Positions 1 to 64,000 of a DNA stretch of 64,000 nt are shown here, one piece after another. Source of the DNA: Streptomyces sp. Tue6028 (GTDB lineage Bacteria > Actinomycetota > Actinomycetes > Streptomycetales > Streptomycetaceae). The position numbers were made by a program, and so were the translations under genes. The first letter of the stretch is position 1, and each line of letters opens with the position of its first letter. The stretch lies in the NCBI RefSeq assembly GCF_002300165.1, contig NZ_MLCE01000022.1:124001-188000 (forward strand), in the 5' to 3' direction. A model generated the notes under the pieces. It did no database searches, was not told the DNA's origin, and worked only from the letters and a program-made list of their open reading frames with translations.

Positions 1-2060
1 GGGTCCTCGCCTCACGCACCACGCCCGACGGAGCCCGCCACACGTTCACGCACGACACGGAACTCCGGCTCCTTCAGGTCACAGGACCGCGCGGACTCAC
101 CTGGGACTACACGAGCGACGCCGCCGGCCGCCTCGTCACCGAGTCCGACTTCGACGGCCGCACGGTCTCCTACGTCTACGACGCCGCAGGGCAACTCCTC
201 AGCCGGACAAACCCGCTGGGCCAGTCGACGGCGTTCGCCTACGACGAGGTGGGCAACCAGTGCGAGAAGACCGTGGACGGCCGGTCGACGGTCTACACGC
301 ACGACTCCGCCGGCCGCGTCCTGAGCGCCGAGGGCCCCGACGTGACCCTGACGTACGCGTACGACACGGCGGGCCGGGTGATCGGTGAGGCCACCGACGG
401 CCTGGCCCTCACGACGGAGTACGACGTCCTGGGCAGGCCCACGCGAAGGACCACACCGACCGGCGCCACCACCACGTACACCTACGACGCCGCCGGCAAT
501 CGCACCGCCCTCGTGGCCTCCGGGCATGCCCTCCGCTCCGCGTACGACGAGCTCGGCCGCGAGACCGCCCGGGGGCTGGGCGGTGGCGAGGTCGTCCTGA
601 CGCGCGGCTGGGACGCGTACCACCGCCCCACGTCCATGAGGGTGACGGCGTCCGGCAGCGCACGACCCCTGGCCGACCGCACGTACACCTACCAGGCCGA
701 CGGCACTCCGAGCTCCCTGTTCGACCAGGCCACCGGTCTCCGTGCGTTCGAGCAGGACGCGGCGGCCCGCGTCACGGCGATACGTGCCGCCGACTGGTCC
801 GAGACGTACGCCTACGACGCCGCGGGCAACCAGACGCGGGCGGACTGGCCGGACGGCCGGCCCGCCCCCGAGGCCCGCGGCGTGCGCGAACATGCGGGCA
901 ACCGCGTCACCCGGGCCGGCTCCGTCCACTACGAGTACGACGCCGCCGGACGGGTGGTCCTGCGCCGCAGGACGCGCCTGTCCCGCAAGCCGGACATCTG
1001 GCGCTACACGTGGAACGGCGAGGACCGGCTCACGAGCGTCACCACCCCGGACGGAACGGTATGGCGCTACGTGTACGACTCCCTGGGACGGCGGGTCGCC
1101 AAACAGCGACTCGCACCCGGCGCCGACACACACCCGCAGGCCCCGGTCGTCGAGGAGATCCGCTTCACCTGGGACGGGCCGCACCTCGTGGAGCAGACGG
1201 CGCCCGTGCCGGGACGCCTGGAGGAAGTGGTCCTCACCTGGGACCGCGAGGGCTTGACCCCCGTCGCCCAGACAGAGCGCACGCTCCTGGCCGATGCCTC
1301 GCAGGAGGTCGTCGACGAGCGCTTCTACGCCATCGTGACCGACCTGGTGGGCACCCCGACCGAACTGGTCGACGAGACGGGCGGTGTCGGCTGGCGCTCC
1401 AGTGCCACGCTCTGGGGGCTGACCACAGGGGAGCCGGACGCCGCCACCAGCACGCCCCTGCGCTTCCCGGGGCAGTACTTCGACCCGGAATCAGGGCTCC
1501 ACTACAACAACCTGCGACATTACGACCCGACCACCGCCGCCTACATCAGTCCGGATCCGCTCGGCCTGGACGCCGGGCCCAACCCGCGGGCGTATGTGCC
1601 GAACCCGCTCCGGTGGATCGACTACCTGGGACTGATCTGCCACTCCCGCGTCCTCGGCAAGAACCTGGCCGCGGACGGGCGCCCGGTCCTGGCCGGTCAG
1701 GCGGCGGCACACATCGTCCCCTCCACCCTGAACCGGGTGGTCGGCCGCACCGCGGACAGCCGCGCCATTCTGGCCCGGTACGGCGTGGACATCGACGAGG
1801 CGGCCAACGGCATACCCTTGGGGCACCCGCGGCCCCACAACTTCACCCACCGCAATCCGTTCCTGCTGAGGCTCAATGAGCACCTGAGGGACACGGAAGC
1901 AGCAGGACTGGCCGCGGGCCTCAGCAATGCCCAGATCGGTAACTCGATACGCGCGGAACTGCGCACCATCGGGCGTGAGGTCGAACACGAGCTGTCGCCC
2001 GGCCAGATGGTGAACAACCTGCCGGCACCGACAGCGCGTTGGACAAGGCTCACATTCTGA
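1..2060 (+). CDS. RHS/YD-repeat polymorphic toxin with C-terminal AHH-like nuclease (5' end outside window)
   Basis: The open frame enters from position 3 with no start in the window, leaving about 685 residues. The N-terminal 500 are successive YD repeats (forms such as YTYDAAGN and YEYDAAGR), which fold into the RHS shell. The core ends at a DPLGL motif near 1554-1568, the usual boundary before a variable toxin. The last 140 residues hold QAAAHIVP (about 1700-1720), then an NGIPLGH segment and THRNPF, matching the AHH/HNH-type nuclease plan. The first His of the usual AHH is Ala here. By family knowledge such proteins are exported or injected and the tip kills rival cells as a nuclease. An adjacent Imm11-like gene, 11 nt after the stop, supports toxin-immunity pairing. 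Confidence is high for RHS and moderate for the AHH call. Confidence 0.9.
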   Translation, partial: VLASRTTPDGARHTFTHDTELRLLQVTGPRGLTWDYTSDAAGRLVTESDFDGRTVSYVYDAAGQLLSRTNPLGQSTAFAYDEVGNQCEKTVDGRSTVYTHDSAGRVLSAEGPDVTLTYAYDTAGRVIGEATDGLALTTEYDVLGRPTRRTTPTGATTTYTYDAAGNRTALVASGHALRSAYDELGRETARGLGGGEVVLTRGWDAYHRPTSMRVTASGSARPLADRTYTYQADGTPSSLFDQATGLRAFEQDAAARVTAIRAADWSETYAYDAAGNQTRADWPDGRPAPEARGVREHAGNRVTRAGSVHYEYDAAGRVVLRRRTRLSRKPDIWRYTWNGEDRLTSVTTPDGTVWRYVYDSLGRRVAKQRLAPGADTHPQAPVVEEIRFTWDGPHLVEQTAPVPGRLEEVVLTWDREGLTPVAQTERTLLADASQEVVDERFYAIVTDLVGTPTELVDETGGVGWRSSATLWGLTTGEPDAATSTPLRFPGQYFDPESGLHYNNLRHYDPTTAAYISPDPLGLDAGPNPRAYVPNPLRWIDYLGLICHSRVLGKNLAADGRPVLAGQAAAHIVPSTLNRVVGRTADSRAILARYGVDIDEAANGIPLGHPRPHNFTHRNPFLLRLNEHLRDTEAAGLAAGLSNAQIGNSIRAELRTIGREVEHELSPGQMVNNLPAPTARWTRLTF

Positions 2061-2071
2061 TGGAAGGCGCC

Positions 2072-2662
2072 ATGACGACCGAAGACCGCCGAACTCCTCT
2101 GTCCCTGTATCGCCTGTTGCCGAGCATGCGAGAGTTCCAGATGCTCCAGTTCGATGACGTCCGGGTGGAGCTGATGCGCTGGCAGTTGGGCGGTTCGACC
2201 GGGATGTATCCCACGGAGCTCACTGCGGAGTGGGTAGGCGACCCGCGCTGGAAGAAGAACGAGTTTCCGACCGGAACTCCCGGTTCCCCCGTCCTGAGCC
2301 GCCGTATCGCGGATCTGCTGCGGGACGACCTGGAGAAGGCGGGCCGGCTGTTGCCGGTGCGGATCGAGAAGGCGGCGGACGAGTACCTGCTGTACCTGGT
2401 GGAGCGGGTGGCGGACTGCCTGGACATGGAGAGGTCGTCGCCGCCGGATCAGCTGGGCCGGGTGCAGCGGTCGGTGTTCCGGCCGGAGGCGGTGCCGGTG
2501 GACGTGCCGGCGTTCCGCACGACGGGGTTTCCGACGGCTGTCTGCTGGAACGGCTGGGCGGTCGAGCGTCTGACCGCGCTGCTGGGTGACCAGTTGGAGG
2601 TGCGGCTGGTGTGGTCGGAGGATCCGGGGCTGGTTCCGCATCACAACCCGTGGGGGTTCTGA
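2072..2662 (+). CDS. Imm11/DUF1629-like immunity protein
   Basis: This 196-residue protein begins 11 nt after the toxin stop. I chose ATG 2072 because GGAAGG lies at 2062-2067; ATG 2060 and 2039 are in the same frame but have weaker signals and overlap the toxin. The order of elements (LSRRIADLL, a central YLLYLVERVADCLD segment, an isolated FR in AFRTTGF, and a final LLGDQLEVRLVW) resembles the Imm11/DUF1629 family, a known partner of RHS-type and other polymorphic toxins. No signal peptide or membrane segment is visible, so it is probably a cytoplasmic protein that binds and blocks the AHH-like tip. Function is inferred from position and motif order. Confidence 0.65.
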   Translation: MTTEDRRTPLSLYRLLPSMREFQMLQFDDVRVELMRWQLGGSTGMYPTELTAEWVGDPRWKKNEFPTGTPGSPVLSRRIADLLRDDLEKAGRLLPVRIEKAADEYLLYLVERVADCLDMERSSPPDQLGRVQRSVFRPEAVPVDVPAFRTTGFPTAVCWNGWAVERLTALLGDQLEVRLVWSEDPGLVPHHNPWGF

Positions 2663-2663
2663 C

Positions 2664-3260
2664 ATGAGCGACGAAGCCGGGGCGGCGGCCCTCCGACAGC
2701 ATGTCCTGAAGGAGGCCGTGCGCATCGTGGACGGCTTCCCCGAGGCGCTCAAGCCCGAGATCTACGTCGTCTCGTTCCGCATCTGGCGCGTGGGCCAGGA
2801 CCCCCGCTGTCCGTATGTGGCCATCGGCTACAACACCGAGAGCGAGGTCCGCCGGGTCCTGGAGCAGGAGTGCTCGTACGAGGGGACGGCCCGGTGGGAG
2901 TACGCGTACTGGCTCCTGGAGGGTTTCGAGACGGTCGGCCACGTGCCCGAGGACCCGGTCGGCAGCGCCCTGCACCTGGCAGAAGCCAAGGCGGAGGGGC
3001 TCTGGTACGAGGACGACGGCACACTCTCCGAGGACGAGCGGGACGCCCGTGACGACGAACTCGTCGCGCACTTCGACGCAGTCTGCATCGACACGGCGCG
3101 ACGCCTGCGGGCCGACGGGCACCTCGAACGGGCCCTCGGACGGCCGGTGCCGGTCGTGCTGTTCGACATGGACCGGCCCGGCTGGGAGACGGAAGCCACC
3201 GAGGCGGCCAATCCTCCTGAGGTGATCGCCGAGTTCGCGGAGCATCACGCGGCGCTGTGA
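2664..3260 (+). CDS. DUF4303-like protein, possible second immunity gene
   Basis: A 198-residue acidic, soluble protein starts at ATG 2664, one base after the preceding stop (TGACATG), so translation is probably coupled to the Imm11-like gene. Visible features are an N-terminal KEAVRIVDGF helix, a strand region with SFRIW, a central WEYAYWLLEGF block and an acidic LSEDERDARDDEL stretch. The layout recalls DUF4303 proteins, which often sit in polymorphic toxin loci, but I cannot confirm membership by eye. It has no signal peptide or catalytic motif. A second immunity protein or an accessory to the toxin is the likely role. Confidence 0.55.
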   Translation: MSDEAGAAALRQHVLKEAVRIVDGFPEALKPEIYVVSFRIWRVGQDPRCPYVAIGYNTESEVRRVLEQECSYEGTARWEYAYWLLEGFETVGHVPEDPVGSALHLAEAKAEGLWYEDDGTLSEDERDARDDELVAHFDAVCIDTARRLRADGHLERALGRPVPVVLFDMDRPGWETEATEAANPPEVIAEFAEHHAAL

Positions 3261-3412
3261 CGGCGCGGCGGGACGCAGAAAAGCCGAGCATCGGAGCGAC
3301 GGCGCACCCGGCACCCCAGAAGGATGGACGGCCGTGATGGTCGGCGTGCGCCGCGGTATCGACAGGATATCGGACCGAATTATTCCTCACGGGTGCGTAA
3401 GAGGAGGGCTGT

Positions 3413-4159
3413 ATGGATCCGGCCGTTGTCGTGTCGAGTTTTCCGGGTGTTGAGGAGTTTTCGGGAATCTCGGACGCCTGGCACTGGTCGCCCATTCCCG
3501 GGCTCGACTTCGCTGCGGTGCTCAGCGGGGATCGTCGGCATCTCTTCCAGGTGAACGCCCGTGACTCCTACGACGAGGGGCTGGTCCGCGCGCTCCTCGT
3601 GACGGCACGCGAGAACAGCTCCCGGCTCCAGTCCGGCGACACACTGTTGACCACGATTCCCGGCTTCCGGTATCCGGGGCGCGATTTTGACGTCCTCGCC
3701 GCTGCGCGTCCGGGGGTGCACCGTTATCACGAAGTGCAGCAACCGGAACTGCAGAAGGTAACCTGGGCAGTATTCCCCGGATACGCGTGTGAATTCGCTC
3801 GGCCCGACCGTTATTCGGTGGAGGATGCCCGGGAGAGATTCATCAGGTTCCTCACTCCGGCCGACCTCGATCGGACACCGGTTCCCTTCCTCAGGGTGCG
3901 GTACGACAACACGGTGACCAAGGGAAGGGCGGGCGGTCCGGACGGCGTTCTGGTCAAGCCGGAGACTTTGTACCGTGAACTCGAACTGCTCGACGCCGCC
4001 CCGGGAAGCTTTGTCGAGTTCGAGAATTTCCGCGGACAGGTATTCCGGGTGGATTGGGACGTGGACTGGATTCTCTCCGGAGGAGCAGAAGGAGACGGGG
4101 CGCGCCGCCTGTGTCTCGATGACCTGTTGGCGTTCGCGGCGAAGTCCCTGCATGTCTGA
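3413..4159 (+). CDS. Hypothetical protein (248 aa) beside toxin-immunity genes
   Basis: The ATG at 3413 has a good GAGGAG ribosome site about 7 nt upstream. The 248-residue product is soluble, with aromatic-rich patches (DAWHWSPI, VDWDVDWILS) and no membrane segment or signal peptide. I do not recognise the family. Codon use is less GC-biased than in neighbours, with many codons ending in T or A (for example GTT, TTT, TAT, GAA), which fits a horizontally acquired cargo gene, as is common for immunity genes gathered behind an RHS toxin. A 152-bp gap separates it from the previous gene. Function unknown; immunity is a guess from context. Confidence 0.6.
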   Translation: MDPAVVVSSFPGVEEFSGISDAWHWSPIPGLDFAAVLSGDRRHLFQVNARDSYDEGLVRALLVTARENSSRLQSGDTLLTTIPGFRYPGRDFDVLAAARPGVHRYHEVQQPELQKVTWAVFPGYACEFARPDRYSVEDARERFIRFLTPADLDRTPVPFLRVRYDNTVTKGRAGGPDGVLVKPETLYRELELLDAAPGSFVEFENFRGQVFRVDWDVDWILSGGAEGDGARRLCLDDLLAFAAKSLHV

Positions 4160-4540
4160 GGCGTGGCTGCGGGTCACGGATGAAGTCGGTGGGAGCCTCA
4201 GGGCGACGGCGAGGCCCCCCGCGACGCCCCGGAAGGTGGGGCTCAGAGCGACAGTTGCGCCCTACCCCGACGGCACCCCGGAGGTGGGACGAGCGCACCC
4301 CACCCCCCCCACCCCGTCCCCCATGCGACTGAAAGATCACTGCCACGCGACCCGGCCGTGAGCACCTCGTGCAGGCCTCGTGCGCAGTCCGTGACGAATC
4401 GTCGGCGCCGGGGCCTTCGTCGATTCGCGCCCGCACACCGGAGCACCAGGTCCGATTCCCTTCCCCAACAGGGAACCAGACGCCCTCCGTTGCGCGTGAA
4501 CAACGACGAGTCCGCCGATGTCAGCGGTCCCTGACGCGCC
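4160..4540. other. Non-coding gap between toxin locus and pilus operon
   Basis: This stretch holds no convincing gene. It begins with C-rich sequence around 4280-4315 (a run of C residues) and then ordinary high-GC sequence. The promoters for the pilus operon lie just downstream at 4541-4606. Confidence 0.5.
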
Positions 4541-4569
4541 TTGAGGGGCTTATGTGCGGCTGATACGGT
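4541..4569 (+). promoter_or_regulatory. Candidate housekeeping-type promoter upstream of pilus operon
   Basis: TTGAGG at 4541-4546 and TACGGT at 4564-4569 are separated by 17 bp, matching the HrdB-type consensus (TTGACN, TANNNT). It lies about 140 bp before the SAF gene. Confidence 0.4.
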
Positions 4570-4577
4570 GCCATGGC

Positions 4578-4606
4578 TTGACACTCGCTCCAGCGCTGGC
4601 TATCCG
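4578..4606 (+). promoter_or_regulatory. Candidate promoter with palindrome in its spacer
   Basis: A perfect TTGACA is at 4578-4583 and TATCCG follows at 4601-4606 after 17 bp. The spacer contains the exact palindrome CCAGCGCTGG (4590-4599), placed where a repressor would block polymerase. Downstream, AATTGGCA occurs twice (4658-4665 and 4670-4677), and CCAATTGG at 4656-4663 is itself palindromic. Inferred to drive and control the pilus operon. Confidence 0.45.
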
Positions 4607-4709
4607 GCCAGGTCGGGCGGTACGTCCACCTCGGGCGGACCGGGGGCGAAGTGTCCCAATTGGCATGTGAATTGGCAGAAATCTTCTTGGGTGTACGGGG
4701 AGCGGTTGC

Positions 4710-5441
4710 GTGAAGATCCAAGAGCGTACGGGGGCGGGAAACAACCGTTCCGCCACGTCGGCGCAGCCGGCGATGGGTGAGCGTCTGCCCTCGGCGCCTC
4801 GCGAGCGCAAACCCGCGCTCGCCGCTCTCGCGGTCCTCCTCATCCTCGTCGGCGCCCTCGGCGCCACCATGCTGGTGCTGCGGGCCGGCGACCGTGTCGA
4901 GGTCGTCCGGGTGACGGCCGACATCCAGGCCGGCGAGTCCGTGGGCGACCACATCACCTCGGTGATGGTCGCGGACGACCCCTCCATCAACTACGTCCGC
5001 TGGAACCAGCGGACCGGCCTCAAGGCGCTCAAGGCGAAGTCCACCATCTACAACGGGACCGTCGTCATCGGCGACATGTTCGCGAGCAAGAGCAGCCTCC
5101 CCGCCGGCAAGGCCGTCGTCGGTCTCTCCCTCAAGGAGGGCCAGTACCCGGCCGACCTGAAGTCCGGCGACATCGTCGCCGCCTACTTCGTCGGTGACAG
5201 CTCCTCTTCCTCCTCGTCGTCCTCCTCCTCCTCGGAGAGGTCCGGCTCGTCGTCGAGCGGCGGAAGCAGCACGCCGATCGTCTCCGCGGCCCGCGTCACC
5301 AGCGTGCCGGACGACAGCGACAGCACCATCAGCAGCACCAACAAGCAGGTCACGGTGACCGTCGACGAGAGTGACGCGGCGGCACTGACCCGCGCCGCCG
5401 CCGCCAACGCGGTCTCCCTCGTCCTGGTCTCCGGCAACTGA
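4710..5441 (+). CDS. SAF-domain pilus assembly protein (RcpC/CpaB-like)
   Basis: The GTG start at 4710 follows GGGGAG by about 8 nt. The 243-residue protein has a basic cytoplasmic N-terminus, one membrane segment at about residues 38-57 (LAALAVLLILVGALGATML), then a SAF-type fold beginning VRVTADIQAGESV, matching the CpaB/RcpC family, which acts at the envelope in Tad pilus assembly. Residues about 160-185 are a serine tract: twelve consecutive Ser, then two more Ser-rich clusters, encoded largely by TCC and TCG. That tract is prone to slippage and probably forms a flexible linker. It is the first gene of the pilus operon, 20 nt before the ATPase gene. Confidence 0.75.
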   Translation: MKIQERTGAGNNRSATSAQPAMGERLPSAPRERKPALAALAVLLILVGALGATMLVLRAGDRVEVVRVTADIQAGESVGDHITSVMVADDPSINYVRWNQRTGLKALKAKSTIYNGTVVIGDMFASKSSLPAGKAVVGLSLKEGQYPADLKSGDIVAAYFVGDSSSSSSSSSSSSERSGSSSSGGSSTPIVSAARVTSVPDDSDSTISSTNKQVTVTVDESDAAALTRAAAANAVSLVLVSGN

Positions 5442-5461
5442 GGGCGAGTGGAGTAGAAGCC

Positions 5462-6322
5462 ATGGCGCTCATCGCCCTCGCCGCCGACAAGGGATCCCCC
5501 GGCGTCACGACCGCCGCCGTCGCCCTCGCCGCGGTCTGGCCCCGCCGGGTCCTGCTCGCCGAGACGGACCCCGCAGGCGGCGACCTCGTCTACCGCAGCG
5601 CGGCGGCCCACGGCGGTCCGCTGAACCCCAACACCGGCATGCTGTCCATCGCGGCGACCGCACGGCGCGGTCTCGTGCCCGACCAACTCTGGGACCACGT
5701 CCAGCCGTTGAGTGGCGGCCTGGAGGTACTGGTCGGGCTCGGCATCGCCGAACAGGCCGCCGGTCTCGCCGGACTGTGGCCCACCCTCGGCCGGGCGTTC
5801 GCGCAGCTCGCCGATTCCCCGCACGCGCCCGCCGACGTCATCGCCGACTGCGGCCGGATCAGCGGCGAGACCCCCGTCGTCGAGATGTTCTCGCAGGCCG
5901 CCCTGGTCCTGCTGGTCTCCCGTACGGAGCCGGAGTCCATCGCCCGCGTACGCGACCGGGCCGCCGCCCTCGCCGCCAAGCTGCACGGCGGCCCCCGCGG
6001 CGCCGCGACCCTCGCCACGCCGCTCATCGGCGTCGTCCTCGTCACCGACCCCGGCGACTCCGCGAAGCTCGTCCACCAGGTCAACGACATGCTGGTGGCG
6101 GCGCAGACCGGTGCGCGCGTCGTGGGCACCCTCGCCGACGACCCCGCGGGCGCCGACCAGTTGGCGGGACGCAAGCGCGGACGGCTCGACAAGTCGCTGC
6201 TCATCCGCTCGGCCCGCAAGGTCACCGCGGACCTGTACCAGCAGTACGGCGCCGCCTGGTCCGTACCGGCCACCGGGGCGCAGGGGCCGCACGGGCAGCC
6301 CGCCGCCGGAGCAGGGCGATGA
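5462..6322 (+). CDS. MinD/ParA-like ATPase, CpaE/TadZ-type pilus localisation protein
   Basis: The 286-residue product starts ATG 5462. Its N-terminus ALAADKGSPGVTTAAVALA is a deviant Walker A (KGSPGVTT) of the ParA/MinD superfamily, followed by the expected LLAETDPAGGDLVYR switch segment and a VIADCGRI Walker-B-like strand near residue 127. By family knowledge, CpaE/TadZ proteins mark the site of Tad pilus assembly at the membrane. The gene lies between the SAF gene and the TadA-type ATPase, whose ATG overlaps its stop by 4 nt. No N-terminal receiver domain is present, unlike many proteobacterial TadZ proteins. Confidence 0.75.
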   Translation: MALIALAADKGSPGVTTAAVALAAVWPRRVLLAETDPAGGDLVYRSAAAHGGPLNPNTGMLSIAATARRGLVPDQLWDHVQPLSGGLEVLVGLGIAEQAAGLAGLWPTLGRAFAQLADSPHAPADVIADCGRISGETPVVEMFSQAALVLLVSRTEPESIARVRDRAAALAAKLHGGPRGAATLATPLIGVVLVTDPGDSAKLVHQVNDMLVAAQTGARVVGTLADDPAGADQLAGRKRGRLDKSLLIRSARKVTADLYQQYGAAWSVPATGAQGPHGQPAAGAGR

Positions 6323-7632
6323 CCGCCGTCGACCACCAGCTGGTCAAGCGGTTCCGGCAGGACGCCGGTGACCGCATCGCCGAACAGCGCCGCGAGGACC
6401 AGGTCCGCGGCGTCACGCCGATGTCCAGCGAGGACGAACGGCACTACGCGCGGGCGGTCATAGCCCAGATACTCGAGGACTACGCCCGTACCGAGATCAA
6501 CCTCGGACGCACCCCCCTCGACGCCGAGACCGAGGAGCAGTACGCGGCCGCCGTGCACGCCGCGCTGTTCGGCGTGGGCCGCCTCCAGCCGCTCCTCGAC
6601 AACCCGGAAGTCGAGAACATCGACATCAACGGGTACGACCAGGTCTTCATCGGCTACGCGGACGGCCGCGAGGTCAAGGGCGATCCCGTCGCCGAGAACG
6701 ACGAGGAACTGATCGAGCTCATCCAGGTGCTGGGCGCCTACTCCGGTCTCTCCTCCCGGCCCTTCGACTCCGCCAACCCGCAGCTCGACCTGCGGCTGCC
6801 GGACGGGTCGCGGCTCTCCGCCGTCATGGACGTGACGCGCCGGCCCGCACTGTCCATCCGCCGTGCGCGGATGGGCAAGGTCTTCGTCTCCGACCTGGTC
6901 GGGAACGGCACCATCACGCCCGAGGTCGCCCACTTCCTCGCCTGCGCCGTTCGCGCCCGCAAGAACATCATGATCGCCGGCGCCACCAACGCAGGAAAGA
7001 CCACCCTGCTGCGCGCCCTCGCCAACGAGATCCCGCCGCACGAGCGCCTCATCACCGTCGAACGGGCCCTGGAACTCGGCCTCGACACCTTCACCGACCT
7101 GCACCCGAACGTGGTGGCCTTCGAGGAACGGCTGCCCAACTCCGAGGGGCAGGGGTCGATCACCATGGCCGAGCTGGTGCGCCGATCGCTCCGTATGAAC
7201 CCCTCCCGGGTCATCGTCGGCGAGGTCCTCGGCGACGAGATCGTGACCATGCTGAACGCCATGTCGCAGGGCAACGACGGCTCGCTGTCCACGATCCACG
7301 CGAACAGCTCCAGCGAGGTCTTCAACCGCATCTCCACCTACGCGCTCCAGGCGACCGAGCGGCTGCCCATCGAGGCCAGCCAGATGCTCGTCGCGGGCGC
7401 GGTGAACTTCGTCGTCTTCATCCAGCGGCGCAACAACTACCAGACGGGCGGCCGGCTCCAGCGCATGGTCACCTCCGTGCGCGAGGTCAACGGCGTCGAC
7501 GGCCGGGTGCTGTCGAGCGAGGTGTTCGCCGAGGCCCCCGACGGACGGGTCGTGCCGCACGCGCCCATCGCCTGCCTCGACGACCTGGTCCAGCACGGCT
7601 ACCGGCTGCCCGGCGGCGGGAATTGGGGCTGA
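6319..7632 (+). CDS. tadA: TadA/CpaF-family type II/IV secretion ATPase
   Basis: ATG 6319 overlaps the previous stop (ATGA). The 437-residue protein has the CpaF plan: an N-terminal helical region, then a PAS-like domain (NPEVENIDINGYDQVF), a Walker A GATNAGKTT at about residues 221-229, an Asp-box region with ITVERALELGL, a Walker-B-like segment RMNPSRVIVGEVLGDE, and a His box in GSLSTIHANS. It should power polymerisation of the Flp-like pilin at the inner face of the membrane together with TadB and TadC. Length matches the family. An in-frame upstream extension exists, but the overlap start fits the operon. Confidence 0.92.
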   Translation: MTAVDHQLVKRFRQDAGDRIAEQRREDQVRGVTPMSSEDERHYARAVIAQILEDYARTEINLGRTPLDAETEEQYAAAVHAALFGVGRLQPLLDNPEVENIDINGYDQVFIGYADGREVKGDPVAENDEELIELIQVLGAYSGLSSRPFDSANPQLDLRLPDGSRLSAVMDVTRRPALSIRRARMGKVFVSDLVGNGTITPEVAHFLACAVRARKNIMIAGATNAGKTTLLRALANEIPPHERLITVERALELGLDTFTDLHPNVVAFEERLPNSEGQGSITMAELVRRSLRMNPSRVIVGEVLGDEIVTMLNAMSQGNDGSLSTIHANSSSEVFNRISTYALQATERLPIEASQMLVAGAVNFVVFIQRRNNYQTGGRLQRMVTSVREVNGVDGRVLSSEVFAEAPDGRVVPHAPIACLDDLVQHGYRLPGGGNWG

Positions 7633-7639
7633 TCATCGC

Positions 7640-8614
7640 ATGACGGACATGACTTCCCTCGCCGCGCTCGGCTCGCTCGGCTCCATGGGCGGGCTGTTCT
7701 CCACCACCGTCCTGTTCGCGCTCGCCTCCGGTGTCGCCGTGGGCGGCGGCATCGCGCTGTTCGCCGTCGCGGTCCGCGGACTGCCGGCCAAGCCCGAGCA
7801 CGAGAAGCAGAAGGCGAGCGAACGGGCCGGTGAACTCGTCCGGTTCGCCGGCCGACGCGGATCCACCGCCGCCATCGTGGGACTCGTCGTCCTGCTGCTG
7901 ACCCGGTGGGCCGTCGCCGGAATCGCCGCCGGAATCCTCGTCTTCTTCTGGGACAAGCTCTTCGGCGGCGCCTCCGAGGAGCGCGCCGCGATGCGCCGGG
8001 TGGAGGCCCTGGCGTCCTGGACCGAGTCGCTGCGCGACACCATCGCCGGAGCGGTCGGCCTGGAACAGGCCATCCCCGCCTCGGCACGCGCCTCGGCCCC
8101 CGTCCTGCGGCCCCACCTGGACTCCTTGGTGGACCGGCTGCGTTCCCGTACGCCGCTGCCCGAGGCACTGCAGCAACTGGCCGACGAGATCGACGACGCG
8201 TCCGCGGACATCATCGTGGCCGCACTCATCCTCAACGCCCGGCTGCGCGGGCCAGGTCTGCGCCAAGTGCTCGGCGCGCTCGCCAAGTCGGCTCGCGAGG
8301 AGGTCGACATGCGCCAGCGCGTGATGGCCCAGCGCGCCTCGACCCGCCGCTCGGTGCAGATCGTCGTCGCGGTGTCGATCGCCTTCGTCCTCGGCCTGTC
8401 GATCTTCAACCGCGACTTCGTCAAGCCGTACGGCACGGCGGTCGGACAGCTCGTCCTCGCCTGTGTCTGCGGCCTGTTCGCGCTCGGCTTCTGGTGGCTG
8501 CGCAAGCTCTCCACCATCGAGACGCCCGAGCGGTTCCTGGTGCGCGACGAGTCGTCGGTGCAGTTCGTGCGCCCCCGTACGCCGGCTTCCACCGACGAGG
8601 CGGTACGTCGATGA
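7640..8614 (+). CDS. tadB: TadB-like type II secretion F-family membrane protein
   Basis: The 324-residue membrane protein starts ATG 7640, 7 nt after tadA. It has N-terminal membrane segments (about residues 14-45 and 75-100), a cytoplasmic helical region containing the F-domain (RRVEALASWTESLRDTIAG and EALQQLADEIDDASADI), and C-terminal membrane segments near residues 240-285. TadB forms the platform that couples TadA to pilus assembly. Its stop overlaps the tadC start by 4 nt, so translational coupling is likely. Confidence 0.85.
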   Translation: MTDMTSLAALGSLGSMGGLFSTTVLFALASGVAVGGGIALFAVAVRGLPAKPEHEKQKASERAGELVRFAGRRGSTAAIVGLVVLLLTRWAVAGIAAGILVFFWDKLFGGASEERAAMRRVEALASWTESLRDTIAGAVGLEQAIPASARASAPVLRPHLDSLVDRLRSRTPLPEALQQLADEIDDASADIIVAALILNARLRGPGLRQVLGALAKSAREEVDMRQRVMAQRASTRRSVQIVVAVSIAFVLGLSIFNRDFVKPYGTAVGQLVLACVCGLFALGFWWLRKLSTIETPERFLVRDESSVQFVRPRTPASTDEAVRR

Positions 8615-9534
8615 ACCTGACCATGCCGATCCTGATCGGCGCCGTCCTGGGCCTGGGCGCCTACGCACTCGTACGCGCCCTCATGCCGTCGAAGCGCAGC
8701 GCGGTCGCGCAGGTCGCGCGCATCGACGCGATGCGGGCGCGGGGCGCCGCCTACGAATCCGCGCACCGCGGCGGACAGGACGCCGGGAAACTCGGCAGTC
8801 TGCGGGCCCAAGTCGGAACCCGGGTCGCCGAGTTCTACCTCCAGCAGGGCTGGGAGCAACGCTCGCTGCGCGCCGACCTCGCCGTCCTGGACCGGAGTTG
8901 GGAGAAGTTCCTCGCGACGAAGGTGCTGCTCGCCGCGGCCGGCGTGTTCTTCGGACCGTTCCTCTTCGCCGTCGTCTGGACGCTCGGCTTCGGCAGCAGC
9001 CCGATCATCCCGGTCTGGCTGGCCCTGCTGTTCGCCCTCGTCTTCTTCTTCCTCCCCGACGTGGAGGTGCGGCGGGACGCGGCGGACAAGCGGCGCGACC
9101 TGCGGCGCGTGATCGGCGCGTACCTGGACCTCGTGTCGATGAGCCTGGCCGGCGGCCGGGGCCTGCCCGAGGCGCTGATGGCCGCCGCCGAGGTCTCCGA
9201 CGGGTGGGCCACCCAGCGCATCCGCAACGCGCTCGCCGACGCCCGCATCACCGGCATCAGCCAGTGGCAGGCCCTCGGCTCGCTGGGCGAGGAACTCGGT
9301 GTCGAGGAACTGAAGGACCTGTCGGCCTCCCTGGCACTGGTCGCGGACGACGGCGCGAAGGTCCGCGAGTCGCTCGCCTCCCGCGCCGAGACCATGCGGC
9401 ACCGCGAGCTCTCCGAGATCGAGGGCAGCGCGGGCGAGAAGTCGCAGTCGATGCTCGTCGCCCAGCTGCTGCTGTGCGCCGGCTTCCTGGTCTTCCTGAT
9501 CTTTCCCGCCGCCATGCGCGTCTTCCAGGTCTGA
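8611..9534 (+). CDS. tadC: TadC-like type II secretion F-family membrane protein
   Basis: ATG 8611 overlaps the tadB stop (ATGA) and gives 307 residues. A first membrane segment lies at about residues 5-22, a pair near 105-150, then the GspF-type cytoplasmic domain (DLVSMSLAGGRGLPEALMAAA), and a last segment at the C-terminus (LLLCAGFLVFLIFPAAMRVF). It is the expected second platform protein beside TadB. The pilin gene follows after 47 bp. Confidence 0.85.
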   Translation: MNLTMPILIGAVLGLGAYALVRALMPSKRSAVAQVARIDAMRARGAAYESAHRGGQDAGKLGSLRAQVGTRVAEFYLQQGWEQRSLRADLAVLDRSWEKFLATKVLLAAAGVFFGPFLFAVVWTLGFGSSPIIPVWLALLFALVFFFLPDVEVRRDAADKRRDLRRVIGAYLDLVSMSLAGGRGLPEALMAAAEVSDGWATQRIRNALADARITGISQWQALGSLGEELGVEELKDLSASLALVADDGAKVRESLASRAETMRHRELSEIEGSAGEKSQSMLVAQLLLCAGFLVFLIFPAAMRVFQV

Positions 9535-9581
9535 CGCCGACCGACAACTTCATCCACGTCATTTCGAGAGGACAACTCATC

Positions 9582-9833
9582 ATGAACGGACGGAACTTCA
9601 GCACCGGGATCCCGGGGGTGGACTTCCTGATCACCTTCCTCCAGGGCCGGGTGCAGCGCGCCCGCTCCGGCGAACTCGACCGGGGTGCGTCCGCGGTGGA
9701 GTGGGTCATCATCTCCGCCGTCGTCGTCGCGATCGTCGGCGTGGTCGCCGCCATCATCAACGCCGCCCTCAGCGACGGCGCCAACAAGGTGGGCGACTGC
9801 ATCAAGGGCGCGGACGCCGGCAAGACCTGCTGA
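9582..9833 (+). CDS. Flp-like major pilin (83 aa)
   Basis: ATG 9582 is preceded by GAGAGGA. The 83-residue product has a short leader ending in RG, then ASAVEW and a 23-residue hydrophobic segment (VIISAVVVAIVGVVAAIINAAL). The Gly, then Glu at +5, is the class III signal cut by A24 prepilin peptidases, one of which is encoded at 20677-21504. It ends in two cysteines (DCIKG and KTC) that could form a disulfide. Position after tadC and size suggest the structural subunit of the Tad pilus. The leader is long (about 36 residues) for an Flp pilin. Confidence 0.8.
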   Translation: MNGRNFSTGIPGVDFLITFLQGRVQRARSGELDRGASAVEWVIISAVVVAIVGVVAAIINAALSDGANKVGDCIKGADAGKTC

Positions 9834-9865
9834 GCCGTTCCGTTACTTCTCACACGGGGACACGG

Positions 9866-10321
9866 GTGCGCGCACGTCCAGGGGTACGTCGCTGGGTACG
9901 CCGCCGGGTGGAGGCCGCCTCCGCCCGCGGCGATTCCGGCATGACCGCGATCGAGTTCGTGCTGCTCACGCCGGTGCTCTTCTTCATGATCTTCGCGACG
10001 GTGCAGTTCGCGCTGTACTTCTTCGCCGACCACGTGGCCCAGGCGGCGGCCCAGGCGGGTGCCCGCAAGGCCCGCGCCACGGCCGACGAACAGCCCGGAG
10101 CGTGGCGGGGCGAGGCACGTGACGTCGTGGACAGCTACATCCGCCAGCTCGGCCCGCAGCTGGTCCTGTCCCCGGACGTGAAGCTTCTCCAGCCCGAGCA
10201 GAACAAGGTCGGGGTGGAGATCACCGCCAAGGTGCCCACCGTGTTCCCGGGCCTGGACCTCACGGTGCATGCCCAGTCGGTGGGCCCGGTGGAGAGATTC
10301 GTGAAGGAGGGCGAGAACTGA
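9866..10321 (+). CDS. TadE-like pseudopilin (first copy)
   Basis: I chose GTG 9866 because GGGGA lies 5 nt upstream; it gives 151 residues. An Arg-rich leader leads to GDSG, then MTAIEFVLLTPVLFFMIFA: a prepilin-type junction after Gly with Glu at +5 and one membrane helix. The rest is an extracytoplasmic TadE domain (AQAGARKARA and VVDSYIRQLG regions). TadE and TadF pseudopilins are processed by the same peptidase as Flp and are needed for pilus assembly. It overlaps the next gene by one base (TGATG). Confidence 0.78.
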   Translation: MRARPGVRRWVRRRVEAASARGDSGMTAIEFVLLTPVLFFMIFATVQFALYFFADHVAQAAAQAGARKARATADEQPGAWRGEARDVVDSYIRQLGPQLVLSPDVKLLQPEQNKVGVEITAKVPTVFPGLDLTVHAQSVGPVERFVKEGEN

Positions 10322-10803
10322 TGGCGGGGCTCGTCTCCTTCGTACGGGACCGGGTGACGGAGTGCCGCGAGGGCGACCGGGGCCGGGGACCCCGGGGGGC
10401 CTGGGGTCACCAGGGGGACCGGGGACTGTCCACCGTGGAGGTGGTCATCCTCGCTCCCGTGATGATCCTCTTCATCCTCGTCCTGGTGGCCTTCGGGCAG
10501 CTCGTGGACGGCCGGGGCGCGCTCGACGGGGCCGCGCGGGACGCGGCACGCGCCGGATCCCTCCAGCGGGAGGAGACGACCGCCATGTCCGAGGCGCAGA
10601 AGGCGGCCGACGCCGACCTCGCGGACGTGTGCTCCGGCCCGGTGACCGTCACCAAGACCAGCACCGGATTCGCGGACGCCGAGCTCTTCACGGTCGAGGT
10701 CAGCTGCCAGGTGCGGGGCCTTGCCATGCTCGGCCTGGACGTCCCGACGACCCTGACCAGCTCGTTCACCTCGCCGCTCGACCCCTTCAAGAGGAAGGCG
10801 TGA
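10321..10803 (+). CDS. TadE-like pseudopilin (second copy)
   Basis: The 160-residue product starts ATG 10321, sharing its A with the previous stop. A charged, Gly/Arg-rich leader ends in DRG, followed by LSTVEVVILAPVMILFILVL: again Gly, Glu at +5 and a single hydrophobic helix. The outer domain has GAARDAARAGSL, the TadE-like hallmark, and two cysteines. It forms a tandem with the preceding TadE-like gene and probably has the TadE/TadF division of labour. Its stop overlaps the next start by one base. Confidence 0.75.
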   Translation: MAGLVSFVRDRVTECREGDRGRGPRGAWGHQGDRGLSTVEVVILAPVMILFILVLVAFGQLVDGRGALDGAARDAARAGSLQREETTAMSEAQKAADADLADVCSGPVTVTKTSTGFADAELFTVEVSCQVRGLAMLGLDVPTTLTSSFTSPLDPFKRKA

Positions 10804-11363
10804 TGGGGCACATGAGGCTGCGCGCAGACGTGGGACAGGCTGGTCCTGGTGCCCGGGCGGGGCGGAGCGAACCGGGCGACCGGGAGGTGCCCTCGGGGCT
10901 GCGTACCCGCGCCCGGGAGTGGGCCGGGGCGCGCCGGGCCCGCCTGGACGACCGTGGTTCCGGTGCCGGCGCGGTCATCATCTTCGCGATCGTCTTCCTC
11001 TCCCTGTCGGCCTTCGTCATCGACGGCGGCATGTCGATCTCCAAGCGCGAGCGGGCCGCGGACATAGCGGAACAGGCCGCCCGCTACGCAGCCCAGGACG
11101 TAGACAAGGAAGCCCTCTACCAGAACCAGGGCAAGGGCGGCGCCCCCATCCGCTACCAGAACTGCGGGGCCCGCGTGAAGGCGTTCGCCCGCGAAATGGG
11201 CATGTCCGGCGCGGACATCGCGGCCACGCACTGCGTGGCCGCGGACGAGAACCAGGTCGAGGTCGAGGTCCAGCTCACCTACTCCCCGGTCTTCACCGGC
11301 ATGTTCTACGGCGGCGACGTCGTCGTGCACGGCAGCGCGGTGGCGGAGAACGAGGTCGGCTGA
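10803..11363 (+). CDS. TadG-like pilus assembly protein (short form)
   Basis: ATG 10803 overlaps the preceding stop (TGATG); ATG 10812 is an alternative. The 186-residue protein has a long basic cytoplasmic leader, then RGSGAGAVIIFAIVFLSLSAFVIDGG, the TadG-type N-terminal helix, and an outer domain with ADIAEQAARYAAQDVD. Unlike large TadG proteins it lacks a von Willebrand factor A domain and is only about 105 residues long after the helix. Together with the two TadE-like genes it makes three consecutive minor-subunit genes linked by one-base overlaps, which suggests fixed stoichiometry. Confidence 0.7.
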   Translation: MGHMRLRADVGQAGPGARAGRSEPGDREVPSGLRTRAREWAGARRARLDDRGSGAGAVIIFAIVFLSLSAFVIDGGMSISKRERAADIAEQAARYAAQDVDKEALYQNQGKGGAPIRYQNCGARVKAFAREMGMSGADIAATHCVAADENQVEVEVQLTYSPVFTGMFYGGDVVVHGSAVAENEVG

Positions 11364-11403
11364 GCCGGCATCGCGGCGGCGGACGAGCGGAGGTGGCCTG
11401 GCG

Positions 11404-12129
11404 GTGTTCGGGCGGAAGAAGGACGAGCCGGTCGTCGAACCCGTGCCGTGGGAAGGGACCGGCGGCGTCGGCGGCTTCGTCGTCGGCGACGTGCTGCGCC
11501 CGGCGGCCTTCCGGCGCAAGGCGCTGACGGGGGAGCGGGCGGTACGGGAACCGACGATGCGGGACGGCGTACGGTACTTCGCCCCGGCGGCGGTCGTCAC
11601 ACGCCTCGGTGAGGCCGACGACAGGACCCCGTCGTACGAGCTGCACGCGGCCGTCGAGCCCGGTGGGGCACCACTGTGCGTCCTCACGCCCGTGAGCCGC
11701 GGCACCGCCTACCGCGTGACCGACGCCGACGGAGCGGAACTGGGACACGTGCACCGCACCTCCGCCGCCAAGCGGGCCGTCCAGCACGGCTGGTGGCTGC
11801 GGCAGCCCGGACACCCGGAGATCGTGGCCCGCTACCACTGGGCCAGGGGCAGTGCGAAGGACATCGCCGCGCGGGGCAGGGAGAAGGCCGTCCGCGGGGC
11901 CGGCGCCCTCGTGTCCGGCGTCGTCGACTCCGTCGCCGGCCTGGGGGCCGAGGGCGGCGACCAGCGGGGTACGCACGTGTGGAAGCCGGTGACGTGGCGT
12001 ACGGGGGACGAGGAGGAGGACCTGGTCCTCACCTCCGGCCACCTGGACGGCGTGCGGGTGTACCACCCGCACGCCCCTTGGCTGGACCGACGCCTGGCGT
12101 TCGCCCTGGCGGTACTGCGAGAGGCGTGA
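11404..12129 (+). CDS. Hypothetical protein (241 aa) downstream of pilus operon
   Basis: A GTG start at 11404 follows GGAGG after about 11 nt. The soluble protein has no signal peptide or membrane helix. Central beta-rich sequence (PLCVLTPVSRGTAYRVTDADG, GHVHRTSAAKRAVQHGWWLR, PGHPEIVARYHW) has the alternating pattern of a small barrel, loosely like LURP-one/scramblase-type folds, but this is a weak impression. It is in the same direction 40 bp after the TadG-like gene and may be co-transcribed. The convergent gene on the minus strand ends 36 bp away. Function unknown. Confidence 0.6.
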   Translation: MFGRKKDEPVVEPVPWEGTGGVGGFVVGDVLRPAAFRRKALTGERAVREPTMRDGVRYFAPAAVVTRLGEADDRTPSYELHAAVEPGGAPLCVLTPVSRGTAYRVTDADGAELGHVHRTSAAKRAVQHGWWLRQPGHPEIVARYHWARGSAKDIAARGREKAVRGAGALVSGVVDSVAGLGAEGGDQRGTHVWKPVTWRTGDEEEDLVLTSGHLDGVRVYHPHAPWLDRRLAFALAVLREA

Positions 12130-12165
12130 CGCCGGCCGGCGCGGTGCGATGCGCCCGGCCCTGCG

Positions 12166-12504
12166 CTACTTCCCGCCGTCGCCCTTGCCGCCCTTCTTCT
12201 CCGTCTTCACCCCGTCGGAGACGTCCTTGGCCAGCTTGTCGTCGAGCTTCTTGAACTCGCGGACGACGGCGTCGGACATGTCGGCGAGGGCGTCGAGGGC
12301 CTGGGAGATGTCCTCACGGCCGTCCTCCCAGCCGGACTCGAAGTCGTCGAGCGCGTCGTAGACCGTGTGGTCGCCGAGGTCGTCCTTGTAGGACTCGAAG
12401 AGCTTCTTGGTGTGGTTCAGCCGGGTCTTGATGTCGCGCAGCCGCCCGCCGTAGTCCTCCAGCTCGCTGAGCGGGAGCGCGAGGTCGCTCTTGCCCGTGC
12501 CCAT
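12166..12504 (-). CDS. Small helical ESX/WXG100-like protein (112 aa)
   Basis: ATG at 12504 is preceded by AAGGGGGAA. The 112-residue protein is almost entirely helical and charged. It has a first helix (SELEDYGGRLRDIKTRL), a second with DALDDFESGWEDGREDI around one Trp, and a third (LADMSDAVVREFKKLDDKLA), ending in a Lys/Gly tail. This pattern, including the Trp turn and D-x-x-L-A ending, resembles small type VII secretion (ESX) partner proteins in Streptomyces, though the canonical WXG is replaced by WED. It lies 21 bp downstream of the 228-residue gene on the same strand, so the two are probably co-expressed. Confidence 0.55.
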   Translation of the reverse strand: MGTGKSDLALPLSELEDYGGRLRDIKTRLNHTKKLFESYKDDLGDHTVYDALDDFESGWEDGREDISQALDALADMSDAVVREFKKLDDKLAKDVSDGVKTEKKGGKGDGGK

Positions 12505-12525
12505 GTGCGGTTCCCCCTTGATTCG

Positions 12526-13212
12526 TCAGACGAAGCGGAACGTGCCGGTCACGGCGTCGAAGACGTCGTGGAACGCCTCCGCCAGGTCCAGCACCGGGCT
12601 GGCCCCGGAGACGAGCACCACCTGGCCGGCGGTTCCCGGGACGGGAATGTACGTCTGGGTCAGCACCATACGAAGGGTACGGGTGTCTCCCTGCGCGACG
12701 GGAACGTCCTCGACGCCGAACGTCCGGGCAGCCGGGCCGACTTCGGGGATGTCGACCGTGGTGACCGTGCGCCAGACGTCGCCGTCGCGGCGCGGCGTGA
12801 TGGCCCGGAGGCTCTCTGTGATGGCCCGCGGATCCGTGGACAGGGCCACGCCCTGCTTGTTCTTGGCGCCGAGCACGGACATGGTGACGGTCGCCGACAG
12901 CGGCACGCCCTCGAAGTTCTCCGCCATGCAACCCATGTACACGGCACCGGAGTCGTGCGCGTCCTTGGCCATCCTGCGCAGCATGGCGGTCAGCTCGGCG
13001 CGGTAGTCCCCGAGTTCGGGAACTTCGCGGATCCGCTCGTCGACGAGCGCGCGGATGGTGCTGTCCCGGCCCTCAGGGCGGATGTCGAACTCCCACCAGG
13101 ACTCGGGGACGGACAGGGAAATTCCTCTGAAGTCCTCCTGGGCCACCTCCTGGACGCCCTCCTGTTCGCCCGGGCCGGCTGGGTCGTGGATCGGGTCGGG
13201 CGTGGTGGGCAC
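12526..13212 (-). CDS. Hypothetical protein (228 aa), partner of the ESX-like gene
   Basis: The GTG start at 13212 follows GAGGA by about 10 nt. No signal peptide or membrane helix is seen. The N-terminal 25 residues are Pro/Glu-rich and disordered. A mixed alpha/beta domain then starts ISLSVPESWWEFDIRPEGRD and includes long strands such as TYIPVPGTAGQVVLVSG. I do not recognise the family. Association with a helical secretion-type partner suggests a chaperone or adaptor comparable in position to EspG-like proteins, but there is no motif to prove it. Confidence 0.5.
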   Translation of the reverse strand: MPTTPDPIHDPAGPGEQEGVQEVAQEDFRGISLSVPESWWEFDIRPEGRDSTIRALVDERIREVPELGDYRAELTAMLRRMAKDAHDSGAVYMGCMAENFEGVPLSATVTMSVLGAKNKQGVALSTDPRAITESLRAITPRRDGDVWRTVTTVDIPEVGPAARTFGVEDVPVAQGDTRTLRMVLTQTYIPVPGTAGQVVLVSGASPVLDLAEAFHDVFDAVTGTFRFV

Positions 13213-13251
13213 GGTGCTAGATTCCTCTTTCCTGCCTCATGAGTTGTCCTG

Positions 13252-13291
13252 CCGTCAGCCGTCAGCCGTCAGCCGTCAGCCGTCAGCCGTC
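13252..13291. repeat. 7-bp tandem repeat (CCGTCAG)
   Basis: Five perfect copies of CCGTCAG plus a partial sixth occupy 13252-13291, between the end of one small minus-strand gene (13304) and the start of the 228-aa gene (13212). It lies in the probable leader of the latter and could vary in copy number by slippage. Confidence 0.9.
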
Positions 13292-13303
13292 TGGCTTCGG
13301 CGG

Positions 13304-13678
13304 TCAGTCGGGAATCGGGAGCCCCGCGGCCTCGGTGAGCCGCATTGCTTCGTCCTCCGAAATCTCGGGCGGTACGAAGTCGAGCGACTCCGCGTGCCGG
13401 ATGAACTCGGCGGGCGGGGCCACGCGATGGTACTGGACGTAGTCGGACCAGGCCAGATTCCAGACCCAGGTCCCGTCCGTCATGACACCGACACGAACCC
13501 GCATTCCCTCGGAATCGGAAAAGGGGTCGGGAAGAGTACCGGGGGAGAAGAGCAGCGGTTCTGCGCTCTCCAGATATCCGGCAAGCTTGACAGCGAGTTT
13601 CTCTGTGAGCGAACCAATGGCGCACTCGATATAGGTTTCTTCCTCTCCGATACGGTAGGGCGCGGGCACCGTCGTCAT
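13304..13678 (-). CDS. Small immunity-like protein, paralog 1 of 3 (124 aa)
   Basis: The ATG at 13678 was chosen because the downstream sequence MTTVPAPYRIGE aligns with the start of paralog 2; longer upstream extensions read as non-coding. The 124-residue acidic protein contains YLESAEPLLFSPGTL, then RVRVGVMTDGTWVWNLAWSDYV, an FIRHAESLDF helix and a C-terminal SEDEAMRLTEAAGL helix. The same order recurs in the next gene, and in weaker form in the third. No catalytic motif or signal is visible. I infer an immunity-type protein from the duplicated arrangement; lower GC and AT-ending codons suggest acquired DNA. Confidence 0.6.
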   Translation of the reverse strand: MTTVPAPYRIGEEETYIECAIGSLTEKLAVKLAGYLESAEPLLFSPGTLPDPFSDSEGMRVRVGVMTDGTWVWNLAWSDYVQYHRVAPPAEFIRHAESLDFVPPEISEDEAMRLTEAAGLPIPD

Positions 13679-13760
13679 GGGCGCAGGTCGACCGCCTTTC
13701 AGAGTGTGCCGAGCTGGGCGATGCCGGTGAAGTCGCGGCTGTCGAGGCGCGGGCCGACAA

Positions 13761-14129
13761 TCAGTACGGAATGTCAAGAGCTTCGCAGAGCTCCATGATT
13801 CGTTCTTCCGAGACCTCGGGCAGCAGGAAGTCGAGCCTCTCGACATGATGCATGAAGTCGTCCCCGGGGGAGATTCGGCTTTCGCGGACCAGGTCGGCCC
13901 ACGCGAGATCCCACACCCATTCACCGTCCGTCATGACTCCGACGCGCACACGGTGTTCAGGGTTGTCGGACAGAGGCGACTGTCTTGTGCCCGGGGCGAG
14001 CACAAGGTCTTCTGCGGTCTCAAGGTATTCAGCCAGACGCTCGCTGACTTCGATGGTAAGACGATCGGGCTCTGCCGGGACCGTGCGGGCTGGTTCATTC
14101 AGCTTGAAAGGCGCTGGGATCTGCTTCAT
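13761..14129 (-). CDS. Small immunity-like protein, paralog 2 of 3 (122 aa)
   Basis: ATG 14129 (MKQIPAPFKLNE) matches the N-terminus of paralog 1 (MTTVPAPYRIGE), so I prefer it over GTG 14222, which would add 31 residues. Shared segments with paralog 1 are YLETAEDLVLAPGT, RVRVGVMTDGEWVWDLAWADLV, FMHHVERLDF and SEERIMELCEAL. Upstream in the same frame the sequence stays open to the stop of paralog 3, reading protein-like text (CDECQIFQSTVTDRW, then SGPWFGLSHAQLHEVEIH). It could be a longer N-terminus or the remnant of another gene. No obvious ribosome site precedes either start. Confidence 0.55.
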   Translation of the reverse strand: MKQIPAPFKLNEPARTVPAEPDRLTIEVSERLAEYLETAEDLVLAPGTRQSPLSDNPEHRVRVGVMTDGEWVWDLAWADLVRESRISPGDDFMHHVERLDFLLPEVSEERIMELCEALDIPY

Positions 14130-14285
14130 GTCAGAGACGTGGATTTCTACTTCGTGAAGCTGCGCGTGGCTCAGGCCGAACCATGGGCCGCTGTTCTTCA
14201 CCACCATCCACCGGTCGGTCACGGTGCTTTGGAATATCTGGCATTCGTCGCATCTCTCCCGGACGTTTCTTTCGCCGGCTCCTGC

Positions 14286-14681
14286 CTATGTCACATCGAT
14301 TCCGAGGTCCCGTTCCAGGATTTCCATCAGCCGCGTCTCCGGCACTTCCGGCATCTGGTGGTGGGCGAGCCTGACGTGGGCGACGAACTCCGCGGGCAGG
14401 GACACGTGATACGTGCCGAGGTAGTAGGGGAGATCCTCACGCCACAGCCAGGTGCCGTCCGTGTAGAGAGATCCGATGCCGCACAGGCCGGGAGCTCCGG
14501 GGTCCAGGACGTCGGGGCCCGCGCTCATTTCGCTCCAGATCCGCGCCCCGTTTCTGAGGTAGGAGACGACCTCCGCCTCGTCCGGCTCTCCCGTCGGGTT
14601 CACGGCATCACGCATGAGTCCGTCAAGAGGCAGTCCCCAGCCGGGGTCGAGTTCGGAGAAGAAGCCTACGGGGCGGATCAT
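14286..14681 (-). CDS. Small immunity-like protein, paralog 3 of 3 (131 aa)
   Basis: ATG at 14681 follows a clear GAGGAG. The 131-residue protein shares the core pattern of its two neighbours: a short strand, a GSLYTDGTWLWREDLPYYL block equivalent to VGVMTDGTWVWNLAWSDYV, then VSLPAEFVAHVRLAHHQMPEVPETRLMEILERD as the closing helices. Similarity to paralogs 1 and 2 is partial, so it is an older duplicate or a related family. The stop is TAG at 14286-14288, in frame with the upstream extension of paralog 2. Function is inferred only from the array. Confidence 0.6.
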   Translation of the reverse strand: MIRPVGFFSELDPGWGLPLDGLMRDAVNPTGEPDEAEVVSYLRNGARIWSEMSAGPDVLDPGAPGLCGIGSLYTDGTWLWREDLPYYLGTYHVSLPAEFVAHVRLAHHQMPEVPETRLMEILERDLGIDVT

Positions 14682-14846
14682 CTGAGCTCCTCGGTTGCGC
14701 CGCCCTCGCGGTGGCCTCGGCGATGGCGCAGTGAGCCGTCGGATCAATCCGCCTTCCCGGTGCGGGCTTTGCTGTCGCCGGGCTGTGTCTCGATCGCCGT
14801 GCGGCACGACTCCGTGCCGATGTGGGCGACGTCGGCGCGCGCGGGC

Positions 14847-15920
14847 CTACCGGTTGATCGACTGGATTTCCTGGACATTCATGTCCTGGGTCGTCTCGAA
14901 GGTGCCGTCCGGGAGGTCGCCCTTGGCGCCGCCGGTGCCTTCCCAGGAGATCTGCCAGGTGATGGAGGCCTTCAGCTGGTACGGCGCACCGCTCGTGGCG
15001 CGCAGGTACTCGATGCCGCACGGCGGCGTCCTGTCGGAGTCGCCCTTCTCGTACGGGGTGCCGATCGAGCCGTCGTCGTTGATCTTGCACTCGCCGGAGG
15101 CCGGGAAGGTGTCGGCGTCCTCCGTGCCGGGCTCCAGGTGCAGCGCGACCGGCTTGGCCGTGGTCTCCGCCCACAGGTTGGTGTTCGGGAGCTCGGCACG
15201 GACGGTGACGTCCTGGAAGGTGCCCTTGTCGAGCCAGATCCACGTGGGCAGATTGACCGTGGACTTGCCCTCGGGCTTGAGCTCGATCTTGGTGTCCGGG
15301 ATCTTGACCTGGTTGTAGGCGTACTCGGCGAGCGTCTTCGGGGTCGGGGCGTTCGGGACCTGCGGGACCGTGTTGCCGTCCTGCCAGAACATGATCCGGC
15401 CGCAGTCCCACGACTTGGGGTCCGTGTCGTCCGGTGCGACGCTGCGCCAGAAGTACCCCTTCTTGCCTATGTTGTAGTCCTTGTAGCCGGGCGCGGCGGA
15501 CCAGGTGTCGTCGAAGTTCTTCTCAGGCTTCTCGTCCCGGTAGTGGTCCGTCCACAGCCCCTTGCCGATCCACGTCTCGTGGACGCCGACATCGCCACTG
15601 CCGTTCGTCTCCGAGAACTTCTTCAGTTGCTCGGGCGTCATGACGGGCTCGTACCAGCACGCCGGGGGCTCCCAGCTGGGGTCGACCGACGTGATGTTGC
15701 CCCGCTTGCCCGTGGTGGGGCCCTTCACCTGGCGGACCTTGATCTGGGACTGGGTGGCTGAGGCGTTGATGTTCCCGTTGCCGTCGGAGTTGCCCGAAGG
15801 GCCCGTCGGCGGCGTGGTGTTGTCGGCGGGACCGTCCGCGTACGCCGTGCCCCCGCTCCAAAGCACCAATGCCGCCACCGCCACCGGGGTCCAGTGGGAA
15901 GAACGTCCGCGCATCCTCAT
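14847..15920 (-). CDS. Secreted protein of unknown function (357 aa)
   Basis: ATG at 15920 overlaps the stop of the lipoprotein gene by 4 nt (ATGA) and is preceded by GAAGGAG. A signal peptide is clear: MRMRGR, a hydrophobic WTPVAVAALVLWSGG core and AYADG as the cleavage region. The mature protein starts with a Thr/Asn/Gly-rich stretch, then a Trp-rich, beta-type domain (DPSWEPPACWYEP, KGYFWRSVAPDD, WDCGRIMFW) with conserved-looking cysteines, and ends in a second beta domain (QLKASITWQISWEG). No enzyme motif is recognised. Coupling to a lipoprotein gene suggests that the two work together outside the membrane. Confidence 0.65.
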   Translation of the reverse strand: MRMRGRSSHWTPVAVAALVLWSGGTAYADGPADNTTPPTGPSGNSDGNGNINASATQSQIKVRQVKGPTTGKRGNITSVDPSWEPPACWYEPVMTPEQLKKFSETNGSGDVGVHETWIGKGLWTDHYRDEKPEKNFDDTWSAAPGYKDYNIGKKGYFWRSVAPDDTDPKSWDCGRIMFWQDGNTVPQVPNAPTPKTLAEYAYNQVKIPDTKIELKPEGKSTVNLPTWIWLDKGTFQDVTVRAELPNTNLWAETTAKPVALHLEPGTEDADTFPASGECKINDDGSIGTPYEKGDSDRTPPCGIEYLRATSGAPYQLKASITWQISWEGTGGAKGDLPDGTFETTQDMNVQEIQSINR

Positions 15921-16573
15921 GCCTGGCACTCCTTCGCCTTCCCCTTGACCTCGATCACCTGTGCCTTCCAGGCAGGCGAGGAGCCGGTCGGCGGGAACAT
16001 CATCATGGTGAACTTCTGATAGCTGCTCAGGCTCTCCTTGGTGCGCAGGACCTTTCCGGTCTTGATCTCCTTGCCGAAGAACTCCGCCTGGTTTCTGCAG
16101 AAGCTGACGAGGACGCGCTTCCCCTTCCCCACGGCGTTGGTCTCGGCGTCGTAGTACTTGTCCGTGCCGGTCACGGTCCAGCCGCCCTTGACCCACGCCT
16201 GGATCTGGGACTTGGCGTACTGGGAGGCGCTGCCGTCCGAGTAGAACTGGTACGCGGGATCCTCGGGGTCCCGCTTGTCGATGCCGTGGTCGAGGGCGCG
16301 GATGTAGTTCTGTGCGTCCGAGAGCGCCGCCGCGTGCTTGGCGTCGGACGGGGTGTCGAAGTCGAAGACCAGGTCCAGGTCCTTGGGCACGCTCACGTCG
16401 GGCCGGCCGGCCTGGGTGCCCCCCGACGCCGAAGCCGACGGTGACGTCGAGCCGGTGTCCGCGCCCTTGATGTCGTCCGAGGACTTGTCGTCGCCTCCGC
16501 CGCAGGCGGTGAGCAGGAGGGCCGTGGTCGCGGTGAGCGCGGCGGCGGCTGTGGTCAGGGCGCGACGGGACAC
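15917..16573 (-). CDS. Lipoprotein of unknown function (218 aa)
   Basis: GTG at 16573 follows GGGGGAG by about 6 nt; an upstream in-frame ATG extension would bury the signal peptide. The signal peptide (SRRALTTAAAALTATTALLLTAC) ends in the lipobox LTAC, so Cys near residue 24 should be lipidated. A disordered Ser/Asp/Gly linker follows, then a folded domain with FDFDTPSD, ALSDAQNYIRALDHGI, a WTVTGTDKYYDA strand and a C-terminal cysteine. The shape suggests a small NTF2-like or DUF4440-like fold, a weak impression. It is co-transcribed with the secreted protein downstream. Confidence 0.65.
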   Translation of the reverse strand: MSRRALTTAAAALTATTALLLTACGGGDDKSSDDIKGADTGSTSPSASASGGTQAGRPDVSVPKDLDLVFDFDTPSDAKHAAALSDAQNYIRALDHGIDKRDPEDPAYQFYSDGSASQYAKSQIQAWVKGGWTVTGTDKYYDAETNAVGKGKRVLVSFCRNQAEFFGKEIKTGKVLRTKESLSSYQKFTMMMFPPTGSSPAWKAQVIEVKGKAKECQA

Positions 16574-16917
16574 GGGCTTTCTCCCCCTGTGTTCGGCATG
16601 TGTGCAGCAGAGAACGAAGCTATCAGGGGCACGTAGAGGGCATCGGGGCGGCAACGGGGGATTGTGTGGGGACCGTGAGAACTGTGACATGACGGTTGCG
16701 AATGATGATGAGCTGAGGCGGGACACGGATTCCGGGGCAACAGGCAAGTCGGACTTAGGGGGTGAGGGCCGGTAAAGCGGGCCGTGGCTCAAGTCCCGTC
16801 CCCTGTCTGACCTTCGACGACCTCCGTACGATCTCGATAGGCTCAGCACACCCCCCGGACCACCTCAGCAGCTCCAAGCTCTCGCCTCCCTCACCACACG
16901 ACCCCAGGACACCCGCC
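16574..16917. other. Divergent intergenic region, lipoprotein / LysM-BTAD genes
   Basis: This 344-bp gap separates genes on opposite strands and should hold both promoters. On the plus strand TTCGAC (16813-16818) and TAGGCT (16838-16843) are 19 bp apart. On the minus strand TAGCTT is a possible -10 for the lipoprotein. No small gene or strong hairpin is evident. Confidence 0.35.
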
Positions 16918-19914
16918 ATGGCCCGACGCACCACTTCAAGCTCGACGGGAAGCACGCCGGGTCCGAGGAATCGGACGCCACAGCCGCTGCCCCGGCGTCG
17001 ACGGACGTTCGGGGACTTCGCGAAGGCGACCGCCGCGTTCGTCGCGCTGCTGGTGCTGCTCGTCGGCGTTCCGGGCGCGCTCGTGGTCAGCGTGGGGTGG
17101 CCGCTGCCGCACGGGGCGCCCTCGCTGGACTGGCTCCAGCAGGAGATCACGGTCGGCACGTTCATCAACGTGCTGACGGTGATCGTGTGGTTCGCCTGGG
17201 CCCAGTTCACCGCCTGCGTGCTCGTCGAGGTGAAGGCCGCGCTGTCGGGCGTGGGCCTGCCGAACCGCGTCCCCGGCGCCGGTCCGAGCCAACTGCTCGC
17301 CCGCCAGCTCGTCGCCGCGCTGCTGCTCGTCGGCGCCACCGCGGCCAGCTTCGCGCCGGGCCTCTCGCAGCTCGGCCAGAGCCTGGAGGGCAACCAGCGC
17401 GGCACGGTCGCCGCCGCGCAGCAGACCCCGGGCGGGCTGTTCGCACAGCAGCAGGAGCAGGCCGCGTCCAGCGCGGCCGCCGCGCTCGCCGAGCAGGCCG
17501 CCGACGCGGCGTCGCACGCCGACGCCGGGAGCGGTCACGACGCCCACGAGGGCGACACCAAGTACTACCGGATCCATCCGCCCGAGGGGCGCCACCACGA
17601 CTCGCTGTGGGAGATCGCCGAGCGACACCTCGGCGACGGGCGCCGCTACAAGGAGATCTACCAGCTCAACAAGGACCGTACGCAGCCCGACGGTTCCAAG
17701 CTCTCCGAGGCGAGCCTGATCCGCCCCGGCTGGATCCTGGAGATGCCCGGCGACGCCCACGGCGGCGATCTCGTCGAACTGCCCGACGAGGCGCCGAAGG
17801 TCTCCGAGCAGGTCCAGCAGCAGATCCACGACTACGCGAAGACCGGCGACCACCAGCAGGGCGGCGGGCAGCAGGGCGGCGGCGCCGGCGACCGGGACAC
17901 CGCCCACATCCACCTGCCCCATCAGCGGCCGGGCGGCGACCAGGGAGTCGGCCGTGCCGGGGACCAGCGGCACGAGCAGGGCGCCTCGCACGCCTCGGAC
18001 TCCTCGGCCGCCGAGGAGAGCGGGTTCTCCTTCGGGCTGCCCGAGACGCTCGTCGGCGCCCCCCTCCTCGCCGCGGGCCTGCTCGGCGCGCTCGGCCGCC
18101 GGCGTCGCCAGGCCCTGTGGCAGTCGGCGCTCGGCGCGGTCGGCGGACGGCGCGGCATGGAACCGCCGGTCCCCACCGGTTCGGCCGCGGACGCCCAGGA
18201 CGCGCTGCTGGTGGGCGCAGACCCCGAGGGCGTACGCCTGCTCGACCTGTCGCTGCGCGGGCTCGCCGCGGCGCTCGCCGCCGAGTCCCGCCCGCTGCCG
18301 ACGGTCTACGCGGCCTGGCTCAGCGGCAACGGCGACCTGCACCTCCAGCTCGCCCAGCCGGCCGGGAAGCCGCCCGCGCCCTGGCAGCTCGGGCAGGACC
18401 AGACGTTCTGGATGCTGGCGCGCGCCGACGCGGAGCGGTACGAGGACGTCGACACCGCCGCTCCCTACCCCGGCCTCGTCAGCCTCGGGACGATGGACGA
18501 CTCCCGGCTGCTCCTCAACCTGGAGTCCGTCCCCGGCATCGTGTCGCTGAGCGGCAGCGCGAGCGACCGTGCGGGCGTCTTCGCCTCCGTCGCCGCCGAG
18601 TTGGCGACCAATGGCTGGTCCGACCGCATGACGATCACGCTCGTCGGCTTCGGCGAGGACCTCACGCCGCTGGCGCCCAACCGGCTGCGCCACCTCGACG
18701 ACGTCGAGGCGCTCGTGGAGACCATGGAGGCGGAGACGCGGCAGCGGCGCGGCGCGCTGGGCGCCGCCGGCCACGACTCCGTGCTCACCGGCCGTACCGG
18801 GCCCGCCCAGCACACCCGCTGGGCCCCGCACCTGGTGCTGCTCGCCGCCGAGCCGTCCGCCGAGGACGCCGTCAAGCTCGCCGAACTCGCCGCCGACGCG
18901 AGCCGGCTCGGCATCGGCTACCTCGTCGGCACGGAGAGCGGTGATCTGCCGGGCGCCGCCTGGGAGATGGAGATCACCGGCGAGGGCAAACTGCTCGCAC
19001 CGCTGCTCGGCCTCGAACTCGACGCGCAGTCGCTGCCGGTGGCGCAGCAGCGGGCGGTCGTGGAGCTGTTCGTCGAGGCGGACCCCGAGCGGGAGAGCAC
19101 CAACTCCGCGGCGCCGCCGTTCCTCGTCGACATCAGCGAGCAGGGACGTCCGGCGGTGTACGCGCGGCTCGTGGGCCCGTACGAGATCATCGGTCTGGAC
19201 ACACCCGACGGCGAGCGCAGCCCGTTGATGCATGAGGCGCTCGCCCTGCTGCTCCTGCACCGCGAGGGCGTGCACCCCCGGGTGCTGTCGTCCGCGCTGT
19301 GGCCGCGCGGGGTCACCGACGACGTGCGGGACGCGCTCGTCGAGCGGCTGCGCGACTGGCTCGGCACCGACCCGGACGGCACCGCCCGCCTCGGCACCGA
19401 CGCCACCGGGCGGCTCACGCTCGCCAAGTCGGTCGTCTCCGACCTGGACGTACTGCGGTCGCTGTACCACGAGGCGACGCAGGGCAAGGGCGTCAACAGT
19501 CGTGCGGTGCGCGGGCGGTTGCTCACGGACGCGCTCGTCCTGGTGCGCGGTCCGCTGCTCGCCGACCGGCCGGCGGGCCGGTACGGCTGGCTCACGCACG
19601 AGATCATCGACGCGCAACTCCCGCTGCTCGTCGCGGACATCGGGCTCGCGCTGTCCGCCTTCCACCTGGAGAAGGATCGCGCGGAGAAGGCCATCGAGGC
19701 CCTGAACGCCGCCCTGAACTCCGCCCCCGCCGACGAGCGCCTGTGGAACGAGCTGCTGCGCGCGACGCACACGACCGGTGACGGCGACCGTATGAAGCGG
19801 CTCGCCGCGGACCTGGTCGCCCGCAGCGGTGCGCGCGGGCTGCCGCCGCGCACCGAAGCGCTGCTGGACGAACTGCTGCCGACGTGGCGGAGCGGTGTCG
19901 CCGCCGTCGGATGA
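16918..19914 (+). CDS. Large membrane protein with LysM domain and SARP-like winged-helix/BTAD tail
   Basis: ATG 16918 (AGGA about 10 nt upstream) gives 998 residues. In order: a basic N-terminus; membrane segments at about residues 40-62, 80-105 and 125-145; a Gln/Ala-rich stretch; a LysM-type domain at about 215-278 (DSLWEIAERHLGDGRRYKEIYQLN); a His/Gln/Gly-rich linker; another hydrophobic segment near 380-400; a long globular region; a winged-helix-like block (LLLLHREGVHPRVLSSALWP); and a BTAD-like helical end (AIEALNAALNSAPADERLWNELL). By family knowledge LysM binds peptidoglycan and BTAD tails occur in SARP regulators. It lies between Tad pilus genes and their peptidase, so a role in anchoring or signalling for the pilus is plausible. 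Confidence 0.75.
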   Translation: MARRTTSSSTGSTPGPRNRTPQPLPRRRRTFGDFAKATAAFVALLVLLVGVPGALVVSVGWPLPHGAPSLDWLQQEITVGTFINVLTVIVWFAWAQFTACVLVEVKAALSGVGLPNRVPGAGPSQLLARQLVAALLLVGATAASFAPGLSQLGQSLEGNQRGTVAAAQQTPGGLFAQQQEQAASSAAAALAEQAADAASHADAGSGHDAHEGDTKYYRIHPPEGRHHDSLWEIAERHLGDGRRYKEIYQLNKDRTQPDGSKLSEASLIRPGWILEMPGDAHGGDLVELPDEAPKVSEQVQQQIHDYAKTGDHQQGGGQQGGGAGDRDTAHIHLPHQRPGGDQGVGRAGDQRHEQGASHASDSSAAEESGFSFGLPETLVGAPLLAAGLLGALGRRRRQALWQSALGAVGGRRGMEPPVPTGSAADAQDALLVGADPEGVRLLDLSLRGLAAALAAESRPLPTVYAAWLSGNGDLHLQLAQPAGKPPAPWQLGQDQTFWMLARADAERYEDVDTAAPYPGLVSLGTMDDSRLLLNLESVPGIVSLSGSASDRAGVFASVAAELATNGWSDRMTITLVGFGEDLTPLAPNRLRHLDDVEALVETMEAETRQRRGALGAAGHDSVLTGRTGPAQHTRWAPHLVLLAAEPSAEDAVKLAELAADASRLGIGYLVGTESGDLPGAAWEMEITGEGKLLAPLLGLELDAQSLPVAQQRAVVELFVEADPERESTNSAAPPFLVDISEQGRPAVYARLVGPYEIIGLDTPDGERSPLMHEALALLLLHREGVHPRVLSSALWPRGVTDDVRDALVERLRDWLGTDPDGTARLGTDATGRLTLAKSVVSDLDVLRSLYHEATQGKGVNSRAVRGRLLTDALVLVRGPLLADRPAGRYGWLTHEIIDAQLPLLVADIGLALSAFHLEKDRAEKAIEALNAALNSAPADERLWNELLRATHTTGDGDRMKRLAADLVARSGARGLPPRTEALLDELLPTWRSGVAAVG

Positions 19915-19959
19915 GCCGGGTGGGGCGCGGGGCCGTGGGCCCGTCGGGGACCGGCCGTG

Positions 19960-20025
19960 CCCACCTGGGGCCCGCCGGGGCCTGCTGCGCCCACTTGGGG
20001 CCCGCCGGGGGCGGCCTGCTGCGCC
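19960..20025. repeat. 30-bp direct repeat in gap after the LysM-BTAD gene
   Basis: Two near-identical units beginning CCACCTGGGGCCCGCCGGGG and CCACTTGGGGCCCGCCGGGG start at 19961 and 19991, each followed by a CCTGCTGCGCC tail. They form the first part of a 760-bp gene-free stretch (19915-20676) in which I see only repeats and no convincing gene. Confidence 0.75.
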
Positions 20026-20213
20026 CGCCGAGGGTCCGCCTGGGCGACCAGGCGCCCGCCCCGTGCGACGACGCCCCCGCCTCCGTGGCGGGAGGCGCCG
20101 AGACGGTCAGCTCCCTGCGGGTGCACGCGCCGAGGTGATCCGCCTCCTGCGGGAGGACGCGCCGAGACGATCCCCCTGCGGGAGGACGCCCGGTCCGGTC
20201 CGGCCCGCGGGCG

Positions 20214-20521
20214 ACGACCGGACCCAAGGTGATCCGGGCCGACGGCCGAGCCCTGGTCCGCGCGCCGGTGCGGTCCGCGCCGGTGGGTCCGGTCGGCTGA
20301 TCCGGCCCGCGGACGACGACCGGACCCAAGGTGATCCGGGCCGACGGCCGAGCCCCGGTCCGCGCGCCGGTGCGGCCCGCGTCGGGTGGGTCCGGTCGGC
20401 TGATCCGGCCCGCGGGCGACGACCGGACCCAAGGTGATCCGGGCCGACGGCCGAGCCCCGGTCCGCGCGCCGGTGCGGTCCGCGCCGGGTGGGTCCGGTC
20501 GGCTGATCCGGCCCGCGGGCG
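20214..20521. repeat. Three tandem copies of a 102-103 bp repeat
   Basis: The phrase GACCCAAGGTGATCCGGGCC recurs at 20221, 20323 and 20426, and each copy continues through a CGACGGCCGAGCCC block to GGTCGGCTGATCCGGCCCGC. Copies differ by a few bases and one length change. The period is not a multiple of three throughout and codon logic is absent, so I regard the array as non-coding. It is rich in short inverted pieces (CCGGCCCGCGG, GGTCCGG). Just upstream, two CTGCGGGAGGACGC phrases form another short repeat. Confidence 0.88.
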
Positions 20522-20676
20522 ACGGCCGTGCCGGGCCGCCCCACCGGCGAAGGGCGGTCCCGCCGACCGGCCCGTGGGACGACGCCCGTGCTGATCCGCC
20601 CCGCGGACGATGGCCCACCCGGCGTGCCCTGCGCGACGATGACCCGCGGCAGTAAACGAACTCTTGGGGTGAATGC

Positions 20677-21504
20677 GTGGACCTCGAACTCTGGGTGGCC
20701 GTCGGCGCCGCTCTCTGGGGCGCGGCGGCCGGGCTGCTGGTGCCCCGGCCCGCGTACCGCTTGTCCGTGCGGCCGGACGAGCCGTGGCGCGACCGCTGCC
20801 CCGAGGGGCACGCCCTCACCGGCCCGGCGCGCGGCTGGCTCGGGCTCGCCCGCTGCCCGGAGTGCGGCGGCGACCGGAGGCGTGCGCCCGGCATCCCGCG
20901 TACGGCGTCGGAGGTGTCCGGCGACGCGGGCCGGGTGGCCCTGGGCGACACCCCGTCCGCGTACGGCCCCGGCGTGTCTCTCATCTCCCTCACCACCGCC
21001 GTCGTCTGCGCCGGGCTCGCCCTCGCCACCGGTACCCGGCCGGAGCTCGCCGTCTGGCTGCTGCTCGCGCCCCTCGGCGTGCTCCTCGCCGTGGTGGACT
21101 TCCGGGTGCAGCGGCTGCCGGACGTGCTGACCCTGCCGCTCGCCGGTGCCGCGCTCGTACTGCTCGGAGCGGCCGCGCTCGTGCCCGAGCACGCCGGGGA
21201 CTGGTCGACGGCGTTGTACGGGGCGCTCGCGCTCGGCGGCGCGTACTTCCTCCTCTTCCTCATCAACCCGAACGGCATGGGGTTCGGTGACGTGAAACTC
21301 GCGCTGGGCCTCGGGGCCGTACTCGGCTGGTACGGGTGGAGCGTGGTGCTGCTGGCCACCTTCGCCGGGTTCCTGTTCGGCGGGCTGTACGGGATGGGCC
21401 TGGTCGTGGTGCGGCGCGCCGGACGCAAGACGTCGATCCCCTTCGGGCCCTTCCTCGTCGCGGGCGCCTACGTGGGGCTGCTGATCGGCGCGTACGCGGC
21501 CTGA
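20677..21504 (+). CDS. A24-family prepilin peptidase
   Basis: GTG 20677 follows GGGGTGA by 5 nt and gives 275 residues. The protein has about six or seven membrane helices. The catalytic aspartates of A24 aspartyl prepilin peptidases are visible: Asp in VVDFRVQRLPD (about residue 142) and the GxGD motif GFGDVKL (about 203-209). An N-terminal cytoplasmic loop has two Cys pairs (RCPEG, RCPECGG) as in many TadV/PilD-like enzymes. It should cleave the Flp-like pilin and the TadE/TadG-like proteins after their Gly residues. It is separated from the pilus operon by the minus-strand insert and the LysM-BTAD gene. Confidence 0.88.
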   Translation: MDLELWVAVGAALWGAAAGLLVPRPAYRLSVRPDEPWRDRCPEGHALTGPARGWLGLARCPECGGDRRRAPGIPRTASEVSGDAGRVALGDTPSAYGPGVSLISLTTAVVCAGLALATGTRPELAVWLLLAPLGVLLAVVDFRVQRLPDVLTLPLAGAALVLLGAAALVPEHAGDWSTALYGALALGGAYFLLFLINPNGMGFGDVKLALGLGAVLGWYGWSVVLLATFAGFLFGGLYGMGLVVVRRAGRKTSIPFGPFLVAGAYVGLLIGAYAA

Positions 21505-21606
21505 ACGGGGCCGTGGCCACGGGGTACGCGGGCTGGCGTCGAGCCCTCGAGGTGGCTGGCGTACGCTGGATCGGTCCGCCCACACCCCTCCGAAAGGGAC
21601 GCCCCG

Positions 21607-22806
21607 GTGACCGAGAAGGCCGACCTCCAGTCCGTCCTCGACCGTGCCGCCGCAGGCGGGCGGATCACCCCCGAGGAGGCGCTCGACCTCTACCGGGACG
21701 CCCCGCTGCACGCCCTGGGTGCCGCCGCCGACGCCGTACGCCGCCGCCGATACGCCGGTACGGAGCACATCGCGACGTACATCATCGAGCGCAACATCAA
21801 CTACACGAACGTGTGCGTCACGGCGTGCAAGTTCTGCGCCTTCTACGCGGCCCCCAAGGACACCGCCAAGGGCTGGACGCGCGACCTCGACGACATCCTG
21901 CGGCGCTGCGCCGAGACCGTCGAGCTCGGCGGCACGCAGATCATGTTCCAGGGCGGCCACCACCCGGACTACGGCGTCGAGTACTACGAGAAGCACTTCT
22001 CCGCGATCAAGGCCGCGTACCCGCAGCTCGTCATCCACTCGCTCGGCGCCTCCGAGGTCGAGCACATGGCCCGCATCTCCAAGGTGAGCGTCGAGGAGGC
22101 GATCCAGCGCATCCACTCCGCCGGACTCGACTCCTTCGCCGGCGCCGGCGCCGAGCTGCTGCCGGCGCGGCCCCGCAAGGCGATCGCCCCGCTGAAGGAG
22201 AGCGGCGAGCGCTGGCTGGAGATCATGGAGACGGCGCACCGGCTCGGTGTGGAGTCGACGTCCACGATGCTCATGGGCACGGGCGAGACCAACGCCGAGC
22301 GCATCGAGCACCTGCGGATGATCCGTGACGTGCAGGACCGGACGGGCGGCTTCCGCGCCTTCATCCCGTACACGTACCAGCCCGAGAACAACCACCTCAA
22401 GGGCCGTACGCAGGCCACGCTCTTCGAGTACCTGCGGATGATCGCGATCGCCCGTCTCTTCCTCGACAACGTGGCGCACATCCAGGGCTCCTGGCTGACC
22501 ACCGGCAAGGAGGCCGGCCAGCTCTCCCTGCACTACGGCGCGGACGACCTCGGCTCGATCATGCTGGAGGAGAACGTGGTGTCCTCCGCGGGCGCCAAGC
22601 ACCGCTCCAACCGCATGGAGATCATCGACCTGATCCGCAAGGCCGACCGCGTGCCCGCCCAGCGGGCGACGACGTACGAGCACATCGTGGTCCACGACGA
22701 CCCGGCGAACGACCCCGTCGACGAGCGCGTCATGTCCCACATCTCGTCGACCGCGATCGAGGGCGGTACGGCACACCCCGAGCTGAAGCTGCTCGCCTCC
22801 AACTAG
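21607..22806 (+). CDS. mqnC: Cyclic dehypoxanthine futalosine synthase
   Basis: GTG 21607 with AAAGGGA upstream gives 399 residues. The radical SAM motif CVTACKFC (CxxxCxxC) is at about residues 71-78, just after NINYTNV, as in MqnC and related futalosine-pathway enzymes. Later blocks GGTQIMFQGGHHPDYG, AGAGAELLP, MLMGTGET, YTYQPENN and GADDLGSIMLEENVVS are the family hallmarks. The enzyme cyclises dehypoxanthine futalosine, an early step of menaquinone synthesis in Streptomyces, in the cytoplasm with a 4Fe-4S cluster and S-adenosylmethionine. The following amidohydrolase-like gene begins 7 bp after the stop, so the two are probably co-transcribed. Confidence 0.95.
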   Translation: MTEKADLQSVLDRAAAGGRITPEEALDLYRDAPLHALGAAADAVRRRRYAGTEHIATYIIERNINYTNVCVTACKFCAFYAAPKDTAKGWTRDLDDILRRCAETVELGGTQIMFQGGHHPDYGVEYYEKHFSAIKAAYPQLVIHSLGASEVEHMARISKVSVEEAIQRIHSAGLDSFAGAGAELLPARPRKAIAPLKESGERWLEIMETAHRLGVESTSTMLMGTGETNAERIEHLRMIRDVQDRTGGFRAFIPYTYQPENNHLKGRTQATLFEYLRMIAIARLFLDNVAHIQGSWLTTGKEAGQLSLHYGADDLGSIMLEENVVSSAGAKHRSNRMEIIDLIRKADRVPAQRATTYEHIVVHDDPANDPVDERVMSHISSTAIEGGTAHPELKLLASN

Positions 22807-22813
22807 CCGCGCC

Positions 22814-23263
22814 GTGCTGACGATCCACACCGCCGACGAGCTCCGGCGCAGCTGGGGCGACACGGCGCCGCTCAAGGACGGCGCCGTGGCTGTCGAGGGG
22901 GACCGTGTCGCGGGCGTGGGTCCGCTGGACGAGTTGCTGGAGCGGTTCCCCGGGGCGCGCGTACGCCGCTGGCCCGGCTCCCTCGGGCCCGCCCGCGTCC
23001 ACGAAGGGGTCCTGCCCGCGGCACCCAGCCCCCGCGAACGCGTCCACGCCGTACTGAAGTCGGGCGCCACCGCTGTGCTGGAGGCGTACGCGGACGACGC
23101 CGGCCTGCGCGCCGCCGCCGCGCGCAACGACGTCGCCGTGCTCGCGCACCCCCGGACGCCGGTGATCACCGACACCGGGCGGGCCGACCTCGCGGTCTTC
23201 GACACGGACGGGACGTGCCTCGCGACCGTGTGCGCGGGACGCCTGGTGCACCGGCGCCGCTAG
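22814..23263 (+). CDS. Minimal imidazolonepropionase/amidohydrolase-like protein (149 aa)
   Basis: GTG 22814 lies 7 bp after mqnC. The 149-residue protein has the small beta-sandwich start of amidohydrolases (DGAVAVEGDRVAGVGPLDEL) and their end (GRADLAVFDTDGTCLATVCAGRLVHRR). The metal-binding barrel is reduced to about 80 residues and lacks the HxH motif; only isolated His residues (VHEGVL, LAHPRTP) remain. The reading frame is intact with normal codon bias, so I treat it as a functional reduced protein rather than a pseudogene. Position suggests a link to menaquinone synthesis, but no reaction can be assigned. Confidence 0.65.
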   Translation: MLTIHTADELRRSWGDTAPLKDGAVAVEGDRVAGVGPLDELLERFPGARVRRWPGSLGPARVHEGVLPAAPSPRERVHAVLKSGATAVLEAYADDAGLRAAAARNDVAVLAHPRTPVITDTGRADLAVFDTDGTCLATVCAGRLVHRRR

Positions 23264-23410
23264 ACCGGCCGCCGGGCCGCGCACGGCCTGGGTTCCCACC
23301 CGCCGACACTCCGGCTCCCCTGCCAACACCCCGTGCCTGCCCGCGAGAACCCTGGGCCTGCCCGCCAACGCCCCGGGTCCGCTGGCGCGTTGCCCCGTCC
23401 CCGCGCGCAC

Positions 23411-23460
23411 GCACCCTCGCGCACGTGCACGCACCCTCGCGCACATTCACGCACCCTCAC
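23411..23460. repeat. 20-bp tandem repeat between convergent genes
   Basis: GCACCCTCGC recurs at 23411, 23431 and (as GCACCCTCAC) 23451, giving a 20-bp period with GCACGTGCAC-like joins. It lies in the 211-bp gap (23264-23474) between convergent genes and is C-rich on the plus strand. Confidence 0.75.
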
Positions 23461-23474
23461 GTACGGCGGCCGGC

Positions 23475-24515
23475 TCAGCCTGCGAGGGCTTGCGCGAACG
23501 CCCCCGAACTCTGCTTCACCCCACTGCAGTCGGTGGCCGCGTCATCGGAATCGGCGTCGCCGTCCACGCACTGCCGGTCGCGGAACGCCGACCACATGGA
23601 GACCCACGCCACCCCCTTCTCCTCGGCGAACGCGCGGACCTGGGCGGCGTCGGAGAGCGTGAACGTCTCGTTGTCGACGTCGTTGACACCGATCATCGAG
23701 GTGAGCGCGAGGCCCTGCCAGGCGCCCGCGCTCGACAGCCCGAAGACGACCTCCAGCTGGTCGTGGGCCGCCTCGGCGGACGTGATCGCGTAGTCGCCCA
23801 TGTCGCCCGCGTACGAACTGCCGTAGTTCATCGTCATGATGTCGACCGTCGCGACCTTCACGGAGTGGTCGTTGGCGGACTCCAGGAGAGCGAGGCCGTC
23901 GTCGTCGAGTCCGGACGGCATCACAGGCAGGGTGAAGGAGACCTCCAGATCGGTGCGCTCCTTCTGGAGCAGCGCGATCGCCTCCGAGCGCAGCGCCACC
24001 GAGTCGGAGTCGGCCAGCTCGTCGCCCTCGATGTCGAAGTCCGCCTGCGACGAGCCGGCGGCGTCGAGCGCGGCACCGTAGGCCGCGGCGAGTGCGCTCG
24101 CGCTGTCGCAGGTGGAGGCGAGTTCCTTTCCGGAGGCCCCGCCGAAGGACACGCGTACGCTCGCACCCGACTTCTTCAGCGCCGAGATCCGCGACGCCAC
24201 GGCCGAGTCGCCGAGGGCGTACGTCCCGTTCCACTTCGGCGTGCAGGCGCTGCCGTCGGAGATCACGAAGGCCAGGTTGTACGTCGACGGCGACCCGCTG
24301 GAGTCCGTGGCGGAGGCGGTGGTGGCGCTCACGTACGGAGCGTACGAGGTGGCCGACGACGGGCTGTCGCTGTCGCTGGGCGCGGGTGCCGCATGCGTCC
24401 CGCCCGACCGCGGGGAGGCCACGTCCGACGCCCCGCCACCGCCCGAGGAGCACCCCGCACAGGCCAGCGCCGCCAGGCAGAAGAGCCCGCCGGCGGGCTT
24501 CAGGAAACTCCTCAT
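23475..24515 (-). CDS. GH18 (chitinase-like) lipoprotein
   Basis: ATG at 24515 gives 346 residues. The signal peptide MRSFLKPAGGLFCLAALACAGC ends in a lipobox (CAGC), so the protein is a predicted lipoprotein. A Ser/Thr/Ala linker to residue 70 is followed by a GH18-type barrel: YAPYVSATT, VRVSFGGASG (the S-x-GG strand), ADFDIEGDE (matches DxDxE with the catalytic Glu), TMNYG, and a late Trp in VAWVSMWS. Family members hydrolyse chitin or related N-acetylglucosamine polymers by substrate-assisted catalysis. The product faces a divergent exopolysaccharide operon, so it could trim host or own polysaccharide. No strong ribosome site is seen. Confidence 0.8.
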   Translation of the reverse strand: MRSFLKPAGGLFCLAALACAGCSSGGGGASDVASPRSGGTHAAPAPSDSDSPSSATSYAPYVSATTASATDSSGSPSTYNLAFVISDGSACTPKWNGTYALGDSAVASRISALKKSGASVRVSFGGASGKELASTCDSASALAAAYGAALDAAGSSQADFDIEGDELADSDSVALRSEAIALLQKERTDLEVSFTLPVMPSGLDDDGLALLESANDHSVKVATVDIMTMNYGSSYAGDMGDYAITSAEAAHDQLEVVFGLSSAGAWQGLALTSMIGVNDVDNETFTLSDAAQVRAFAEEKGVAWVSMWSAFRDRQCVDGDADSDDAATDCSGVKQSSGAFAQALAG

Positions 24516-24824
24516 TGCGTAAGCACCCGCTCTCGTGATTTCTGTCTCAGGACGGAAACAGAACGCTGAATCCGTAGGGGAAATGTGGCACACGCGGTCG
24601 GGAATCCCGAATGAAGATCGTGCGGGGCGACACCATGAGGAGAAGCGGGCAAAGGGGGTGAAAGGGTGGCGCAAAGCAGGGTGTATCACCCAACGGCGTG
24701 GTGGTCGGAAGGGGCGGTCGTCCGGGAAATCTCATAGAGAAAGGACAGATTGAGGCGTCTCTCATGGGCGCCTCACATGAGAGACCGAGTTTTTCGCACA
24801 TAAAGGCGCCTTAATCTCCGGGGA
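24516..24824. other. Divergent intergenic region, GH18 lipoprotein / polysaccharide operon
   Basis: This 309-bp region has lower GC than its surroundings and no gene. It holds TCTCATAGAGA (24730-24740), the interlocked inverted repeats at 24751-24784, a T5 run (24790-24794), and the palindrome AAGGCGCCTT at 24804-24813, all upstream of the operon start at 24825. It presumably carries promoters in both directions, but I cannot place them with confidence. Confidence 0.5.
24751..24794 (+). promoter_or_regulatory. Interlocked inverted repeats followed by T-run (possible RNA pseudoknot or operator)
   Basis: Arm A TGAGGCG (24751-24757) pairs with CGCCTCA (24769-24775), and arm B TCTCTCATG (24758-24766) pairs with CATGAGAGA (24776-24784). 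All pairs are perfect. The order A-B-GG-A'-B' cannot form both stems as nested hairpins, so as RNA it would be an H-type pseudoknot or two alternative hairpins. A run of five T follows at 24790-24794, 31 bp before the ATG. As DNA it could be a double operator. Confidence 0.55.
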
Positions 24825-25220
24825 ATGCAATCCGAGTCCGCCGTCGAAAGCCGCGCAACTGCCCGCGGCCGTCGCCGCAAACGCGGCCACGGGGCCGCCG
24901 AGGGTCCCGTCTTCGTTGACAACTCCGGGCGCAGAGCGCGCCTGCTGCGCCGCTTCGGCACGCTCGTCGGTGTCGTCTGCCTCGGGTACGCCTGTGTGCT
25001 CGGCATGGCCTTCATGGGCTGGGGCACCTCGCTGACGCCGTCCGCGCTGTTCCCCTTCGACGGCGGCCGGGCCGGATCCGCCCCCGGAGGCGGCGGCATG
25101 CGGCCGCAGGGCGGCACGGCCCCCACCGGCGCCCCCACCGGGACCCCGCCGTCGGGCCTGCCCACCGGCGCCGCCCCTTCCTCCGCTCTCTCCGTGTCCG
25201 CCTCCACCGGCGCCAACTGA
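24825..25220 (+). CDS. Small membrane protein of polysaccharide operon (131 aa)
   Basis: The only plausible start is ATG 24825, immediately after CCGGGGA. The product has a basic N-terminus (RATARGRRRKRG), one membrane segment (FGTLVGVVCLGYACVLGMAFMGW) near residues 45-67, and a Pro/Gly/Thr-rich tail of about 60 residues outside. It has no recognised domain. It lies 19 bp upstream of the bifunctional deacetylase/glycosyltransferase gene and is probably an accessory membrane subunit or linker of that synthase. Confidence 0.65.
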   Translation: MQSESAVESRATARGRRRKRGHGAAEGPVFVDNSGRRARLLRRFGTLVGVVCLGYACVLGMAFMGWGTSLTPSALFPFDGGRAGSAPGGGGMRPQGGTAPTGAPTGTPPSGLPTGAAPSSALSVSASTGAN

Positions 25221-25239
25221 CCGGGACGCAGCCACTCTC

Positions 25240-27537
25240 ATGACTACGACGACGCCCTCGCGTGGCCGCCGCCGCGCCCCCTCCAGGATGGAGCGGGCCG
25301 CCGGCAGGGCCGCGGCGCTGCAGAAGCCGCGCGTCATCCTCGCCCTCCTGCTCCTGCTGGCCCTCGTCAGCGTGATGCTCCTCGACGGCTACCTGCGCTC
25401 CGAGATCGGCAACGACTCGCGCGTGCGCGACGGCGCGGCCTACGACGAGGTCCCCGAGAAGATCCTCGACGGCGGGCCCATCCTGACCTTCGACAACGGC
25501 ACGGCGAAGACCCGGTCGGTGCCGGCGAAGACCATCGTGCTCACCTTCGACGACGGGCCGACGGCCACCTGGACGCCCCAGGTCCTCGAGGTCCTGGAGG
25601 ACAACGACGTCGAGGGCACCTTCTTCATGGTCGGCTCGATGGTCTCGCGCTATCCGGGCATCGTGAAGAAGCTGGTCGAGCAGGGCAACGAGGTCGGCAT
25701 CCACACCTTCACCCACGTCGACCTCTCCTACCAGGGCGCGGCCCGGCTCAAGCGCGAGCTGAACCAGACCCAGCTCGCCCTCGCGGGCGCCGCGGGCGTC
25801 ACCAGCACGCTGTTCCGCGCGCCGTACTCGTCGGAGATCGACGCCGTCGACAACTACAGCTGGCCCGTCTACAAGGAGATCGGCGGTCTCGGCTACACCA
25901 GCGTCTTCGTCGACACCGACAGCGACGACTGGAAGAAGCCGGGCGTCTCGAAGATCGTCCGGTGGGCGACGCCGAAGAGGAACAAGGGCGCCATCGTCCT
26001 CATGCACGACGCGGGCGGCGACCGCTCGCAGACGGTCGAGGCGCTCGACACGTACATCAAGAAGATGAAGGCGAAGGGCTACACCTTCACCACGGTCAGC
26101 GGCGCGCAGGCCCGGCTGGACCGCACCGGCGCCGACGGCACGGGGCAGGCCGCCGCCGGGGGAGCGGCCCCGGCGGACGGCCGAGGGGGGCGCCCCGGCT
26201 CGGCCGGCGCCGCCACGGTCGGCACCGAGCAGGCCGCCCACCGCACCGCCACCGGCGCGACGCTCTACGAGGGCAGGGCCCTCATCTGGGCCGTCGCCGT
26301 GGCCGAGTGGGTCGTACCGGCCCTGTCCTGGTTCCTCGTCGTCGTCGGAGTCGCCGTCATGGGCCGCTTCGCGATGATGCTGGTCCTCGCCCGCCGCCAC
26401 CACCGGCAGCGCAACCGCAGGCGCGGCCGGGGCGGGAGGTTCAGCTGGGGGCCGCCGGTCACCGAACCCGTGTCCGTGATCGTGCCCGCCTACAACGAGA
26501 AGGAGTGCATCGCCAACACCCTCAAGTCGCTGGCGAGGAGCACTCATCCGATCGAGATCATCGTCGTCGACGACGGGTCGACGGACAACACGTCCGAGAT
26601 CGCGGAGTCGCTCGGCATGCCCAACGTCCGGGTCATTCGGCAGGAGAACGCGGGCAAGCCCGCCGCGCTCAACAACGGCGTACGCAATGCCGGATACGAC
26701 ATCGTCGTGATGATGGACGGCGACACCGTCTTCGAACCGGACGCCGTGCACCAGCTCGTGCAGCCCTTCGCCGACCCGGAGATCGGCGCGGTCGCGGGCA
26801 ACGCCAAGGTCGGCAACCGCACCACCGTGATCGGTGCCTGGCAGCACATCGAGTACGTGATGGGCTTCAACCTCGACCGCCGCATGTACGACCTGCTGCG
26901 CTGCATGCCCACCATCCCGGGCGCCATCGGGGCCTTCCGCAGGGACGCGGTGCTGGAGGTCGGCGGCATGAGCGAGGACACGCTCGCCGAGGACACCGAC
27001 ATCACCATCGCCATGCACCGGGCGGGCCGGCGCGTCGTCTATCAGGAGCACGCCAGGGCCTGGACGGAGGCGCCGGGTTCGCTCAAGCAGCTGTGGTCGC
27101 AGCGCTACCGATGGTCGTACGGCACCATGCAGGCGCTGTGGAAGCACCGCAAGTCCCTGACGGACAGGGGCCCTTCGGGCCGCTTCGGCAGGGTGGGCAT
27201 GCCCCTCGTCGTGCTCTTCCAGATCGTCACGCCGGTCTTCGCGCCGCTCATCGACGTGTTCACCGTCTACTCGATGGTCTTCGTGGACTTCCGTGCGGCC
27301 CTGCTCGCCTGGCTGGCCGTCCTCGGCGTCCAACTCGTCTGCGCCGCCTACGCCTTCCGGCTCGACCGGGAGAAGTACCGCTACCTCGCGATGCTGCCGC
27401 TCCAGCAACTCGCGTACCGGCAGATGATGTACCTGGTCCTGATCCATTCCTGCGTCACGGCCCTCACCGGCGGACGTCTGCGCTGGCAGAAACTCAAGCG
27501 CACGGGCGAGGTCGGCACCCCGGCGGGGGTGAGCTAG
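25240..27537 (+). CDS. Bifunctional polysaccharide deacetylase / family 2 glycosyltransferase
   Basis: The 765-residue protein starts ATG 25240. After one membrane segment (about residues 31-48) comes a NodB-type polysaccharide deacetylase: TFDDGP at 102-107, TFFMVGSMV, HTFTH (metal-binding His pair) and LMHDAGG. A Gly/Ala linker and a second membrane region (about 350-375) lead to a GT2 synthase: VIVPAYNE, VDDGS, MMDGD (DxD), AEDTD and QRYRW, the set used by processive synthases such as PgaC or cellulose synthase. The C-terminus has three to four more helices. It probably polymerises and deacetylates an N-acetylglucosamine-type polymer at the membrane. The same fused architecture is known from the Streptomyces MatB glycan system. 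Confidence 0.9.
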   Translation: MTTTTPSRGRRRAPSRMERAAGRAAALQKPRVILALLLLLALVSVMLLDGYLRSEIGNDSRVRDGAAYDEVPEKILDGGPILTFDNGTAKTRSVPAKTIVLTFDDGPTATWTPQVLEVLEDNDVEGTFFMVGSMVSRYPGIVKKLVEQGNEVGIHTFTHVDLSYQGAARLKRELNQTQLALAGAAGVTSTLFRAPYSSEIDAVDNYSWPVYKEIGGLGYTSVFVDTDSDDWKKPGVSKIVRWATPKRNKGAIVLMHDAGGDRSQTVEALDTYIKKMKAKGYTFTTVSGAQARLDRTGADGTGQAAAGGAAPADGRGGRPGSAGAATVGTEQAAHRTATGATLYEGRALIWAVAVAEWVVPALSWFLVVVGVAVMGRFAMMLVLARRHHRQRNRRRGRGGRFSWGPPVTEPVSVIVPAYNEKECIANTLKSLARSTHPIEIIVVDDGSTDNTSEIAESLGMPNVRVIRQENAGKPAALNNGVRNAGYDIVVMMDGDTVFEPDAVHQLVQPFADPEIGAVAGNAKVGNRTTVIGAWQHIEYVMGFNLDRRMYDLLRCMPTIPGAIGAFRRDAVLEVGGMSEDTLAEDTDITIAMHRAGRRVVYQEHARAWTEAPGSLKQLWSQRYRWSYGTMQALWKHRKSLTDRGPSGRFGRVGMPLVVLFQIVTPVFAPLIDVFTVYSMVFVDFRAALLAWLAVLGVQLVCAAYAFRLDREKYRYLAMLPLQQLAYRQMMYLVLIHSCVTALTGGRLRWQKLKRTGEVGTPAGVS

Positions 27538-28920
27538 ATGAGCTGGGACCAGAACCGGCAAGAGCAGTACCACCAAGAGCACGACCAGCCAGGGCAGTTC
27601 GGGCAGTACGACCAGTACCCGCAGCAGGGCTACGGCTACGGCTACGTGCAGCAGCCCGATCCCTACGGTCATGGCGAGCCCTCCGATCCGTACGGCCGGG
27701 CCCGGCAGCCGCAGGCGTACGGCGCGGTGTCTCCCGAGTACGCCGCCGCGGGCGGTGTTCCCGCGGCGCCGCACGGCTGGGACCCGACCGAACTGCCGTC
27801 CCCCGCGCAACCGGACCCCGGCGGCGACGCGGCGGAGCAACCGCTCCCCGCGCCGGAGGAGTCCGCGCCGCGGACGGGAGCAGGAGCACAAGGCCGCGAC
27901 CGCTACTTCGACGCCCTCCGAGCCGTCGCCCTGGTCCGTGTCGTGACCTACCACACGTTCGGCTGGGCCTGGGCCGGCCTGGTCTTCCCCTCGATGGGCG
28001 TGATGTTCGCGCTCGCCGGCACGTTGATGGCGAAGTCCCTGGAACGGCCCGCCCTCAAGGTGATCAGAAGCCGGATGCGGCGGCTGCTGCCGCCCTTCTG
28101 GTTCTGGGGGTTCTTCGTCGTGGTCGCCATGCTGATCCACGACTGGATGCCGGGCTGGCAGATCGTGTTCTGGATCGTGCCGGTCGGCGACCCGCCGGGC
28201 AACCAATGGGGCGCGCAGGCCTGGGAGATCCTCTGGTACCTGCGGACGTACCTCTGGTTCGTGCTGCTCTCCCCGCTGCTCCTGCGGATCTTCCGCAGGG
28301 CCCCGACCCCCGTCCTGCTGCTGTCCCTCGTCCCGATCGTGGTCTTCCAGTACGTCTGGCAGCCGCCGTACGACCGCTTCGGCAGCGCCCTCACGGACCT
28401 GGCGACGTACGGGTTCTGCTGGCTCCTCGGATTCGCGCACCGCGAGGGTGTGCTCCAGCGGCTGAGGCCGGGACCGGTCGTCCTGGCGTCGCTGGCCGCG
28501 CTCGCCTGCGGCGGCTGGTACGCGTTCGTCCAGCGGTCGGCGGCCGGCACCTACGACCTGGACGAGATCCCGCTCGCGCAGGCCTTCTGGTCGGCCGGCT
28601 TCGTGACGCTCCTGATGTACTTCAAGGCGTACTGCGATGTCGACTTCGCGTGGCTCACCCGCTTCCGGCGCCTCGACCGGATCGTGACGATCTTCAACGG
28701 CCGGGCCGTGACGATCTACCTCTGGCACGAGATCGCCCTGGTGCTCGCGGTCCCGCTGATCGATCAGTTCTGGAAGGTGCCGGCCTTCGAGAAGTGGCTC
28801 CCGCTGGAGAGCCAGTGGTTCATGTTCGGCATCGGCTGGCTGCTGATCTGGATCGCCGTCCCGCTCTTCGGCTGGGTCGAGGACGTGGCGGCCAGGAAGA
28901 AGCCGAGACTCCTTCCCTGA
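27538..28920 (+). CDS. Acyltransferase family 3 membrane protein
   Basis: ATG 27538 directly follows the synthase stop. The 460-residue protein has a cytoplasmic low-complexity start of about 120 residues rich in Gln, Tyr, Pro and Gly, then a family 3 acyltransferase domain: [20 protein letters not shown] with the conserved R and H of the family, about ten membrane helices, and [11 protein letters not shown] near the end. Such enzymes O-acylate sugars using a cytoplasmic donor. Coupling to the synthase suggests modification of the same polysaccharide. The stop is followed by menG after 94 bp. Confidence 0.85.
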
Positions 28921-29002
28921 GCGGGACCCGGCGGAGGTCTCCAGGGGGGACGCGAGGCCGGCGTACGGGCCGGGTGCCGGAGAGCCGCCCGGCCCGTACT
29001 GC

Positions 29003-29008
29003 CACAAT
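29003..29008 (+). promoter_or_regulatory. Possible -10 element for leaderless menG
   Basis: CACAAT (29003-29008) ends 6 nt before the GTG of menG, and no ribosome site lies between. That spacing would put transcription start at the start codon. It deviates from TANNNT at the first base. Confidence 0.3.
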
Positions 29009-29014
29009 GGGCCC

Positions 29015-29707
29015 GTGACCCGCGCATCCCTGGACAAGCAGCCGCACGAAGTCGCCTCGATGTTCGACGACGTGGCGGAACGGTACGACCTGACGAACGA
29101 CCTGCTGTCGCTGGGCCAGGACCGGGTCTGGCGCAGAGAGGTCGCCAAGGCGGTCGACGCGCGGCCCGCGCAGAAGATCCTCGACCTCGCGGCCGGTACG
29201 GCGACCTCCTCCCTGCCCTTCGCGCGCACCGGCGCCTACGTCGTGCCCTGCGACTTCTCCCTCGGGATGCTGCGGGTCGGCAAGAGGAACCACCCGTGGC
29301 TTCCGCTCACCGCGGGCGACGCGACGAAGCTGCCCTTCAAGGACGACACCTTCGACGCGGTCACCATCTCCTTCGGGCTGCGCAACGTGCAGGACACCGA
29401 CACCGCGCTGAGCGAGCTGTACCGGGTGACGAAGCCCGGCGGGCGGGTCGTGATCTGCGAGTTCTCCCACCCCACCTGGGCGCCGTTCCGCACGGTGTAC
29501 ACCGAGTACCTGATGCGCGCGCTGCCGCCGGTCGCCCGCGCCGTCTCCTCCAACCCGGACGCGTACGTCTATCTCGCCGAGTCCATCCGTGCCTGGCCGA
29601 CCCAGCCCGAGCTGGCCGAGCGGCTGCGCAAGGCGGGCTGGTCGAAGGTGGCCTGGCGGAACCTGACGGGCGGGGTCGTGGCCCTGCACCGGGGCTTCAA
29701 GGCCTGA
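29015..29707 (+). CDS. menG: Demethylmenaquinone methyltransferase
   Basis: GTG 29015 gives 230 residues. UbiE/MenG hallmarks are present in order: [20 protein letters not shown] near the start, motif [16 protein letters not shown] for S-adenosylmethionine, the [14 protein letters not shown]-like block [24 protein letters not shown], and the C-terminal [16 protein letters not shown]. It methylates demethylmenaquinone, the last ring step of menaquinone synthesis, at the membrane. The gene lies between mqnC and the nuo operon, whose complex reduces the product. No ribosome site is seen, and a -10-like element 6 nt upstream suggests a leaderless message. Confidence 0.93.
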
Positions 29708-29771
29708 CCGCGGCGCGGCCGGCCCCGGAGCGGTCGGCGTGCGGGCCGCGGCGGCGTACCGGCGCGGTCGC

Positions 29772-30113
29772 TCAGTGCGGCACCACGAAAGGATCACCGG
29801 GCTCGTCGAGTTCGCGGCGCATCCCGCCCGACGGCGGGCGTGGCAGGCGCGGCTCGCGCACTCCCGCGCCGCCCTCGGCGTCACCGAGGTCGAACCACAC
29901 GGTGACCAGGGCACCGCGCGGGACCTCCACGCCGGGTGGCGGGTACTGCCGTACGACATAGTCGACGACCGTGCGCAGGAAGTCGGGCCGGTCCGGTGCG
30001 ACGAGCAGCACCCCTTGCGCCTCGGCCGTCTCACGCGCGTCCACGGCCATCAGACCGACGAGCCGCGGCACGCGCACTTCGGGTGTCTTGGGTGTTATCT
30101 GCACAAGCTTCAC
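29772..30113 (-). CDS. PASTA-domain protein (113 aa)
   Basis: The best start is uncertain: GTG 30113 gives 113 residues, GTG 30209 would add 32 basic residues. The core is one PASTA domain (VPRLVGLMAVDARETAEAQGV, then VVRQYPPPGVEVPRGALVTVWF). PASTA modules bind peptidoglycan fragments or beta-lactams when outside the cell, but no signal peptide or membrane segment is present here, so a cytoplasmic or non-classical role is possible. The tail is Pro/Gly/Arg-rich. It converges with menG, ending 64 bp from it. Confidence 0.65.
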   Translation of the reverse strand: MKLVQITPKTPEVRVPRLVGLMAVDARETAEAQGVLLVAPDRPDFLRTVVDYVVRQYPPPGVEVPRGALVTVWFDLGDAEGGAGVREPRLPRPPSGGMRRELDEPGDPFVVPH

Positions 30114-30237
30114 CCCCAGCGGTACCGGAAGGGTAAGCCTCCGCCGGTGCCATCCGGAAGTCGTCGGAGGCGCCGCCGGTCCCGCGCGGGCCGGTGCCGG
30201 GGGCGCCACCGGGCCGCGCGAGCAGGTACCGGGTCGC

Positions 30238-30747
30238 TCAGGCCAGCGTCAGGCGGTAGCGGTGGCCCTCCTGGCCCGTCACCGGAGTCGTGAACCGCTC
30301 GGCGAGCTCCATGCCGAGCCGCTTCGTGACGGCGATGGAGCGTTCGTTGCGCGCGTTGACCATGGCCACGACATCACGGACTCCGGTCGCGCGGACCCGC
30401 TCCAGGGTGGTGCGGGCCGCCGCCGTGACGTACCCCTTGCCCCAGTGCGCCCGTCCCAGCCGCCAGCCGATCTCGATCTCGCCGGTCGGCCCCCACCCGT
30501 GCGGCCACGGCTGCGCCCCCGTGAAGCCCAGCACCTCGCCCTCCGGGCCGACCATCGTCCACAGGCAGAAGCCGTGCTCCGCGTCGTGCCGCCGCTGCCG
30601 CGCGGTGAGCTCCTCGTACACGGACAGTTCGGCCGCCCTGCCTCCGTGGAACTCCATGACCTCCGGGTCGGCGAAGATCCGGTGCCAGGCGAAGGCGTCC
30701 TCGTCGGTGGGGACACGGAGCCGTACGTCGGGGAGAGGTCGGTTCAC
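30238..30747 (-). CDS. GNAT-family N-acetyltransferase (RimJ/RimL-like)
   Basis: ATG 30747 gives 169 residues. The GNAT fold is readable: an N-terminal VRLRVPTDEDAFAWHRIF strand-helix, FCLWTMV and EVLGFTGAQPW strands, EIEIGWRLGRAHWGKGYVTAAA containing the acetyl-CoA loop (R-x-x-x-W-G-K-G), and MVNARNERSIAVTKRLGME near the end. This order matches RimJ/RimL-type enzymes that acetylate protein N-termini or small amines. The substrate cannot be told from sequence. It is divergent from the reductase gene. Confidence 0.85.
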   Translation of the reverse strand: MNRPLPDVRLRVPTDEDAFAWHRIFADPEVMEFHGGRAAELSVYEELTARQRRHDAEHGFCLWTMVGPEGEVLGFTGAQPWPHGWGPTGEIEIGWRLGRAHWGKGYVTAAARTTLERVRATGVRDVVAMVNARNERSIAVTKRLGMELAERFTTPVTGQEGHRYRLTLA

Positions 30748-30784
30748 GGGGCAACCCTTCAGCCGGGTGATCAGTACCGCTGCA

Positions 30785-30790
30785 TAGACT
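30785..30790 (+). promoter_or_regulatory. Candidate -10 element for the reductase gene
   Basis: TAGACT fits TANNNT. Transcription from about 30797 would leave a leader of about 50 nt with GGGGAGA before the GTG at 30846. I see no good -35, as is common in Streptomyces. Confidence 0.4.
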
Positions 30791-30845
30791 GCCCATGTCC
30801 AGTGCCCGTCGGCACGTTGATTTCGAGTCTTGGGGAGACCCCGCC

Positions 30846-32135
30846 GTGACCGAGCCCCAGCCCCTCTCCGAAAACACCGCCGACGTCATCGTCGTCGGGG
30901 CCGGGCCAGCCGGTTCCACCACCGCGTACTACCTCGCGAAGGCGGGACTCGACGTCCTGCTCCTGGAGAAGACCGCGTTCCCGCGGGAGAAGGTGTGCGG
31001 TGACGGCCTGACCCCGCGCGCCACCAAGCAGCTCGTCTCGATGGGCATCGACATCTCGGAGGAAGCGGGCTGGCTCCGCAACAAGGGCCTGCGGATCATC
31101 GGCGGCGGTGTGCGTCTCCAGCTGGACTGGCCGGATCTCGCCTCCTTCCCCGACTACGGACTCGTGCGCAAGCGGGACGACTTCGACGAGCAGCTGGCGC
31201 GGCAGGCGCAGAAGGCGGGCGCGCGGCTGTACGAGCGCTGCAACGTCGGCGCCCCGATCGTCGACGACCGCACCGGCCGCATCACCGGCGTCCACGCCAA
31301 GCTCGGTGAGGAGAAGCGCGAGGTCACCTTCCACGCCCCGCTCGTCGTCGCCGCCGACGGCAACTCCACCCGCCTCTCCCTGGCGATGGGGCTGCACCGC
31401 CGTGAGGACCGTCCGATGGGCGTCGCGGTCCGCACGTACTTCACCTCGCCGCGTCACGAGGACGACTACCTGGAGTCCTGGCTGGAGCTGTGGGACCGGC
31501 GCGGCGCCGAGGACCGTCTCCTGCCCGGCTACGGCTGGATCTTCGGCATGGGCGACGGCACGTCGAACGTCGGCCTCGGCGTCCTCAACACCTCCGACTC
31601 CTTCAAGGAACTGGACTGGCGCGAGGTCCTCAAGGCCTGGTGCGCGTCCATGCCGGAGGACTGGGGCTACACCCCGGAGAACATGACGGGCCCGATCCGC
31701 GGCGCCGCCCTCCCGATGGCCTTCAACCGCCAGCCGCACTACACCAAGGGCCTGTTGCTGGTCGGCGACGCCGGCGGTCTGGTGAACCCCTTCAACGGCG
31801 AGGGCATCGCCTACGCCATGGAGTCCGGCCAGATCGCTGCCGATGTCATCGTCCAGGCGCACTCGCGCGCCACACCGGCCCAGCGCGAACTCGCCCTCCA
31901 GCGCTACCCGCGCGTCCTCAAGGACACCTACGGCGGCTACTACACGCTCGGCCGCGCGTTCGTGAAGCTCATCGGCAACCCGAAGGTCATGAAGATCGCC
32001 ACGCAGCGCGGACTGACCCACCCGATGCTGATGAAGTTCACGCTGAAGATGCTCGCCAACCTGACGGACCCGACCGGCGGCGACGCGATGGACCGGATCA
32101 TCAACGGCCTGAGCAAGGTCGCGCCGAAGGCCTAG
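30846..32135 (+). CDS. Geranylgeranyl-reductase-family FAD protein (probable menaquinone side-chain reductase)
   Basis: I chose GTG 30846 because GGGGAGA sits 8 nt upstream; ATG 30795 is in frame but nearly touches the -10 element. The 429-residue flavoprotein has a GAGPAGS FAD motif with LLLEK acid end, the PREKVCGDGLTPRA block typical of the family, VVAADGNSTRLSLAMG, and GDAGGLVNPFNGEGIAYAMESG. Homologues reduce isoprenoid double bonds, and MenJ of mycobacteria acts on menaquinone. The gene stands between menG and nuoA, so menaquinone is the likely substrate; this is inference. A strong hairpin follows the stop. Confidence 0.85.
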   Translation: MTEPQPLSENTADVIVVGAGPAGSTTAYYLAKAGLDVLLLEKTAFPREKVCGDGLTPRATKQLVSMGIDISEEAGWLRNKGLRIIGGGVRLQLDWPDLASFPDYGLVRKRDDFDEQLARQAQKAGARLYERCNVGAPIVDDRTGRITGVHAKLGEEKREVTFHAPLVVAADGNSTRLSLAMGLHRREDRPMGVAVRTYFTSPRHEDDYLESWLELWDRRGAEDRLLPGYGWIFGMGDGTSNVGLGVLNTSDSFKELDWREVLKAWCASMPEDWGYTPENMTGPIRGAALPMAFNRQPHYTKGLLLVGDAGGLVNPFNGEGIAYAMESGQIAADVIVQAHSRATPAQRELALQRYPRVLKDTYGGYYTLGRAFVKLIGNPKVMKIATQRGLTHPMLMKFTLKMLANLTDPTGGDAMDRIINGLSKVAPKA

Positions 32136-32176
32136 CACCGGTGCCGCCCCCTCCGTCCGTGGGGGCGGCACCGGTG
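32136..32176. terminator. Bidirectional terminator-like hairpin after the reductase gene
   Basis: A perfect 16-bp stem (32136-32151 with 32161-32176; CACCGGTGCCGCCCCC and its complement) encloses a 9-nt loop. It lies between convergent genes and has no T-run, as is usual in high-GC actinobacteria. Confidence 0.8.
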
Positions 32177-32274
32177 ACGCCTCGACCCGGGGCCGCCTGT
32201 GTGAGGGGGCGGCACCGAGCTGCTCGCCGGGCCGCCCGCCCGCAGCTGTGGGAAGGCGGCCGGCAAGGCCCCTC

Positions 32275-32901
32275 TCAGGAACCGAGCGCCTCCCGATTGG
32301 CGGCCCGGCGCGCGAAGACCTCCTCGCGTCGTTCCGCCACCTGCCGCAGGGCCTCCTTGCGCTCCCGTCCGGAGAGCCGGTCCAGATACACCTGCCCGCC
32401 GAGGTGGTCGGTCTCGTGGGCGAGGCAGCGGGCGAAGTACCCGGTGCCCTCGACGCGGACCGGACGGCCGTCCCGGTCCTGCCCGCGCACGACGGCCCGG
32501 TCCGGACGCGGTACGTCCATCACGGCGCCCGGCACCGACAGGCAGCCCTCGCCCTCGTCGAGCAGCCGCCGCCCGGCCGGGCCGAGCGGCTCCAGAACCG
32601 GATTGACGAGGTGCCCGACGTGCCGGACCCCCTCGTCGTCCAGGCAGTCGTAGACGAACAGGCGCAGCGCGACCCCGACCTGGTTCGCCGCGAGACCGGC
32701 GCCTTCCGCGACGTACATCGTCAGGAACATGTCGTCGATGAGCGCGGCGAGGTCGGGCCCGAACTCGGTCACGTCCCGGCACGGCTTGTGCAGCACCTCC
32801 TCGCCGACCTCGGTGATCCGCCGTACCGCACCCCGCCGGGCCTCCGGCGCGAGCCGCGGATACGTGTCGACGGGGCTGCCCTGGACGAACACACGTGGCA
32901 T
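32275..32901 (-). CDS. def: Peptide deformylase
   Basis: ATG 32901 follows GGGAGAGA by about 7 nt; longer in-frame starts would add an unlikely leader. The 208-residue enzyme has all three metal-site motifs: GLAANQVGV (motif 1), EGCLSVP with the metal Cys (motif 2), and [11 protein letters not shown] with HExxH (motif 3, HETDH). It removes the formyl group from nascent proteins in the cytoplasm. The charged C-terminal helix ([22 protein letters not shown]) extends beyond the core. It is divergent from the Tat-exported oxidoreductase gene, 90 bp away. Confidence 0.93.
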
Positions 32902-32991
32902 GACTGTCTCTCCCGGTGATTGTGAGGATGCTGTGGGTGGCGGGCCGACGGGGTTCCGGCTTCCGGAGCCCCTCCCTACCCTCCGTTGCTC

Positions 32992-34821
32992 ATGACAACA
33001 GAACACGCGCAGCAGTCCCAGGAGCACATCGGACAGACCCGCAGACGCTTCCTGGCCGCGGCCGGAGGAGCGGTCGGAGCCACGGCCGCCGCCGTCTCCT
33101 TAGCGACGGCCGGGAGCGCCGCGGCCGCCCCGGCCGCGGGCAGGCGGGTCGCCGTCCTCGGCGGCGGGGTCTCGGGCCTCAGCGCCGCCCACGAACTCGC
33201 CGAGCGCGGCTACGCCGTGACCGTCTACGAGTACTACGACCGACTCGGCGGCAAGGCCCGCTCGATGGACGTCCCCGGGACCGGTGCCGGCGGACGCAGA
33301 CCGCTCCCCGGCGAGCACGGCTTCCGCTTCTTTCCCGGTTTCTACCGGAACCTCCCGGACACGATGCGCCGCATCCCCTTCCCCGGCAACGCGGGCGGAG
33401 TCCACGACAACCTCCGTGGCGGCACCGAGGCGCTGTTCGCGCGGGACGCGGGCCGGCCCGACCTCCACTTCCCGCTGCGCCGGGCCACCACTCCGCCCGC
33501 CCCCGGCGACATCACGCCGTCCTGGCTCCGCGACCAGATCCTGTCGGTCCTCGACCTCGGCACGCGCCTGCCGGCCCACGAGGCCGCCTACTTCGCCGAC
33601 CGGCTGCTCGTCCACCTCACCAGCTGCGACGCCCGCCGTGAGGAGCAGTGGGAGAAGGTGTCCTGGTGGGACTTCATCCGCGCCGGCGAGATGAGCACGG
33701 AGTACCAGACCCTGCTGGGCATCGGGCAGACCCGCAACCTCGTCGCCACCCGCGCCGAGATCGCCTCCACCCGCACGGTCGGCCGCGTCATCATCGAGGC
33801 ACTCCTGCTGTGGGGGCTGCTGGGCCGCGGCATGGACGGCGACGCCGACGTCGACCGTGTCCTGAACGCGCCGACGAGCGAGGCGTGGATCGACCCCTGG
33901 GAGACGCATCTGCGCTCCCTCGGTGTCGAGTTCGTCCTCGGCACCCAGGTCCGGGAGGTGCTGTACGCGCAGGGTCGGGTGACGGGGGTCCGTGTGTCGG
34001 ACCGCGACGGGGGCCGGGAACGGACCGTCACCGCCGACCACTACCTCTCCGCGATGCCCGTGGAGCACGCCCGCGCGACCTGGGGCCCCGCCCTGCGCGC
34101 GGCGGACCGGCAGCTCGGCCGGTGCGACGCGCTGAGGACGGACTGGATGACCGGCGTGATGTTCTACCTGCGCACGCCCACCCCGGTCGTGCACGGCCAC
34201 ATCAACTGCCTCGACTCACCGTGGTCGGTGACGGGCATCGGCCAGGCCCAGTTCTGGGACGTACGGGACTTTTCACGCGACTACGGCGACGGCGAGGCCC
34301 ACGACTGCCTGTCCGTGATCGTCTCCGAGTGGGACAAACCCGGGATCCTGTACGGCAGGACAGCCCGTGAGTGCACCAAGGACGAGATCGTCGCCGAACT
34401 GTGGGCGCAGCTGAAGGACGGGCTGAACGACTCCGGGAAGACGACGCTCAGGGACGAGGACCGGATCGGCTGGTTCATGGACCCGGCCGTGACAGGTCTG
34501 GGCGGGCCCGACCCGCAGAACCGCGAGCAGCTCCTCATCCACCCCACGGGCACGCTCTACAACCGGCCCACCGCCGGCACGGCGGTCCCGAACTTCTTCC
34601 TCGCCGGCGACTACGTCCGCACGGACGTCGACCTGGCGACGATGGAGGGCGCGAACGAATCGGCGCGGCGGGCCGTCAACGCACTGCTGGAAGCGGACGA
34701 TTCGGACACCGAGCGGTGTCGCGTCTGGGAGCTGTACCGCCCCCCGGAGATGGAGCCGCTGAAGCGGGTGGACGAACTCCGCCACAAGCTCGGCCTGCCG
34801 AACACCTTCGACCTCGGATAG
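32992..34821 (+). CDS. Tat-exported FAD-dependent amine-oxidase/desaturase-like protein, with TTA codon
   Basis: ATG 32992 gives 609 residues. The N-terminus has a twin-arginine signal ([14 protein letters not shown], then an Ala-rich segment ending SAAAAPA). The mature protein begins with [20 protein letters not shown], an FAD Rossmann motif, followed by [13 protein letters not shown] and [21 protein letters not shown], typical of phytoene-desaturase or hydroxysqualene-dehydroxylase-like members of the amine oxidase superfamily. A C-terminal FAD loop is seen in [27 protein letters not shown]. Codon 37 (33100-33102) is TTA, the rare leucine codon read by bldA tRNA, so production may be tied to development. 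Substrate unknown. TACCCT (32977-32982) is a possible -10. Confidence 0.85.
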
Positions 34822-34897
34822 GCAACCCCGGACAGGGGCGCGGAGTCGGAGGGAGGCGGGAAGGCGGCAGGACGGAGACGGGGGCGGGCAGCACGAA

Positions 34898-34926
34898 AGG
34901 GCCGCCGCCTCTGAGGCGGCGGCCCT
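34898..34926. terminator. Bidirectional terminator-like hairpin
   Basis: AGGGCCGCCGCC (34898-34909) and GGCGGCGGCCCT (34915-34926) form a perfect 12-bp stem with a TCTGA loop, extendable by C-G. It lies between the convergent oxidoreductase and NlpC/P60 genes. Confidence 0.8.
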
Positions 34927-34938
34927 CCCGGCGAGGGC

Positions 34939-35748
34939 TCAGAGGACGCGGACCGCGCCCGTGGCCGGATAGCCCGAAAGGTCCTGAATCACCACACCCT
35001 TGGAGGGGTTGGCGGCGTCCAGGTACTGGCCGTTCCCGATGTACACACCCACGTGGTACGCCGAACCGGCGGAACCCCAGTACAGGATGTCGCCGACCTG
35101 CAGGTTGGACAGCGAGACCGGCGTGCCGGACGTCGACTGGTCCTGCGAGACGCGCGGCAGGTCGACACCGACCTGCTTGAACGCGGCCTGCACGAGGCCC
35201 GAGCAGTCCCACGCGTTCGGGCCCGTGCCGCCCATGACGTAGGCGTCGCCGACCTGTGCCTTGAGGAAGGCGACGACGGTCGCGACGCTTCCGCTGGCCG
35301 GGGCGGAGACGTTCGTGGACGTGGAGGCGGAGGCGGAGAGGGTGGTCCGCTCCGAGGAGCGCGAGGCGGCCTCGGTGGCGGCAGCCCTGCGCGCGGCTTC
35401 GGCGGCGGCCTTCTTCTTGGCCTCGGCCTTGTGCTTGGCCTCGGCGAGGTCCGCCTTGGCCTGCTTTGCGGCCTTTGCGGCGGCCGCGTCACGCTCCGCC
35501 TGCAGCTCGTAGTTGGCCGCGGCCTGCTGGGTGGCGTCCGCGGACTGCGCGACCTGGGTGGCCAGGTCGGCCGTCAGGGTGGGCAGTTCGAGGGTCTGCG
35601 TCACGGGCTCGGCGGCGTTCGCCGAACCGGACGCACCGGCCACGGCCAGGGTGCTGAGAACGCCACCGGCAACACCGGCGCGCATCGCGAGCGCCGACGC
35701 GTTGCGACGGGGTTTCCGGTGGCTTCGTATGTGAGCGGTGTGGGACAT
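34939..35748 (-). CDS. Secreted NlpC/P60 (C40) cell-wall hydrolase
   Basis: ATG 35748 gives 269 residues; ATG 35778 is an alternative with ten extra residues. A signal peptide is clear (RKPRRNASALAMRAGVAGGVLSTLAVAGASGSANA). A long coiled-coil rich in Ala, Lys and Glu spans about residues 60-125 (AKAAKQAKADLAEAKHKAEAKKK). After a Ser/Thr linker comes the NlpC/P60 domain with catalytic Cys in NAWDCSGLVQAAF, His in SAYHVGVYIGNG, and a following polar residue. Such enzymes cut the D-Glu to diamino acid bond of peptidoglycan stems. The 5' region is long (to nuoA) and includes an AAGCCC/GGGCTT hairpin at 35885-35904. Confidence 0.88.
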   Translation of the reverse strand: MSHTAHIRSHRKPRRNASALAMRAGVAGGVLSTLAVAGASGSANAAEPVTQTLELPTLTADLATQVAQSADATQQAAANYELQAERDAAAAKAAKQAKADLAEAKHKAEAKKKAAAEAARRAAATEAASRSSERTTLSASASTSTNVSAPASGSVATVVAFLKAQVGDAYVMGGTGPNAWDCSGLVQAAFKQVGVDLPRVSQDQSTSGTPVSLSNLQVGDILYWGSAGSAYHVGVYIGNGQYLDAANPSKGVVIQDLSGYPATGAVRVL

Positions 35749-36057
35749 GGGTACAAGCGGTACCAGGGGCTCCTCCATACCTTCAAGAAACGTGTGGTGC
35801 GCCACAGTTGTTCAATCGGCCGCCGAAATCGTCGCGCGTCACTCTTTATTGACGCCGTAACGGGCATTGCGGACAGCCCTCGCCAAGCCCGTGATCATGG
35901 GCTTTCTGTATTACGTCCGAATTGCCCGCCACCTACCACCGGTTGAAGCCGATGGCCAAGCCCGGCTTATCTGACCCCCAGGCAGATGTGGCGCAGGTCA
36001 CGGAACGGTCACCGGGGCGACGGCGTCCCGCGCGTGAGCTCCACCCGTCCCCCGCTC

Positions 36058-36079
36058 GTGAACGCGTGCACGCGTCCAC
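36058..36079. promoter_or_regulatory. 22-bp near-perfect palindrome (candidate operator)
   Basis: The central ACGCGTGCACGCGT (36062-36075) is a perfect 14-bp palindrome, and the flanks extend it to 22 bp with only one mismatched pair. A half copy, GTGAACGCG, recurs at 36106-36114. It partly resembles a Rex site (TTGTGAA-N4-TTCACAA) but with several mismatches. Confidence 0.45.
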
Positions 36080-36346
36080 ATCGGCCGCGGAGCTCCCTCC
36101 GAAGTGTGAACGCGGTCCTCTATCAAGGGTCTGCGTCCAACTCGAATTTGCATGCAGAGGAAGTCTCTTGATATGGAGACGCCGCCTCGGACCTGCGGTG
36201 ACGAGCGGAAATGTCACCTCTGGTGATCGACCGGACGCTTCGCGTATGAAGATCACTGCTCATACGACTTCATGATCGTTCGTCAGGTGGTGGAGATCAC
36301 AAAGCTTGTGTAATACCCCGTGTCGCAGATCACAGACCGGCGGGCA

Positions 36347-36352
36347 TAAGAT
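36347..36352 (+). promoter_or_regulatory. Candidate -10 element of the nuo promoter
   Basis: TAAGAT matches TANNNT; transcription would start near 36359, immediately before the Rex-type site. A convincing -35 is not seen. Confidence 0.4.
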
Positions 36353-36367
36353 GCGAGGCAGTTGGGC

Positions 36368-36385
36368 TTGTGACCTGCTTCACAT
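36368..36385. promoter_or_regulatory. Rex operator-like site upstream of nuoA
   Basis: TTGTGACCTGCTTCACAT matches the Rex consensus TTGTGAA-N4-TTCACAA at 12 of 14 defined positions with the exact 18-bp length. It begins about 9 bp after the presumed transcription start and 107 bp before the nuoA start, where bound Rex would block polymerase. Rex senses the NADH/NAD+ ratio, which suits an NADH dehydrogenase operon. It also fits the TGTGA-N6-TCACA pattern of Crp. Confidence 0.6.
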
Positions 36386-36491
36386 GTTCGCGATCTTCGC
36401 CGGGACGGGTGGAGCTCGTGGGACCTGTGGGGCGGGAGTGCTCGCCCGCCGAACCGCCACCAGTCAGTGCCGACTGAGAGGAGCGAGGAGC

Positions 36492-36851
36492 GTGAACGCG
36501 TATGCGCCGATCCTCGTACTGGGAGCCCTCGGGGCAGGCTTTGCGATCTTCTCCGTGGTCATGGCCACGCTGATCGGTCCGAAGCGGTACAACCGCGCCA
36601 AGCTCGAAGCCTACGAGTGCGGCATCGAGCCGACCCCCACGCCGGCCGGCGGCGGGCGCTTCCCCATCAAGTACTACCTGACGGCGATGCTCTTCATCGT
36701 CTTCGACATCGAGATCGTCTTCCTCTACCCCTGGGCCGTCACCTTCGACGCCCTGGGTGTTTTCGGGCTCGTGGAGATGCTGCTCTTCGTGCTCACCGTC
36801 TTCGTCGCGTACGCGTACGTATGGCGGCGCGGCGGCCTGGAATGGGACTGA
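36492..36851 (+). CDS. nuoA: NADH-quinone oxidoreductase subunit A
   Basis: GTG 36492 follows GAGAGGAG by 8 nt, giving 119 residues with three membrane helices. The conserved loop KLEAYECGIEPTPTP (Cys of the ubiquinone-site loop) and FPIKYYLTAMLFIVFDIEIVFLYPW are diagnostic for NuoA. It opens the 14-gene complex I operon, which runs without a break to nuoN. The next gene starts 13 bp after its stop. Confidence 0.95.
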   Translation: MNAYAPILVLGALGAGFAIFSVVMATLIGPKRYNRAKLEAYECGIEPTPTPAGGGRFPIKYYLTAMLFIVFDIEIVFLYPWAVTFDALGVFGLVEMLLFVLTVFVAYAYVWRRGGLEWD

Positions 36852-36864
36852 GGGGCCTTAAGAC

Positions 36865-37415
<551 letters not shown>

Positions 37416-37419
<4 letters not shown>

Positions 37420-38156
37420 GCGACGCGAACGGCAACGGAGTCAACCCCGAGAAGGACCTCGGAGCCTCGAACCTCCCCGGCCAGCGTGGCGAGGGCGGCG
37501 AGGAGATCCGCGTCCAGCGGGGCATGTTCGGCGCCGACAACGGCGGCGACACCACGGGCTACGGCGGCCTGGTCCGCTCCGTCCGGCTCCCGGGCCCGGC
37601 CACCCGCCCCTACGGCGGCTGGTTCGACGAGGTCGCCGACGAGCTGGAGGGCGCCCTGGAGGAACAGGGACTCGTCCCCGACAACGCCGTCGAGAAGACG
37701 GTCGTCGACCGAGGCGAGATCACCTTCCACATCGAGCGCGAGCACCTGGTCCGCGTCGCCCAGACCCTGCGCGACGACCCGGCCCTCCGCTTCGAGCTGT
37801 GCACCGGTGTCTCCGGGGTCCACTACCCGCACGACAAGGGCCGCGAGCTGCACGCCGTCTACCACCTGCGCTCGATCACCCACAACCGGCTGATCCGGCT
37901 GGAGGTCAGCGCCCCCGACGCCGACCCGCACGTCCCCTCGCTCGTCTCCGTCTATCCGACCAACGACTGGCACGAGCGCGAGACGTACGACTTCTTCGGG
38001 CTGATCTTCGACGGCCACCCGGCACTGACGCGGATCATGATGCCGGACGACTGGCAGGGCTTTCCGCAGCGCAAGGACTACCCCCTCGGCGGCATCCCCG
38101 TCGAGTACAAGGGCGCCCAGATCCCGGCTCCGGACCAGCGGAGGTCGTACTCATGA
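37416..38156 (+). CDS. nuoC: NADH-quinone oxidoreductase subunit C
   Basis: GTG 37416 overlaps the nuoB stop. The 246-residue protein has a disordered Gly/Asn/Glu-rich start of about 55 residues, then the 30-kDa subunit domain with [37 protein letters not shown] and [18 protein letters not shown]. It is separate from nuoD, unlike the fused NuoCD of E. coli. The stop overlaps the nuoD start. Confidence 0.95.
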
Positions 38157-39493
38157 GCACGCAGACCCCTTCTTCTGCATCAGCCGCGTCGGCCCGCGAG
38201 ACGACCGAGGGCACCGTCTACACGGTCACCGGCGGTGACTGGGACGAGATCGCCCAGACCGCGGCCACCTCCGACGACGAGCGCATCATCGTCAACATGG
38301 GTCCGCAGCACCCGTCCACGCACGGCGTGCTCCGGCTCATCCTGGAGATCGACGGCGAGACGGTCACCGAGGCCCGCTGCGGCATCGGCTACCTCCACAC
38401 CGGCATCGAGAAGAACCTCGAGTTCCGCACGTGGACGCAGGGCACCACGTTCGTGACGCGCATGGACTACCTGACGCCGTTCTTCAACGAGACGGCGTAC
38501 TGCCTCGCGGTCGAGAAGCTCCTCGGCATCGAGGACCAGGTCCCCGACCGCGCCTCGATCATCCGCGTCCTCATGATGGAGCTGAACCGGCTCTCGTCCC
38601 ACCTGGTGTGCATCGCCACCGGCGGCATGGAGCTCGGCGCCACCACGATCATGATCTACGGATTCCGTGATCGTGAACTCATTCTCGACATCTACGAGCT
38701 GATCACCGGCCTGCGGATGAACCACGCGTACATCCGCCCCGGCGGCCTCGCCCAGGACCTGCCCCCGGGCGCCGTGGACCAGATCCGCGAGTTCGTGAAG
38801 AAGATGAAGAAGAACCTTCCCGAGTACGACAAGCTCGCCACCGGGAACCCCATCTTCAAGGCCCGCATGCAGGACGTCGGCTACCTCGACCTGGCCGGCT
38901 GCATGGCCCTCGGCGCCACCGGCCCGATCCTCCGCTCCGCCGGCCTGCCGCACGACCTGCGCAAGTCCCAGCCGTACTGCGGCTACGAGACGTACGACTT
39001 CGAGGTGCCGACCGCCGACACCTGCGACTCCTACGGACGCTTCCTGATCCGCGTGGAGGAGATGCGGCAGTCGCTGCGCATCGTCGAGCAGTGCCTGGAC
39101 CGGCTCCAGCCGGGCCCGGTCATGGTCGCCGACAAGAAGATCGCCTGGCCGGCCCAGCTCGCGCTCGGCCCCGACGGTCTCGGCAACTCCCTCGACCACA
39201 TCAAGAACATCATGGGTACCTCCATGGAGGCCCTGATCCACCACTTCAAGCTGGTGACCGAAGGCTTCCGCGTCCCGCCGGGCCAGGCGTACGTGGCGGT
39301 CGAATCGCCCAAGGGCGAGCTCGGGGTGCACGTCGCGTCCGACGGAGGCACCCGCCCCTACCGGGTCCACTTCCGGGACCCGTCCTTCACCAATCTCCAG
39401 GCCATGGCGGCGATGTGCGAGGGCGGCCAGGTCGCCGACGTCATCGTCGCCGTGGCGTCCATCGACCCCGTGATGGGAGGCGTCGACCGGTGA
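38153..39493 (+). CDS. nuoD: NADH-quinone oxidoreductase subunit D
   Basis: ATG 38153 overlaps the nuoC stop (ATGA) and gives 446 residues. Diagnostic 49-kDa blocks are [15 protein letters not shown] with the quinone-site His, [33 protein letters not shown], and the C-terminal [10 protein letters not shown] and DPVMGGVDR. The first 45 residues are a Ser/Ala/Thr-rich leader absent from many homologues. It forms the menaquinone pocket with NuoB. Confidence 0.96.
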
Positions 39494-40334
39494 CCACCAC
39501 CCCCTCCGAGGGCGTCAGCCTGGGCATGCCCCACCTGCCCGCGCCCGACTACCCGGACGACGTCCGGGCCAGGCTCGAAGCCGACGCGCGGGAGGTCGTC
39601 GCCCGCTATCCGGACTCCCGCTCGGCGCTCCTGCCGTTGCTGCACCTCGTGCAGTCGGAGGAGGGCCACGTCACGCGGACGGGAATGCGGTTCTGCGCGG
39701 AGGTGCTCGGCCTGACCACGGCCGAGGTCACCGCGGTCGCGACCTTCTACTCGATGTACCGGCGCAAGCCCTCCGGCGACTACCAGGTGGGCGTCTGCAC
39801 CAACACCCTGTGCGCGGTCATGGGCGGCGACGCGATCTTCGAGGCACTCCAGGACCACCTGGGCGTCGGCAACGGCGAGACCACCGAGGACGGCAAGGTC
39901 ACCCTGGAGCACATCGAGTGCAACGCGGCCTGCGACTTCGCGCCGGTCGTGATGGTCAACTGGGAGTTCTTCGACAACCAGACCGTGGACTCCGCGAAGC
40001 GCCTCGTCGACGACCTGGTCGCGGGAGCACAGGTCGAGCCCACCCGCGGTGCCCCGCTGTGCACCTTCAAGGACACCGCCCGGATCCTCGCGGGCTTCCC
40101 CGACGAGCGCGCCGGAGCCGTCGAGGCGAGCGGCAGCGCCGGTCACGCGTCGTTGATCGGGCTCCGGCTGGCCAAGGGGGAGGCCGCCCCCGCGCGCGTG
40201 GTGCACCCGCGCGGCGGCGGGGCGCCTCAGGACCAGCCGCACCCCGAGCACCTGAGCTCGCACGACGCGCCGCAGGACACATCGGCCTCCGACCCGGCCC
40301 ACCCGGCGGGTCCCGTCGCCGAGGAGGGGGAGTG

Positions 40335-40335
<1 letters not shown>
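39490..40335 (+). CDS. nuoE: NADH-quinone oxidoreductase subunit E (cluster N1a), long C-terminal tail
   Basis: GTG 39490 overlaps the nuoD stop (GTGA). The 281-residue protein has the 24-kDa domain with 2Fe-2S ligands in CTNTLC and CNAAC (about residues 99-146). After about residue 200 it continues for some 80 residues of Pro/His/Gly-rich, low-complexity sequence ([20 protein letters not shown]) not needed for cluster binding. NuoE is part of the NADH input module with NuoF and NuoG. Its stop overlaps nuoF. Confidence 0.94.
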
Positions 40336-41704
<1,369 letters not shown>

Positions 41705-41708
<4 letters not shown>

Positions 41709-44209
41709 CAGTGACCACCAGCGCTCCCTCCGGAGGCGGGGAGGCGGCGGTCCCGCGGGAGGATCTCGTCTCGCTGACGATCGACGGCGCCGAGATCAGC
41801 GTGCCGAAGGGCACCCTGGTCATCCGGGCCGCCGAAGAGCTCGGCATCGAGATCCCCCGGTTCTGCGACCATCCGCTGCTCGACCCGGCGGGCGCCTGCC
41901 GCCAGTGCATCGTCGAGGTCGAGGGCCAGCGCAAGCCCATGGCGTCCTGCACGATCACGTGTACGGACGGGATGGTCGTCAAGACTCATCTCACCTCCCC
42001 GGTGGCGGAGAAGGCCCAGCAGGGTGTGATGGAGCTGCTGCTCATCAACCACCCGCTGGACTGCCCGGTGTGCGACAAGGGCGGCGAGTGCCCGCTGCAG
42101 AACCAGGCCATGTCGCACGGCAACGCCGAGTCCCGCTTCGAGGGCAGGAAGCGGACGTACGAGAAGCCGGTGGCGATCTCCACGCAGGTGCTGCTCGACC
42201 GGGAGCGGTGCGTGCTGTGCGCCCGCTGCACCCGCTTCTCCAACCAGATCGCCGGCGACCCGATGATCGAGCTGATCGAGCGCGGCGCGCTCCAGCAGGT
42301 CGGCACCGGTGAGGGCGACCCCTTCGAGTCGTACTTCTCCGGCAACACCATCCAGATCTGCCCGGTCGGCGCGCTGACCTCGTCGGCGTACCGATTCCGC
42401 TCGCGCCCCTTCGACCTCATCTCCTCGCACTCCGTGTGCGAGCACTGCTCCGGAGGCTGCGCCACGCGCACCGACCACCGGCGCGGCAAGGTCATGCGGC
42501 GCCTCGCGGCCCCGGACCCCGAGGTCAACGAGGAATGGATCTGCGACAAGGGACGGTTCGGGTTCCGGTACGCGCAGCAGCGCGACCGCCTGGAGACGCC
42601 CCTCGTGCGCGGTGCGTCGGGTGAGCTGGAGCCCGCCTCCTGGCCGGAGGCCCTGGAGGCGGCGGCGCAGGGGCTGCTCGCGGCCCGGGGCCGGACCGGT
42701 GTCCTCACCGGCGGCCGGCTCACCGTCGAGGACGCCTACGCCTACAGCAAGTTCGCGCGCGTGGCCCTCGACACGAACGACATCGACTTCCGCGCGCGCG
42801 TGCACAGCGCCGAGGAGGCCGACTTCCTGGCGGCCCGCGTCGCCGGACGGGGCCGGGATCTGGACGGCTCGGGCGTCACGTACACCTCCCTGGAGAAGGC
42901 GCCCGCCGTCCTGCTGGTCGGCTTCGAGTCGGAGGAGGAGGCACCCGGCGTCTTCCTTCGGCTGCGCAAGGCCTGGCGGGGGCACCGCCAGAAGACCTTC
43001 TCGCTCGCCACGCACGCGACGCGCGGACTGGAGAAGGCGGGCGGCGTCCTGCTGGCCGCCGCGCCCGGCACCGAGACCGAATGGCTGGACGCCCTCGCGA
43101 GCGGAGTCGGCCTGGAGGGCGACGGAGCACAGGCCGCGCAGGCGCTGCGCACCGAGGGCGCCGTGATCGTCGTCGGTGAGCGCCTCGCCTCCGTGGTCGG
43201 CGGGCTCACCGCGGCCGTACGCGCCGCGTCCGCGACGGGCGCCCAGCTGGTGTGGATTCCGCGCCGGGCAGGCGAGCGCGGCGCGATCGAGGCGGGCGCG
43301 CTGCCGTCGCTGCTTCCGGGCGGACGCCCGGCCACCGACCCCCGCGCGCGGGAGGAGGTCGCCGCCGCCTGGGGCGTCTCCGAGCTTCCGCACCGCTACG
43401 GCCGTGACACCGGCCAGATCGTCGAGGCCGCCGCGGGCGGCGAGCTGCGGGCCCTGTTGGTGGCGGGCGTGGAGGTCGCCGACCTCCCCGACCCGGCACG
43501 CGCGCGTGCCGCCCTGTCCGAAGTCGGCTTCGTGGTGTCGCTGGAGCAGCGCCCCAGCGAGGTCACCGAGCGCGCCGACGTCGTGCTTCCCGTCGCCGCC
43601 GTCGCCGAGAAGGCGGGCACCTTCCTCAACTGGGAGGGCCGCGCCCGCCTCTTCGAGGCCGCACTCAAGCCCGACCAGATGACCCGACGCCTTGCGCCCA
43701 CCGACGCGCGCATCCTGCAGATGCTGGCCGACGCCATGGACGTGCACCTGGGCCTGCCGGACCTGCGCACCGTGCGCGGCGAGCTGGACCGGCTCGGCGC
43801 CTGGGACGGGCCGCGGGCCACCGAGCCCCTGGAGACGGCCGTGCAGCTGCCGCGTCCGGCCGCCGGCGAGGCCGTCCTCGCCGGACACCGTCTGCTGCTC
43901 GACCAGGGCCGCCTCCAGGAGGGCGACGCGGCGCTCGCCGGGACCCGGCACGCCGCACGCGCGCGCGTGTCGGCCGCCACGGCCGCCGAGGCGGGCGTCG
44001 CGAACGGCGACCTCCTCGCCGTGACCGGCCCCTCCGGAGTGGTCGAACTCCCCCTCCAGATCACCGAGATGCCCGACCGCGTGGTCTGGCTCCCGCTGAA
44101 CTCCGCCGGAACGGGCGTCGCCTCCGACACCGGGGCGCAGCCCGGCGCACTCGTCCGTATCGGTCCGGCGAGCTCCGCCGCCGAGGCTCCCAAGGAGGTG
44201 GAGGCATGA
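41705..44209 (+). CDS. nuoG: NADH-quinone oxidoreductase subunit G
   Basis: ATG 41705 overlaps the nuoF stop (ATGA). The 834-residue protein has an N-terminal 2Fe-2S domain (RFCDHP, GACRQC, ASC), a His-Cys3 cluster ([17 protein letters not shown]), a 4Fe-4S set ([10 protein letters not shown], then ICPVGALT), and the additional motif CEHCSGGC with a later ICDKGRFGF that holds cluster N7 in bacterial enzymes. A molybdopterin-oxidoreductase-like domain follows, without obvious molybdenum ligands. The last 100 residues resemble a molydopterin dinucleotide-binding domain. Confidence 0.95.
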
Positions 44210-45579
44210 GCCCGTACCTCGCCGCTGAAGACCTCTCCATGTTCGGCCGCGACCCGTGGTGGCTGGTCGTCATCAAGGCGGTCTTCTGCTTCGCCTTCCT
44301 CATGGTGACCGTGCTCTTCTCCATCGTGTGGGAACGCAAGGTCGTCGCGTGGATGCAGCTGCGCATCGGCCCGAACCGGCACGGCCCCTGGGGCATGCTC
44401 CAGTCGCTCGCCGACGGCATCAAGCTGATGCTCAAGGAAGACGTCATCGTCAAACGCGCGGACAAGGTGGTCTACGTCCTCGCGCCGATCGTCGCGGCCA
44501 TCCCGGCCTTCATGGCGATCGCGGTGATCCCCTTCGGCCCCGCGGGCAACGAGATCTCGATCTTCGGCCACCGCACCACGATGCAGCTGACCGACCTGCC
44601 GATCGCGATGCTCTACGTCCTCGCGGTCGCCTCCGTCGGCATCTACGGCATCGTGCTGGCGGGCTGGAGCTCCGGATCGACCTACCCCCTGCTGGGCGGT
44701 CTGCGGTCCTGCGCGCAGATGATCTCCTACGAGATCGCCATGGGCGCCGCCTTCGCCTCGGTGTTCCTCTACTCCGGGTCGATGTCCACCTCGACGATCG
44801 TCGAGCAGCAGCAGGACCGCTGGTACATCATCCTGCTGCCGGTCTCGTTCCTGATCTACATCGTGACGATGGTCGGCGAGACGAACCGCGCGCCGTTCGA
44901 CATGCCGGAGTCCGAGGGCGACCTGGTCGGCGGCTTCAACACCGAGTACTCGTCGATCAAGTTCGCGATGTTCATGCTCGCCGAGTACGTGAACATGGTG
45001 ACGGTCTCGGCGGTGTCGGTGACCCTCTTCCTGGGCGGCTGGCGGGCCCCGTGGCCGATCAGCACCTTCTGGGAGGGCGCCAACCACGGCTGGTGGCCGA
45101 TGGCGTGGTTCGTCATCAAGGTGCAGCTGCTGCTCTTCTTCTTCATCTGGCTGCGCGGCACGCTCCCGCGCGTCCGCTACGACCAGCTGATGAAGCTCGG
45201 CTGGAAGGTGCTCATCCCGGTCTCCGTGGTCTGGCTGATGCTCGTCGCGACCGTACGGACGCTCAGGAACGAGAACTACGACTTCGCGGACATCGCCCTG
45301 TACGTGGGCGGCGGCGTCCTCGTCCTGCTGCTGCTCTCCTTCGTCGCGGACATCTTCCGCGACAAGCAGGGGGCCCGGGAGGTGCCCGCCGAACCCGCCG
45401 CCTTCGACCCGATGGCCGGTGGATTCCCCGTGCCGCCGCTGCCGGGGCAGGAGTTGCCACCGGTGCCGAGGCGCCGCTCGCGTCGCGAGCGGGAGCTCAT
45501 TGTCAGTGGCGGGTCCGATACTGCGAGTGACGGATCAATGGGTGGATCTCGTGACGGAAAGGAGGGGTCCGATGGCTGA
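44206..45579 (+). CDS. nuoH: NADH-quinone oxidoreductase subunit H, extended C-terminus
   Basis: ATG 44206 overlaps the nuoG stop. The 457-residue protein has eight or nine membrane helices and the family blocks [57 protein letters not shown] and [18 protein letters not shown]. The tail after about residue 395 is an unusual 60-residue charged extension ([18 protein letters not shown]) rich in Ser, Arg and Gly, and its coding sequence contains the ribosome site of nuoI. The stop lies 8 nt inside nuoI. Confidence 0.95.
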
Positions 45580-46201
45580 GGAGCCGAAGGAGACCAAGCA
45601 GGGTTTCCAGAACCCCGTCGCCGGCTTCGGCGTGACCTTCAAGGCCATGTTCAAGAAGCGGCTGACGGAGCAGTACCCGGAGCAGCAGAAGACCACCGCT
45701 CCGCGGTTCCACGGCCGGCACCAGCTCAATCGCCACCCGGACGGCCTGGAGAAGTGCGTCGGCTGTGAGCTCTGCGCCTGGGCCTGTCCCGCGGATGCGA
45801 TCTACGTGGAGGGTGCGGACAACACCGACGAGGAGCGCTACTCGCCGGGCGAGCGGTACGGCCGCGTCTACCAGATCAACTACGCCCGCTGCATCCTGTG
45901 CGGACTGTGCATCGAGGCGTGCCCCACGCGCGCGCTCACGATGACGAACGAGTTCGAGCTGGCCGACTCCAGCCGGGCCAACCTCATCTACACCAAGGAG
46001 CAGCTGCTCGCCGGGCTCGACGAGGGCATGGTCGACACACCGCACGCGATCTTCCCGGGCACCGACGAGCAGGACTACTACCGGGGTCTGGTGACCGAGG
46101 CCGCGCCCGGCACGCAGCGCCAAGTGGCCCTCTCCCAGGGCGAGGTGCCCGCCTCGGCGAACACGTCGGGTGCGCCCGCCGGTGAGGAGGCGGAGGGATG
46201 A
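45572..46201 (+). CDS. nuoI: NADH-quinone oxidoreductase subunit I (clusters N6a/N6b)
   Basis: ATG 45572 follows GGAGGGG and overlaps nuoH by 8 nt. The 209-residue ferredoxin-like subunit has two 4Fe-4S motifs, [12 protein letters not shown] and [12 protein letters not shown], which bridge NuoG to NuoB. The C-terminal 45 residues are extended and Ala/Gly/Glu-rich. Its stop overlaps nuoJ by 4 nt. Confidence 0.96.
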
Positions 46202-47016
46202 GCGCGCAGCTGGCCGCATACTCCACCTCCACCGGGGAGGCCTTCCAGTTCTGGGTCCTGGGCACCGTCGCCGTGATCGGCGCCCTGGGCACCGTCTTCA
46301 TGAAGAAGGCCGTGCACAGCGCGCTCTGCCTCGCCGGGACCATGATCATCCTCGCGGTGTTCTACCTGGCCAACGGCGCGTACTTCCTGGGCATCGTCCA
46401 GATCGTCGTCTACACGGGCGCGATCATGATGCTGTTCCTGTTCGTGGTCATGCTCGTCGGTGTCACCGCGGCGGACTCGCTGAAGGAGACCATCAAGGGG
46501 CAGCGCTGGCTGGCCCTGGTGTGCGGTCTCGGCTTCGGCGTCCTGCTCCTCGGCGGCATCGGCAACGCCTCCATCAAGGACTTCAACGGCCTGGCCAAGG
46601 CGAACGCGAACGGCAATGTGGAGGGCCTCGCCGCCCTCATCTTCACGAAGTACGTGTTCGCGTTCGAGATCACCGGCGCCCTGCTCATCACGGCCGCCGT
46701 CGGCGCCATGGTGCTCACGCACCGCGAGCGCACCGAGCGCGCCAAGACCCAGCGCGAGATGGCCGAACAGCGTGTGCGCGAGGGCAAGCACGTACCGCCG
46801 CTCCCGGCGCCCGGCGTCTACGCCCGGCACAACGCGGTGGACATCGCGGGCCTGCTCCCCGACGGCACCCCGTCCGAGCTGACCGTGAACAAGACGCTGC
46901 GCGAGCGCGGCCAGATCCGTGACGTGTCGACCGAGGCACTGAGCGATCTGAAGGCCCTGGAGCAGCGTGCCGAGGAGCGCCTGGAGCGCACGAAGACGGG
47001 GGAGGGGTCGAAGTGA
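46198..47016 (+). CDS. nuoJ: NADH-quinone oxidoreductase subunit J
   Basis: ATG 46198 overlaps the nuoI stop. The 272-residue membrane protein has five helices in the first 185 residues, including the conserved [25 protein letters not shown] (helix 3, with the pi-bulge region). The remaining 90 residues are cytoplasmic and charged ([18 protein letters not shown]), longer than in E. coli. It overlaps nuoK by 4 nt (GTGA). Confidence 0.94.
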
Positions 47017-47312
47017 ACCCGGTCAACTACCTCTATCTCGCGGCCCTGTTGTTCACGATCGGCGCCACCGGCGTACTGATCAGACGCAACGCGATCGTGG
47101 TGTTCATGTGCATCGAGCTCATGCTCAACGCCTGCAACCTCGCGTTCGTCGCCTTCTCCCGCATGCACGGCAATCTCGACGGCCAGATCATCGCCTTCTT
47201 CACGATGGTCGTCGCCGCCGCGGAGGTCGTGGTCGGGCTCGCGATCATCGTGTCGCTGTTCCGTTCCCGCCACTCGGCCTCGGTCGACGACGCCAGCCTG
47301 ATGAAGCTCTGA
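47013..47312 (+). CDS. nuoK: NADH-quinone oxidoreductase subunit K
   Basis: GTG 47013 overlaps the nuoJ stop. The 99-residue subunit has three membrane helices with the conserved Glu residues in [17 protein letters not shown] and [17 protein letters not shown], which are part of the proton path. Length matches the family. A 14-bp gap with GAGGGG leads to nuoL. Confidence 0.96.
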
Positions 47313-47326
47313 GGGGTCGCTGAATC

Positions 47327-49240
47327 GTGGAGAACCTGATTGCGCTGCTGATCGCGGCGCCCCTGCTCGGAGCGGCCGTACTGCTGTGCGGCGGACGGCG
47401 GCTGGACGCCGTCGGCCACTGGATCGGTACGGCGCTCGCCTCGGCCTCGTTCGTGATGGGCGTCGTGCTCTTCGCCGACATGCTCGGCAAGAGCCCCGAC
47501 GACCGGACCATCAGCCAGCACCTGTTCAGCTGGATCCCGGTCGCCGGCTTCCAGGCCGACGCGTCCTTCCAGCTCGACCAGCTGTCGATGACGTTCGTGC
47601 TGCTGATCTCCGGCGTCGGCTCGCTGATCCATCTGTACTCCGTCGGGTACATGGAGCACGACGAGCGCCGCCGCCGCTTCTTCGGCTATCTGAACCTGTT
47701 CCTCGCGGCGATGCTGCTGCTCGTCCTCGCCGACAACTACCTGCTGCTGTACGTCGGCTGGGAGGGCGTGGGTCTCGCCTCGTACCTGCTGATCGGCTTC
47801 TGGCAGCACAAGCCCAGCGCCGCCACCGCCGCGAAGAAGGCCTTCCTGGTCAACCGAGTCGGCGACATGGGCCTGTCGATCGCCATCATGCTGATGTTCA
47901 CGACCTTCGGGACCTTCGCGTTCGGGCCGGTCCTCGGCACCCACGAGGAGGCGGGGCTGACGCAGGGCGCGAGCGAGGGCAAGCTGACCGCCATCGCCCT
48001 GATGCTGCTCCTCGCGGCCTGCGGCAAGTCGGCCCAGGTGCCGCTGCAGTCCTGGCTCGGGGACGCGATGGAGGGCCCGACCCCGGTCTCGGCCCTCATC
48101 CACGCCGCGACGATGGTGACCGCCGGTGTCTACCTCATCGTCCGCTCCGGCGCGATCTTCAACGCGGCGCCCGACGCTCAGCTCGTCGTCACCGTCGTCG
48201 GTGCCGTCACGCTCCTGTTCGGAGCGATCGTCGGTTGCGCGAAGGACGACATCAAGAAGGCGCTGGCCGGCTCGACCATGTCCCAGATCGGCTACATGGT
48301 GCTGGCCGCGGGCCTCGGCCCCATCGGCTACGTCTGGGCGATCATGCACCTGGTGACGCACGGCTTCTTCAAGGCCGGGCTCTTCCTCGGCGCCGGATCG
48401 GTCATGCACGGCATGAACGACGAGGTCGACATGCGGAAGTTCGGCGGCCTCAGGAAGTACATGCCGATCACCTTCGTCACCTTCGGCCTCGGCTATCTCG
48501 CGATCATCGGCTTCCCGGGCCTGTCCGGCTTCTTCTCCAAGGACAAGATCATCGAGGCGGCCTTCGCCAAGGGCGGCACCGAGGGCTGGATCCTCGGCGG
48601 CGCGGCCCTGCTCGGCGCGGCCATCACCGCGTACTACATGACGCGCGTGATGCTCATGACCTTCTTCGGTGAGAAGCGCTGGCAGCCGGACGCGGACGGT
48701 CACGAGCCGCACCCGCACGAGTCGCCCAGGTCGATGACGATCCCCATGATCGTGCTGGCCTTCGGATCGGTCTTCGCGGGCGGCCTGTTCAGCATCGGCG
48801 ACCGCTTCCTGCACTGGCTGGAGCCGGTCACCGGGCACTCCGAGGGGGACTCGCCGGTCAGCGCCCTCACGGTCACGCTGGCCACGATGGTGCTGCTCGT
48901 CGTCGGCGCCGGAATCGCGTACGCCCAGTACGGGCGCCGTCCCGTCCCGGTGGTCGCCCCGCGGGGTTCCCTGGCCACCCGGGCAGCCCGGCGCGATCTG
49001 TACCAGGACGACTTCAACCACGTCGTGCTGGTGCGCGGCGGCGAGCACCTCACCCGCTCCCTGGTGTACGTCGACCACACGCTGGTCGACGGCGTCGTCA
49101 ACGGCACGGCGGCCTCCGTGGGCGGCCTCTCCGGCCGACTGCGCAGGCTGCAGAACGGCTATGCGCGCAGTTACGCGGTCTCGATGTTCGGCGGTGCGGC
49201 GGTCCTCATCGCCGCGACCCTGCTGATGAGGGCGGTCTGA
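47327..49240 (+). CDS. nuoL: NADH-quinone oxidoreductase subunit L
   Basis: GTG 47327 follows GAGGGG by about 10 nt. The 637-residue antiporter-like subunit has about 16 membrane helices, with [45 protein letters not shown] and [22 protein letters not shown] as diagnostic blocks (conserved Glu and Lys of the proton channel). The C-terminal lateral region is present. It is the distal proton pump of complex I. Confidence 0.96.
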
Positions 49241-49245
49241 TACCG

Positions 49246-50844
49246 ATGTCCTTTCCTCTGCTGACAGCGACGGCGGCGCTCCCGGCGCTCGGGGCGGTCG
49301 CCACGGCCGCCGTGCCGGCCGCGCAGCGCGTCGCCGCCAAGTGGCTGGCGCTGCTCGTCTCCCTGGGCACCCTGGCGCTCGCCGCGGTGACCCTGGTGCG
49401 CTTCGACCCCGACGGCGCGCGCTACCAGCTCACCGAGTCCCATCCCTGGATCGCGGACTTCGGCGTGCGCTACGAACTGGGTGTGGACGGCATCGGGGTG
49501 GCGCTGATCGCGCTCACCGCGCTGCTGATCCCGTTCATCATCCTCGCGGGCTGGCACGACGCCGACCCGCAGGAGACGGGCAGTTCGCGGTGGCGTCCCA
49601 CCCAGGGCTTCTTCGCGCTGATCCTCGCCGTCGAGGCGATGGTGATCATCTCGTTCGAGGCCACCGACGTCTTCCTCTTCTACATCTTCTTCGAAGCCAT
49701 GCTCATCCCGATGTACTTCCTCATCGGCGGCTTCGGTGACAGGGCGCACGGTGCGTACCGGTCGGCCACCTCCACGGCCGAGGGAGACGCGGCCGCCGCG
49801 ACGCAACGCTCGTACGCCGCCGTGAAGTTCCTCCTCTACAACCTGGTCGGCGGCCTGATCATGCTGGCCGCCGTCATCGGTCTCTACGTGGTCGCCGGGA
49901 ACTTCTCCCTCCAGGAGATCGTGCAGGCCCGCGCCAACGGCTCGCTGCACATGGCGACCAGCACCGAGCGGTGGCTCTTCCTCGGCTTCTTCTTCGCCTT
50001 CGCGGTGAAGGCGCCCCTGTGGCCGCTGCACACCTGGCTGCCCAACGCCATGGGTGAGGCCACCGCCCCGGTCGCCGTGCTGATCACGGCGGTCGTCGAC
50101 AAGGTCGGCACCTTCGCGATGCTCCGCTTCTGCCTCCAGCTCTTCCCGGAGGCCTCGAAGTGGGCGACGCCCGCCATCCTCGTGCTGGCGCTCATCAGCA
50201 TCGTCTACGGCGCCCTGCTCGCGGTCGGCCAGCGCGACATCAAGCGCCTGGTCGCCTACGCGTCGATCTCGCACTTCGGGTTCATCATCATGGGCATCTT
50301 CGCGATGACCAGCCAGGGCCAGTCGGGTGCGACGCTGTACATGGTCAACCACGGGATCTCGACCGCCGCCCTGATGCTGGTGGCCGGCTTCCTGATCTCG
50401 CGGCGCGGCTCGCGCCTGATCGCCGACTACGGAGGGGTGCAGAAGGTCGCACCGGTCCTCGCCGGCACCTTCCTGATCGGCGGGCTCGCCACGCTCTCGC
50501 TGCCGGGGCTCGCGCCCTTCGTGAGTGAGTTCCTGGTCCTCGTCGGCACGTTCACGCGCTACCCGGTGGTCGGCATCATCGCCACCTTCGGCATCGTCCT
50601 CGCCGCGCTCTACACGCTCGTCCTCTACCAGCGGACGATGACGGGCCCGGTGAAGGCGGAGGTCGCCGAGATGCCCGACCTCAGGGTGCGCGAGCTCCTG
50701 GTGGTCGCCCCGCTGATCGCCCTGTTGATCTTCCTGGGCGTCTACCCGAAGCCCGTCACCGACATCGTCAATCCGGCGGTCAAGCAGACCATGTCAGACG
50801 TACACAAGACGGACCCCAAGCCCGAGGTGGAGGCGGCCAAGTGA
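49246..50844 (+). CDS. nuoM: NADH-quinone oxidoreductase subunit M
   Basis: ATG 49246 begins 5 nt after the nuoL stop. The 532-residue protein has about 14 membrane helices, with FEAMLIPMYFLIG (channel Glu), FFFAFAVKAPLWPLHTWLPNAMGEATAPVAVL and KRLVAYASISHFGFI. It is the middle antiporter-like subunit. Its stop overlaps nuoN by 4 nt (GTGA). Confidence 0.96.
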   Translation: MSFPLLTATAALPALGAVATAAVPAAQRVAAKWLALLVSLGTLALAAVTLVRFDPDGARYQLTESHPWIADFGVRYELGVDGIGVALIALTALLIPFIILAGWHDADPQETGSSRWRPTQGFFALILAVEAMVIISFEATDVFLFYIFFEAMLIPMYFLIGGFGDRAHGAYRSATSTAEGDAAAATQRSYAAVKFLLYNLVGGLIMLAAVIGLYVVAGNFSLQEIVQARANGSLHMATSTERWLFLGFFFAFAVKAPLWPLHTWLPNAMGEATAPVAVLITAVVDKVGTFAMLRFCLQLFPEASKWATPAILVLALISIVYGALLAVGQRDIKRLVAYASISHFGFIIMGIFAMTSQGQSGATLYMVNHGISTAALMLVAGFLISRRGSRLIADYGGVQKVAPVLAGTFLIGGLATLSLPGLAPFVSEFLVLVGTFTRYPVVGIIATFGIVLAALYTLVLYQRTMTGPVKAEVAEMPDLRVRELLVVAPLIALLIFLGVYPKPVTDIVNPAVKQTMSDVHKTDPKPEVEAAK

Positions 50845-52490
50845 GCGCAGCAGCCGTCCACAGCCTGTGGACAACCGCAGTCGATCCGATCGACAAGATC
50901 GGCGCACCGAAGATCGAATACGGGCAATTGTCGCCCACCTTGATCGTCGTCGGCGCGGCCGTCATCGGGGTTCTGATCGAGGCGTTCGTGCCGCGCAAGT
51001 CGCGCTACTACGCCCAGGTGTTCGTCGCCGTCGTCGCGCTCGCCGCCGCCTTCGCCGCGGTCGTCGCGCTCGCGGCGGGCGGATACGGCACCACGAAGGC
51101 GCACATCGCGGCGATGGGCGCCATCGCCGTCGACGGACCCGCCCTGTTCCTCCAGGGCACGATCCTGCTGGCCGGCCTGCTCGGCGTGTTCACCTTCGCC
51201 GAGCGGCGACTGGACCCGGAGGCACACGGCAACCGCGTCGACTCGTTCGCCGCGCAGGCCGCGTCCGTGCCCGGCAGCGACAGCGAGAAGGCCGCCGTCA
51301 AGGCCGGGTTCACCACCACCGAGGTGTTCCCGCTCCTGCTCTTCGCCATCGCCGGCATGCTCGTCTTCCCCTCGGCCAACGACCTGCTGACGCTCTTCGT
51401 GGCCCTGGAGGTCTTCTCGCTCCCGCTGTACCTCCTGTGCGCGGTGGCCCGCCGCAAGCGGCTCATGTCGCAGGAGGCGGCGGTCAAGTACTTCCTGCTC
51501 GGCGCCTTCGCCTCCGCGTTCACCCTGTTCGGCATCGCCCTGCTGTACGGCTACGCGGGCTCCGTGTCGTACGCGACGATCGCGCAGGTCGTCGACGGCA
51601 CCGTGCAGAACGTCGACCCGGCGCTCGCCGGCACCATGGGCAACGACGCGCTGCTGCTCATCGGCGCCGCCATGCTCGCCATGGGACTGCTGTTCAAGGT
51701 CGGCGCCGTGCCGTTCCACATGTGGACGCCGGACGTCTACCAGGGCGCGCCGACCCCCGTGACCGGCTTCATGGCCGCGGCGACGAAGGTGGCCGCCTTC
51801 GGCGCGCTGCTGCGCCTGCTGTACGTCGTCCTGCCGGGCCTGCGCTGGGACTGGCGGCCGGTCATGTGGGCCGTCGCGATCGTGACCATGCTGGGCGGTG
51901 CGATCGTCGCGATCACACAGACGGACATCAAGCGACTGTTGGCGTACTCGTCGATCGCGCACGCGGGCTTCATCCTCGCGGGTGTCATCGCGACCTCGCC
52001 CGACGGCGTCTCGTCCGTCCTCTTCTACCTGGGCGCGTACTCGTTCGTCACCATCGGCGCCTTCGCCGTCGTGACACTCGTGCGGGACGCGGGCGGCGAG
52101 GCCACCCACCTCTCCAAGTGGGCGGGGCTCGGACGCAGGTCCCCGCTGGTGGCGGCGGTCTTCGCGGTGTTCCTGCTGGCCTTCGCCGGCATCCCGCTGA
52201 CCTCCGGCTTCGCCGGGAAGTTCGCCGTGTTCAAGGCGGCGGCGGAGGGCGGCGCGAGCGCGCTGGTCGTGGTCGGTGTGATCTCGTCGGCGATCGCGGC
52301 GTTCTTCTACATCCGCGTCATCGTGCTCATGTTCTTCAGCGAGCCGCGGTCCGAGGGCCCGACGGTCGCCGTGCCGTCGCCGTTGACCATGACGGCGATC
52401 GGCGTGGGCGTCGCGGTCACCCTGGTGCTCGGTGTCGCGCCGCAGTACTTCCTGGACCTGGCGAGTCAGGCCGGGGTCTTCGTCCGCTGA
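50841..52490 (+). CDS. nuoN: NADH-quinone oxidoreductase subunit N
   Basis: GTG 50841 overlaps the nuoM stop. The 549-residue subunit has about 14 membrane helices with FVALEVFSLPLYLLCAVAR, LLFKVGAVPFHMWTPDVYQGAPTPVTGFMA and KRLLAYSSIAHAGFILAG. An insertion of about 40 residues after helix 3 (PEAHGNRVDSFAAQAASVPG) is extra relative to short homologues. It closes the operon, and a strong terminator-like hairpin follows at 52516. Confidence 0.96.
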   Translation: MSAAAVHSLWTTAVDPIDKIGAPKIEYGQLSPTLIVVGAAVIGVLIEAFVPRKSRYYAQVFVAVVALAAAFAAVVALAAGGYGTTKAHIAAMGAIAVDGPALFLQGTILLAGLLGVFTFAERRLDPEAHGNRVDSFAAQAASVPGSDSEKAAVKAGFTTTEVFPLLLFAIAGMLVFPSANDLLTLFVALEVFSLPLYLLCAVARRKRLMSQEAAVKYFLLGAFASAFTLFGIALLYGYAGSVSYATIAQVVDGTVQNVDPALAGTMGNDALLLIGAAMLAMGLLFKVGAVPFHMWTPDVYQGAPTPVTGFMAAATKVAAFGALLRLLYVVLPGLRWDWRPVMWAVAIVTMLGGAIVAITQTDIKRLLAYSSIAHAGFILAGVIATSPDGVSSVLFYLGAYSFVTIGAFAVVTLVRDAGGEATHLSKWAGLGRRSPLVAAVFAVFLLAFAGIPLTSGFAGKFAVFKAAAEGGASALVVVGVISSAIAAFFYIRVIVLMFFSEPRSEGPTVAVPSPLTMTAIGVGVAVTLVLGVAPQYFLDLASQAGVFVR

Positions 52491-52515
52491 CCACGCGGGC
52501 CGGGACGTGCACAGG

Positions 52516-52554
52516 CGTCGGGCCCCGCTCCCTCACCGGGAGCGGGGCCCGACG
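52516..52554 (+). terminator. Terminator-like hairpin after nuoN
   Basis: A perfect 17-bp stem (52516-52532 with 52538-52554, CGTCGGGCCCCGCTCCC and its complement) encloses a 5-nt TCACC loop, 25 bp after the nuoN stop. No T-run follows. Confidence 0.85.
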
Positions 52555-52705
52555 CGTTGCGGGCGCGCCGAGCCGGGGCGCGGGGGACTGAGGTGCACGG
52601 AGGGCAGCGGCGGCGTAGCAGCCTGTGGATAACTCCGAGGGTGTCGGCGCGGAGCCCTATGGTGGCTGTCGTGGGCGAAGCACGACATACGGGGGACGAC
52701 GAGCG

Positions 52706-54721
52706 ATGAGCGGGACGGGCGGGACGGGTGCGATGACCGGAGCGGACACGACGATGACACAGGGCGACAGCGAGGCGCTGGCCACGCTCCACCGTGTCTT
52801 CGGGTACGACGCCTTCCGCGGTGAGCAGGAAGCGATCATCGAGCACGTGGTGGCCGGCGGTGACGCGGTCGTCCTGATGCCGACGGGCGGCGGCAAGTCG
52901 CTCTGCTATCAGATTCCCGCACTGGTCAGACCGGGCACCGGCGTCGTGGTCTCCCCGCTCATCGCGCTGATGCAGGACCAGGTCGACGCGCTGCGGGCGC
53001 TCGGCGTGCGCGCCGGGTTCATGAACTCCACGCAGGACTTCGACGAGCGCCGCATGGTGGAGGCGGAGCTCCTGTCGGGCGAGCTGGACGTGCTCTATCT
53101 GGCGCCCGAGCGGCTCCGCCTGGACACCACTCTGGACCTGCTGTCCCGCGCGAAGATCTCCGTGTTCGCCGTCGACGAGGCGCACTGCGTGGCCCAGTGG
53201 GGCCACGACTTCCGCCCCGACTACCTCGCACTGTCCGTGCTCGGAGAGCGCTGGCCCGACGTCCCGCGGATCGCCCTGACGGCCACCGCCACGCGCGCCA
53301 CGCACCAGGAGATCACCCAGCGACTGGGCATGCCGAAGGCCCGCCACTTCGAGGCGAGCTTCGACCGCCCCAACATCCAGTACCGGATCGTCGGGAAGGC
53401 CGACCCCAAGAAGCAGCTGCTGTCGTTCCTGCGCGAGGAGCACGCCGGCGACGCGGGCATCGTGTACTGCCTCTCCCGCAATTCGGTGGAGAAGACCGCC
53501 GAGTTCCTCTCCCGCAATGGCGTCGAGGCGGTTCCGTACCACGCAGGCCTGGACGCCGGCACCCGCGCCGCCCACCAGTCGCGCTTCCTGCGCGAGGAGG
53601 GGCTCGTGGTGGTCGCCACCATCGCCTTCGGGATGGGCATCGACAAGCCGGACGTCCGGTTCGTCGCCCACCTCGACCTGCCGAAGTCGGTCGAGGGCTA
53701 CTACCAGGAGACGGGCCGCGCCGGCCGCGACGGACTGCCGTCCACGGCCTGGATGGCGTACGGCCTTCAGGACGTGGTCCAGCAGCGCAAGCTGATCCAG
53801 GGCTCTGAGGGCGACGAGGCGTTCCGCCGCCGGGCCGCCGCCCATCTCGACGCCATGCTGGCGCTGTGCGAGACGGCCCAGTGCCGCCGGTCCCAGCTCC
53901 TCGCCTACTTCGGCCAGGAGCAGTACGCCCCGGCCTGCGGCAACTGCGACACCTGCCTGACTCCGCCCGACACCTGGGACGGCACGGTCGCGGCGCAGAA
54001 GCTGCTGTCCACGGTGGTGCGGTTGCAGCGCGAGCGGGGCCAGAAGTTCGGCGCGGGACAGATCATCGACATTCTGCTGGGGCGCCGCACCGCCAAGGTG
54101 ATCCAGTTCGACCACGACCAGCTGTCCGTGTTCGGCATCGGCGAGGATCTGTCCGAGCCCGAATGGCGCGGCGCCGTGCGGCAGTTGCTCGCCCAGGGGC
54201 TGCTCGCCGTCGAGGGGGAGTACGGGACGCTGGTGCTCACCGAGACCAGCGGCGAGGTGCTGCGGCGCGAGCGTGAGGTGCCGCTGCGCAAGGAACCGAA
54301 GCGGCAGGCCGCACCCCGCTCGTCGTCGGGGGCCAAGGGCGAGCGCAAGGCCAAGGCCGCCGTGGCCGAGCTGCCCCCGGAGCTCGTCCCCGCCTTCGAG
54401 GCGCTGCGCGCCTGGCGAGCCGAGCAGGCCCGCGAGCAGGGCGTCCCGGCGTACGTCATCTTCCACGACGCCACGCTCCGCGAGATCGCCACGGTGTGGC
54501 CCACCTCGGTGGCCGGCCTGGGCGGTATCGGCGGCGTGGGAGAGAAGAAGCTGGCGACGTACGGCGAGGGAGTGCTGGAGGTGCTCGCCTCGCTGGGCGG
54601 TGCCCCCGGCGAGACCCCGGCCCCGTCCAGCGGCGGGGCCTCGGGCCCGGCCGCTGATCAGGCACCGGACCCGGACTGGCCCGAGATGAGCGAGGAGCCG
54701 GAGCCGGAGGACTGGATATAG
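52706..54721 (+). CDS. recQ: ATP-dependent DNA helicase RecQ
   Basis: ATG 52706 (GGGGGA about 9 nt upstream) gives 671 residues; ATG 52733 or 52754 are later alternatives. Helicase motifs are in order: [16 protein letters not shown] (Walker A), [14 protein letters not shown] (DEAH plus RecQ aromatic loop), [29 protein letters not shown] and [10 protein letters not shown] zinc-binding set ([17 protein letters not shown]), a winged-helix region and a C-terminal HRDC domain follow. The tail is acidic. It unwinds DNA in recombination and repair. Confidence 0.95.
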
Positions 54722-54813
54722 GACGCCGAGTCCCCCGGGACCGGGCCACCGGGATGCGGCACCTCGCGGGTCGCCCGGCGCCGGTGCCGGTGCCGACGGG
54801 GGTTCGGGGCCGC

Positions 54814-54839
54814 GGGGCCTGACATCGGGGCCTGACATC
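54814..54839. repeat. 13-bp perfect tandem duplication
   Basis: GGGGCCTGACATC occurs twice back to back (54814-54826 and 54827-54839) in the 204-bp gap between the convergent recQ and flavoprotein genes, a stretch otherwise without recognisable features. Confidence 0.7.
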
Positions 54840-54925
54840 GTGGGGTCCGGCGTTCGCGGGGCTCGTGGCCGCGGGGTCGGTGTCCGGGGACGCCGGTTAC
54901 GAGGTCTGGTGTCACGGGCCCGGTG

Positions 54926-57787
54926 TCACAGGGCCCGGGTCGCGTAGGCGCGGACGTCGGCGTCGGGGTCCGTCACGGCCGTGGCGAGGGCGGCGCGCGC
55001 GTCCTCGTCGGTGCCGGCGTGGTGCACGAGTGCCAGCACCGCGGCCTTGCGGACGTCGGCGTTCGGGTCGGAGAGGGCCTTGGTCAGCGTGGGCACGGCC
55101 GGTTCCGGGTCCGCGGCGGACAGCGCGGTCGCGGCGCCGGCCCGGACCTGCCAGGCGGGGTCGGCCAGGGCGGCGACGGCACGCGAGGCGGGCCCGGCCG
55201 GGCAGCCCGTGGCGGCCAGCGCCTCGAAGGCGGCGGCGCGGACCAGCGCGTCGTGGTCGGCGGTGAGCCGGTCGACGGTGGCCAGGACCGTGTCGTCCGG
55301 CGTCACATGGGCCAGCGCCTTGGCCACGGTGACGCGGACCTCGCGGGACGGGTCGGCCGCCGCCCGGGTCAGCGGTTCGGTGGCGTCGACGGAGACCAGG
55401 GCGCGCACGGCCTCGATACGCACGGCGATGTCGGGATCCGCCAGGGCGTCCGCGAACAGCGACGCGTCACCGAGGCGCAGTGCCCGCAGTACGTCCAGCG
55501 CGGCGGCCCGTACGACGGGATCGCCCCCGGGGAGCGCGGCGGCGAGACCGTCGCGCAGGGCGGGCTCCGGCGCCAGTGTCTCGACCAGCTCGCGCAGCGA
55601 GGCGGCCGCGGCGGCCCGCACCTGAGCGTGCGGGTCCCGCAGCGCGTCGGCGAGGACGGGTCCGGTGCCGGGTGGCACGGTCTCGGTGAGTGCGGCGAGG
55701 GCCGCGCGCCGCACGGCGGGAGCGGGGTCGGTCAGGTAGGGGCGCAGCGAGGGGAGTTCGGGCTCCTGCTCGGCGAGGGCGAGGAGTTCCAGCAGGCGGG
55801 GTGAGGAGTCGGGGCCGTCGTCCCCGCCGTGGGTGCCGTCCGGGAGGCGGCGGGCGCTGTCGGCGGGCAGTGCGGTATCGGCGGGGAGTGATGCTCCGCG
55901 GGTGGCTGTGGTGGCTGTGGTGGCTGTGGTGGCTGTGGTGGCTGCGGCAGGCGCGGGGGCGGTGGCCGCGATGTCCACGGCAGGTGCTCCGCCGGTGGGC
56001 GCGGCGGCCACGGGGGCCGCGTCCCGTGCGCCCGCCGTGGCCACGCCCTCCGCGTGGACCTCGCCGAGGTGCCGGGAGGGCCCGCCGGTCGGGGTGAAGT
56101 CGGGGACGGGGACGAGATAGGGAGCCACGGGACGAGCCGTGAACTCCATCGATCCGGAGGGGGACTTGTGCAGATCGAGGTGGTGGAACCAGGAGACGTC
56201 GTCGCGCACCGGATGGTCCGTGCGGTCGTGGTAGAGGCCCCAGCGGGACTCCGTGCGGGCGAGCGACGCACGCGCGGCCATCTCCGCGCAGTCGCGGATG
56301 AAGGTGACCTCGGCGCACCGCATCAGCTCGTGCGGAGTGCGGGCCCCCATCGCCGCGATGTCCGCGCGCATCCGCTCGAAGGCTTCGAGGGCGAGCGAGA
56401 GCCGGGCGCCGGACTTGGGCGGGGCGACGTAGTCGTTCACGAAGCGGCGGAGCTTGTACTCGACCTGGGGTTGCGGCGGTCCGTCCGGGTAGCGCAGCGG
56501 GCGGTAGATCAGCTCGTGCGCCTCGCGGAGCTGGTCCTGCGGCAACTCGCCCGCGTAGGGGGCGTACTGGGCGGCGTCCGCACCCGCGAGGTCACCGAAG
56601 ACGAACGCGCCGATCATGTAGTTGTGCGGGACGCAGGCCAGGTCGCCCGCGGCGTACAGGCGGGGCACGGTCGTCCGGGCGTGGTCGTCGACCCGGACGC
56701 CGGACGCGGAGTGACCGCCGCACAGGCCGATCTCGGAGATGTGCATCTCGACGTCGTGGGTGCGGTAGTCGTGTCCGCGGCCGGAGTGGAAGGTGCCGCG
56801 GGTGGGGCGTTCCGTGGAGTGCAGGATGGATTCGAGGGCGCTGATCGATTCCTCGGGGAGGTGGCTCAGCTTCAGGTACACCGGGCCGCGGTCCGAGGCG
56901 ACCTCCGCGGCGAACTCGGCCATCATCTGGCCCGACCAGTAGTCGGAGTCGACGAAGCGCTCGCCGTGCCGGTTGACCTGGTAGCCGCCGAACGGGTTGG
57001 CGACGTAGGCGCAGGCGGGACCGTTGTAGTCCTTGATCAGCGGGTTGATCTGGAAGCACTCGATACCGGTGAGCTCGGCGCCCGCGTGGTAGGCCATGGC
57101 GTACCCGTCACCGGCGTTGGTGGGGTTCTCGTACGTCCCGTAGAGGTAGCCGGAGGCGGGTAGGCCGAGCCGGCCGCAGGCGCCGGTGGCGAGGATCACG
57201 GCGCCGGCGCGGACCGTCACGAACCGCCCGGTGCGGGTGTTGAAGCCCGCCGCACCGACCGCGCGGCCCCCGGCCGTGAGGACCCGCACCGGCATCACCC
57301 GGTTCTCGATACGGATCCGCTCGCGCATCTCACGCCGCCGCAGTTGCCGGTAGAGGACCTTCTTGACGTCCTTGCCCTCGGGCATCGGCAGTACGTAGGA
57401 GCCGGAGCGATGCACCTGGCGGACCGCGTACTCGCCGTGCTCGTCCTTCTCGAACTTCACGCCGTACGACTCCAGGCGCTGCACCATCGCGAAGCCGCGG
57501 GTCGCGGTCTGGCGGACGGTGGACTGGTCGACGATGCCGTCGTTGGCGCGGGTGATCTCGGCGACGTAGTCGTCGGGCTCGGCACGGCCGGGCACGACCG
57601 CGTTGTTGACGCCGTCCATGCCCATGGCGAGGGCGCCGGAGTGCCGGACGTGTGCCTTCTCCAGGAGCAGGACGTCGGCACCGTGCTCGGCGGCGGTCAG
57701 CGCCGCCATGGTGCCGGCCGTGCCGCCGCCGATGACGAGGACGTCGCAGGACAGCTCTTCGGCGGCTGCGAGCGCGGGGATCTCCAC
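54926..57787 (-). CDS. AprA-like FAD oxidoreductase fused to a C-terminal HEAT-repeat domain
   Basis: GTG 57787 (AAAGG upstream) gives 953 residues. Residues 1-600 are a fumarate-reductase/adenylylsulfate-reductase-type flavoprotein: GGGTAG at 20-25, LEKAHVRHSGALAMGMDGVNN, ILATGACGRLG, GGHSASGVRVDD and YAAGDLACVPHNY. The helical end (LMRCAEVTFIRDCAEM, then ESRWGLYHDRTDHP) matches the AprA subunit closely. A Pro/Ala/Thr linker (about 600-660) contains ATT repeats made by a 9-bp DNA repeat at 55902-55944. Residues 670-953 are about nine HEAT-like repeats (for example DPNADVRKAAVLALV). It lies last in an operon with an AprB-like ferredoxin and a sulfonate-type transporter. Substrate unknown. Confidence 0.85.
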   Translation of the reverse strand: MEIPALAAAEELSCDVLVIGGGTAGTMAALTAAEHGADVLLLEKAHVRHSGALAMGMDGVNNAVVPGRAEPDDYVAEITRANDGIVDQSTVRQTATRGFAMVQRLESYGVKFEKDEHGEYAVRQVHRSGSYVLPMPEGKDVKKVLYRQLRRREMRERIRIENRVMPVRVLTAGGRAVGAAGFNTRTGRFVTVRAGAVILATGACGRLGLPASGYLYGTYENPTNAGDGYAMAYHAGAELTGIECFQINPLIKDYNGPACAYVANPFGGYQVNRHGERFVDSDYWSGQMMAEFAAEVASDRGPVYLKLSHLPEESISALESILHSTERPTRGTFHSGRGHDYRTHDVEMHISEIGLCGGHSASGVRVDDHARTTVPRLYAAGDLACVPHNYMIGAFVFGDLAGADAAQYAPYAGELPQDQLREAHELIYRPLRYPDGPPQPQVEYKLRRFVNDYVAPPKSGARLSLALEAFERMRADIAAMGARTPHELMRCAEVTFIRDCAEMAARASLARTESRWGLYHDRTDHPVRDDVSWFHHLDLHKSPSGSMEFTARPVAPYLVPVPDFTPTGGPSRHLGEVHAEGVATAGARDAAPVAAAPTGGAPAVDIAATAPAPAAATTATTATTATTATRGASLPADTALPADSARRLPDGTHGGDDGPDSSPRLLELLALAEQEPELPSLRPYLTDPAPAVRRAALAALTETVPPGTGPVLADALRDPHAQVRAAAAASLRELVETLAPEPALRDGLAAALPGGDPVVRAAALDVLRALRLGDASLFADALADPDIAVRIEAVRALVSVDATEPLTRAAADPSREVRVTVAKALAHVTPDDTVLATVDRLTADHDALVRAAAFEALAATGCPAGPASRAVAALADPAWQVRAGAATALSAADPEPAVPTLTKALSDPNADVRKAAVLALVHHAGTDEDARAALATAVTDPDADVRAYATRAL

Positions 57788-57807
57788 GGGAGTGCCTTTC
57801 GGGTTCT

Positions 57808-58608
57808 TCAGCTGCCGAGTGACGTGAGGACCTCACGGCGCAGGGCGAGCCTCGCCGGGTCGTCCGATGCGGACCGCTCGCGGGGGCGCGGGACTTCGCG
57901 TACGGCGAGGAGCCGCCCGCTGCCCGCGGCGCCGTCCGGGCCGTCCGGGCGGGCGGCGCCGAGCAGGGCCACCCGGTCGCCGAGGAACAGTGCCTCGTCC
58001 ACGTCGTGGGTGACGAAGACGACGGTCGCCCCGCTGCCGTGCAGTACCTCGACGAGGAGGTCCTGCATGCCGGCGCGGGTCTGGGCGTCGAGCGCGCCGA
58101 AGGGTTCGTCCATGAGGACGGCGCGGGGTGCGCCGGCGAGGGCGCGGGCGAGCTGGACGCGTTGGCGCTGTCCGCCGGAGACGCGGTGCGGCAGCTGCCG
58201 TTCGCGGCCGGCCAGTCCGACCCGGGCGAGCCAGGACTCGGCCTGCCGCCGCCGCTCGGAGCGTGCCGTTCCGGCGATGGCCAGCGGGAGTTCGACGTTG
58301 GCGCGCAGGGTGCGCCAGGGCAGGAGGGAGTCCTCCTGGAAGACGAGCGCCCGGTCGGCGGCGGGGCCCGCCAGGGGACTGCCGTCCTGGGCGACCGTTC
58401 CCGCGAGGGCGGGCAGCAGCCCGGCGAGCGTGCGCAGGAGGGTGGACTTTCCGCAGCCCGAGGGGCCGACGACGGTGAGGATCTCGCCGGGCGCGACGTC
58501 GAGGTCGACGCTGTCGAGGGCGGGGGCGCCGGGGCGGCCGAGCGAAGCGTTCACGAGGGAGAGCCGGGTGCCGCGCACGGCGGCTGGTGTCTCAGACGAG
58601 GTGCTCAT
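57808..58608 (-). CDS. ABC transporter ATPase (TauB/SsuB-like)
   Basis: ATG 58608 lies 17 nt inside the upstream permease gene. The 266-residue ATPase has VVGPSGCGKSTLLR (Walker A), QEDSLLPWRTLRANVELPL (Q-loop and TauB/SsuB-type DLLPW region), VSGGQRQRVQLARAL (signature), RAVLMDEPFGALD (Walker B) and VVFVTHDVDEALFLGDRV (H-loop). The pattern is that of nitrate/sulfonate/taurine-type importers. The flavoprotein gene starts 20 bp after its stop. Confidence 0.9.
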   Translation of the reverse strand: MSTSSETPAAVRGTRLSLVNASLGRPGAPALDSVDLDVAPGEILTVVGPSGCGKSTLLRTLAGLLPALAGTVAQDGSPLAGPAADRALVFQEDSLLPWRTLRANVELPLAIAGTARSERRRQAESWLARVGLAGRERQLPHRVSGGQRQRVQLARALAGAPRAVLMDEPFGALDAQTRAGMQDLLVEVLHGSGATVVFVTHDVDEALFLGDRVALLGAARPDGPDGAAGSGRLLAVREVPRPRERSASDDPARLALRREVLTSLGS

Positions 58609-59497
58609 CGCGTACCCCCTCGGGATGTGCGGGCGTCGTCGTCCCGGCGGGGACCGCCGCAGCGGCGGCCTTGCGGGCGCGCGGCCCCAGAACCCGGCCG
58701 CGCGCCCCGGGAACCCGGAGGTGTGCCGTGGCGACGTACTCCGTGCGGGGCAGCCAGCGGGTGAGCCACCGGCCCGCGCGTTCGACGGCCGTGGAGGTGA
58801 GCCAGCCGAGCACGCCGATCGTGACCATGCCGACGAAGACGCCGGGGTAGTCGACGACGGTGTAGTCCTGCCATGTGCGGTAGCCGACGCCGTACTGGCC
58901 GGAGATCATCTCGGCGGAGATGACGCAGATCCACGAGACGCCGATGCCGACGGAGAGGCCGCCGAAGATCCCGGGGAGGGCGCCGGGCAGGACCACCGAG
59001 CCGAGCACCCGCCACCGGCCGCCGCCCATCGTGCGCACCGCCTCCTCCCACACGGGTGTGAGGGCGCGGACGGCGTGCCGGGTGGAGACCAGGACCGGGA
59101 AGTAGGCGGCGGTGCAGGTGATGAAGACGATGCCCTGCTCGTTGCTGGGGAACAGGAGGATCGCGACGGGCACCAGCGCGATCGCCGGGATCGGGCGGAC
59201 CACTTCGAGCAGCGGCCCGAGCAGGTCCTCGGCGAGGCGGGAGCGGGCGACGGTCAGGCCGGTGGCGACACCCAGGACGGCGGCCAGCACGAAGCCGGTC
59301 AGGATGCGGGTGAGGCTGTCGGTGAGGTCCGTCCAGTAGTCGTCGCCGCCCAGCCGGTCGCCGAAGGCGCGGGCCACGTCGGCGACGGTGGGGAACTGCG
59401 AGAAACGCAGCCACAGGTCGACGTCCAGGCTCGTCAGGAGCTGCCAGGCGGTCAGGGCCGCGGCGAGCGACGCGGCCCTGACGAGATGGCGGGTCAT
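58592..59497 (-). CDS. ABC transporter permease (TauC/SsuC-like)
   Basis: ATG 59497 overlaps the stop of the substrate-binding gene by 4 nt (ATGA). The 301-residue permease has about six membrane helices and the BPD-transport loop EEAVRTMGGGRWRVLGSVVLPGALPGIFGG (the EAA motif). WICVISAEMISGQYGVGY is typical of the SsuC/TauC group. The C-terminal 35 residues are a charged Arg/Pro tail, part of which overlaps the start of the ATPase gene. Confidence 0.9.
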   Translation of the reverse strand: MTRHLVRAASLAAALTAWQLLTSLDVDLWLRFSQFPTVADVARAFGDRLGGDDYWTDLTDSLTRILTGFVLAAVLGVATGLTVARSRLAEDLLGPLLEVVRPIPAIALVPVAILLFPSNEQGIVFITCTAAYFPVLVSTRHAVRALTPVWEEAVRTMGGGRWRVLGSVVLPGALPGIFGGLSVGIGVSWICVISAEMISGQYGVGYRTWQDYTVVDYPGVFVGMVTIGVLGWLTSTAVERAGRWLTRWLPRTEYVATAHLRVPGARGRVLGPRARKAAAAAVPAGTTTPAHPEGVRDEHLV

Positions 59498-60843
59498 GAC
59501 GCCCGCGCCAGGGCCGCGGCGTACGAGAGGGTGCGGGCGCCCCGGTGGGCGGCGACGTACTTCCGGGCGGCGGCCTGGGTGACGAAGGGGTGCAGCTCGT
59601 CGCCGTCGGCCACCCACACCGACCTGTCCGCGAACCAGAGGGTTCCGGTGGTGGTGTCGGGGACGTACGCGGCGCGGAGGGTGGAGCGGTGCGCGGCCAC
59701 GTAGCGCAGGAGGGCGGTGGGGGAGTCGAAGGCGCGGGTGGTGGCGGCGCCCTCGGGCCACGCCTCGCTCGCGGCCGGCGGGGGCGCCGCGGCGAGCTGG
59801 TCGGCGTACGCGGCCGGGCCGAGCGCACGCTTGACGTACCGGTCGTCGACGAAGGCGTCCACGTCCACGTCGCCGACGAGTTTCGCCGACTTCAGGATCG
59901 CGACGTCCTTCTTCAGGGCGGAGACCAGGCGGGGCTGGAGCGCCGGACCGAAGGTGGCCGTGCCGTGCGCGCCGTTGTAGAGGTAGACGACCTCGGCGGG
60001 CAGCCCGGTGGCCTTCGCGACCTTCTCCGCCGCGGCCACCGGGTGGTCGTGCAGGTAGTCCGTCGCCTCCGACTGGGCCTTCAGGAAGGCCTCCAGGACG
60101 GCCGGGTGCTTCTTGGCGAAGTCCTCCCGGGCGGTCACGCCGTGGAAGGTCGGCAGGTTCAGTTCGGCGCCGTCGTACAGGGCCTTCGCCTTGCCCTGGT
60201 AGGCGAGCAGACCGGGCCAGGCGACGAACTGCGACAGTGCGTCCGCGCTGCCCGCCGTGAGCGCCGAAGCACCCACCGCGGGCTGCTGGTTGAGCTTCTG
60301 GATTCCCTTGTCCGGGTCGATGCCGGCGCGCTGGAGGGCCCGCACGAGGGTGCCGTCGGCGGCCGAGCCGACACTCGTCGACACCTTCTTGCCGCGCAGG
60401 TCACTCAGGGAACGAAGCTTCGAATCCGGGGCCGTGACGATGGTGTTGAGGCCGCCGCGGAGGTTGTAGCCGGTGACGGAGACCAGGTGGGTGGGGCGCC
60501 CCAGCTGCTTGCCGCGGGCCGCGTTGATGAGGAGCGGGAAGTCGCCCATCGAACCGATGTCGATCTTCCCGGCGGTCATCTGGGCGGTGATCGGGGCGCC
60601 GGTCGCGTAGTCCTGCCAGTTCACCTTGTACGTGGTGCCGTCACCGAGGGCGTCGAGCTGCTTCTCGAAGGAGCCGAGCGAGCGCAGCAGGGTGCCGGCC
60701 GTGACGGTGTTGATCGTCTTGGACTGGTAGCCGACGGTGACGGTGACCGTGGAGCCGTCGCCGGCCGCCGTGTCCGCGCCGCACGCGGTCAGGGGAAGGA
60801 CCAGAGCCGCCGTGGTGAGGGCGGCGATCGCTTTGTGTCTCAT
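59494..60843 (-). CDS. TauA/SsuA-like substrate-binding lipoprotein with C-terminal NosL-like domain
   Basis: ATG 60843 gives 449 residues. The signal peptide MRHKAIAALTTAALVLPLTAC has the lipobox LTAC with Cys at 21. Residues about 35-345 form a TauA/SsuA/NrtA-type binding domain (WQDYATGAPITAQMTAGKIDIGSMGDFPLL, STSVGSAADGTLVRAL, AREDFAKKHPAVLEAFL). After a Pro/Ala linker, residues about 360-449 read like a NosL-type module: TRAFDSPTALLRYVA, AAYVPDTTTGTLWFAD, and FVTQAAARKYVAAHRGARTLSY. The metal-binding Cys of NosL proteins is missing. I know of no standard importer with this tail, so this is unusual. It is 15 bp downstream of the ferredoxin gene. Confidence 0.82.
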   Translation of the reverse strand: MRHKAIAALTTAALVLPLTACGADTAAGDGSTVTVTVGYQSKTINTVTAGTLLRSLGSFEKQLDALGDGTTYKVNWQDYATGAPITAQMTAGKIDIGSMGDFPLLINAARGKQLGRPTHLVSVTGYNLRGGLNTIVTAPDSKLRSLSDLRGKKVSTSVGSAADGTLVRALQRAGIDPDKGIQKLNQQPAVGASALTAGSADALSQFVAWPGLLAYQGKAKALYDGAELNLPTFHGVTAREDFAKKHPAVLEAFLKAQSEATDYLHDHPVAAAEKVAKATGLPAEVVYLYNGAHGTATFGPALQPRLVSALKKDVAILKSAKLVGDVDVDAFVDDRYVKRALGPAAYADQLAAAPPPAASEAWPEGAATTRAFDSPTALLRYVAAHRSTLRAAYVPDTTTGTLWFADRSVWVADGDELHPFVTQAAARKYVAAHRGARTLSYAAALARAS

Positions 60844-60858
60844 GGGGGTTCGGGCCTC

Positions 60859-61086
60859 TCACCGCAGCAGATAGGGCATGTCGACCGTGACGGCCCCGGT
60901 GGGGCAGCGCGCGGCGCACGGGCCGCAGTACCAGCACTCGTCGACGTGCATGTACGCCTTGCCGCTGCTCTCGTCGATGGCGAGGGAGTCCAGCGGGCAC
61001 ATGTCGACGCACAGGGTGCAGCCGTCGATGCACTTCGACTCGTCGATGGTCACGGGCACGTCGGCCCGCTGGGGTGCCAAGGGCAT
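60859..61086 (-). CDS. AprB-like ferredoxin with two 4Fe-4S motifs (75 aa)
   Basis: ATG 61086 has GGAG 7 nt upstream; a longer in-frame start would add 16 residues. The 75-residue protein has C19-x3-C23-x2-C26-x3-C30 and C51-x2-C54-x2-C57-x3-C61, each with Pro after the last Cys. The second motif ECWYCGPCAARCP resembles AprB of adenylylsulfate reductase. It most likely passes electrons to or from the AprA-like flavoprotein. It is small for AprB, which has an extra C-terminal tail. Confidence 0.85.
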   Translation of the reverse strand: MPLAPQRADVPVTIDESKCIDGCTLCVDMCPLDSLAIDESSGKAYMHVDECWYCGPCAARCPTGAVTVDMPYLLR

Positions 61087-61143
61087 GGCTGTCTCCAGGA
61101 AGGTCCTGCGGGATACGGAAGGGGTGAGGTGCACAGGGGGTGC

Positions 61144-61923
61144 TCAGCGGGCGCGGCGGAGCTGTCCGCTCATGCTGATGCGGTCTCCGCGGAAGCGGAT
61201 GAACTCCAGGTCCACGGGGCGGCCGTCGGCGAGATGGGTGAGCCGTTCCAGCATGAGGACGGCGGTGCCGCGCGGGGCCTGGAGCACGGCGGCGGAGTGC
61301 GCGTCCGCGTTCACCGCCTCCAGGGTGATGTCGGCGTGCCCGAGGGGCTGTCCCGTGATGGCTTCCAGGAGGCGGAAGACGTCGGTGTTCTCCAGGTCGG
61401 CGGCGAGCAGGTCGGCACCGAGGTCGAGGGGGATGTAGGTGAGGTCGAGAGAGAGCGGGAGGCCGTCCAGGCGGCGGAGGCGTTCGATGTAGAGGACGTC
61501 GGCACCGGGGGCGATGCCGAGGCGGTCGGCCACGGGGGCGGGTGCGGCCACCGGGCCCATCGAGCGGACCTCATTGCTGACCTGGCCGTGTTCGCGCAGG
61601 GTCTCCGCGAGTCCCATCAGCCGGTCGAGTCCCTGCGGGTATTTCTGTGCCACGACGACGGTGCCGACGCCGGGCAGTCGTTCCACCAGGCCTTCGGCGC
61701 GCAGCAGGTCCAGGGCCTGGCGGACGGTGTTGCGCGAGGCGCGGTAGTCCGTGCCGAGGGCGGCCTCGTGCGGCAGGGAGCCGTCCGGATAGCCGCCGGT
61801 CAGCACCTGCCGGCGGAGGAGGTCGGCGAGTTGCCGCGCCCGGTCCGCGCGCAGCCGACGCCGGCGGGCGGCGACGGTGGTCGCGCCCTGGCCGGCGTGG
61901 TCGCGGATGCGGTCGGTGAGCAT
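61144..61923 (-). CDS. GntR/HutC-family regulator
   Basis: ATG 61923 gives 259 residues. The winged helix is clear (LADLLRRQVLTGGYPDGSLPHEAALGTDYRASRNTVRQALDLLRAEGLVERLPGVGTVV), followed by a UTRA ligand domain (ADVLYIERLRRLDGLPLSLDLTYIP, then RGTAVLMLERLTHLADGRPVDLEFIRFRGD). It lies first in the operon, 57 bp before the ferredoxin gene, so it probably represses the cluster until a substrate-related ligand binds. The region upstream contains a minisatellite. Confidence 0.88.
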   Translation of the reverse strand: MLTDRIRDHAGQGATTVAARRRRLRADRARQLADLLRRQVLTGGYPDGSLPHEAALGTDYRASRNTVRQALDLLRAEGLVERLPGVGTVVVAQKYPQGLDRLMGLAETLREHGQVSNEVRSMGPVAAPAPVADRLGIAPGADVLYIERLRRLDGLPLSLDLTYIPLDLGADLLAADLENTDVFRLLEAITGQPLGHADITLEAVNADAHSAAVLQAPRGTAVLMLERLTHLADGRPVDLEFIRFRGDRISMSGQLRRAR

Positions 61924-62093
61924 GCGCCGGACGATACCGACGCGGTGCGGCGAGTGGTGTTGCTGGAGTGTTGCGCCACCTGGGCACGCGGCGGGCGCTG
62001 CCCTGACCTGCGGCTTTCGATGCCGCCGTCGAAGATCTGCCACCGGCGGCGGAGGCGGGGCGGGGGCCGATTCGACCCCCGGACCCCGTGCCT
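61924..62093. other. Upstream region of the GntR operon
   Basis: This 170-bp stretch precedes the minisatellite and should hold the promoter of the GntR operon on the minus strand. I see no clear -10/-35 pair or gene. It is very GC-rich after 62040. Confidence 0.35.
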
Positions 62094-62291
62094 CCGCGGC
62101 GCCGGGCGTGCCCCTGGGCCTCGGGCTTCCGCGGCGCCGGGCGTGCCCTTGGGCGTTGGGCTTCCGTTGCGCCGGGCGTGCCCTTGGGCGTTGGGCTTCC
62201 GCGGCGCCGGGCGTGCGCCTGGGCGTTGGGCTTCCGCGGCGCCGGGCGTGTGCCCAGGCCCCCGGCCTCCGCGGCGCCGGACGTGCTTCTT
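62094..62291. repeat. 35-bp minisatellite, six copies
   Basis: Units beginning CCGCGGCGCCGGGCGTGCCC (third copy CCGTTGCGCC) start at 62094, 62129, 62164, 62199, 62234 and 62269, exactly 35 bp apart. Later units diverge near their ends, and the last runs to the stop codon of fumarylacetoacetase at 62290-62292. Unit length is not a multiple of three, so it is not coding. Confidence 0.93.
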
Positions 62292-63531
62292 AGGCCTCCG
62301 TGACGCCGGCGGCGCTCGTGATGCGGCCGCGGACCTCTCCCAGCCCCACCTTGGTTCCGCCGGGGCCGGGTGCCCAGGCCGTCAGGGTCACCTCGTCGCC
62401 GTCCTCCAGGAAGGTGCGCTTGCCGTCGGGGAGTTCGAGCGGGTCGCGGCCGTTCCAGGTGAGTTCCAGGAGGGAACCGCGTTCGGCGTCGGAGGGGCCG
62501 CTGACGGTGCCGGAGCCGTACAGGTCGCCGGTGCGCAGGGAGGCGCCGTTCACCGTCATGTGGGCGAGCTGCTGCGCGGCCGTCCAGTACATGGTGGAGA
62601 AGGGCGGTTCGGAGACGACGTGACCGTTGATCGCCACGGAGATCCGCAGGTCGTAGCCGCCCGGCTCCTCGACGGAGTCGTCGAGGTAGGGGAGCAGGGG
62701 ATGCGTGCGGGCGGGCGGCGCGACGAGGGCGCTGTCCAGGGCGTCGAGCGGGGTGATCCACGCCGACACCGATGTGGCGAAGGACTTGCCGAGGAAGGGG
62801 CCGAGGGGCACGTACTCCCACGCCTGGATGTCGCGCGCCGACCAGTCGTTGAGGAGGCACAGGCCGAAGACGTGGTCGCGGAAGGAGGAGAGCGGGACGG
62901 GCGTGCCCATGGGTGAGGGGGCGCCGACCACGAAACCGACCTCCGCCTCGATGTCGAGACGGACGGAGGGACCGAAGACGGGCTCGGCCTCGGTGGGCGC
63001 CTTCCGCTGGCCGGAGGGGCGTACGACGTCCGTACCGGACACCACGACCGTGCCGGAGCGGCCGTGGTAACCGATCGGCAGGTGCTTCCAGTTGGGGGTG
63101 AGGGAGTCGGCGGCGTCGGGTCGGAAGATCTGACCGACGTTCCGGGCGTGGTTCTCGGAGGCGTAGAAGTCGACGTAGTCCGCCACCTCGAAGGGAAGGT
63201 GCAGCGTGACCTCGGACAGCGGGTGGACGTGCGGTTCGAGGGTCTCCCGGTGGGCCGGGACGGTCACCCAGGCCGTGAGCGCCCGGCGTACGTCGGACCA
63301 GGTGGTGCGGCCGGCCGCGAGCAGCGGGTTCAGCGTGGGCTGCGCCAGGAGCTCGGCGTACGGGGAACCGAGCGCGCGGGCGGCGGCACCCGCGTCGAGC
63401 ACGTGGTCGCCGAGCCGGACGCCGACGCGCCGCTCCGCGGAACCGCCCGGGTCGCCGTTCGGGGAGAACACGCCGTACGGAAGGTTGTGCGGGCCGAAGG
63501 GATCGCCCTCGGGGACATCGAAGGGGGGCAT
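62290..63531 (-). CDS. fahA: Fumarylacetoacetase
   Basis: ATG 63531 (GAGG about 10 nt upstream) gives 413 residues. The N-terminal domain starts PPFDVPEGDPFGPHNLPYG. The catalytic domain has DFYASENHARNVG, PIGYHGRSG, RLDIEAEVGFVVG with the acidic metal ligands, LLNDWSARDIQAWEYVPLGPFLGKSF and the lysine-rich active-site loop, as in FAH enzymes. It splits fumarylacetoacetate to fumarate and acetoacetate, the last step of tyrosine degradation. No other tyrosine catabolic gene is next to it in the window. Its C-terminus (TSAAGVTEA) meets the minisatellite. Confidence 0.93.
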   Translation of the reverse strand: MPPFDVPEGDPFGPHNLPYGVFSPNGDPGGSAERRVGVRLGDHVLDAGAAARALGSPYAELLAQPTLNPLLAAGRTTWSDVRRALTAWVTVPAHRETLEPHVHPLSEVTLHLPFEVADYVDFYASENHARNVGQIFRPDAADSLTPNWKHLPIGYHGRSGTVVVSGTDVVRPSGQRKAPTEAEPVFGPSVRLDIEAEVGFVVGAPSPMGTPVPLSSFRDHVFGLCLLNDWSARDIQAWEYVPLGPFLGKSFATSVSAWITPLDALDSALVAPPARTHPLLPYLDDSVEEPGGYDLRISVAINGHVVSEPPFSTMYWTAAQQLAHMTVNGASLRTGDLYGSGTVSGPSDAERGSLLELTWNGRDPLELPDGKRTFLEDGDEVTLTAWAPGPGGTKVGLGEVRGRITSAAGVTEA

Positions 63532-63581
63532 CGGTAGGTGCCTCGCTTTCGGATTCGTACGCGTCGTCTGATCCAGGTGTG

Positions 63582-63612
63582 CCACACGTTCTGTGTGGTC
63601 GCGGCACACGTT
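63582..63612. promoter_or_regulatory. Repeated sites upstream of fumarylacetoacetase
   Basis: CCACACGTTCTGTGTGG (63582-63598) is an inverted repeat of 6-bp arms. GCCACACGTT (63581-63590) recurs as GGCACACGTT (63603-63612), 22 bp apart, about two DNA turns, which suits a dimeric regulator on the same face. It lies 50-80 bp upstream of the fahA start. Confidence 0.4.
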
Positions 63613-63670
63613 ACGGGGGAGTGACCCTGCTGTGGCAGTGCCTAAAGAGTTTGCAATGTCCGAATTTTCC

Positions 63671-63700
63671 TTGTCGGACGTGGCAATTCCGGCTTAGCGT
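63671..63700 (+). promoter_or_regulatory. Candidate promoter for the ATP-grasp gene
   Basis: TTGTCG (63671-63676) and TAGCGT (63695-63700) are 18 bp apart, fitting the housekeeping consensus, and lie in an AT-richer island. Transcription would start near 63707, about 40 nt before the gene. Confidence 0.5.
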
Positions 63701-63745
63701 CCTTTGGGGACACGGACGGGGTGGGTCCGGTCCGTAGGGGGACGC

Positions 63746-64000
63746 GTGGGGGGACCCGTGGCCAGGAGCTCCAGAAGTGCGCCGGTGCACGCCGACCAGC
63801 ATGTTCCGGGCCTCATCGTGAAGTTCGGCGACTATCCGCTGCATCACGGTGGGGTGGGTGCCATCCGGAGTCTGGGCCGGCTGGGCATCCCGATGTATGC
63901 GATCACCGAGGACCGTTACACACCGGCCGCGAGCTCGCGCTATCTGCGCCGTGCGTTCGTCTGGCCGACGACGGGGACGGAGGAACCGGAGCGGCTCGTC
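63746..64000 (+). CDS. ATP-grasp domain protein (3' end outside window)
   Basis: GTG 63746 (AGGGGGA 3 nt upstream) or GTG 63758 is the start; the frame runs open to the window end, 85 codons. The sequence PGLIVKFGDYPLHHGGVGAIRSLGRLGIPMYAITEDRYTPAASSRYLRR is the start of the carboxylate-amine ligase type of ATP-grasp protein common in Streptomyces: a pre-ATP-grasp fold with a GGVGAIRSLG nucleotide-type loop. The catalytic domain is beyond the window, so the substrate cannot be inferred. Confidence 0.7.
   Translation, partial: MGGPVARSSRSAPVHADQHVPGLIVKFGDYPLHHGGVGAIRSLGRLGIPMYAITEDRYTPAASSRYLRRAFVWPTTGTEEPERLV

Follow-up and report, generated by a model that had tools for sequence, protein, structure and literature searches.

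Excerpts of PMC6530538 describe NosL as a Cu(I) chaperone built of two beta-beta-alpha-beta domains. In the same excerpts, the conserved Cys of a CxM motif is thought to help bind Cu(I), the Met of that motif has been suggested to be a second ligand, and a further Met is invariant. The NosL/MerB fold is presented in an excerpt of PMC4999995 as a duplicated treble clef with a reused metal site. So far, this fold has been tied to Cu(I) chaperoning (NosL) and to Hg-carbon cleavage (MerB). The catalytic residues of MerB are C96, D99, and C159, and YcnK carries a NosL domain. An excerpt of PMC8424229 describes YcnK as a copper-dependent repressor of B. subtilis. Among sulfur-related systems, the asfRABC aromatic-sulfonate cluster combines a binding protein, an ABC importer, and a reductase/ferredoxin pair (excerpts of PMC4267179), and AsfA/AsfB have been named in C. 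metallidurans (excerpts of PMC2864759).

We analyzed a window of 64,000 nucleotides from Streptomyces sp. Tue6028; all features described below lie on its minus strand. The central gene (59494..60843, stop codon counted) encodes a 449 aa SsuA-like substrate-binding lipoprotein with a NosL-fold tail, as judged from the open reading frame and its translation, a SsuA family match, and the full-length AlphaFold2 model (mean pLDDT 84.6). Its lipobox cysteine, C21 (LTAC by eye, 60781..60783), is the only Cys of the protein. The substrate-binding domain comprises residues 31-354 (59782..60753) and includes a PF09084 match at residues 86-271. The best solved folds for this core are SsuA (3ksx, 3ksj, and 3e4r) and TauA (6ssy), and the match to 3ksx (E 1.5e-19, TMt 0.86) shows an SsuA/TauA-type binding fold. 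The core scored 139.9 bits against TIGR01728 (SsuA), under the curated cut-off of 163.5 bits, and 76.8 bits against TIGR01729 (TauA). An earlier note, made from the sequence alone, had read the protein as a TauA-like lipoprotein fused to a NosL-like tail. The fusion is genuine, but the core is closer to SsuA.

Alignment, the hhalign register, and the Cys count delimit a linker at residues 345-358 (59770..59811). The NosL/MerB-fold domain follows at residues 359-448 (59500..59769) and consists of two beta-beta-alpha-beta units. The motifs that had been quoted from residues 355-449 (bases 59497-59781) are present in the translation. The tail extent of about 90 residues also holds, with the predicted folded domain spanning about 359-448 rather than 355-449. 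The GC content of the tail (59494-59781) is 77% versus 70% in the core.

When the tail alone (98 aa) was compared with Pfam, it matched one family, NosL (PF05573, E 0.0018), with 19.0 bits against a curated cut-off of 24 bits. A match below the threshold may be due to chance, so further homology tests were run. PF05573 matched 18 of 32 diverse tails (best E 4.4e-8), while the other 14 had no NosL match among the Pfam matches listed. The next-best family matched two of the 32, and none matched more. The tail of one relative, G149, reached 33.1 bits, above the PF05573 cut-off. A tail profile compared with PDB sequences up to E 10 gave a single match, to NosL 2hpu (E 0.022). By hhalign, the tail alignment matched ten NosL sequences over 106 columns with a probability of 97.5% (pairwise E 7.6e-12), and a Streptomyces-rich full-length alignment matched NosL with 90.4%. 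Over 396 Actinomycetota genomes, the tail profile found 18 places, consisting of 17 binding proteins and one genuine NosL. Because 13 of these 17 binding proteins were in the profile itself, their recovery is by construction. The genuine NosL (E 3.3e-7) is above the PF05573 cut-off and contains CxxCGM, and its gene adjoins a NosY-like permease gene (by eye).

The tail was modeled by AlphaFold2 with a pLDDT of ~96 within the full protein and a mean pLDDT of 92.9 alone; both models are of the window protein, whose tail is Cys-free. The beta-beta-alpha-beta pattern occurs twice. Foldseek returned probabilities of at least 0.85 only for NosL, NosL of NosDFYL, and MerB, with a modest best E-value of 4.3e-3. 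VIA-align superposed the tail on NosL 7og7 with Z 11.4 (1.7 A, 90 residues), on the NosL chains in NosDFYL with Z 9.3-9.8, and on NosL 2hpu with Z 8.6. MerB was the second fold family found (Z 8.2-5.8, with 12% identity to 3f0o), and the first unrelated row among the matches listed had Z 3.4. In the predicted models, the two units are packed as in NosL, giving a NosL/MerB-like fold. The claim of a NosL-like tail after the binding domain is thus borne out by the predicted fold, by hhalign as an HHpred-type comparison, and by the tail profile; structure prediction of the tail found the NosL fold rather than an unrelated one. We conclude that the tail is homologous to NosL and that the fold assignment is correct.

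Scanning of genome contigs identified 80 related loci, from Streptomyces, one Kitasatospora, Microbispora (L075), and Cupriavidus (L079). The tail was detected by tblastn in 78 of them; L079 was missed by tblastn and aligns end to end, which brings the count to 79 of 80. The sole exception is in Streptomyces sp. WAC08241 (L073:5623-7311), where the binding-protein frame continues into HEAT-like sequence. This locus has no tblastn match for the tail, permease, ATPase, or flavoprotein, and it is either a remnant operon or an assembly error. Of 396 Actinomycetota genomes, 15 contain the binding protein, at 17 places. All 17 have the tail, 16 in frame and one (G149) in another frame, the gene being frameshifted in its record.

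In a plasmid collection, 133 records matched, and we examined 12 from the 40 listed. The tail is present in all 12 plasmid loci examined, which come from Sinorhizobium, two Methylobacterium, Aquabacterium, Methylocystis, Paraburkholderia, Variovorax, and Cupriavidus, as well as Gordonia, Nonomuraea, and the cyanobacteria Leptolyngbya and Pseudanabaena. Acidithiobacillus caldus plasmids (L157 and L158) carry copies that stop at or near an ISAtc1 transposase gene; these were left out of the tail counts. The fusion therefore spans three phyla (Actinomycetota, Pseudomonadota, and Cyanobacteriota), and it is old. The search for other fusions of this kind, proposed with the original reading, found the tail kept in close and distant homologues alike. 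A sequencing artefact or frameshift as the origin of the tail was ruled out because the frames are open in relatives, the tail recurring in 79 of the 80 loci. We found no account of the fusion in the open-access PMC literature, judged from titles and abstract starts among the matches listed.

The tail of the window protein contains neither Cys nor Met. The Cys and Met of the CxM motif, a motif that is also present in NosL sequence A4 of the alignment, are absent, as is the later (PMG) Met. The absence of the usual metal Cys had been recognized from the start and is confirmed by C21 being the only Cys. In relatives, a Cys aligned with the CxM Cys falls in a segment of the linker region that is absent from the window protein (alignment and hhalign register). 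A second Cys of relatives (e.g., in TPTCLL), also found in some NosL, corresponds to Ala377 (59713..59715) in the first turn of helix 1 (helix 375-384), according to the alignments and the AlphaFold2 model. A Cys is at that position in four of ten NosL sequences, e.g., PACLL in Thermus (L126).

With a few columns of tolerance, both Cys occur in 12 of 106 homologues and neither in 94, and none has one alone. The members with the pair are all outside Streptomyces. As 80 of the 106 are from Streptomyces or Kitasatospora and lack the pair, the rate outside these genera is 12/26. The CxM Met is absent from all 12 (by eye). A core-domain tree of 35 rows, in which 16 of 32 inner branches are well supported, requires the pair to have changed at least five times, and well-supported branches force three of these changes. 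Five joint losses from an ancestor with the pair is one reading, as the tree leaves the direction of change unfixed; the pattern suggests that the pair was lost jointly several times. The two positions match the treble-clef knuckle and the helix start, so the two Cys would be expected to lie close together. They may form a disulfide or a two-thiol site.

The binding-protein gene lies in an apparent operon. The ATG of an ABC permease gene (58592..59497, BPD_transp_1) overlaps the TGA of the binding-protein gene (ATGA), and it is followed by genes for a TauB/SsuB-like ABC ATPase (57808..58608, profile matches) and a 953 aa FAD protein (PRK13800; 54926..57787) that is APS/PAPS-reductase-like and has HEAT repeats at its C-terminus. 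The latter matched NF010374 with 1653 bits (cut-off 1196); among solved structures, the PAPS reductase alpha subunit 8a8o is closest to it (E 2.9e-53). On the other side are genes for a small 4Fe-4S ferredoxin-like protein (75 aa, 60859..61086, recognized by eye from its Cys spacing) and, upstream, a GntR/UTRA regulator (61144..62043, open reading frame and domain match). Among the 80 genome-contig loci, the 64 that span at least 13 kb all gave tblastn matches to the GntR regulator, the ferredoxin, the binding protein, both further importer genes (permease and ATPase), the flavoprotein, and its HEAT part, a count of presence irrespective of gene order. The fusion of flavoprotein and HEAT repeats (54926-57787) also occurs in Microbispora, and the HEAT part is a separate gene in Pseudomonadota and Leptolyngbya. 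Three alphaproteobacterial versions have, before the flavoprotein, a small protein with the annotation DUF971 or gamma-butyrobetaine hydroxylase-like (L098:2528-2809, L099:10138-10491, and L104:2311-2688).

Among 20 other tail-bearing loci with flanks, 13 have the flavoprotein (tblastn) and seven (L105, L107, and L115-L119) have no flavoprotein match in the stretch examined. Five of these seven (L105, L107, and L117-L119) have a sulfatase, accompanied in four by a formylglycine-generating-type enzyme and in all five by a SulP-type match, which is fragmented in L107. The CxPxR motif was confirmed in the two sulfatases checked. L115 and L116 have no sulfatase, formylglycine-generating-type enzyme, or SulP in the stretch examined. 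The operon resembles one for organosulfur import, combining an importer with an APS/PAPS-reductase-like flavoprotein or, in some relatives, a sulfatase, and the window protein probably captures sulfur-containing nutrients for import. Taken together, the SsuA/TauA core fold and the partner enzymes make a sulfonate or sulfate ester the likely cargo. No account of the operon was found in the literature among the matches listed.

We consider it fairly probable that the tail is a true NosL/MerB-fold domain that acts as a ligand-free accessory module, stabilizing or orienting the binding protein of an organosulfur ABC importer. Computation supports this through the homology and predicted fold of the tail, the broad retention of the fusion, the lost copper ligands, and the operon context. 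A NosL/MerB-fold domain would have been fused long ago to the lipoprotein of such an importer, in an ancestor whose old metal position may have been occupied by a thiol site. In some relatives this site would persist as the Cys pair, most likely as a disulfide. In Streptomyces the site would be gone, and the domain would work outside the membrane as an accessory module with no ligands. There it may stabilize the binding protein or orient it on the permease during the handover of a sulfonate or sulfate ester. Inside the cell, the FAD/4Fe-4S enzyme, or a sulfatase in some relatives, would process this cargo. The sequence of the tail in this lineage indicates that it lacks a metal site of the NosL kind; its docking or stability role, including contact with the permease, is one that we infer. 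This interpretation agrees with the alternative of a repurposed fold, which the earlier note had also offered.

In the note's other proposal, the tail acts as a sensor or supplier of a metal or cofactor for the operon's redox enzyme. In its favor are the role of NosL as a Cu(I) chaperone (excerpts of PMC6530538) and the flavoprotein and ferredoxin genes in the cluster. However, both Cys positions and the Met are gone. The tail sits on a lipoprotein, whereas the flavoprotein and ferredoxin have no export signal by eye, so that the enzyme is apparently cytoplasmic. Relatives of this enzyme use FAD and Fe-S. Delivery of a metal to this enzyme is rejected on two grounds: the tail lacks the ligands, and relatives carry the tail with no such enzyme nearby (the 7/20 loci above). 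The proposal is extremely unlikely, and metal delivery by the window protein is not supported. A NosL that serves nitrous oxide reductase was also discarded, as a search of the organism's genome for PF05573 at E 0.001 found nothing, a result that speaks against metal delivery too; the control search for NosL gave a match in B. subtilis that carried no gene name. Formylglycine-generating-type enzymes require copper, and to cast the one next to the importer in L105 as receiving copper from the tail would be speculation. The tail might also be a decaying passenger without function. Its ancestral site is lost, and over 21 pairs of the window and Streptomyces loci (Nei-Gojobori) it evolves faster than the core, with a median dN/dS of 0.52 versus 0.23 and one value above 1. 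Yet dN/dS is below 1 in 20 of the 21 pairs, a central block (RAAYVPD..TGT.WFA) is almost unchanged throughout the Streptomyces-rich set, and three phyla have retained the tail, which makes this reading very improbable. Only three columns are invariant across the wider set of 32 tails, and the tail is neither neutral nor tightly fixed.

Two further explanations assign the domain a ligand, past or present. The Cys pair of relatives could tune import, working either as a redox switch or as a Cu(I)/Hg(II) site of two thiols, with the Streptomyces form as a relict. The pair never occurs as a single Cys and has changed repeatedly on the core tree, its first Cys aligns with the CxM Cys and its second with a Cys of several NosL, and the metal site of the fold has been described as reused (PMC4999995, in excerpt). 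A plain structural disulfide, however, accounts just as well for two Cys that occur together or not at all. The 12 all lack the CxM Met, and the window protein has neither Cys; we regard a switch or two-thiol site as unlikely. MerB being the second fold family, and the tail being joined to a sulfonate-type receptor, would also suit a second ligand-binding module or a relict of a MerB-like lyase for an organosulfur or organometal compound. The low identity to MerB and the presence of C21 as the only Cys argue against this, and we find it quite improbable. Compared with these explanations, the ligand-free accessory module remains the reading that we prefer.

The fusion across three phyla suggests that an old metal-handling part has been reused in nutrient uptake. 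It adds organosulfur receptors to the proteins with a NosL/MerB fold, and it marks a widespread importer whose partner, in the majority of relatives examined, is APS/PAPS-reductase-like; other relatives have a formylglycine-type sulfatase. Forms with the Cys pair and ligand-free forms on one scaffold provide a natural series, through which the role of the fold without metal becomes testable. It is conceivable, if unlikely, that in the three phyla the domain serves organosulfur importers as a second module for sensing or binding outside the cytoplasm, and that members with the Cys pair still read the thiol/metal state or bind a metal-complexed sulfur compound. If so, the uptake of sulfur nutrients would be gated by copper or redox conditions.

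Compared with known systems, the tail resembles NosL (PF05573; 7og7, 2hpu, and 7osf chain H) in the two beta-beta-alpha-beta units of its predicted fold, the YVxD block, the Ala of the second unit, AF/PF, and the late helix with its A and G. It differs in lacking the CxM Cys, CxM Met, and PMG Met, in being fused to a binding protein, and in having an organosulfur-type ABC operon rather than nos genes as neighbors. With the organomercurial lyase MerB it has the NosL/MerB fold in common, but at 12% identity and with no Cys except C21 in the window protein. YcnK-type regulators likewise join a NosL domain to an unrelated domain, which in their case binds DNA. An apparent fusion of this YcnK-like type, HTH (by eye) and NosL with its Cys kept, was seen in an actinobacterial genome (L114:1123-1707).

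The core has fold and sequence in common with the SsuA/TauA sulfonate-binding proteins, and the known ones lack the tail. Like asf, the operon has a binding protein, an ABC importer, and a reductase and ferredoxin, but its regulator is of the GntR/UTRA type instead of LysR (AsfR). We did not file it as asf, the C. metallidurans proteins being only ~30% identical. In C. metallidurans, an AsfA candidate that adjoins a ferredoxin (L138) matched with E 3.1e-11 at 30% identity, and the best match there (E 4.4e-25) has no ferredoxin match beside it. C. metallidurans was absent from two tblastn lists of 51 and 55 records. The closest solved relatives of the flavoprotein by sequence are the PAPS reductase alpha subunit of Methanothermococcus (8a8o) and the APS reductase AprA, from which the operon protein is set apart by its added HEAT repeats.
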